Below are positions 1-26,635 of a DNA stretch of 26,635 nt, in pieces. The notes beneath the pieces are model-generated. The model did no database searches and was not told the origin of the DNA. It saw only the letters and a program-made list of their open reading frames with translations. Origin of the DNA: a virus; the IMG/VR virus record IMGVR_UViG_3300030329_003399, positions 1 to 26,635 of that record, one strand, 5' to 3'. A program made the translations under genes and the position numbers. The stretch's first letter is position 1. Each line of letters begins with the position of its first letter.

Positions 1-1068
1 TAAGGCTCTCGATGATTTAAACCCTAATGCAGTATTCTTACCTTCTGTGGGTCCACCTTCATATATTGCTAATGATTCAAAGCCGATAGCTGTATTGCCT
101 TCACCATCTTGACTGCCAGCTAATGCCCCAGCCCCGAAAGCACAATTGTCATCACCTGTTGTAAGAGACTTCCCTGCACCATGCCCATATAATGTATTAT
201 CGTGACCATTTGTAATAATTGCATTTCCGGATAAATAACCCATCGTGGTGTTCCCGCTGGTACTGTCTAATCCACCAGAACCACTATCATTATTTGACAT
301 ACTGATTCGGGAGTTGGAATCAATAACCATTCTTGCAGTATTGGAAACTTTTACACTATAATTTAAAGCATCAAACACCATTGGTAAATATGCACTCCCA
401 CCACGATTATACGATAATAGTACCGGGTTGGAACCTCCATGTATCTCCATACCAGAACCGCTAAGCCCTGTGTCTGTACCAGCGTGTTTTACTTGAAACC
501 TACCACTTAGCAATTCAACATTACTTTCAGCAGTCATTCTCATGGCTTCTGTTTCAGAAGCATTACCATCAGTAGTATAAAATACTAAATCAGCACCATT
601 CTCACTGGCTGACCATGTAGCGTCTGTTATTGCTTCAATTCTTGCACCTATTGTTTTAGTAGCATCACGTGCTCCACTTGTACTTTCAGCCGCTTCGGCA
701 CCAGCAAACTCAATAACACCAAGACGATGACCCGATGCCATAACAGCTCCATCATCACTAAATAGTCTTAGATGTCCACCAGCAGTTGCTCCACTTGCAC
801 CTGAATCCCAAACCCACATCTGTCCATCTACAGATTCATCATATGTATATGTACTACTACCAGATACAGTTAAATCACCTGAAATAGTAACATCACCAGA
901 TATTGTACCTCCTGATAAAGATACATTAAGTCTATTATTTGAAGCATCTAAAGCAGCATTTAAAGCTTCTGCTGTTGTATGTGAGAAAGCGGCTACTGAA
1001 CTACCGCCTGATGTTAGAAGTACTTTATTTAATACTTCTTTACTTGTATACTTATGTAAATCAGCCAT
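1..1068 (-). CDS. Tail fibre protein, C-terminus missing (runs off left edge)
   Basis: An open frame of 356 codons runs from an ATG at 1068 to the window edge with no stop. The start is set by AAGGAG about 8 bases upstream. The N-terminus (MADLHKYTSKEVLNKVLL) is followed by a Gly/Ser/Thr-rich stretch with short beta-repeats of the type SGDVTISGDLTVSG around residues 54-68. The visible C-terminal part, from about residue 270, has repeats of roughly 20 residues with an N-T-x-x-G pattern (NTTMGYLSG, NTLYGHGAG, NTAIGFESL, NTALGFKSS). Such repeats are typical of trimeric phage fibres and of YadA-like head repeats. Its place at the distal end of the virion operon fits a late adhesin. A C-terminal chaperone (peptidase S74) is common in this class but would lie outside the window. 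It should act at the virion tail in host recognition. Confidence 0.85.
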   Translation of the reverse strand, partial: MADLHKYTSKEVLNKVLLTSGGSSVAAFSHTTAEALNAALDASNNRLNVSLSGGTISGDVTISGDLTVSGSSTYTYDESVDGQMWVWDSGASGATAGGHLRLFSDDGAVMASGHRLGVIEFAGAEAAESTSGARDATKTIGARIEAITDATWSASENGADLVFYTTDGNASETEAMRMTAESNVELLSGRFQVKHAGTDTGLSGSGMEIHGGSNPVLLSYNRGGSAYLPMVFDALNYSVKVSNTARMVIDSNSRISMSNNDSGSGGLDSTSGNTTMGYLSGNAIITNGHDNTLYGHGAGKSLTTGDDNCAFGAGALAGSQDGEGNTAIGFESLAIYEGGPTEGKNTALGFKSSRAL

Positions 1069-1133
1069 AGTAATGACTCCTTATATTCCGCCACCACCGC
1101 CATTAAGGCATTATTTTTATAAACCTAATTAAC

Positions 1134-1559
1134 TTAGGTAAAGTTATACGGAAGTATAGAACGTACACCTCCAACTTTTTCACGTCTTCTATCTCCAAAC
1201 CTACGTACAAACTCTTGAAACTTTCGTTTGTGCATTTCAGATAACTGAAATGCTATACCAGAACTCTCACCTTGCGTAGTTCCAGCACGGTCCATGTAAA
1301 GACACATCTTTACATAGTCAACAAGGGAAAGATGAAACGTATTATCTATATCAGGTGTATCACCTATAGATGTAATTTTTTTTGGTTCAGCCCAATAATG
1401 CAAAAGAAGACCATCAGTAACTGCATGATCTACAGCTTGCCAAGCTTTCCTTGACGTACGTGTAGTTCCGGTAGATGAATAATCAGATACTAATCCAAGA
1501 TGATTACCTTTTATAAACCAAGCTACTCTATCTTCAGGATATGTTATATTACTCGCCAT
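1134..1559 (-). CDS. Putative head-tail connector/neck protein
   Basis: A 141-aa soluble protein (MASNITYPEDRVAWFIKG...) encoded two bases after the preceding gene. It has no signal peptide or membrane segment. The N-terminal half has the look of small phage adaptor proteins, while the C-terminal third (residues 95-135) is highly charged, with RKFQEFVRRFGDRRREK. I recognise no catalytic motif. Position between neck-type proteins and the fibre, in the same packed operon, suggests a structural joining role; this is inference from context. Between its stop and the fibre start lie 65 bases, including a GC-rich stretch that would read as a Gly run in one frame without a start codon. Confidence 0.6.
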   Translation of the reverse strand: MASNITYPEDRVAWFIKGNHLGLVSDYSSTGTTRTSRKAWQAVDHAVTDGLLLHYWAEPKKITSIGDTPDIDNTFHLSLVDYVKMCLYMDRAGTTQGESSGIAFQLSEMHKRKFQEFVRRFGDRRREKVGGVRSILPYNFT

Positions 1560-1561
1560 AC

Positions 1562-1915
1562 CTAATCAGGCTGTTCAATAGCATTAGTTTCAGAAGTAAT
1601 ATCAAACATAAGTGTTTCACCATCTAATAAACGTGGTATTTTTATATAATCACCATTATTATCCATGAAATCTACACGATAAATTTTATTAATCTCAAGT
1701 GCGTTATTACTTGAATCTTGAGCTGAATCATTTAAACTATAAAACATTTGATCAGCTACTACACCAACTTTAGCAGCCATACTCTTTGTAGAATAAAGAC
1801 CAGCCTCTACAAGACCATCATTTAATAAAGAAATAATATAAGATTCAGACGCATCTGGAAATACTTGACGTACCCTACTTATAATTTGTTTAACGGTTAA
1901 TGAATGTACAGACAT
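1562..1915 (-). CDS. Putative neck/adaptor structural protein
   Basis: A 117-aa protein that begins with MSVHSLTVKQIISRVRQVFP, a helix-rich opening seen in many small phage connector or 'completion' proteins that assemble on the portal. The rest is mixed alpha/beta with no catalytic motif. The ATG at 1915 directly abuts the stop of the upstream gene at 1916, so translation is probably coupled. Its position, three genes after the capsid-associated proteins and before the fibre, fits a head-tail joining role, but family membership is only guessed from shape and place. Confidence 0.6.
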   Translation of the reverse strand: MSVHSLTVKQIISRVRQVFPDASESYIISLLNDGLVEAGLYSTKSMAAKVGVVADQMFYSLNDSAQDSSNNALEINKIYRVDFMDNNGDYIKIPRLLDGETLMFDITSETNAIEQPD

Positions 1916-2647
1916 TTAACTCCTACCTATTAAAATTTGAATACCTTTATCATAATCTGCTTGTAACTTTAATTGTTGTTTTTCATACCAAGCATATTGA
2001 GTACTATCAATAGAAAGCTCAGATTGAATTATTGCTAATGCAGACGAAACTAATTCAATATCTTCACTATCTTGAGCACCATAAACATCTGTAGTAGATG
2101 ACGGCTGATTATTATTACGCACATCAGAATCAGCTTTTATGCTACTAAGTTTATTTTGCAAAGTTTTAATTGCTGCATATAAGGGAACTAAATACTCAGC
2201 CTCATCTGGAAAAACAGCAACTGCCGAATCTCCAAAAGCTACAGAAGGATACTGTACCTCTGAATACGTACATGACCCACCACCGGGCAGTACGTCTAAG
2301 GAATTATTCTCAATATAAAAAACAGGATCAGTTACCGTAGCATAGTTCATATCATCAGGGTCACTGTAACGCCCCTTATAGCTTGCAGGTATAGGACGGC
2401 ACGGTTGTTTTATATCCCCGTCACTCCTAAACACACGAAGAACCTTACCAGTATTTAACGTACTCGCAGTGCCGGACGTAAAAGATTGAGATGCTGAACA
2501 TAAATCAATAAGGTTAGGAGGTAATATATTTATTATCTCCTTAGCACCATCAGTAAGAAACTGAGTCAATTCAGTTTGAGTAGGAGCACTGTTACCATCT
2601 ATAGAGAGATTTGTCAGTGCTTCTACCTGTGCTTCAAACGTAGCCAT
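1916..2647 (-). CDS. Putative neck/tail structural protein, 243 aa
   Basis: The protein opens with MATFEAQVEALTNLSIDG and TELTQFLTDGAKEIINILPP. A Pro-rich turn and the segment FPDEAEYLVPLYAAIKTLQNK follow near residues 146-166, and the C-terminal helix is rich in Gln and Lys. This pattern of an N-terminal helix, a beta middle and a long helical tail resembles a conserved uncharacterised structural protein found downstream of capsid genes in environmental phages. Its ATG at 2647 overlaps the stop of the upstream gene by one base. It has no enzyme motif. The call as a virion component rests mainly on operon position. Confidence 0.62.
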   Translation of the reverse strand: MATFEAQVEALTNLSIDGNSAPTQTELTQFLTDGAKEIINILPPNLIDLCSASQSFTSGTASTLNTGKVLRVFRSDGDIKQPCRPIPASYKGRYSDPDDMNYATVTDPVFYIENNSLDVLPGGGSCTYSEVQYPSVAFGDSAVAVFPDEAEYLVPLYAAIKTLQNKLSSIKADSDVRNNNQPSSTTDVYGAQDSEDIELVSSALAIIQSELSIDSTQYAWYEKQQLKLQADYDKGIQILIGRS

Positions 2648-3093
2648 TATGCACTCGCTACAAACACTTCAACACTCACAGCATTGCCACCAGGATTAAC
2701 CTGTATACTACCTAAGTCAGCCATCGTTCCGAAGCTTGGGCTTGTATCTGCTTCTGCAAGCATTAATCCATCAGCACTACCAAGAACATGGCTTTGTCCA
2801 GCACTTAAAGTTACTTGATATAACGTAGCTGCTCCAACTACCGCTAATTCAACAGCATTAGCACTGTCTAAATTCGTAATTCTAATATACTTTGAATCTT
2901 CAATATCTACAGCACCAGCCGCCCCATAAGCATTAGAATTAAAAACTAAAACAGTTGTAGTTTGACTTGCTGCACAAGTAACTACTCTTTTCATTACCTC
3001 GTCAATACTTGCAATTTCCAATGTACGCTTAGAACCGTAGTCTTGATTATCAAGTACAATATCCTCTTGTATCTTTACTTTTAGTGTAGCCAT
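2647..3093 (-). CDS. Putative virion beta-structured protein, 148 aa
   Basis: A 148-aa protein, rich in Ala, Val, Ser and Thr, with alternating beta-strand-like segments (TTTVLVFNSN, KYIRITNLDSANAVELAVVG, YQVTLSAGQSHVL). Such composition is common in small decoration or neck-ring proteins that form beta sandwiches. It has no cysteine-rich or catalytic motif. The start codon overlaps the stop of the 38-aa basic protein by one base (TAATG), indicating coupled translation. Function as a virion protein is inferred from composition and neighbours. Confidence 0.6.
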   Translation of the reverse strand: MATLKVKIQEDIVLDNQDYGSKRTLEIASIDEVMKRVVTCAASQTTTVLVFNSNAYGAAGAVDIEDSKYIRITNLDSANAVELAVVGAATLYQVTLSAGQSHVLGSADGLMLAEADTSPSFGTMADLGSIQVNPGGNAVSVEVFVASA

Positions 3094-3209
3094 TAATATT
3101 TCTTCTTCTTACCGTACTTTACTTTTTTACCAGTTTTCTTTGCATACGACTTAGCTTTTTTCTGACCTGCTTTTGTATAAGAAAACTTTTTTTTCCCAAC
3201 TTTAGGCAT
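3093..3209 (-). CDS. 38-aa Lys-rich basic phage protein
   Basis: A short frame read by hand from ATG 3209 to TAA 3093 gives 38 aa starting MPKVGKKKFSYTKAG and ending KKVKYGKKKKY. About 40 percent of residues are Lys. Tiny proteins of this MPKVGKKKF type recur next to capsid/neck genes in environmental phages, so I treat it as real despite its size. It overlaps the end of the zinc-ribbon gene by 8 bases and its stop overlaps the next ATG by one base. A role in binding packaged DNA or in neck assembly is plausible from charge and position only. Confidence 0.75.
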   Translation of the reverse strand: MPKVGKKKFSYTKAGQKKAKSYAKKTGKKVKYGKKKKY

Positions 3210-3402
3210 ATCTTTTATTCCTCTGTTTTATATCTTCCTCCATAGTTGTAGTGCTAAACTCAATATCTGTACGCTTACCAATCTCACTCATCATATATAA
3301 GTTTGTAGTATACTTCTTTTCTGACGTTTTCTTACCGCATACCTTGCAATAAAACCATCCATCTGGATTAGGAGATTCACATTTTATACAATTCTTTTTC
3401 AT
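3202..3402 (-). CDS. Small zinc-ribbon protein
   Basis: A 66-aa protein with two CxxC knuckles at residues 5-8 (CIKC) and 19-22 (CKVC), separated by 10 residues, a classic zinc ribbon. The C-terminal half (TDIEFSTTTMEEDIKQRNKRYA) is charged and probably helical. Similar zinc ribbons lie between capsid and neck genes in other environmental phages, but their role is unknown. It could help fold or assemble neck proteins, or bind nucleic acid. The 88 bases between this gene and the upstream one contain a second Cys-rich frame whose stop overlaps this start (separate entry). Confidence 0.75.
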   Translation of the reverse strand: MKKNCIKCESPNPDGWFYCKVCGKKTSEKKYTTNLYMMSEIGKRTDIEFSTTTMEEDIKQRNKRYA

Positions 3403-3476
3403 AATTCTTTATGGTTTCGGGGACCATCCTTTATACGACAGCCCCCACAGTACCAAAAACTGTTATCTTTATTTAT
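3399..3476 (-). other. Cys-rich reading frame without a standard start codon
   Basis: In the gap between the decoration-like gene and the zinc ribbon, one minus-strand frame reads 25 codons including NSFWYCGGCRIKDGP and ends in a TGA that overlaps the ATG of the zinc-ribbon gene (ATGA). It holds a CxxC knuckle. The frame begins after a TGA at 3477-3479 and contains no ATG, GTG or TTG. It could be a gene with an unusual start, a decayed gene, a frameshifted extension or chance. I do not call it a CDS. Confidence 0.25.
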
Positions 3477-3489
3477 TCAGATAGTTAGC

Positions 3490-4008
3490 TTATTCAGCTA
3501 CGTGTTCACCAGTACCAGCCGCTAAACCACTAACAATATCAGAAACAAGAAAAGCCGTAGCTGCTGTTGCTGAAATCATTGTGATTTTAAATGAAGCTCC
3601 AACTACTGCTGATGCAGTAAAGTTAAATCCATCAGAACTTGCATTTTTAGTATACGTTCCGTCACCATCAGGTTCATTATTGATTATCTTATCAGCAGAT
3701 GCGGCAGTATCTACACTAAATATCTGTCCCGCAGTAGCCAACATCGTAAACCTGACCCAAAATCCAACGCTTTTACTTTCAACAGCAGGTAGTACAATTA
3801 ATTGTGTACCGCTTGTTAATGCAGGTACTATAAAATGAGTACCTGAATCAGCTAAAGTTAAAGCAGACCTAATTGCTCCAGCTGCTCCTTGGTCTGTCAG
3901 TAAGGAAATTTTATCCTTATACTGCCAAGGTATAGCTTGATCATTAGGATGGATTTGAGAACCATCGCCAAAACTATTACTATTTACGTTTAGAATGTCA
4001 CTTCGCAT
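3490..4008 (-). CDS. Putative capsid decoration protein
   Basis: A 172-aa protein encoded directly after the major capsid gene, its ATG overlapping the capsid stop by one base. The N-terminus (MRSDILNVNSNSFGDGSQIHP) is polar. The rest is Ala-, Thr- and Val-rich with beta-strand-like stretches (GTQLIVLPAVESKSVGFWVRFTM). There is no catalytic motif. Position right behind the capsid gene and the beta-rich composition are typical of head decoration or head-fibre proteins that bind the capsid surface; this is inference, not a motif match. Confidence 0.6.
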   Translation of the reverse strand: MRSDILNVNSNSFGDGSQIHPNDQAIPWQYKDKISLLTDQGAAGAIRSALTLADSGTHFIVPALTSGTQLIVLPAVESKSVGFWVRFTMLATAGQIFSVDTAASADKIINNEPDGDGTYTKNASSDGFNFTASAVVGASFKITMISATAATAFLVSDIVSGLAAGTGEHVAE

Positions 4009-5333
4009 TATTCAGCCTCCTCGAATACCATTAACGCATGAGTTTCAGGCAAAGAAACTTCAAGACCAGCTTCGGTCAAGATCATATCTTTACGTAAATC
4101 TTCATCTGCGCCTTGGACGTTAGTCATTATCTGTGTGTCACGGTTAATACCATTTCCAACCAGAGGTCTATATGAAACGTGATCAAGGTCAACTATGCAG
4201 CAAAATTCGCCAGCTACACCCCTGAACAACGGCTCTCTAACTAATGAAAGATCGCCATGAACAGTTTCAATTTTGGTAATCTTATGACCGTAAGTACCTT
4301 GACTTCTCTCAAAGTTATAAGGGACTTTAGAGCTATTAGTATCACCAATGAATCCAACTCCATCACCAAGCTTGTTGAAGAGTGAAATTACCGGAAGACT
4401 ACACAAAGCAAGTTTGGTAGAATTACCGCCACGTGCTGGATCAAAGACCACTTCCAAGTCGCGAAGCAGAACATCGTATGTTAAACTTCCCGCCGCTAAT
4501 GTTTTTAAGTAAGCCTGTCCTTCGGTGTATTCAATCTGTTCACTATCTTCTTTGGTTTGACTTTGACCGTTTGCTATGATATGACCTGCGATACCTTCTG
4601 TGTAGTTTACACCACCAGAACTTGCACGCTGACCAAAAAGCATAGCACGCTCAATATCAACTTTATGTTCACGTAATTTGATATTCCAAATACGCTGCCA
4701 TTCATCTGAATACCCTTTGTACACAGTTGCTCTTGCTGTATTAGACATCTCACAAGCAGTCTTGAAGATTTGGGTATACCCATAATCGTGATCAAGTTCT
4801 TGCGAGAAAACGTCAGGTGATCCAGTACCTTCTGCAAAAGCAGTACCAATTACCTGAGCTTTACAGTCTGCCGCTGGATCAGCGTCAGAACCGGGATTAG
4901 TCAACCACTTTATATCAATAGAAGTGCTTGAGTTAACCGCAGTAATGAGAGCATTGGCATGATTGGGCGCACCGCTGTTTCCCGTAACGGAAGCAACTTG
5001 TATCACCATACCTTTAATCAGCCAAGACTGAGCCGCTGAAATAGTAGCGGTAACGGTTGCACCAGTTGATACAGCCGCAAGGTTTGTCGAAATGGTAAAA
5101 CTCCTATCTGTCCACTGCATCGTACTCCTATCTTCAAGGAAGCGAAACTGAGGATCAGTAGTAGGAACCTTACCTACGCTGGAAAGGTAAACAAAAAATG
5201 GCGACTCTTCAGGAGCTAATTCTGCAACCCTATCACTGAAATCATAAATTCGTCTTGATCCCTGAGAAAGAGAAAGAGCAGTATTAGTACCCGGAGTGGC
5301 GACTTTTACCTGTCCACTATTAAAATTAGCCAT
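4008..5333 (-). CDS. Major capsid protein (SU10/DUF5309-like)
   Basis: A 441-aa protein starting MANFNSGQVKVATPGTNTA after a strong AAGGAG 10 bases before the ATG. The segment SRRIYDFSDRVAELAPEESP followed by FFVYLSSVGKVPTTDP near residues 26-61 and the later RFLEDRS fit the N-terminal region of the SU10/DUF5309-type major capsid proteins, an HK97-fold family. Length is normal for the family. It lies behind the scaffold gene and ahead of the decoration-like gene, the usual order. The ribosome-binding site is one of the strongest in the minus-strand operon, in keeping with high expression. It forms the icosahedral shell. Confidence 0.82.
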   Translation of the reverse strand: MANFNSGQVKVATPGTNTALSLSQGSRRIYDFSDRVAELAPEESPFFVYLSSVGKVPTTDPQFRFLEDRSTMQWTDRSFTISTNLAAVSTGATVTATISAAQSWLIKGMVIQVASVTGNSGAPNHANALITAVNSSTSIDIKWLTNPGSDADPAADCKAQVIGTAFAEGTGSPDVFSQELDHDYGYTQIFKTACEMSNTARATVYKGYSDEWQRIWNIKLREHKVDIERAMLFGQRASSGGVNYTEGIAGHIIANGQSQTKEDSEQIEYTEGQAYLKTLAAGSLTYDVLLRDLEVVFDPARGGNSTKLALCSLPVISLFNKLGDGVGFIGDTNSSKVPYNFERSQGTYGHKITKIETVHGDLSLVREPLFRGVAGEFCCIVDLDHVSYRPLVGNGINRDTQIMTNVQGADEDLRKDMILTEAGLEVSLPETHALMVFEEAE

Positions 5334-5359
5334 TATTATGACTCCTTATTTTCTCTATT

Positions 5360-6058
5360 TTAAAGAACGCTATTCCGACTCCCGGCTTTTACAATGGCTT
5401 CCCAAGTTTTATCAGCATCTGATTTAGCCTTTGGGGACTGCCCATGTAAAACTCCTGCCGTACGTGGAGTCGGTTGTTTTGTCTGAGGAACCTGTACGCC
5501 TTTCTGAACGTTCTTACCAGTAGTATTACGCCATAGATTGACCAGTTGTTCTACTGGTACGCTATCTTTTGGTTGTGATATAAAATCCATAAATTCATTT
5601 ACATCACTGTCACTCATATTATGTTCAGTACGTAACTGATTCATCGTATTATTCATCGCCATCTTATTTTCCATGCGCTGAATTTCAGTATCCAGTACAG
5701 AATGAATATGATTTTGTTCACTCTGTTGTCGCATTTTATATGATGGTGAATCTGGCTTATAATAAGCATCCCAAGGGTTAAACTCTTCTTCAGTAACTTG
5801 AGGTATAGAATCTTGAACCTGTTGCTGTTGATTTTGTTGCTGGCTATTTAAGTATTCAGTCATTGCTGTCTGCATCTTTACATTATCTGCTTGAGCCTTA
5901 TCATACATAGATTGCCATTTTTTTACTTCATCCTCAAGCGGGTTCGCCTGAACCTGCTCTTCATCAACTTGTTCTTCTTCCTGTACATCTTCCTGTAATT
6001 CAGGTTGTTCTTGTTCGAGTAGCTGTTCTTCTACAGCCTGTGCTTTAGCTTCAGCCAT
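5360..6058 (-). CDS. Capsid scaffolding protein
   Basis: A 232-aa, very hydrophilic protein. Residues 1-45 are dominated by Glu and Gln (for example EEQLLEQEQPELQEDVQEEE), residues 70-85 are Gln/Asn-rich, and the middle is helical. The C-terminal 45 residues are basic and Pro/Lys-rich (KQPTPRTAGVLHGQSPKAKS). Acidic, helix-rich proteins directly before the capsid gene are typical scaffolds that drive procapsid assembly and leave or are cut before packaging. The ATG is preceded by AAGGAG. There is no protease motif, so no fused maturation protease is visible. Confidence 0.8.
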   Translation of the reverse strand: MAEAKAQAVEEQLLEQEQPELQEDVQEEEQVDEEQVQANPLEDEVKKWQSMYDKAQADNVKMQTAMTEYLNSQQQNQQQQVQDSIPQVTEEEFNPWDAYYKPDSPSYKMRQQSEQNHIHSVLDTEIQRMENKMAMNNTMNQLRTEHNMSDSDVNEFMDFISQPKDSVPVEQLVNLWRNTTGKNVQKGVQVPQTKQPTPRTAGVLHGQSPKAKSDADKTWEAIVKAGSRNSVL

Positions 6059-6072
6059 TGTTTTTCTCCTTT

Positions 6073-8127
6073 TTAAGATGTCCCAAAATCTTCTGGAACT
6101 TGACTACCTTCGACACCGATCATAGCATCTTTCTGCTGTTCGATGGCGTTTTGTAATCTTTCCGATTCGAGCCTCACCTTTGTAGTTAGTTCGTTGGCAC
6201 TTATTCTTTTATCAGCCTTGGCGTCTGAAGTGATGTTATCAAGTCGAGATTTAAATTTCTGAACCTCAACCCGTTTACGATCAGCCACAGACTCCCTGCG
6301 GGCGGTTTGCAAGTCTCCCTGCAAATCTTTTATCTGTTGTTGCAGTTGCTCATTAAATGACTTCAACTGCTCAACTTCGTTAAATCTTTGCAATATACCT
6401 TCCTTGTCAAAAATCTCAGGATTCTTCTTAAGAACCTCAATCTTATCAACAATACCCATCTGGTATGCTTCTAAATATACATTAAGTTCTGCATATTTGG
6501 AAGTAGGTAACGTAGAACCCGGAACAATACGTACGTCATGCTGTTCTATATTGTTCTTATCTTTCTGTATATCTATTATAGTTTGCGTAACGTCATCATA
6601 TAAATTTACCGTTACTTCTGTTAAATCGTTATTGGGCTGTGAAACCCTAAAGTATTTCTGATGTGTATAATGCTGTTTACACATTGAATAAAGCACACGT
6701 CCAAGTTTAATAATACTAAACTCAACATCACGTAGTTTAGACTTACTACGTTCAGAGCCTAATGCAATCATCTGCTGTGTACCCTTAAATGTTTCAGGGG
6801 CTTTTTCTGACACACCGTGCATAAGCTCCGGTATACCAAAAATAAAATCTATATAAAATTCACATTGCTGTATAAGCTTATAGAACTCACCAGCTAACGG
6901 CGTAGGTGCAGGATAATGCGGTTCACCTTGACTGCTGTCTACTTCTATAACTGCATTTGGATTAGCCCAATCTTTCTCAAGCTGATCTAAGCCATTAACA
7001 GCACTGCCTACAGGAACAAGAAGTTTTAAACCAGCAGAAGCCTGTGCGTGAGATAAAGCAAGGCTCCATAATTTATTTAAAAGCCTTTGCATTGGAACTG
7101 CACGTGACACATCAGAACGTGAATATGGTGTCTCTGTCCAGTTATTGGGGAATGGTACTATGGGATAATCTGCTATATTCAATATATACTCATCAAGTAC
7201 AACCTCTTCACATGAAGACGTAACACCAACACGTGTCTGTATAAAACTCTCATAGGAAAAATTCCCATTGGTAAAATCATCAGGTCTTTGCTCAACCAGC
7301 ATACCAAACTCATCTTCTGTAAGTATAGACTCAGCACCGCTTTCATTGTCTATCAGTCTATAGAAAGGAACTTTTACCTTATAGAAACGCTCAAGAATCT
7401 GATAACGACCACGCATCCATGTTTCTTTATCCTTTACTTCAGAAGGTGTAAAGACCGTACGGCTACTCTTATTACTTGAATCTGGAAAATCCTCATCGCT
7501 GTAAGGACTTATTTCATCAATCAAGCCGGGAATAATCTCTCCGGTTTCTTCATCCATTTGAGGACCAAGTTCGGGGTAGAGGCTAACGATCTGTTCACCT
7601 GTAACGATGCTTGACAGTATAACACTATCCGCATCTGAGAACCATCTGTCTCGGGATGTAGGAGGAACGTAAACCCTGAAAGGATTAATATGCGTGAACC
7701 GTACGTCACCTCTACCCATATCTGCTTCCGGGTCTATATAGGCATATAAATAACCTATACCAACAGTAGCAAAATCATGTATTGCCTGTTTAATATGAGA
7801 ATCACCATCTGAAGATTCCCATACAGCACCAAGCATTGTCTGCCATACCTTAGCCATTTTAGCATCACTGTCTTCACGCGGAAGAGCAGTAAACACAGGC
7901 GGGCGTGCAGTCATAAAAGACTTTAACTTCTCAACGGCAGGAGAAATCCTGTCCATTGGAATATCAGCCTGATTACGTGACTGTAATTCATCAGACTCAT
8001 CAGACGTGAAATGATTACCAAGATAAAAATCAAGGTCTTTACGCGCTTCTGTATCCCAAGACTCACGTTCGTCACGATAGTTTTGAAATAATTCCTTATT
8101 AACAAGTGCTCTCGGATCGTATTCCAT
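6073..8127 (-). CDS. Portal protein
   Basis: A 684-aa protein between terminase and scaffold, the standard place for the portal. The N-terminal part contains DFYLGNHFTSDE and RNQADIPMDRISPAVEKLKS, followed by ARPPVFTALPREDSD near residues 75-90, a pattern usual in P22-like portals. A middle domain has NNWTETPYSRSDVSRAVPMQRLLN (residues about 330-354). The last 120 residues form a long Gln/Lys/Glu-rich coiled coil, like the barrel extension of long portals. It forms the dodecameric ring at the capsid vertex through which DNA is packaged. The start overlaps the terminase stop by one base (TAATG). Confidence 0.88.
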   Translation of the reverse strand: MEYDPRALVNKELFQNYRDERESWDTEARKDLDFYLGNHFTSDESDELQSRNQADIPMDRISPAVEKLKSFMTARPPVFTALPREDSDAKMAKVWQTMLGAVWESSDGDSHIKQAIHDFATVGIGYLYAYIDPEADMGRGDVRFTHINPFRVYVPPTSRDRWFSDADSVILSSIVTGEQIVSLYPELGPQMDEETGEIIPGLIDEISPYSDEDFPDSSNKSSRTVFTPSEVKDKETWMRGRYQILERFYKVKVPFYRLIDNESGAESILTEDEFGMLVEQRPDDFTNGNFSYESFIQTRVGVTSSCEEVVLDEYILNIADYPIVPFPNNWTETPYSRSDVSRAVPMQRLLNKLWSLALSHAQASAGLKLLVPVGSAVNGLDQLEKDWANPNAVIEVDSSQGEPHYPAPTPLAGEFYKLIQQCEFYIDFIFGIPELMHGVSEKAPETFKGTQQMIALGSERSKSKLRDVEFSIIKLGRVLYSMCKQHYTHQKYFRVSQPNNDLTEVTVNLYDDVTQTIIDIQKDKNNIEQHDVRIVPGSTLPTSKYAELNVYLEAYQMGIVDKIEVLKKNPEIFDKEGILQRFNEVEQLKSFNEQLQQQIKDLQGDLQTARRESVADRKRVEVQKFKSRLDNITSDAKADKRISANELTTKVRLESERLQNAIEQQKDAMIGVEGSQVPEDFGTS

Positions 8128-9713
8128 TATAACCTTGCTCCTGTCAACCAGTTATAAGATTTAAACTTTTTCTTTATCTTTCTAATTGTCTCGTCTTTCT
8201 TAAATCTTCCACTTGTAGGTGGACGTCCATAATAATCTGCATAATACAGTGCGTCCATTAAATCATCATGTCGTGAAACAGGATGTTCAAAAAGCTCATC
8301 TACAAGCTCAGTCATGGATTTACGTATAAACAGTCTCTTTGAATTTACAATAGGACCTAACGAAGTTTCAAGTCGGTCTTGCTTTTTTATTCCGGCAGGT
8401 GGGCGTACACCTTTAAATACTCCCGGCATCAGCCTTCTATCGTCACCGGCAAGTCGTGTAGTCATATCACGTACCATCTCCTGCGCAGCGACAGTTTCTA
8501 TATTAACCCTACGTACAGGTGCATATCTTTTTGCATACTTAATAATAATATCAGGCAAATCAAACGTTGGTATACGTTCACGGAAGTAATCAAGTACGTA
8601 GCGATTTTTTTCAGAATCAATACCAAGTACAACTATTACCTGATAATCTGATGTTGACGTAGCAGTTGCAGCTATGTCAACACCCATAAATACGTTTATA
8701 GGTATACGATCACCTTTCAACTCTAAGAACGTAAAGTTGTCTTCACTTATGAATGTGCCATTATGATGTTTTATTCTGTCAACCTTAAATGAGGCGGACG
8801 ATACGTCACGGGCATCATTCATATATTCTTGGGCAAATTTATTCAGCATACCCATTTCAGCAAACTCAGCCTTCTTACGGTCAAGCTTTGCTATGGGGAA
8901 CTGCTCTTTCCATATGGGCTTATCGTTTTCAATAGCCCTATAGAAACTTAAATCCCAAGGGTATTTCTCTTTACTGCCCTTAGATTCGTTATATCCATCA
9001 ACAACGGTCTGTAAAAAACTATCAAAATGTACAATAGTTCCAGATAACCATATCCAGCCTTCCCTGCCGGGAGACTCTTCAAGAGCTGGATATACCGTAG
9101 AAACAACCCACTTCTTAATTTCAGAACGCCTCTCTGGTGTTTTTGTATTTAATTCAGATTCAAAGTCATCAAGCACAATACCAGTATAACGTACATCTAT
9201 TTCAGTTCTTCCACGTAAACGCTGGGTAGTACCCTTGGCAATTATCCTGTCGCCCTTTGACGTAACTAAATCCTTCTCAGTCCATCTCTTTCCAACAAGA
9301 TCACCGCCAAGCGAACCAAAGTAATACTGAATAGCCTTATTCGTCTCTAAGTGATTACGTATATACTTGAGGTGGTCAATAGCCTGACCCTGTTCTTCAG
9401 CTACCCATGCTATAAAGTTACGCTCATCAGATGCACTGAAACATATCTTGTGAAGTATAGCGGCTTTTGCGAGTATGGATTTGCCAAACCCTCGAGGTAG
9501 GATATTACATAAACGTGCACCGGGTTGTGTAGTAATAAGCTTTTCAGCTATCTCATAATGAAAAAACGGACTTTGGCTCTTATTTAAAAAATCATTAGGC
9601 AAAAACGCACGACCAAAGTAAATAAGATCTTTATACGCACGTGCAAGTACCTCATCCTTATCTGACAAATCAGACGGAGGACTTACGATATTGAATATCT
9701 TACCCTTATCCAA
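8127..9713 (-). CDS. terL: Terminase large subunit (packaging ATPase and nuclease)
   Basis: A 528-aa protein with both terminase domains. The ATPase has a Walker A-like LPRGFGKS at residues 72-79 and Walker B GIVLDDFE at 178-185. The RNase H-like nuclease has GVDIA (Asp346), NIET (Glu406) and RHDDLMDALYY (481-491). It cuts concatemeric DNA and pumps it through the portal. The only workable start is TTG at 9713: the frame is closed upstream by a TAA, the next in-frame Met is residue 287, and no ATG or GTG precedes the Walker A. The ribosome-binding site is weak (AAAGAG, over 15 bases away), so expression may be low or coupled to the gene before it. Confidence 0.93.
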   Translation of the reverse strand: MDKGKIFNIVSPPSDLSDKDEVLARAYKDLIYFGRAFLPNDFLNKSQSPFFHYEIAEKLITTQPGARLCNILPRGFGKSILAKAAILHKICFSASDERNFIAWVAEEQGQAIDHLKYIRNHLETNKAIQYYFGSLGGDLVGKRWTEKDLVTSKGDRIIAKGTTQRLRGRTEIDVRYTGIVLDDFESELNTKTPERRSEIKKWVVSTVYPALEESPGREGWIWLSGTIVHFDSFLQTVVDGYNESKGSKEKYPWDLSFYRAIENDKPIWKEQFPIAKLDRKKAEFAEMGMLNKFAQEYMNDARDVSSASFKVDRIKHHNGTFISEDNFTFLELKGDRIPINVFMGVDIAATATSTSDYQVIVVLGIDSEKNRYVLDYFRERIPTFDLPDIIIKYAKRYAPVRRVNIETVAAQEMVRDMTTRLAGDDRRLMPGVFKGVRPPAGIKKQDRLETSLGPIVNSKRLFIRKSMTELVDELFEHPVSRHDDLMDALYYADYYGRPPTSGRFKKDETIRKIKKKFKSYNWLTGARL

Positions 9714-9773
9714 GGTAATGTAGTGTTTATCTCTTTAAAGAAGTACGCCTTATTGGTAAAAGCGAACTCTATT

Positions 9774-10040
9774 TCAGACTGTTTTCTTTTTCTTGTAAGC
9801 ATAGTTCTTATCATAGTCATACTCATAATCCTTATAAGTTCCTCCAAATCTTTTAACTGCCCTGTCAACAGCCCTCTGTTCAGGTGTCATCATACCACGT
9901 ATCATACCGCTTGAAGTATCACTGCCGTCACCATTCATCTGACCACGCTTTATAAGTATACCCTTAGCCATCTTCCTTGCCTTATCATAGCCCATACGCT
10001 GTGACAGCTGAGATGTAAGCCTATATAGTAAAAGGGACAC
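9774..10040 (-). CDS. Hypothetical basic protein near terminase, 88 aa
   Basis: An 88-aa protein with a GTG start whose first base is shared with the last base of the upstream TAG. It has a basic, helical N-terminus (QRMGYDKARKMAKGILIKRG), a MTPEQRAVDRAVKRFGG segment at residues 50-66 and a Tyr/Lys-rich tail ending YAYKKKKTV. I have a weak impression of similar small proteins beside terminase genes in environmental phages, but know no function. The gap of 60 bases between it and the TTG-started terminase is the largest in this part of the operon. Confidence 0.65.
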   Translation of the reverse strand: MSLLLYRLTSQLSQRMGYDKARKMAKGILIKRGQMNGDGSDTSSGMIRGMMTPEQRAVDRAVKRFGGTYKDYEYDYDKNYAYKKKKTV

Positions 10041-10234
10041 TACTTACGCTTTCTTTTTTCATATGTAGAAAGCTGATCATTCTCTTTGCGCTCTTTATAC
10101 TCTTTGCCGTTGCCTTTAAGTGCCATTTCCCACTTTTTCTCACGTAAGCTTTTGTTCCTTTTTACCTGTACAGCATACTTATCCTTTTCAACTATATCCA
10201 CATCAAGCCAATCGCCAAACCAATTATCTCTCAT
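10040..10234 (-). CDS. Hypothetical charged protein, 64 aa
   Basis: A 64-aa protein opening MRDNWFGDWLDVDIVEKDKY and continuing as a strongly basic, helical segment (KRNKSLREKKWEMALKG, then KEYKERKEND). There are no cysteines or membrane segments. It overlaps the upstream membrane-protein gene by 11 bases and shares one base with the next gene, so it is embedded in the terminase operon. I do not recognise the family. High charge suggests binding to DNA or to terminase, but nothing in the sequence proves that. Confidence 0.6.
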   Translation of the reverse strand: MRDNWFGDWLDVDIVEKDKYAVQVKRNKSLREKKWEMALKGNGKEYKERKENDQLSTYEKRKRK

Positions 10235-10427
10235 CTTTAGCCCTATAGTACTTATAGTATAGTTTTTTCAAAGTTAGTAAACCTTCTACCTTCTTCTCTA
10301 TTCTTGCGAGCCTAAATATAATACTAATGAACAACATCAGTATAAAGAATACATATAACTCCCAAAACGGAAAGTTTGGAGGCTCAATAAGAGACTCAAA
10401 GAAGTAACCCAAGTCCCTAATCATCAC
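10224..10427 (-). CDS. Small single-pass membrane protein, 67 aa
   Basis: A 67-aa protein with one hydrophobic segment at about residues 22-42 (FWELYVFFILMLFISIIF) followed by a basic tail (RLARIEKKVEGLLTLKKLYYKYYRAK). The acidic N-terminus and basic C-terminus suggest N-out/C-in topology. It overlaps the terminase small subunit gene by 11 bases. Two adjacent start codons (10427 and 10424) are possible. Small membrane proteins in packaging operons can be holins or spanin parts, but no endolysin lies nearby, so the lysis role is only a guess. Confidence 0.6.
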   Translation of the reverse strand: MMIRDLGYFFESLIEPPNFPFWELYVFFILMLFISIIFRLARIEKKVEGLLTLKKLYYKYYRAKDER

Positions 10428-11181
10428 TATCGCCGTTCAACAATGCACGTTCTGCGTGTGCTACAGGTTTAACATCTACGTTATTAAGTTTTTTAAGCTG
10501 TTCACTGGAAAAACCCTGAAATACGGTAAGTGCTTCACGCTTTTCTTCCTTGGGAAACATGTCCCTGATCTTCATCAGCAGTTCTATAGCACGTAATTTG
10601 TCAGAATCCTTGCCATCTATGTTTTCTATAACACATTTTGTCTTTTCAAACAGGTAATCACTATCAATACCGATCTTTTCCAGCGATTTTGAGTTTTCTT
10701 TACTAATCATACGAATAATACGCTCTTGTTTAAGTAATAATTTAGCATGTTGTTTTGCATATCTGCGATTATTAGTTCTGTACGCCTTAAGATACGCATC
10801 AATAGCATCATCACCATCAGTAACGTACCTTGCAAACAATATTTCACGCCCCGTAGGCTTTTTACGGTTCTTAACAGCACCGATGTGATCAACATTCGGA
10901 TTGAATGAGTAGATATTCTTAACAGGTTCACCATCAAGGGTATAATACTTTGATTTAAAGTGTTCTTCGACTGCGGTATTCCGCATACCCAGCAACGTAC
11001 GTACGCCAATTTTGTCTTTATTAAGTATTTTAAGAACCTGCTTGTCGTCCGTAAGCGTATAGGAACCCTCAGGAGCCGTACGCCAATCAAGTTCCAGTGG
11101 TTCAAAGGGAAAATTGTTGCGAAACTCTTCTTCATCCTTAAATATGTATTCTACCTTACCCTTAACAATACGTTCATACAC
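10417..11181 (-). CDS. terS: Putative terminase small subunit
   Basis: A 254-aa protein upstream of the large terminase. Residues about 111-165 read GREILFARYVTDGDDAIDAY and then LKAYRTNNRRYAKQHAKLLL, followed by a short helix. This matches the helix-turn-helix DNA-recognition part of Terminase_2-type small subunits, where a Tyr-containing helix and a 'lLk...i...i' end are typical. The later helices (KLRAIELLMKIRDMF) would form the oligomerisation part. It would recognise phage DNA and recruit TerL. The start is GTG at 11181, overlapping the stop of the 56-aa gene. The N-terminal 100 residues are an unrecognised extension. Confidence 0.68.
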   Translation of the reverse strand: MYERIVKGKVEYIFKDEEEFRNNFPFEPLELDWRTAPEGSYTLTDDKQVLKILNKDKIGVRTLLGMRNTAVEEHFKSKYYTLDGEPVKNIYSFNPNVDHIGAVKNRKKPTGREILFARYVTDGDDAIDAYLKAYRTNNRRYAKQHAKLLLKQERIIRMISKENSKSLEKIGIDSDYLFEKTKCVIENIDGKDSDKLRAIELLMKIRDMFPKEEKREALTVFQGFSSEQLKKLNNVDVKPVAHAERALLNGDSDD

Positions 11182-11344
11182 TTTCAGTTTCTCTTTTCAG
11201 TCTCTTAATATACCAAGTCAACTCTTCATTAGATTTTAAAATACGGTATACCTCTTCTAAAAGCTTAATCTTATCATATTTAAGATAATCACGGTTTGTT
11301 TTATTTAGATAACTTTGTTTTCTTTTACTTATAGTACGTTCCAT
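11174..11344 (-). CDS. Hypothetical 56-aa basic protein, first gene of the minus operon
   Basis: Read by hand from ATG 11344 to TGA 11174: 56 aa starting MERTISKRKQSYLNK and ending LKRETESV. It is Lys/Arg-rich and mostly helical. Its stop overlaps the GTG start of the terminase small subunit gene by several bases, which supports it as a real, translationally coupled gene. It is promoter-proximal in the minus-strand operon. The upstream ribosome-binding site is poor. A helical basic protein here might bind DNA or regulate the packaging operon, but no family is recognised. Confidence 0.6.
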   Translation of the reverse strand: MERTISKRKQSYLNKTNRDYLKYDKIKLLEEVYRILKSNEELTWYIKRLKRETESV

Positions 11345-11439
11345 ATAGCTGAAATTAATTATAACGTGCGCTTTATCTGAAATAGTTTTTAAAAAAACTT
11401 GATTTTCTATCTATAATATAATATATATATATATAATAT

Positions 11440-11503
11440 ATCTAAGATAATAGATAATCTAAGATAATAGATAATCTAAGATAATAGATAATCTAAGATA
11501 ATA
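11440..11503. repeat. 17-bp iterons, 3.8 tandem copies
   Basis: The unit ATCTAAGATAATAGATA repeats head to tail at 11440-11456, 11457-11473 and 11474-11490, with a partial fourth copy at 11491-11503. Each unit contains the odd-centred dyad ATCT-A-AGAT. The copies are identical. They follow a 30-base run of A/T (11411-11440). The arrangement resembles initiator-binding iterons next to an unwinding element, or a multi-site operator. Confidence 0.85.
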
Positions 11504-11511
11504 ACTTAATA

Positions 11512-11550
11512 AACTATAATAAATATAACGTACGTTATAGTATTATAGTT
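11512..11550. promoter_or_regulatory. 39-nt near-perfect palindrome centred on AACGTACGTT
   Basis: A 16-bp perfect palindrome, TATAACGTACGTTATA (11524-11539), is flanked by the inverted 10-mers AACTATAATA (11512-11521) and TATTATAGTT (11541-11550), offset by one base. It starts 9 bases after the iterons. The core and its left flank (11517-11538, 22 bases) recur exactly at 20117-20138. It could be an operator for a dimeric regulator, part of the origin, or a cruciform-forming site. Confidence 0.75.
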
Positions 11551-11581
11551 ATTACACGATGAATTGCGTATTAGTGCAGTA

Positions 11582-11737
11582 CGCCGCTCAAGGAAAGGAA
11601 ATAAGTGTTACTAAGGCGGCGGGTTGTGGTAAACAGGACTAAAGGACTAAAAAGGGTGTTTTTTAATAAACTTCTCCATGTACGTACGTGTAAGATAGTT
11701 TATAAAAAATGGGGGTCTATAGTCCTACTGTCCTGTT
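11582..11737. other. Inverted-repeat block, possible structured RNA
   Basis: Three nested or adjacent dyads are seen. CGCCGC (11582-11587) pairs with GCGGCG (11616-11621). AACAGGACTAAAGGACT (11632-11648) matches the reverse complement of 11721-11737 at 14 of 17 positions across 72 bases. Inside that loop TTAATAAACT (11663-11672) opposes AGTTTATAA (11697-11705) around the GTACGTAC core at 11680. The GC-rich stems stand out in a very AT-rich region. It might be a transcribed RNA or a protein-DNA array; strand is undecided. Confidence 0.5.
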
Positions 11738-11824
11738 ACAAGAAAGGAAAACACGTAAAAAATTTGAAAAAATTATATCGTTATGTGTCTCTCTCTTTTT
11801 TCCGCCCCCGTACCCCCAGTGCGT

Positions 11825-11868
11825 ATTTTTACGTTGAGATTTTTTACGTTAAGATTTTTTACATTGAA
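11825..11868. repeat. 14-15 bp degenerate tandem repeat, three copies
   Basis: Copies at 11825-11838, 11839-11853 and 11854-11868 follow the consensus ATTTTTTACGTTAAG, with a related remnant after them. The same stretch makes the apparent reading frame at 11605-11883 repetitive (YFYVEIFYVKIFYIEIYF), a sign that the frame is not a gene. Confidence 0.7.
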
Positions 11869-11873
11869 ATTTA

Positions 11874-11924
11874 TTTTACGTAAAAAAATTTAAGCTCCTG
11901 GAGTAAACTTAAATTTACGTAAAA
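11874..11924. promoter_or_regulatory. Interrupted inverted repeat with ACGT-centred arms
   Basis: The left arm holds the palindrome TTTTACGTAAAA (11874-11885) followed by AAATTTAAG. The right arm begins CTTAAATTT and continues ACGTAAAA. The arms match as a 17-bp inverted repeat if four extra A bases are allowed in the left arm. Between them CTCC-T-GGAG forms a small dyad. Each arm itself contains a TTTACGTAAA palindrome. It lies about 70 bases upstream of the plus-strand promoter and could be an operator pair or an RNA hairpin. Confidence 0.65.
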
Positions 11925-11993
11925 TCATTTATGTAGGATTATATTTAATATTAAACTACGTTTAAAATAATTGGTATAAGTAGTAAATAATAC

Positions 11994-12022
11994 TTGACTT
12001 TATTGTATTTTTATAGTTAAAT
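11994..12022 (+). promoter_or_regulatory. Putative sigma70-type promoter for the plus-strand genes
   Basis: TTGACT at 11994-11999 and TTAAAT at 12017-12022 are separated by 17 bases. A second -10-like TATAAT lies at 12035-12040 without a good -35. The promoter points to the gene starting at 12124. Transcription start is not determined. Confidence 0.5.
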
Positions 12023-12123
12023 TTAGCTATGGTTTATAATAGGCCAATAAAAGATTTAAAAATGTATAAAAATTATTTACGTAACATTTTAATGCGTGTC
12101 TGCTCTATAATAAAGGAGCTATT

Positions 12124-12609
12124 ATGAGCAAACCAGAACAGACACAAAAAAACCCTAACATCAAAACCGTCGCGGGGTATAAAATAATTGACGGTGTAGT
12201 AAATGTAACAGGAAACCAAATGACAACCTTACGTAATGCTCATACCGTTATAACTGAACACGGTATTGAATTACCATTTGATAATTTTGTCAATTCGCAA
12301 TTATCGAAGTCTATTGGTTCTGATTATACAGGTAAATGGACCCAGGGGAATGGTTCATCCAGTACAGATAGTGAAAAAATGTCTACTTTAAGACAAAAGT
12401 TTGAAGCTCAAATTATGTCTGAAGCAGATACAATAATAAATGGAAAACATATGTTTATTGATAAAAACGGCAATCCAAAGGAATGCAGCATATCATTTAC
12501 ATTGCGTACCCCAAAGGGAGAAGATAAAGAAGAGTATAGAAAAGAGCTTAGAAAAGCTTATGAAAATACACTTGAACAAATAGAAACAGATAACCCAATT
12601 AACCAATAA
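12124..12609 (+). CDS. Hypothetical protein, 161 aa, first plus-strand gene
   Basis: A soluble 161-aa protein beginning MSKPEQTQKNPNIKTVAGYK after an AAAGGAG ribosome-binding site. It contains a Gly/Ser/Thr-rich turn (GKWTQGNGSSSTDSEKM, residues 70-86) and an acidic/basic helical C-terminus (GEDKEEYRKELRKAYENT). There are no cysteines except one, and no membrane segment. I do not recognise it. As the first gene behind the main plus-strand promoter it is likely expressed early, a usual place for host-takeover or regulatory proteins. Confidence 0.65.
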   Translation: MSKPEQTQKNPNIKTVAGYKIIDGVVNVTGNQMTTLRNAHTVITEHGIELPFDNFVNSQLSKSIGSDYTGKWTQGNGSSSTDSEKMSTLRQKFEAQIMSEADTIINGKHMFIDKNGNPKECSISFTLRTPKGEDKEEYRKELRKAYENTLEQIETDNPINQ

Positions 12610-12616
12610 ATAAAAC

Positions 12617-12907
12617 ATGAGCAGACGCGCATTAATTAAAATTTCAAAACCTATAGTGATTATTAAACGTAATAGCAAACACTATACAAACGCCACGAAA
12701 GAAGATTTTAATAATAATATTGAACATTTAAGCGGTAAAAAACCTAATAAACAGGAATTATACTGCAAAGGCAACCGTAGCCAATTAACAGAAAACCAAA
12801 TAGAATTAAATAATATTTCGATATTATTAGAAAACGGTATTACGAAAATACCAGATCAGTATTTCAAAACAAGTTCAAAACTTGAAAAAAGAATTATAGT
12901 AAAATAA
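12617..12907 (+). CDS. Hypothetical basic protein, 96 aa
   Basis: A 96-aa basic protein (MSRRALIKISKPIVIIKRNSK) rich in Asn, Lys and Ile, encoded seven bases after the preceding gene. Its ribosome-binding site is weak (only A-rich sequence before the ATG), so it may depend on coupling. Codon use is like its neighbours but with fewer ACGT sites. No domain is recognised. The A-rich stretch after its stop (12903-12926) precedes the next promoter. Confidence 0.55.
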   Translation: MSRRALIKISKPIVIIKRNSKHYTNATKEDFNNNIEHLSGKKPNKQELYCKGNRSQLTENQIELNNISILLENGITKIPDQYFKTSSKLEKRIIVK

Positions 12908-12929
12908 AAAAAAAATAAAAAAAAAGTTA

Positions 12930-12958
12930 TTGACTGGCAAAATTTTTATACGTACATG
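12930..12958 (+). promoter_or_regulatory. Putative promoter before the micro-ORF leader
   Basis: TTGACT at 12930-12935 repeats the -35 seen at 11994. At 17 bases spacing lies TACATG (12953-12958), a poor -10; TATACG occurs closer in. The site follows an A-rich run and precedes the tandem micro-ORFs, so a transcript starting here would carry a leader of about 260 bases before the gene at 13231. Confidence 0.35.
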
Positions 12959-12971
12959 ATCACCATAACTA

Positions 12972-13036
12972 ATGACAAGAAAGAAATAGAATAACTATGA
13001 CAAGAAAGAAATAGAATAACTATGACAAGAAAGAAA
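12972..13036 (+). repeat. 25-bp tandem repeat encoding MTRKK micro-ORFs
   Basis: Two exact 25-bp copies (12972-12996, 12997-13021) and the first 15 bases of a third (13022-13036) follow each other. Each copy begins ATGACAAGAAAGAAA, which reads Met-Thr-Arg-Lys-Lys; the first two end at once in TAG, the third continues Arg-Ser-stop. The same 14-base opening recurs at 14239-14252, before the AAA+ gene. No Shine-Dalgarno sequence precedes the copies. Confidence 0.8.
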
Positions 13037-13048
13037 CGGAGTTAACGT

Positions 13049-13096
13049 ATGCCTATAACATTAATCAACATAATAAAAGATATTATAAATAAGTAG
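13049..13096 (+). CDS. Possible 15-aa leader peptide
   Basis: A frame of 15 codons (MPITLINIIKDIINK) starts at an ATG preceded by CGGAG and the ACGT spacer seen before many plus-strand genes, so the initiation site looks genuine. The peptide is hydrophobic and Ile-rich. It could be a leader peptide or a small membrane-active peptide, or a remnant start site. Confidence 0.35.
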   Translation: MPITLINIIKDIINK

Positions 13097-13117
13097 AAGA
13101 GTAACGCCAACTTAATA

Positions 13118-13225
13118 ATGCAATCAACACAGACAGGAGTAACAACGTATGGCATAATAACGCAACAAAAAACCGAGGCGGAGCGGTTAATCTCCGCCAA
13201 AGATTTAAAACGTAAAGGAAGGTAA
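13118..13225 (+). CDS. Possible 35-aa small protein
   Basis: A 36-codon frame (MQSTQTGVTTYGIITQQ, then KTEAERLISAKDLKRKGR) ends six bases before the AAATG of the next gene. The start has no good Shine-Dalgarno sequence. Inside it lies a separate initiation-like site (GGAGTAACAACGTATG at 13136-13151) whose own frame is Met-Ala-stop. The frame also contains a GC-rich hairpin, so the conserved object may be the RNA rather than the peptide. Confidence 0.35.
   Translation: MQSTQTGVTTYGIITQQKTEAERLISAKDLKRKGR
13177..13198 (+). promoter_or_regulatory. GC-rich RNA hairpin in the leader of the 13231 gene
   Basis: GGCGGAG (13177-13183) and CTCCGCC (13192-13198) form a perfect 7-bp stem with an 8-base loop. 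It is followed by AAAG, not by T residues, so it is not an ordinary terminator. It lies 33 bases before the next start codon and could protect the transcript or control translation. Confidence 0.55.
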
Positions 13226-13230
13226 CTAAA

Positions 13231-13455
13231 ATGAAACCAAAATATGCAAACGAATGCGATCATAATACATACTTAGGATCAGATAACGAAGATGATTACT
13301 ACTTATATATTAATGACGTTGGAATTTTATCTATATGTAGAAGGTATGGAGACCATGGAAGTGAGTATGAGACTATAAGTAGTTATCATAATATTGAACT
13401 TAATCCAAGATTCATTGATACCTTAACGTATATAACTAAATTACGTCAATCATGA
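13231..13455 (+). CDS. Hypothetical acidic protein, 74 aa
   Basis: A 74-aa acidic protein (MKPKYANECDHNTYLGSDNEDD) with a Tyr-rich middle (YYLYINDVG) and beta-strand-like segments. The ATG follows AAAGGAAGG at good spacing. Its stop codon overlaps the next start by four bases (ATGA), so the two genes are coupled. I recognise no family. Its small size, acidic charge and early position would suit a protein that binds a host factor, but this is conjecture. Confidence 0.6.
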   Translation: MKPKYANECDHNTYLGSDNEDDYYLYINDVGILSICRRYGDHGSEYETISSYHNIELNPRFIDTLTYITKLRQS

Positions 13456-13715
13456 GTAATCAAATACAAATTAGAAAAGAAAGAGGTACGTTATACGCAC
13501 GTATCTATAAAACAGATATCGTTATTGTAAAGAACGGTAAGATAACACTTAACAGATCAAAGTACAAGACAGCTACAACAAAGAAACGTATGAATCAAGT
13601 AGCTGAACAACTTGGATTAGATTATAAAGTATACCAAAAGAATTATGAATGGTATGTAGTAAACCCAGGTGGTAACGTACAACATTTTAAAAACAGGACA
13701 ATAACATTAAAGTAG
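13452..13715 (+). CDS. Conserved-type small phage protein, 87 aa
   Basis: An 87-aa basic, beta-rich protein. The pattern TLYARIYKTDIVIVKNG and then TLNRSKYKTATTKKRMNQV (residues 13-51), a central helix and a closing YEWYVVNPGG recalls a small protein family of unknown function that recurs in early regions of marine and enteric phages. Strands of the type 'I.LH/YKTDIV' and 'W.T.TTK.RMN' are the hallmark. No function is known to me. It overlaps the upstream gene by four bases. Confidence 0.65.
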   Translation: MSNQIQIRKERGTLYARIYKTDIVIVKNGKITLNRSKYKTATTKKRMNQVAEQLGLDYKVYQKNYEWYVVNPGGNVQHFKNRTITLK

Positions 13716-13724
13716 GAGAAACGT

Positions 13725-13949
13725 ATGACTATACAAGATATGAAAAGAAAATCATTAAAATCTAACGTACCTTACTACTTCTCACCAGATACATTAAAGT
13801 GGTTTGGTCAGAAGTTAAATGATTTTAACGTAGAGAAATGTAAAGATGGTAGATATAAAGCAAGCGCACCAAGTTATTGGAACGGTGAGCTTATGGGTAC
13901 GTCTATAATATTTTATGACCCAGTAACTAATAAGTTTGAAAGTAAATAA
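13725..13949 (+). CDS. Hypothetical small phage protein, 74 aa
   Basis: A 74-aa protein with an ideal initiation site: GGAG, an AAACGT spacer and ATG. The sequence contains YYFSPDTLKWFGQKLNDF (residues 18-35) and a C-terminal FYDPVTNKFESK. The aromatic-rich helix followed by a beta hairpin is often seen in small single-domain phage proteins. It lies in a chain of four tiny genes before the structured element at 14091. No function can be assigned. Confidence 0.62.
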   Translation: MTIQDMKRKSLKSNVPYYFSPDTLKWFGQKLNDFNVEKCKDGRYKASAPSYWNGELMGTSIIFYDPVTNKFESK

Positions 13950-13961
13950 GGGAGTAATGTA

Positions 13962-14096
13962 ATGATTGATTATTTAGAAAAACAATTAGAACGTCTTATA
14001 GATTACACCAGTAGCGAAGGATTTTTTCGTGGCGTAATGATGTTCGCTCTATTCGTATTATTATTTAACGTAATACGGACCTGTTTTACAGGATGA
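13962..14096 (+). CDS. Single-pass membrane peptide, 44 aa
   Basis: A short frame read by hand: 44 aa starting MIDYLEKQLERLIDYTS, with one membrane segment at about residues 22-38 (RGVMMFALFVLLFNVI) and a short tail ending TCFTG. The start follows GGGAG at suitable spacing. The stop codon lies in the first arm of the structured element at 14091-14140, so termination and RNA folding are linked. It could act at the inner membrane, for example in superinfection exclusion or lysis timing; that is a guess. Confidence 0.6.
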   Translation: MIDYLEKQLERLIDYTSSEGFFRGVMMFALFVLLFNVIRTCFTG

Positions 14097-14183
14097 TTTC
14101 TGCACGTCTCTACACACACTAACAATAACGTGCATCATCCTACGGTACGTGGAGTCATATACTCCGCTTTGGCTTCACGTACC
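14091..14183 (+). ncRNA. Two adjacent RNA hairpins, structured element before the AAA+ gene
   Basis: Hairpin 1: GGATGA (14091-14096) plus TGCACGT (14101-14107) pair with ACGTGCATCATCC (14128-14140), giving 13 base pairs with a 4-base bulge and a 20-base loop. Hairpin 2: GGTACGT (14144-14150) pairs with ACGTACC (14177-14183), enclosing a small stem GGAGT/ACTCC (14151-14155, 14161-14165). No T-run follows, so it is not a standard terminator. It may be a processed RNA, an mRNA-stability element or a control element for the ATPase gene starting at 14276. Confidence 0.55.
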
Positions 14184-14275
14184 ATTATAACACACAAAAG
14201 ATTTAAACAATAGTAACGTACATATAAAAGATTTCTTATGACAAGAAAGAATAACAACCAACAATGGAGGAACGT

Positions 14276-16330
14276 ATGTCAGAAATGAAGAAGTTCCATT
14301 CAGCATTACATAAGCAAGGTTACTTATGTACAGAAACGTTTTCTGCGAATGTTTACTGTGCACTACGTAAGAAACCTATGTCTATTACAATGCTGATAGG
14401 ACAAGCTGGTACGGGCAAATCATTCCTACCTGAAACGCTTGGTGAAGTACTCGGATGTAACGTGTACGTAAAGCAAGCGTATCAAGGTATGGATTGGGAT
14501 GAGTTCGTACGTAAGCACGTACCTGATGAGAATACAAAGTCAGGTATTAAATCAATAGACGCTGAACTTCTACGTGCGGTTCAAGAATCAAAAGAGAAGA
14601 AAGTAATACTGTTACTTGATGAGTGGGATAAAACACGTATCAGTAGCGATTCTTACTTCCTTGATTTCTTGCAGACTGGACGTATAAGTGTAAGCGGTCA
14701 AAAGTATCAGGCTAATTTAGACAACCTGATAATTTTCTTTACGTCAAACAATGAGCGCGACATATCAGAACCGTTATTAAGACGTGTTATGGTGGTAGAA
14801 GTAGAACATCTACCTGTATCACTTGTTGCTAACGTACTTAAAGACAAGTACAAAGACAATCCTACTGCGATGTCTACGATAGAACCTACATTGAAACTAT
14901 ATGACGTTTCAATTAAGAGTAAGATGGATAAACCTGCTACTATACAGGAGTTAGGTGATCTTATTGATATGTGGGTAACGTACACTAATGAAGGTAAGAA
15001 ACCAGATTGGAATGAACTTGTAAAGCTAACTGTTACTAAGAATGAACGTAATCATATGTCTTTACAGAATGCAATTACTGAGAGTGTGGAAAAGAAGAAT
15101 GATAACAGTAAAAAAGTAGATACATCTATTGATGTAGACTACTTCAATGAACCAGTATCATTAGATGTTAATGGTGACGTACAGACAGGCTTTATGCCAC
15201 GTATGGTGGAGATGCGAAACTTTGATACTGATATTACTGATTATAAAGCAAGTGAAGGTGATGACATATTCGTAGAAATAAAACGTGACGATCAAGCATA
15301 TACTACTGCATTCATAGAGGCACGTGATGAAGATGTAAATATAGAAGTACCTTACTTCTTAGGATGGAATACTATCAAACCTGACTTAATACAACGTTCA
15401 AAACCATACAATCTGTCAGAACTTATACATGAATATAATAAGTTTTACCGTATGCGTAACTCAGACGGAGTTATTGTATTTATTGAACCGTTTGCAGATT
15501 CAGATGATGTACTTAATATGGTAGAAGTGTCTGACGGTAGTGTACGTAAGGGTATGGATGATGAGATTATATTCAGGATATACGATAAGAACATTGAGAT
15601 TAACGTACGATGGAAGAATGGTAAGGGATGTGAGTTTATAGTACCTACTAAAGCAATCGAACATATGTTTGATGTAGTAAGACGTAGTGGTTGGTACAGA
15701 AGTAGGGAACTGTATAGTTCCATAAGAAAGATAAGCCATAACGTTGTAGTTAATAGCAAATTAAGTAGTAATGACATTATAGAGTTACGCTTACTTGGAA
15801 GTACTAATAACTATCTTGACGTTGCTATTCAGGGTATTGAAAGACATAATGATGATGATCCTGATCATTTGAACGTTGTTAATAGTGGTGAAGCTACGAT
15901 AAAAGAAACTTCACGTACTACAACATACACTTTTAATTGGGGTACTATACGTTCCTGGCATAAGAAAGATAAACCTAACTACAAATATCATATTGTAGTT
16001 AAGAACGTTCCAAGTACGCCATCACACGGCTACAAGTTCTTATGTAATAAGCTACAACTTGCTAATTTATCTATTGTTTTGTTTGTAAGTATGGATAAAA
16101 ATCAGTTTGACAAGTGTGATAGGGATAAGTATCAAACTACTGGTTCTTCACGTATACTTATGAATATAGATGAAGGATGTAAAAGAGGTTATCATACGTA
16201 CGCACTGAATGCGTATGATAGAACCGTATTCATGCTGGAATCTAATAATCCTGATAAACTATCGGATATGTTTATATTTGCAGACCAGTTACGGGCAATA
16301 CGTGATGTTACTATGGAGGTAGTATGTTAA
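14276..16330 (+). CDS. AAA+ ATPase, MoxR/AAA_5-like, with long C-terminal extension
   Basis: A 684-aa protein. Residues 35-180 are a clear AAA+ module: Walker A GQAGTGKS (42-49), Walker B ILLLDEWDK (111-119), sensor-1 region FFTSNNERD (154-162) and Arg-finger candidates LLRRV (167-171). The shape fits the MoxR/CobS/AAA_5 group, which couple ATP use to remodelling of partners that carry VWA domains. The remaining 450 residues are beta-rich, acidic and unrecognised. I chose the ATG at 14276, after GGAGGAACGT, over an in-frame ATG at 14264 that overlaps the Shine-Dalgarno sequence. Its stop overlaps the start of the VWA gene, so the two are probably made together. Alternative reading: a CobS-like protein, but the C-terminus is much longer than CobS. 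Confidence 0.8.
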   Translation: MSEMKKFHSALHKQGYLCTETFSANVYCALRKKPMSITMLIGQAGTGKSFLPETLGEVLGCNVYVKQAYQGMDWDEFVRKHVPDENTKSGIKSIDAELLRAVQESKEKKVILLLDEWDKTRISSDSYFLDFLQTGRISVSGQKYQANLDNLIIFFTSNNERDISEPLLRRVMVVEVEHLPVSLVANVLKDKYKDNPTAMSTIEPTLKLYDVSIKSKMDKPATIQELGDLIDMWVTYTNEGKKPDWNELVKLTVTKNERNHMSLQNAITESVEKKNDNSKKVDTSIDVDYFNEPVSLDVNGDVQTGFMPRMVEMRNFDTDITDYKASEGDDIFVEIKRDDQAYTTAFIEARDEDVNIEVPYFLGWNTIKPDLIQRSKPYNLSELIHEYNKFYRMRNSDGVIVFIEPFADSDDVLNMVEVSDGSVRKGMDDEIIFRIYDKNIEINVRWKNGKGCEFIVPTKAIEHMFDVVRRSGWYRSRELYSSIRKISHNVVVNSKLSSNDIIELRLLGSTNNYLDVAIQGIERHNDDDPDHLNVVNSGEATIKETSRTTTYTFNWGTIRSWHKKDKPNYKYHIVVKNVPSTPSHGYKFLCNKLQLANLSIVLFVSMDKNQFDKCDRDKYQTTGSSRILMNIDEGCKRGYHTYALNAYDRTVFMLESNNPDKLSDMFIFADQLRAIRDVTMEVVC

Positions 16331-17292
16331 AGACTAAACCTTCATGGATGAATTGGAAAAATAAAGGCGGTACAAACGTTAGTACGGGTTCCTCCCGTGT
16401 TGATACGCAGAACGGTGAAGGGGCAGACGTAATGTCTGCCCCTGATCCTGAATTATTATTGAAAACGTTAGTAAGTAGTGATGGTTTTGATACAGATATT
16501 CAAAGAAATACAATACGTATACCAAATAGAAATGTTAATAATGCAATTAAAAACATGAGTAAAGAATCAATAAGCTATATTATTGGTGATACTAAACACT
16601 ATGCTGATTCATGGTATCTTGGTAGTGGTAGGTATAAGCAAAACTTACATAGTGTGGATAATAGTTTTGACTACGAATATTTACGTAATAGAAAACTATC
16701 ATCCACTTTGTCATTGTTATTTGGTAAGATTGCAGAAGAACGTATGGGCGATAGTACCGAAGGTTTAGACAAATGGGATATAGACAAGATAATGTTTAGA
16801 CGTATATCTAAAAAAGTTATAACTGATTGTAAATACGCAAGAGAAAAACAACGTCTTGTACTTATGCTCGATAGTAGTCCATCATGTAGCTCTATGGCTA
16901 ACGTTTATAGTCAGATAGCAACGGAGTCTGCAAACTTTGACGACTTAGAAATATATGACGCACCAAATGGCTTCGCACACAGTATATATAACCCGAGAGA
17001 AGGTAAATTTGTAAGGTTAAGTGATGAAGAGATTGAATATACCGTACTTTGGGGAGGATTTAATGGACGTACTATTATATATTTTGGAGACACGGATGCT
17101 GTACGTAGCATAAGATCATCTTGGAGTTATAATGATATTCACTGGTTTTATAGATCACCATACGAAGACCATGAATTAAAATCTCAGAAGTTAGATACTC
17201 AACGTATACGTAGGCAGTGGAGTGATAAAGTTACTGTATATATGTGTAATAATATATCTCAGTTAATGCAGGCGGTGAGGGATATGAGATGA
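16324..17292 (+). CDS. VWA-domain-like protein, partner of the AAA+ ATPase
   Basis: A 322-aa protein overlapping the AAA+ gene by seven bases. Residues 177-188 (RLVLMLDSSPSC) carry a MIDAS motif DxSxS (Asp183, Ser185, Ser187) after a hydrophobic strand, as in von Willebrand factor A domains. A second strand with acidic end, IIYFGDTDAV (251-260), is placed like the later metal-binding motif. The first 60 residues are low-complexity and probably disordered. AAA+ (MoxR, CobS, RavA, NorQ) and VWA (CobT, ViaA, NorD) proteins form known pairs, in which the VWA protein is an adaptor for the target. This supports a two-part remodelling machine. The target is unknown. Confidence 0.68.
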   Translation: MLKTKPSWMNWKNKGGTNVSTGSSRVDTQNGEGADVMSAPDPELLLKTLVSSDGFDTDIQRNTIRIPNRNVNNAIKNMSKESISYIIGDTKHYADSWYLGSGRYKQNLHSVDNSFDYEYLRNRKLSSTLSLLFGKIAEERMGDSTEGLDKWDIDKIMFRRISKKVITDCKYAREKQRLVLMLDSSPSCSSMANVYSQIATESANFDDLEIYDAPNGFAHSIYNPREGKFVRLSDEEIEYTVLWGGFNGRTIIYFGDTDAVRSIRSSWSYNDIHWFYRSPYEDHELKSQKLDTQRIRRQWSDKVTVYMCNNISQLMQAVRDMR

Positions 17293-17690
17293 GTAAGATA
17301 TACGGTGATGAGTTTAAGTATGAAATACGTAAACTTAAAAGACTTGATAAAAAGATTTTAGAATGTAAAGCACACGCAGAACGTATACGTTATGAGTGTG
17401 AAACAAATCCTGCACTTAATAACAGTTCAATAACAATTATAGAAGCTATAAGATCACTGTTAAATCTATCAAAGAAAGTAGTTATGCTTCAGGATACGTT
17501 AGAAGATTTTGATAAAACGTATGAAAGTATTGATAGCTGGGTTATAAAAAAACTTATGAAAAATGAAGTAGATAAATATGATTTTAAAAGAATATCTAAA
17601 CTACGTATCGGGGCTGAAAGATTAACTAATATGTACAGTGATACTTTAAAAAAGTTTGGTAAGAAACTAAGGGATCAACGTAATGAATAA
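17289..17690 (+). CDS. Hypothetical coiled-coil protein, 133 aa
   Basis: A 133-aa almost fully helical protein (YEIRKLKRLDKKILECK, then LLNLSKKVVMLQDTLEDFDK) with heptad-like Leu/Ile spacing and no catalytic motif. It starts inside the last codons of the VWA gene (ATGA overlap) and overlaps the next gene by eight bases, so it belongs to the same translation unit as the AAA+/VWA pair. It may be a third subunit or an adaptor of that pair; this is inferred from coupling only. Confidence 0.62.
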   Translation: MSKIYGDEFKYEIRKLKRLDKKILECKAHAERIRYECETNPALNNSSITIIEAIRSLLNLSKKVVMLQDTLEDFDKTYESIDSWVIKKLMKNEVDKYDFKRISKLRIGAERLTNMYSDTLKKFGKKLRDQRNE

Positions 17691-17877
17691 AAAAATAATA
17701 GAGTTAATAGAAGAACGTTTAGAAAAAGGAAAACGTCAATATGCAGATCAGTTAGACGTACATGATGGAAGAGATTGGTTAATTGAAGCACTTGAAGAAG
17801 TACTTGATTGCATGGTATATATAAGCGCAAAGATTTTAGAAATAAAAGAAACGGAGAAACGTAATGGAATTAAATAA
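17683..17877 (+). CDS. MazG-like helical fragment, 64 aa
   Basis: A 64-aa helical protein with RLEKGKRQYADQLDVHDGR followed by DWLIEALEEVLDCMVYIS. The EALEEVLD segment resembles the ExxE...ExxD metal-binding helix of all-alpha NTP pyrophosphohydrolases (MazG/dUTPase group), and the 'Y..QL.VHDGRDW..EALEE..D' pattern is seen in short phage proteins of that kind. Only one such helix is present, so it is about half a catalytic unit and might act as an oligomer or have lost activity. It uses the GGGATCAACGTA initiation module. Confidence 0.5.
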   Translation: MNKKIIELIEERLEKGKRQYADQLDVHDGRDWLIEALEEVLDCMVYISAKILEIKETEKRNGIK

Positions 17878-18064
17878 AAAGCAGAAAAAAGAACTGCAAT
17901 CACATGGATACGATCCATGCGTAAGGCACTTGGACTTATACCCTGAAGATTTTATGATGGACTTGGACGTATGGAAACAAGTACTTCAATGTCTAAATCT
18001 TAACAAAGCTAATAACGGGGTTGTCTTAGCAGTGGTAGGAGTTAAAGTTAAAGATGAAGTGTAA
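17864..18064 (+). CDS. Hypothetical protein, 66 aa
   Basis: A 66-aa protein starting MELNKKQKKELQSHGYDPCV after a GGAGAAACGTA initiation module; it overlaps the preceding gene by 14 bases. It has a helical Lys-rich start, two cysteines (19 and 43) and a hydrophobic strand near the C-terminus (GVVLAVVGVKVKDEV). The bases around its start codon are identical over about 18 bases to those at the start of the gene at 20169 (both proteins begin MELN), though the proteins then differ. No function is assigned. Confidence 0.58.
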   Translation: MELNKKQKKELQSHGYDPCVRHLDLYPEDFMMDLDVWKQVLQCLNLNKANNGVVLAVVGVKVKDEV

Positions 18065-18128
18065 GGGAAAATATTGATCCTAAAACATAAAAAAGAATTT
18101 TTTCAAATAATAAAACAAGAGGAACGTA

Positions 18129-18455
18129 ATGGGTAAAGAATCAGAAGAAATGAGAAAGATGTCAGAATATTGGCATAACGTAGGAATGGAACAACATACA
18201 ACAAACTATGGTGAGGTAGTAGCCTGTGATTTTTGTAACGGAGGAGAAGAAAGTAGCGGAGGTGTACTAATAGGAAGTTACGCAGTATGTGGGGATTGCA
18301 GTGAGAAGAATGGTTACTACAACGAAACTTATGAGTACAAGAATGAGATAACAGAACACTTTAACACTGAGCAAACGTTCAGAGAGAACATACTTGAGTA
18401 CCGTAAAAAATCATACGGAACAAGAGATGCAATACAAACCATAGTGAGTTGGTAA
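18129..18455 (+). CDS. Small zinc-binding protein, 108 aa
   Basis: A 108-aa protein with two CxxC pairs: CDFC at residues 33-36 and CGDC at 54-57, separated by 17 residues in a Gly-rich loop, consistent with a zinc ribbon or treble-clef knuckle. The flanks are acidic and helical. It starts after AGAGGAACGTA. The next gene is also Cys-rich and begins one base after this stop, which suggests the two act together, perhaps binding nucleic acid or a host polymerase. No known family is recognised. Confidence 0.65.
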   Translation: MGKESEEMRKMSEYWHNVGMEQHTTNYGEVVACDFCNGGEESSGGVLIGSYAVCGDCSEKNGYYNETYEYKNEITEHFNTEQTFRENILEYRKKSYGTRDAIQTIVSW

Positions 18456-18456
18456 C

Positions 18457-18903
18457 GTGGGTTGTACATGCTGTGCCTGTGAAAAGCAGGTAGACGAGAG
18501 ATACTTTGATACCGAAAAACGTATGTGTGATGATTGTATGCTTAAAGAATATAATGACATAGGTGATACTAATTTTTACAATTACTTTGGCGTAGATCAC
18601 TTTCCAAACGGTGAGAAAACAAACCTTAGGAAGGTCATGGATAAAATTCTACGTAATATTATCAAAGATTTGGAAATAATATTCGGTGAATTAGATAAAC
18701 GTGACAAGAAAATCATAAGAGAGAACTTCAAGTATAAACAATCATCATGGGATAGTTTAGGTGAAGGTCTAAGATGTGTATTAGAAAGAGTTATTACTCC
18801 ATTAAGAATGGACGTACACCAAGGTGAAGCACTTAGTGCAATACGTAAAGACATGGAGTTAATAACACAAAGTAAAAAACAACAGGAGGAACGTAATGGA
18901 TAA
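18457..18903 (+). CDS. Cys-rich zinc-binding protein, 148 aa
   Basis: A 148-aa protein with a GTG start at 18457. The N-terminus carries a cysteine cluster (CTCCACEK at residues 3-10) and a second pair CDDC at 24-27, which together can bind zinc. Residues 55-148 are helical and charged (KVMDKILRNIIKDLEIIFGE). The start sits one base after the upstream stop and has only a weak ribosome-binding site, so it is probably coupled. The zinc part may place the helical part on DNA or a protein partner; the function is unknown. Confidence 0.62.
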   Translation: MGCTCCACEKQVDERYFDTEKRMCDDCMLKEYNDIGDTNFYNYFGVDHFPNGEKTNLRKVMDKILRNIIKDLEIIFGELDKRDKKIIRENFKYKQSSWDSLGEGLRCVLERVITPLRMDVHQGEALSAIRKDMELITQSKKQQEERNG

Positions 18904-18997
18904 GTTCATAAAAACAATGGAACTTTTAACAATATTAATACTTGGTCAGCCAAGAAAGAAACGTGGTAGACCAAGAAAGAAGGGAGGTTTGAAATGA
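18896..18997 (+). CDS. 33-aa AT-hook peptide with hydrophobic N-terminus
   Basis: Read by hand: 33 aa, MDKFIKTMELLTILILGQP followed by RKKRGRPRKKGGLK. Residues 20-29 (RKKRGRPRKK) hold the core RGRP of the AT-hook, which binds the minor groove of A/T-rich DNA. The N-terminal half is amphipathic to hydrophobic. The start has one of the best initiation sites in the window (GGAGGAACGTAATG), overlaps the previous gene's end, and its TGA overlaps the next start (ATGA), so it is embedded in the operon as a real gene would be. It may tether or compact DNA, which is AT-rich here, or act on host promoters. Confidence 0.65.
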   Translation: MDKFIKTMELLTILILGQPRKKRGRPRKKGGLK

Positions 18998-19479
18998 GAC
19001 TACGTAAGAAATGTAAGTTTTCTACTAATAATATAGCAGACATGGCATCACTACATGATGACATGGAATTAATACTTAGAAAATCTATAAAGAAAGATGG
19101 ATCAAATCCTGAAGAGTTTATATCTGAACTATTTACATACTTTAATGATAGACCTAACATACATACTGAGTTACAACCTGACATAAGCTTTGATAAGTTT
19201 GTACTATTTATGGCTCATACTCACCTAAAGGCAACAACAGTACATAATGTATTGTCTGGTAAGGAAAAAGACCCTGATATTATTGAATCTGTAAGAGATG
19301 ACTTGGAAATGATACTTAAAACAAAACGTTCCATTGAGTATGGAATTGACAAAGATAGATCTATTGGTATAGCTTGTAAAAAGACAGGTAGTAAGATACA
19401 CAATACGTTAAAGGAACAAATAAAAGCAACAGAAAACTCAATCACTAACATGGTTGATGATGTAATAGCGATGGCTTAG
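18994..19479 (+). CDS. Hypothetical helical protein, 161 aa
   Basis: A 161-aa protein starting MRLRKKCKFSTNNIADMAS after GGGAGG and overlapping the AT-hook gene by four bases. It is mostly helical, with similar segments DDMELILRKSIKK (residues 22-34) and RDDLEMILKTKRS (101-113), which might reflect an internal duplication. One segment, DISFDKFVLFMAHTHLKAT, is more hydrophobic. There is no catalytic or metal motif. Function is unknown. Confidence 0.6.
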   Translation: MRLRKKCKFSTNNIADMASLHDDMELILRKSIKKDGSNPEEFISELFTYFNDRPNIHTELQPDISFDKFVLFMAHTHLKATTVHNVLSGKEKDPDIIESVRDDLEMILKTKRSIEYGIDKDRSIGIACKKTGSKIHNTLKEQIKATENSITNMVDDVIAMA

Positions 19480-19488
19480 GAGTACATT

Positions 19489-19986
19489 ATGAAATTTGAA
19501 CCGTTTGAATACAACTTAAAAAATAAAATAGTTCCTATGGCACAATCAATACTTATACGTCATGGTAATCATATACCTACTATATTTACGTATGACAAGA
19601 ATGGCATAGAACATATATCTGACCTATCAGAATTGTTTTCAATAAGAAATAAAGATTTAATATATGAAATCTTAAAGAACTTCTTAGATGAATCTGGTAC
19701 GTTAGCATTTATATTAGTTACTGAGGCTTGGTTTCGTAGAGTAGATAAAGATGATGAAGATGGACTTAAAGAATCACTTAAAGGTAGTAAGCGTGTTAGT
19801 GAATATGATGATAAGGAAGAATGTATTACGTTCCAATGGAGCTTTAAGTCTAATGATGTAAAGTCTGGTGTTATTACATATCCATTTCAGAACGTAGATG
19901 GAAATATAATAATTGACTATAACAACAAGACGTTAATAGACAACGATAAACTTAGCATCAGTAGAGCATCAAAACTATTGAAATAG
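19489..19986 (+). CDS. Hypothetical protein, 165 aa
   Basis: A 165-aa protein (MKFEPFEYNLKNKIVPMAQS) with a central helix, a hydrophobic stretch GTLAFILVTEAWFRRVDKDD (residues 70-89) and a beta-rich C-terminus (CITFQWSFKSNDVKSGVITY). The combination of an EAWF-type strand and long acidic loop recurs in some phage proteins of unknown function. It is the last gene before the second non-coding control region at 19987. Its start follows TTAGGAGTACATT. I cannot assign a role. Confidence 0.6.
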   Translation: MKFEPFEYNLKNKIVPMAQSILIRHGNHIPTIFTYDKNGIEHISDLSELFSIRNKDLIYEILKNFLDESGTLAFILVTEAWFRRVDKDDEDGLKESLKGSKRVSEYDDKEECITFQWSFKSNDVKSGVITYPFQNVDGNIIIDYNNKTLIDNDKLSISRASKLLK

Positions 19987-20003
19987 TATTATTGTATTTA
20001 AAA

Positions 20004-20020
20004 AAGATAAAAAACATCTT
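20004..20020 (+). terminator. Weak terminator-like hairpin
   Basis: AAGAT (20004-20008) and ATCTT (20016-20020) can pair with a 7-base A-rich loop; a T-rich stretch (ATTTTTATT) begins 11 bases later. The stem is short, so this is only a possible end for the transcript of the gene at 19489. Confidence 0.25.
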
Positions 20021-20070
20021 GGGTTTCAGTATTTTTATTAGTATATTAAAGCCTGATATGATTATATTAT

Positions 20071-20138
20071 ATAATAATAACGTATGTTATGGTTTAATTG
20101 TTTTGTAAGTAAACATTAATAAATATAACGTACGTTAT
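20071..20138. promoter_or_regulatory. Twin ACGT-centred palindromes before the RHH gene
   Basis: ATAACGTATGTTAT (20077-20090, one mismatch from symmetry) and the perfect ATAACGTACGTTAT (20125-20138) lie 48 bases apart between the genes at 19489 and 20169. The second, with eight bases to its left (20117-20138), is identical to 11517-11538. The first shares 16 bases (20071-20086) with 25929-25944. They look like operator sites. The closest downstream gene encodes a ribbon-helix-helix protein, a class that often represses its own promoter. Confidence 0.65.
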
Positions 20139-20168
20139 GATTATACATACCAAAAAAAAAGGAACGTA

Positions 20169-20381
20169 ATGGAATTAAATACACAATTAAAACCACGCTA
20201 TATTGTTACTTCATTTAGGGCGCATAGTGAGAACTGGAAGAAACTTAAAGTTCTTGCTACAATAGATGGAATGGCTATACAAGATAAGCTTAATGAAGTT
20301 ATTGTAGATTATCTTGATAATAACTATAACAATGCTTTAGGTATAGTAACACGTAGCAATGGTGAATCAAAAGAAGGCTAA
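20169..20381 (+). CDS. Ribbon-helix-helix DNA-binding protein, 70 aa
   Basis: A 70-aa protein with the layout of a CopG/Arc-type repressor: a strand IVTSFRAH at residues 12-19, helix SENWKKLKVLATIDGM and second helix IQDKLNEVIVDYLDNNY. Such proteins are dimers that insert the paired strand into the major groove of short palindromes. The gene begins with a AAAGGAACGTA initiation module. Two ACGT-centred palindromes lie 31-92 bases before its start, so autoregulation is likely, and an identical site beside the iterons could extend its control there. It overlaps the nuclease gene by 23 bases. Confidence 0.72.
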   Translation: MELNTQLKPRYIVTSFRAHSENWKKLKVLATIDGMAIQDKLNEVIVDYLDNNYNNALGIVTRSNGESKEG

Positions 20382-21117
20382 TACTATCTCCGTAAAGGAG
20401 ATCTATGACGCCTTCATCAAAGAAGAGAATGATAAGAAAATAAAAGGACGTTACTTAGGTAACGAGTCTTGGTATCACTCTTCTGCAAGCGGAATGTGTT
20501 TGCGTAAGCATTACTTTGGATCAGCTTTAAAAACTGAAGAAACTCCAAGAGATGCTGACACGTACAGGCTTTTCCGCTTAGGTGAAATAGTCCACACCGA
20601 TGTTCAGAATGCTGTAACTGCATACGCACAACAAAACGGGCTTCCTATATTCATAGAGAATGAACTACGTTTAGATGATCTTAACGTACGTGGCTTTATT
20701 GATCTTGGATTCTTAGAAGATGGAATACTCTATGATATAAAAACGTGCAACGCATGGAGATGGAAGTTAATGTTTGGACGTAATGCCAACCCTAAGGAAG
20801 TAAGTAAGAACTACGCACTCCAACTTGGAACGTATGGTCTTTGGTTTAAAAGAAAGTATGGATACCTGAATGGTTTAGTACTTGTCTTCTATAACAAAGA
20901 CAATTCAAGAATGCGTGAGTACGTACTTGATCTTGATTGTGTTGACAAAGCTGAAGAATACTGGACTAATACACATAAAACAATAAAGGAATCAATAGAG
21001 AATAATAAACCACCTATGCTACAACTCGGGGTTACACCTGCTGAAGAATGGGAATGCAATGAGAAGTATTGCCAGTTCTTTAAAGTATGCGGAGGCGGTA
21101 TTAAAGGCAACTTCTAA
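20359..21117 (+). CDS. Cas4/RecB-like PD-(D/E)XK nuclease with Fe-S cysteines
   Basis: A 252-aa protein with the PD-(D/E)XK exonuclease pattern: a His in RLGEIVHTD (His79), RGFIDLGF (Asp115), YDIKT (Asp126, Lys128) and the QxxxY motif in QLGTY (Gln155, Tyr159). One cysteine near the N-terminus (Cys47, in SGMCLRKHY) and three near the end (Cys233, Cys238, Cys244) can hold an iron-sulphur cluster, as in Cas4 and AddB. It probably resects DNA ends during recombination-driven replication, since the next gene is an annealing protein. The ATG at 20359 lies inside the upstream gene, so translation is coupled. Confidence 0.82.
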   Translation: MVNQKKANTISVKEIYDAFIKEENDKKIKGRYLGNESWYHSSASGMCLRKHYFGSALKTEETPRDADTYRLFRLGEIVHTDVQNAVTAYAQQNGLPIFIENELRLDDLNVRGFIDLGFLEDGILYDIKTCNAWRWKLMFGRNANPKEVSKNYALQLGTYGLWFKRKYGYLNGLVLVFYNKDNSRMREYVLDLDCVDKAEEYWTNTHKTIKESIENNKPPMLQLGVTPAEEWECNEKYCQFFKVCGGGIKGNF

Positions 21118-21128
21118 AGGAGGAACGT

Positions 21129-21833
21129 ATGTCTAAAGAAAACATGGCTCTATGGAATAGTGTCTGTGAAACCGATCCTGGTAATACGAAACACGTTAAC
21201 CAACGTGGAGGTTTCACTGCTATTGGAGCGCAATCACAACTAATGAAAGCAACAGAAGTATTCGGACCATTCGGATACGGTTGGGGTGTTAAAACCGAAC
21301 ACATTGACAAGTGGGAAGATTGTGGATTAGTAGTATATCAAGCAACGTTATGGTTTATACCTGAAGGCGAGACTGAAGAGTGCTACGTACCAATCCATTC
21401 ATCAATACAGTACAATAAGAACGGACGTATTGATGATGACTTCTTCAAGAAAGTAGCGACTGACGCACTGACCAAAGGACTGAGCAAACTTGGATTTAAT
21501 GCTGATGTATTTATGGGTAAGTTTGATGATAACAAGTACGTCAATACACTTACTGAAAAGTATAATAAGCAGATGGATGATACAGCTAAAGAACTTATCA
21601 AGAAAGAATTAAAGGGTATACAAGAAACAGATGACTTTTATGTAAAGGTTATTCATGCACTCGATAAAGGTAAGATAGGTAATGGTAATCTTGAATCTTC
21701 TATCCAGAAAATTAAAGATTATAAATCCTTGATTGCAGCAAGTTCGCAGCCAGCCGGGAAGACTAAAAAACAAACAGAAATACGTATAGATGATGTAATA
21801 CACAAGGAGATTAATAAAAATGTCACAAACTAA
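21129..21833 (+). CDS. Rad52-like single-strand annealing protein
   Basis: A 234-aa protein. Residues 5-55 (NMALWNSVCETDP, GGFTAIGAQSQLMKATEVFG, then PFGYGWGV) and 107-138 (KKVATDALTKGLSKLGFNAD, then VFMGKFDDNKYV) match the Rad52/22-like group of phage recombinases. The 'DALTKGLSKLGF.ADV..G.FDD.KY' block is its most typical part. It coats single strands and anneals them, using 3' ends made by the nuclease encoded just before it. The last 80 residues are a basic, flexible tail that may contact the SSB-like protein. The start has a strong GGAGGAACGT module. The stop overlaps the next gene by 14 bases. Confidence 0.85.
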   Translation: MSKENMALWNSVCETDPGNTKHVNQRGGFTAIGAQSQLMKATEVFGPFGYGWGVKTEHIDKWEDCGLVVYQATLWFIPEGETEECYVPIHSSIQYNKNGRIDDDFFKKVATDALTKGLSKLGFNADVFMGKFDDNKYVNTLTEKYNKQMDDTAKELIKKELKGIQETDDFYVKVIHALDKGKIGNGNLESSIQKIKDYKSLIAASSQPAGKTKKQTEIRIDDVIHKEINKNVTN

Positions 21834-22350
21834 TCTAAAGGATGCGTTTATTGATTCTGTTATGGGTGATGATCCGTTTGTTGATGCTTATTACGAAGAG
21901 CAGGACGATATTGTTATAGAAGATGGAACGTACCCTGCTGTAGTTATTGATATGTCAATACAAGACCATATAATAACAAAGAAAGGTGTACACGCTGACT
22001 TATATAAGCCGAAGTACCAAATTGCTAAAGGTAATTATAAGGGTAAGTACATAATAGATAAAGGTATATGGAGATTCCGTAGTAACCCCTCATCTATGCA
22101 CAATAAAAGTAATCGTGGAAACATAGCTTACAAAAACATACTGGATATTTTTAACATACCGCTTGAGTCTGTTGAAGTAGGAGGAAGGATATTAAAACGC
22201 CTACCAAAACTAACACTCGAAGATATATCTGGAAAGCGTGTAATTATAAGTGTTGTTGTAGATAGTTATCAATCTAATTATGGAAGAGTATCTGGTGGTA
22301 AAGTAGCCATGATACATAGTGTTTGGAAAGATGTCAGTACCGTTTCATAA
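21820..22350 (+). CDS. SSB-like/DUF669-like protein, 176 aa
   Basis: A 176-aa protein with an acidic N-terminus, then a beta-rich region DGTYPAVVIDMSIQDH (residues 35-50), KPKYQIAKGNYKGKYIIDKG (63-82) and a second set of strands ending KRVIISVVVDSYQSNYG. The 'DG.Y.A.V....K' and 'G.Y.G..I' pattern recalls DUF669 proteins, which lie next to recombinases in many phages and are thought to bind single-stranded DNA. The placement between the Rad52-like gene and the helicase fits. The family call is by pattern only. Confidence 0.6.
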   Translation: MSQTNLKDAFIDSVMGDDPFVDAYYEEQDDIVIEDGTYPAVVIDMSIQDHIITKKGVHADLYKPKYQIAKGNYKGKYIIDKGIWRFRSNPSSMHNKSNRGNIAYKNILDIFNIPLESVEVGGRILKRLPKLTLEDISGKRVIISVVVDSYQSNYGRVSGGKVAMIHSVWKDVSTVS

Positions 22351-23773
22351 GAACGAAAATCTAAATAAACAACGTTCTATAGAGTCTGAAAAGGCTCTAA
22401 TAGCATCAGTACTATCTGACAATGACAAAATAGATGACGTACTCCCGATAATAAAAAAGGATATGTTCTATAATGACTTCCATGCTTTAGTATGGGATAA
22501 AATTATAATGCTATATAAGAATGGTGTACAAGTTGATATAACTACCATCAAGTCACAGCTACAGAACAACAATAGCCCTAACAATACTCCAGGTGCAGAC
22601 ATCATAGAGTTCTTTGATCACATGACCACACCAAGCCATGCTGTACAGTACGCAAAGAATGTATATGAAAAGTCAGAACTTAGACGATTGTCAGTACTTG
22701 TAAATAAGATACAAGAAAGCATAGGCAGTGACAATACTGAAACAGCAGATAATTTATCAAAGATACACAACCTGATAGGTAATGTACTGTCTATACATGG
22801 GGATGATAAGTTTGATTTACTTGATACTATCAAGAACGCTATCAGCGATATGCAAAACCAAGACAACACAATACGTTTTGGTTATGGCAATCTCGACAAG
22901 ATGGTAGGCGGTATGAGAAGAGGAGAGATTACTGTAATAGCAGGACGTCCCGGTCATTTTAAAAGTACTATGGCTGTTAATGTAGTAGATTCATTATTGA
23001 AACGTGGATATAAGGTACTTGTATTTAACCGTGAGATGAAGAATACATCTATGATGCAGAAACTTCTCGTGTCTGAATCAACTCAGGTATCATACTCACG
23101 TGTAATAACTGGTGTATTATCAGAAAAGGATAAGACAGATATAGATGCAACATCTACTACCCTTGCAAAGAAGTACGGAAATAATCTCATAATGAAAGAT
23201 ACAAGTAATGACTTTGAGTCTACTGTAGCATTGATACGTCAGATAAAACCTGACGTAGTTATTGATGATTATATAGGGCTTGCTACTTTACGTCATATAG
23301 AAGACCCACGCCTACGTACTGATTCTATAATGAAAGAGTATAAGATGCTGTGTAAGTCATACAATATGTGTGCAATACTTGTGTCCCAGTTAAACAGAAA
23401 GTGTGAAGATAGACCTAACAAACGTCCTATTCCATCTGACTTACGTGAAAGTGGCTCTATAGAACATGATGCAGAGACTATACTGTTTATGTATTATGAG
23501 TGGAGATACTTAGGTGTAGGTTCCAAGAACGGTGAATATGGAATAGATGTAGTAGTTGGTAAAAATAGATACGGTAAGACAGGAATAGTCGAGCTTGGTG
23601 TTCTTGGTGACAAGTGTAAGATATATGACCATCATTCCGTAGCACTTGCAGATAATTATGAAATACAGGAGTTAAGTAAGGATGAAGATACCATACAAAG
23701 AAACAAAAATAATAGTGGAATCACTGAAAGCATATCATCAGATTCTGAGCAACAAAGAATATCGCTCTCCTGA
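22331..23773 (+). CDS. dnaB: DnaB-type replicative helicase
   Basis: A 480-aa helicase from the ATG at 22331; a GTG at 22319 in frame is the alternative start. The N-terminal domain (QRSIESEKALIASVLSDND, then DMFYNDFHALVWDKI) is typical of DnaB. The RecA-like domain has Walker A GRPGHFKS (205-212), the catalytic Glu234 in NREM, Walker B VVIDDYI (309-315), SQLNR (352-356) and the DLRESGSIEHDAE block (370-382). Walker A is odd: the Gly before the Lys is Phe (HFKS instead of GKS or GKT). It would unwind DNA at the fork. The upstream gene overlaps by 20 bases. Confidence 0.9.
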   Translation: MSVPFHKNENLNKQRSIESEKALIASVLSDNDKIDDVLPIIKKDMFYNDFHALVWDKIIMLYKNGVQVDITTIKSQLQNNNSPNNTPGADIIEFFDHMTTPSHAVQYAKNVYEKSELRRLSVLVNKIQESIGSDNTETADNLSKIHNLIGNVLSIHGDDKFDLLDTIKNAISDMQNQDNTIRFGYGNLDKMVGGMRRGEITVIAGRPGHFKSTMAVNVVDSLLKRGYKVLVFNREMKNTSMMQKLLVSESTQVSYSRVITGVLSEKDKTDIDATSTTLAKKYGNNLIMKDTSNDFESTVALIRQIKPDVVIDDYIGLATLRHIEDPRLRTDSIMKEYKMLCKSYNMCAILVSQLNRKCEDRPNKRPIPSDLRESGSIEHDAETILFMYYEWRYLGVGSKNGEYGIDVVVGKNRYGKTGIVELGVLGDKCKIYDHHSVALADNYEIQELSKDEDTIQRNKNNSGITESISSDSEQQRISLS

Positions 23774-23912
23774 TGAGTTAAGAATGTTCAACGGTCTAAC
23801 TCCAATTATACACAGTATAGAAGATGCAACAAACGATCTGAAGAAATATAATGAAGGTCAAGCGAACAATAAAATACCAATAGTGGAGGATGATTGTGAA
23901 GTCTGCGACTAA
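23682..23912 (+). CDS. Hypothetical small protein, 76 aa
   Basis: A 76-aa protein (MKIPYKETKIIVESLKAYHQ) that overlaps the end of the helicase gene by 92 bases in another frame. The start has a good AGGAG sequence 12 bases before it, which makes the overlap credible. It is helical and acidic, with a C-terminal CEVC knuckle (residues 72-75). The final bases overlap the next gene's start. It may be a small helicase partner, since it is made together with the helicase, but nothing proves this. Confidence 0.5.
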   Translation: MKIPYKETKIIVESLKAYHQILSNKEYRSPDELRMFNGLTPIIHSIEDATNDLKKYNEGQANNKIPIVEDDCEVCD

Positions 23913-24234
23913 TGTAAAACGTGGAAGACGAAATAGACAACGCGGTGCAGAGTTGCAACGACAAACTGTTCGTATATGTAATAAGCTTGGTCTTGAATCA
24001 TTTAATCGTGACAGGGGCGGAGCAAACCATGAGAAAGGTGACGTAGAGATAGAAGGTGATTACTATGGATGTAAAAGAAAGAAGTTCATACCTAAATATA
24101 TAATACCTGAGAAGGAGGAGATTGGTGTGATATTTAGAGCAGATAGAATGAAGCCTATTATAGCTATAGATTTTGAACGTTATCTATTAATGTTAAGAAT
24201 AATAAAAGATAAGGATGAGTATAATGACAAGTAA
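23896..24234 (+). CDS. Holliday-junction resolvase-like nuclease, 112 aa
   Basis: A 112-aa basic protein. RQRGAELQRQTVRICNK (around residues 15-31) is followed by RDRGGANHEKGDVEIEGDYY and GCKRKKFIPKYI. An N-terminal Glu, GDVEI and the Lys in GCKRKK fit a Hjc-type PD-(D/E)XK nuclease with motif D-x-E...K. It probably cuts branched DNA made during recombination and replication, as its neighbours suggest. I chose the GTG at 23896 because GGAGG lies six bases before it; the ATG at 23890 sits directly against that GGAGG, too close for initiation. Confidence 0.62.
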   Translation: MKSATNVKRGRRNRQRGAELQRQTVRICNKLGLESFNRDRGGANHEKGDVEIEGDYYGCKRKKFIPKYIIPEKEEIGVIFRADRMKPIIAIDFERYLLMLRIIKDKDEYNDK

Positions 24235-24568
24235 TACTGAAATAATATTAGAACTTGAAATGTATATGCAAAGATATAGAGACGCATTAGGTGAAATAGC
24301 AAATTGTGGAGATCAGGCAAACGCTTTATATCTAAGAGAAATAGCGCAAACAGCCCTCGATGGGGAACCTACTACGGCTGATAAATTTAATAAAGAAGTA
24401 CAGAACTACGGACCACCATATTCAATGGCTAATCCATCTGGAGAACTTGTTAAAGATAGTACTTTAGGAGCTGGTTTTGCACATAAAGATGTTAAGTGGG
24501 TATCTCCACATGATCCAGGTGATGAAAATAAAAACTGGGATGTAGTTTCTTCACAGGAAAAAGAATAA
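24224..24568 (+). CDS. Hypothetical protein, 114 aa
   Basis: A 114-aa protein. The ATG at 24224 is chosen over 24215 because AAGGA is eight bases before it. The N-terminal half is helical (LELEMYMQRYRDALGEIANC); the C-terminal half is polar with the stretch YGPPYSMANPSGELVKD and ends SSQEKE. Helix plus loop-rich tail, with no cysteines beyond one and no metal motif. It overlaps the resolvase-like gene by 11 bases. No function is recognised. Confidence 0.55.
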   Translation: MTSNTEIILELEMYMQRYRDALGEIANCGDQANALYLREIAQTALDGEPTTADKFNKEVQNYGPPYSMANPSGELVKDSTLGAGFAHKDVKWVSPHDPGDENKNWDVVSSQEKE

Positions 24569-24583
24569 TTAGGAGGGTAATGT

Positions 24584-24721
24584 ATGTTAATATTTGATTT
24601 ACCACATTGGATACTATCATTTACTGTTTTAGGTGCTGGTATTTTTATGTGGGCTATATCTATAATTATAATAGCTGTACTAATTAATATTATTAAAATA
24701 GCAATAACAAAAACCATGTAA
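24584..24721 (+). CDS. Small membrane protein, 45 aa
   Basis: Read by hand: 45 aa, MLIFDLPHWILSFTVLGAG followed by a hydrophobic stretch FMWAISIIIIAVLINIIKIA and a short basic tail ITKTM. It likely spans the membrane once or twice, at about residues 9-23 and 24-40. The start follows AGGAGGG at good spacing. No holin-type charged loop is clear. It may affect the host envelope, as several tiny phage membrane proteins do. Confidence 0.55.
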   Translation: MLIFDLPHWILSFTVLGAGIFMWAISIIIIAVLINIIKIAITKTM

Positions 24722-24740
24722 CATAAAAAGGAGGATTACA

Positions 24741-24977
24741 ATGGTAAATATAGCAATACTAAAAGTAGACCCGAGAGGTAGGTTAAACATACCTATGTCA
24801 TTCCTAAAATCTAACGGTATAAACCCATCTTCAGGTAATTGCGTAGCAGTAATGAAACCTAAATACAATAGCAATGATGTAGTGTTTGAATTTATTGAGG
24901 AAGTTGACGAAGGAGATATTAAATTAAAAGAAAATGGAAGATACATAAGAAATAAACTACAAACTGTTATAAGTTAG
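24741..24977 (+). CDS. AbrB/SpoVT-like swapped-hairpin DNA-binding protein
   Basis: A 78-aa protein with the signature VDPRGRLNIPMSFLKSNGI (residues 9-27), which fits the SpoVT/AbrB 'D.KGRI.IP..FL...G' pattern of swapped-hairpin DNA-binding domains, followed by strands (NCVAVMKPKY) and an acidic tail. These dimers bind AT-rich DNA as transition regulators or antitoxins; no partner toxin is seen beside it. The start has a strong AGGAGG. Its stop overlaps the next gene by one base. A role as an early transcription regulator is inferred. Confidence 0.7.
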   Translation: MVNIAILKVDPRGRLNIPMSFLKSNGINPSSGNCVAVMKPKYNSNDVVFEFIEEVDEGDIKLKENGRYIRNKLQTVIS

Positions 24978-25252
24978 TGAAAAATAAAAGTATACCAAGG
25001 GCTATTAAACCTAAACCCTATAAAGGTTTTGTATTTCTAAAATCTATACCAATAGGTAAAGAATTTATTACGCCATCAGGTATGAAAGGAACTGTGTTAT
25101 CTAAAAATATTGGTAGCGTTCTATGTAGATTCACGGACGTTACCGGTTGTTGTGATAAGGAGGATGAAAGCTATTATCTTGGTAATCGCAGGATAGCACC
25201 AGAAACAAATGTAAAACAGATAAAGGAGAAAAACGATGCCAGAAGAGTATGA
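24977..25252 (+). CDS. Hypothetical small beta protein, 91 aa
   Basis: A 91-aa protein with GTG start shared with the upstream stop codon (TAGTG), so it is coupled to the AbrB-like gene. It has beta-strand-like segments FVFLKSIPIGKEFITPSGMK and GTVLSKNIGSVLCRFTDVTG (residues 18-58) and a C-terminal segment ending NVKQIKEKNDARRV. The Gly/Pro-rich strands suggest a small barrel of SH3 type, a common fold in single-domain phage proteins. No function is assigned. Confidence 0.55.
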   Translation: MKNKSIPRAIKPKPYKGFVFLKSIPIGKEFITPSGMKGTVLSKNIGSVLCRFTDVTGCCDKEDESYYLGNRRIAPETNVKQIKEKNDARRV

Positions 25253-25463
25253 CAATACAAACTCAGGTGCGTTGTTTAAAAACAACCAGAAAGAAAAGGA
25301 TTCCCAACCAGATATGAGTGGTGTCCTTAACGTAGAAGGGAAAGAATATAGAGTAGCCGCTTGGTCTAACGAGTCTAAGAAAGGTTCTAAGTATCTCTCT
25401 CTTAAAATAACAGAAAAGGGAGAATGGAGTAAAAAAGAAGAAGAAGAAAACGTACCATTCTAA
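25236..25463 (+). CDS. DUF736-like protein, 75 aa
   Basis: A 75-aa protein with N-terminal NSGALFKNNQKEKDSQPDMS (residues 9-28), followed by GVLNVEGKEYRVAAWSNESK and GSKYLSLKI. The 'GALFKN..K....PD..G....G..Y..AAW......G..Y.SL' pattern matches DUF736, a small protein of unknown function present in many phages and plasmids near replication genes. It has an acidic tail (KKEEEENVPF) like those of SSB-type proteins, so a DNA-metabolism link is possible. It is the last gene before the structured region at 25466. Confidence 0.68.
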   Translation: MPEEYDNTNSGALFKNNQKEKDSQPDMSGVLNVEGKEYRVAAWSNESKKGSKYLSLKITEKGEWSKKEEEENVPF

Positions 25464-25465
25464 CC

Positions 25466-25527
25466 TTTATAACCTGTTGCCTTACCCTTCCACAATACAA
25501 AGGATATAAAATGTAACAGGTTATAAA
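25466..25527. repeat. 13-bp perfect inverted repeat, 36-base spacer
   Basis: TTTATAACCTGTT (25466-25478) and its exact reverse complement AACAGGTTATAAA (25515-25527) lie three bases after the stop codon of the DUF736-like gene. The spacer has no strong structure. It could be a large hairpin ending that transcript or a dimer operator. The right arm ends nine bases before the next stem, so both may form one folded RNA. Confidence 0.7.
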
Positions 25528-25535
25528 ATATTATT

Positions 25536-25615
25536 CGGGGTCAGTTGCTCTTCCGCCCTCCCTTGTTTTAGTTATTGGAAGACAGTGAATTAACACCTAT
25601 GCTGACTCCGTTTTT
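25536..25615 (+). ncRNA. Candidate small RNA with intrinsic terminator
   Basis: CGGGGTCAG (25536-25544) pairs with CTGACTCCG (25602-25610) over nine base pairs (one G-U), and TTTTT follows at 25611-25615, as at an intrinsic terminator. Inside, TCTTCC (25549-25554) pairs with GGAAGA (25577-25582), leaving a 22-base loop with the C-rich CGCCCTCCCTTG, which is able to pair with Shine-Dalgarno sequences. The whole 80-nt fold might be a small RNA, an attenuator for the next gene, or simply an elaborate terminator. Confidence 0.5.
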
Positions 25616-25629
25616 ATTAGGTAAAACAA

Positions 25630-25887
25630 ATGAAACAATATCATCCACCTAAGTATCGAAACTTTGAAAATGCAAAAGAAAACCCTGCCGTACGTGATAG
25701 GTTTTTAAATCAATTACATAGATGGGATGCACGTAGAACAGATCAAAAGCTAAAAGTCTGCCCATTATGTGAACGTGTATGGGAAGCTATATACATAGGA
25801 CTAAAAGCAGACAAGAAAAGATGTGAATATTATGACGACTTCCCAAAGTTTGGGAAGTTGAAAGTTATATGTAATAAATGCTTATAG
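25630..25887 (+). CDS. Zinc-ribbon protein, 85 aa
   Basis: An 85-aa basic protein. Residues 41-50 (LKVCPLCERV) and 79-84 (VICNKC) give two CxxC pairs (Cys44, Cys47, Cys81, Cys84), a zinc ribbon, with an intervening region KADKKRCEYYDDFPKF. The N-terminal 40 residues are basic (RWDARRTDQKLK) and may bind nucleic acid. The gene starts 15 bases after the terminator-like T-run, without a good ribosome-binding site, so expression could depend on read-through. A 21-nt palindrome lies within the coding end (separate entry). Confidence 0.6.
   Translation: MKQYHPPKYRNFENAKENPAVRDRFLNQLHRWDARRTDQKLKVCPLCERVWEAIYIGLKADKKRCEYYDDFPKFGKLKVICNKCL
25838..25858. repeat. 21-nt perfect palindrome inside a gene
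   Basis: ACTTCCCAAA (25838-25847), a single G (25848) and TTTGGGAAGT (25849-25858) form a perfect inverted repeat within the codons for FPKFGKLK. Related TTGGGA/TCCCAA dyads recur at 26243-26277. Confidence 0.75.
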
Positions 25888-25928
25888 TGGTTATTGGCAA
25901 ATAAATATGTGTTGGCTATACATAGATA

Positions 25929-25950
25929 ATAATAATAACGTATGTGTTAT
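25929..25950. promoter_or_regulatory. Fourth ACGT operator-like site
   Basis: The first 16 bases (25929-25944) match 20071-20086 exactly; the symmetric core is ATAACGTATGTGTTAT, two bases longer than the site at 20077. It lies between the zinc-ribbon gene and the methyltransferase gene, and could place this region under the same regulator as the sites at 11525, 20077 and 20125. Confidence 0.5.
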
Positions 25951-26029
25951 TAATGGCAGTAACCACTTGAGCTTTACAAAGTAGATGGCTTAATAAAGTA
26001 CATATGCCCCCAGTTGAAGAAGGAAGTAC

Positions 26030-26092
26030 ATGAGAACCGAATATAACTGTGGATGGCTTAAACTCGTAGCATGGTTCTTACTGCTTTGTTAA
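26030..26092 (+). CDS. Possible 20-aa peptide
   Basis: Twenty codons (MRTEYNCGWLKLVAWFLLLC) follow AAGGAAGTAC at a good distance. The second half is hydrophobic. The good initiation site is the only support; it could be a membrane peptide, a leader peptide or chance. Confidence 0.3.
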   Translation: MRTEYNCGWLKLVAWFLLLC

Positions 26093-26182
26093 ATTTGTTA
26101 GATCGGTTATTCAGGTATGGATTATCGGGGAGAGTCTAACGAGAGTGCTGGGTACACTTTAAAATACCCAAGAATTAAATAA

Positions 26183-26350
26183 ATGGAAAAAATACATAAA
26201 ACATATAAAGAAGAAAACTTCATATTTGTCTTTTTCCTATTTTGGGACTATCCCAATTTCAATTTGGGAATTGGGATGGCACGATTTTACACATATAGAG
26301 AGTATAGGAACAATTATGAATACTCAAATCTAAAAAATGTTGATGCTTGA
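26183..26350 (+). CDS. Possible 55-aa protein overlapping the methyltransferase start
   Basis: A 55-codon frame (MEKIHKTYKEENFIFVFFLF, continuing to a Tyr/Asn-rich end) overlaps the first 14 bases of the methyltransferase gene. The ribosome-binding site is poor. It contains the inverted repeat at 26250-26277, which may be the true functional element. It might be an upstream coupled gene. Confidence 0.3.
   Translation: MEKIHKTYKEENFIFVFFLFWDYPNFNLGIGMARFYTYREYRNNYEYSNLKNVDA
26250..26277. promoter_or_regulatory. 9-bp inverted repeat before the methyltransferase
   Basis: ATCCCAATT (26250-26258) and AATTGGGAT (26269-26277) are exact reverse complements across 10 bases. Extra TTTGGGA copies lie on its left (26241-26247) and inside the loop. 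It ends 59 bases before the methyltransferase ATG and could be an operator; C5 methyltransferases often control their own promoters. Confidence 0.55.
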
Positions 26351-26635
26351 TCTATTTAGCGGAATCGGCGGATTCTCATTAGCCGCAAGTTGGGTATGGG
26401 GAGATGATCTTGAGATTGCGGGATTTTGTGAGATTGATAAGTATTGCGAAAAAGTACTTAATAAGAATTTTCCCGGAGTACCAGTATATAAAGACATTAC
26501 ACAATTAGATGGAACACAGTTTAAAAATATTGACCTTATCACCGGTGGTTTTCCATGTCAGGATATTTCGGTAGCGGGAAAAGGGAAAGGATTATTTAAT
26601 GAAGAAACTGGAGAAAAAACACGATCCGGTCTTTG
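26337..26635 (+). CDS. C5-cytosine DNA methyltransferase, N-terminal part (cut by right edge)
   Basis: The first 99 residues are visible. Motif I DLFSGIGGFSLA (residues 5-16) binds AdoMet, FCEIDKYCEKVL holds the acidic residue of motif II, and GGFPCQDIS (70-78) is motif IV with the catalytic Cys. The enzyme would methylate cytosine in a short DNA target to evade host restriction or to mark phage DNA. The target cannot be read from this part. Start ATG is 26337, with 26343 as an alternative, and the ribosome-binding site is weak. This part is slightly richer in GC and contains no ACGT, unlike the genes to its left, which suggests more recent gain. Confidence 0.93.
   Translation, partial: MLMLDLFSGIGGFSLAASWVWGDDLEIAGFCEIDKYCEKVLNKNFPGVPVYKDITQLDGTQFKNIDLITGGFPCQDISVAGKGKGLFNEETGEKTRSGL

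Follow-up and report, generated by a model that had tools for sequence, protein, structure and literature searches.

Pairs of an AAA+ ATPase and a VWA protein have, to our knowledge, been described mostly as machines for maturation and repair in cells, and viral roles are known for almost no case. NorQ-NorD, the AAA+/VWA system for nitric oxide reductase maturation, works through a finger of the VWA protein that enters the NorQ pore, a NorD C-terminus that holds the post-sensor-1 loop, and an ATP-driven rotation that stretches the linker to the N-terminal element, with the MIDAS thought to face the target (PMC13036017, PMC9976466). Among viruses, p618-p892 of ATV combines a MoxR-type AAA+ protein with a VWA protein that associates with it and stimulates its ATPase, and a chaperone role in tail development has been proposed (PMC4124505). 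Bacillus phage 0305phi8-36 encodes both a MoxR subunit and its proposed partner, orf66 and orf63 (PMC2147016). With these two examples, viral AAA+/VWA pairs as such have precedents.

Here we analyse a locus on an uncultured phage record in which an AAA+ gene is followed by a gene for a VWA-like partner (Table 1). We consider it probable, at about 0.6, that the products of the two genes make up an ATP-driven machine of the AAA+/VWA-partner kind, which has two parts and remodels proteins, similar to NorQD and CbbQO. The window, meaning the whole stretch of DNA that was analysed, comprises an entire IMG/VR record (26,635 bases); it lacks end repeats and is thus possibly a fragment. The three overlapping reading frames described in an earlier note on this DNA are present.

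Table 1. Features of the AAA+/VWA-like pair and the adjoining coiled-coil gene in the window. Residue numbers of the AAA protein count from the ATG at 14264 (688 aa in that numbering).
Feature	Position	Strand	Remarks
AAA+ ATPase gene	14276..16330	+	684 aa from ATG 14276; Pfam AAA_5 E=1.5e-9
Walker A GQAGTGKS, residues 46-53	14399..14422	+	G46, G49, G51, K52, S53 invariant, 14 homologues
Walker B LLLDEWDKT, residues 116-124	14609..14635	+	D119-T124 invariant, 14 homologues
Sensor-1 Asn162 and candidate arginine-finger pair R173-R174	14741..14785	+	invariant, 14 homologues
C-terminal part 1, residues 276-475	15089..15688	+	in all members; alignment of 14 homologues
C-terminal part 2, residues 476-688	15689..16327	+	absent in 460-aa member (79.6-kb contig)
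VWA-like partner gene, 322 aa	16324..17292	+	overlaps AAA gene by 7 nt; homologues in 19 contigs
N-terminal Trp motif PSWMNW, residues 6-11	16339..16356	+	Trp motif before linker in 14/14 homologues
Variable polar low-complexity linker, residues ~16-113	16369..16662	+	96-161 residues long across family
Pre-VWA motif GLDKWDIDKIMFR, residues 147-159	16762..16800	+	35 residues before MIDAS strand
MIDAS motif DSSPS, residues 183-187, then Cys188	16870..16884	+	D183, S185, S187, C188 invariant, 14 homologues
Second MIDAS strand TIIYFGDTD, residues 250-258	17071..17097	+	D256 and D258 invariant
C-terminal basic/hydrophobic tail AVRDMR, conserved	17272..17289	+	KKLK in most relatives
Coiled-coil gene, 133 aa	17289..17690	+	overlaps VWA-like gene by 4 nt; near clade only

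The AAA and VWA-like genes belong together, as judged by their gene order across contigs. Scanning IMG/VR with the VWA-like alignment alone retrieved 18 contigs, and an AAA homologue lies directly upstream of the VWA-like gene in every one (AAA-profile E <=1e-64). The ends of the two genes overlap by 4 to ~41 nt in 17 of these contigs and are separated by a 5-nt gap in the remaining one; taking the start that aligns with the one in L203 gives an overlap of 14 nt in L199-L202. The same gene order in 18 contigs whose homologues share 21-51% identity places the observation beyond chance, with an independent number nearer ten because L200-L202 nearly duplicate L199 and further contigs closely resemble one another. 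In a 79.6-kb contig the gene context differs, the neighbours of the pair being methyltransferase and sugar-transfer genes. A 19th contig (G158), found through its AAA gene, also has the pair. The earlier note had let its reading depend on the co-occurrence of the two genes; they are adjacent in 19/19 contigs, and the neighbourhood survey it proposed recovers a conserved order, AAA then VWA-like, in phage homologues. Profiles of downstream genes gave no link between clades that would point to a further gene common to all of them.

AAA genes that stand without a VWA-like gene are of two sorts: those of L001, L005 and L009, where the contig ends inside the AAA gene, and the doubtful or distant AAA genes of L183 (a fragment) and L186 (283 aa). 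The latter, on a 106-kb viral contig (3300010412_000002), encodes an AAA+ protein with an FFDEWDKT signature and no C-terminal region, and no VWA-like partner of this family was found on that contig. Matches of the search patterns in L167, L170, L173, L176, L178, L179, L181 and L182 are chance hits in unrelated proteins.

The proteins of the pair have no match in 50,697 named phage records, and tblastn searches of named phages with distant members likewise returned none for the VWA-like protein or the long AAA protein. Those with the short AAA protein gave only clamp loaders, Clp and the like. The single match in named phages, MT837659 (L004), is a bacterial Lon, carried by a record of bacterial appearance; this record is deposited in GenBank as 'Bacteriophage sp.' from human faeces, carries apparently only bacterial genes, among them Lon, a YihA/EngB-like GTPase and a malic-enzyme-like gene, and is probably not a phage. 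Searches for a host copy found no match in GTDB contigs with clade-specific patterns and none in 399 Pseudomonadota genomes, a sample without a positive control; these host-genome negatives are weak evidence of absence. What is new is this family, its C-terminal region, the strict pairing and the absence from the named phage records searched.

The AAA protein carries a well-conserved motor module. Its mechanical reading frame extends back to 14264; the start at 14276 used in the earlier note has a GGAGG at 14266-14270, 5 nt before the ATG, and gives the MSE beginning with which all relatives start. Judged by its motifs and profile matches, the module belongs beyond doubt to the AAA+ ATPase superfamily, with an AAA_5 score of 38.4 bits in the window against a cut-off of 22 bits and E=8.5e-12 for its best relative. 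The DEWDKT stretch of Walker B is a family signature, and a pattern search with it retrieved distant relatives. The position of R173-R174 suggests that this pair may serve as arginine finger.

The designation 'MoxR-type' given to the AAA protein by the earlier note is plausible, with NorQ as the best fold match speaking for it and the higher sequence scores of Lon and McrB against it. A PDB search with the AlphaFold2 model (pLDDT 38, from a 3-row alignment) placed NorQ from NorQD complexes first (E=3.8e-4) and CbbQ high, although the model is poor and in particular too poor to show the helix-2 insert. When the AAA module was compared by hhalign with single proteins, Lon scored 99 and 71, McrB 59 and ClpX 56, followed by NorQ (53), MoxR (46), CobS (33) and RavA (31), with RuvB ranking between NorQ and MoxR and YehL between MoxR and CobS. 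A match to the 'MadB' ATPase family in NCBIfam was sub-threshold. Because fold search and profile ranking disagree, we refer to the protein as an AAA+ ATPase of the 'NorQ/McrB/Lon side' and not as 'MoxR'.

The C-terminal region of the AAA protein is new and fast-evolving. The earlier note had described a 450-residue unrecognised domain; unrecognised it is, with no match in Pfam, PHROGs, NCBIfam, PDB or the AAA comparators, hhalign included, but it spans ~413 residues beyond the AAA module, of which only ~190 are common to all members. The profile searches that had been suggested for it thus matched no family, and its novelty holds together with that of the partner's N-terminus, no known relative having been found for either. 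Within part 1, P312, G402, K429, E434, I436 and R449 are invariant in 14 homologues, and part 2 evolves fast in those members that have it. In distant members the AAA module retains 40-42% identity compared with 14-21% for the C-terminal region. Rapid divergence next to a conserved motor suggests that this region faces a substrate or partner.

The partner protein combines MIDAS-like motifs with a sequence that is otherwise distant from described VWA families. Its conserved segment begins at residue 115, after the linker, and no variation is seen at D183, S185, S187, C188, D256 or D258 across 21-28% identity. The context of the MIDAS Asp D256 is FGD in the window and FTDGD or FTDFD in distant members, which read LLDTSGSC and IIIFTDGD and so show the textbook VWA forms (DTSGS, FTDG). 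No conserved MIDAS Thr is found in the loop before the D256 strand in the homologue alignment. The best Pfam match, VWA_CoxE over the MIDAS stretch, is not significant (0.013), hhalign of the family against VWA families gave probabilities of <=7%, and a sequence search in PDB gave no match. Compared by hhalign with CobT, CoxE, ViaA and YehP, the family aligned in the MIDAS stretch and nowhere else.

Structure prediction of the single proteins, as the earlier note had advised, was run and yielded poor models for both (pLDDT 38 and 42). In the model of the VWA-like protein (pLDDT 42, from a 5-row alignment) the elements follow the order beta-alpha-beta-beta-alpha-beta-alpha-beta-alpha-beta-alpha of a VWA domain at pLDDT 47-65. 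A BFVD search with this weak model gave as best match a phage 'VWFA domain containing protein' (E=1.1e-4), and a PDB fold search gave generic Rossmann folds only. DxSxS and the later-strand Asp speak for a VWA domain, while the MIDAS Thr is absent and no profile match is significant. We call the second protein VWA-like, a name suggested by its motifs, the element order of the low-confidence model and the BFVD match.

These results also bear on a different reading of the pair, in which the AAA protein would be a Lon/ClpX-like (HCLR-clade) unfoldase or disaggregase and its partner an adaptor whose DxSxS-like metal site sits on a different alpha/beta fold. The hhalign order, with Lon, McrB and ClpX above NorQ, MoxR, CobS and RavA, favours this reading, as does the restriction of PDB matches of the VWA-like model to generic Rossmann folds. 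We nevertheless regard it as unlikely, as the fold search puts NorQ first and CbbQ high, the best Pfam family is AAA_5, which we take to cover the NorQ/McrB/midasin side, the second Asp ends a later strand and takes the FTDGD form in some members, and neither a protease domain nor a ClpP-like partner is seen within the window.

A short segment in front of the VWA-like domain may correspond to the 'finger' with which VWA proteins that partner AAA+ motors enter the pore. The pattern G-x-x-x-(W/Y)-D-x-x-x-L-x-x-R occurs in 12/14 family members, 30/30 CobT and 5/12 CoxE sequences, is absent from ViaA and YehP, and appears in ~1% of shuffled sequences; it was chosen after the sequences had been seen and is thus a lead only. 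Its spacing to the MIDAS motif is 35 residues in the phage partner, 37 in CobT and 38 in some CoxE.

Among described systems, NorQ-NorD shares with the phage pair its two-protein AAA+/VWA make-up. An N-terminal element, a disordered linker, a pre-MIDAS segment and a conserved C-terminal end follow one another in the same order in NorD and the phage partner, and the tail of the latter may parallel the NorD C-terminus that holds NorQ (PMC13036017). The differences are substantial: the N-terminal position is taken by a domain in NorD and by a short Trp peptide in the phage partner, NorQ consists of the AAA+ module alone whereas the phage AAA protein has ~410 extra residues, the phage has no nitric oxide reductase, the MIDAS Thr is missing, and NorD and the phage partner show no significant sequence link. 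CobT and CoxE have the GxxxDxxxLxxR-like segment 35-38 residues before DxSxS, and CobS is matched locally by the phage AAA protein; there is, however, no overall profile match to CobT/CoxE and no cobalamin or CO-dehydrogenase gene near the phage pair. In Escherichia coli RavA-ViaA an AAA+ gene precedes a VWA gene with a 7-nt overlap, as in the window, but RavA gives the weakest of the AAA comparisons and ViaA lacks the pre-VWA motif. The two viral systems were compared by description only. ATV p618-p892 is likewise a viral AAA+/VWA pair, but of an archaeal bicaudavirus and linked to tail development; phage 0305phi8-36 likewise encodes a MoxR subunit together with a proposed partner, but in a 218-kb genome.

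The coiled-coil protein is a near-clade accessory and not part of the core. Homologues follow the VWA-like gene in 5/5 near-clade records (the window and four others; E ~1e-72 in relatives), a 63-aa ORF separates the two genes in one of these, and the gene is absent from all distant loci. With the gene confined to the near clade and once split off by an ORF, the three-gene machine of the earlier note is unsupported. The small gene that comes next (17683-17877) has relatives elsewhere in near-clade records: in G003, G005 and G007 they follow the resolvase gene.

The pair lies in a divergent plus-strand operon, in which small genes are followed by the AAA, VWA-like and coiled-coil frames and then by replication-type genes, namely a PDDEXK nuclease, a gene of a PHROG 'exonuclease' group, a DnaB-family helicase (Pfam 2.6e-47) and a RusA-like resolvase. 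The minus strand carries genes for the large and small terminase subunits, a P22-like portal and an SU10-like capsid, and terminase identity to the nearest named phages is only ~25%. The earlier note's placement in a phage early region agrees with this non-structural operon that also holds replication genes, and early expression may be read from gene position; nor is any chelatase or denitrification gene found near the pair in the window, again as the note had said.

This setting weighs on two further readings. A virion-assembly chaperone, like that proposed for ATV p618-p892 in tail development, has a viral precedent in a MoxR-type AAA+ protein whose VWA partner stimulates its ATPase (PMC4124505), yet it is improbable here, the pair sharing its strand and operon with DnaB, a PDDEXK nuclease and a recombination gene while packaging and structural genes occupy the opposite strand. 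The same operon could hint at a helicase loader or replisome remodeller for the phage DnaB-type helicase: no recognisable loader was found among the proteins scanned, and the pair lies ~6 kb upstream of the helicase gene in the same direction. It is not adjacent to that gene, however, its AAA module was not of DnaC type in any library search, and we know of no helicase loaders with VWA partners, making this reading very improbable.

Several other features of the window were observed. Just upstream of the AAA gene lies an unlisted 44-aa ORF (13962-14096) with a single likely membrane segment (MIDYLEKQLERLIDYTSSEGFFRGVMMFALFVLLFNVIRTCFTG); it matches a 102-aa ORF in the corresponding position of L001 (5111-5419), over the C-terminal part of the latter. 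The protein encoded at 18129-18455 has two CxxC pairs and weakly matches Lar-like restriction alleviation proteins (PHROG 599, E=0.0026); in near relatives it is joined to a second domain. Across positions 1-26635, CTAG is seen 0 times against ~56 expected from trinucleotides and GGCC once against ~20 expected, as if restriction sites were avoided. The start of a C5 DNA methyltransferase (26337-26635) is cut by the contig end; a 71% identical relative on contig 3300009413_000347 (L002) is located on the opposite strand, between the terminase genes, and this difference in place and strand indicates that the gene moves.

For the remodelling machine that we favour, we infer oligomer, contacts, mechanism and timing from the observed gene order, motifs and co-occurrence. 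The AAA protein would form the motor, probably hexameric, with the fast-evolving C-terminal region as an added docking or substrate domain. The VWA-like protein would be an adaptor tethered through its N-terminal Trp peptide and long flexible linker; its pre-VWA segment may enter the motor pore, and the metal site and C-terminal tail of the VWA-like domain would hold on to the target and the motor. Driven by ATP cycles, the ring would then twist or pull the adaptor and reshape the bound target, as proposed for NorQ-NorD. No neighbouring gene points to a particular target. The pair would be made early, together with the replication genes. A further-reaching version, which we put forward tentatively and hold to be possible but doubtful, is that of a phage-specific machine apart from all described MoxR/VWA subfamilies, with a new motor C-terminal domain and a peptide-tethered adaptor, used early to dismantle or refit a host complex of transcription, replication or defence.

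The pair is compact and conserved across several uncultured phage groups, and its conserved motifs make a NorQD-type mechanism testable outside metal insertion. Once found, its target would reveal either a novel means by which phages remodel host complexes or a chaperone step in their replication that is new.
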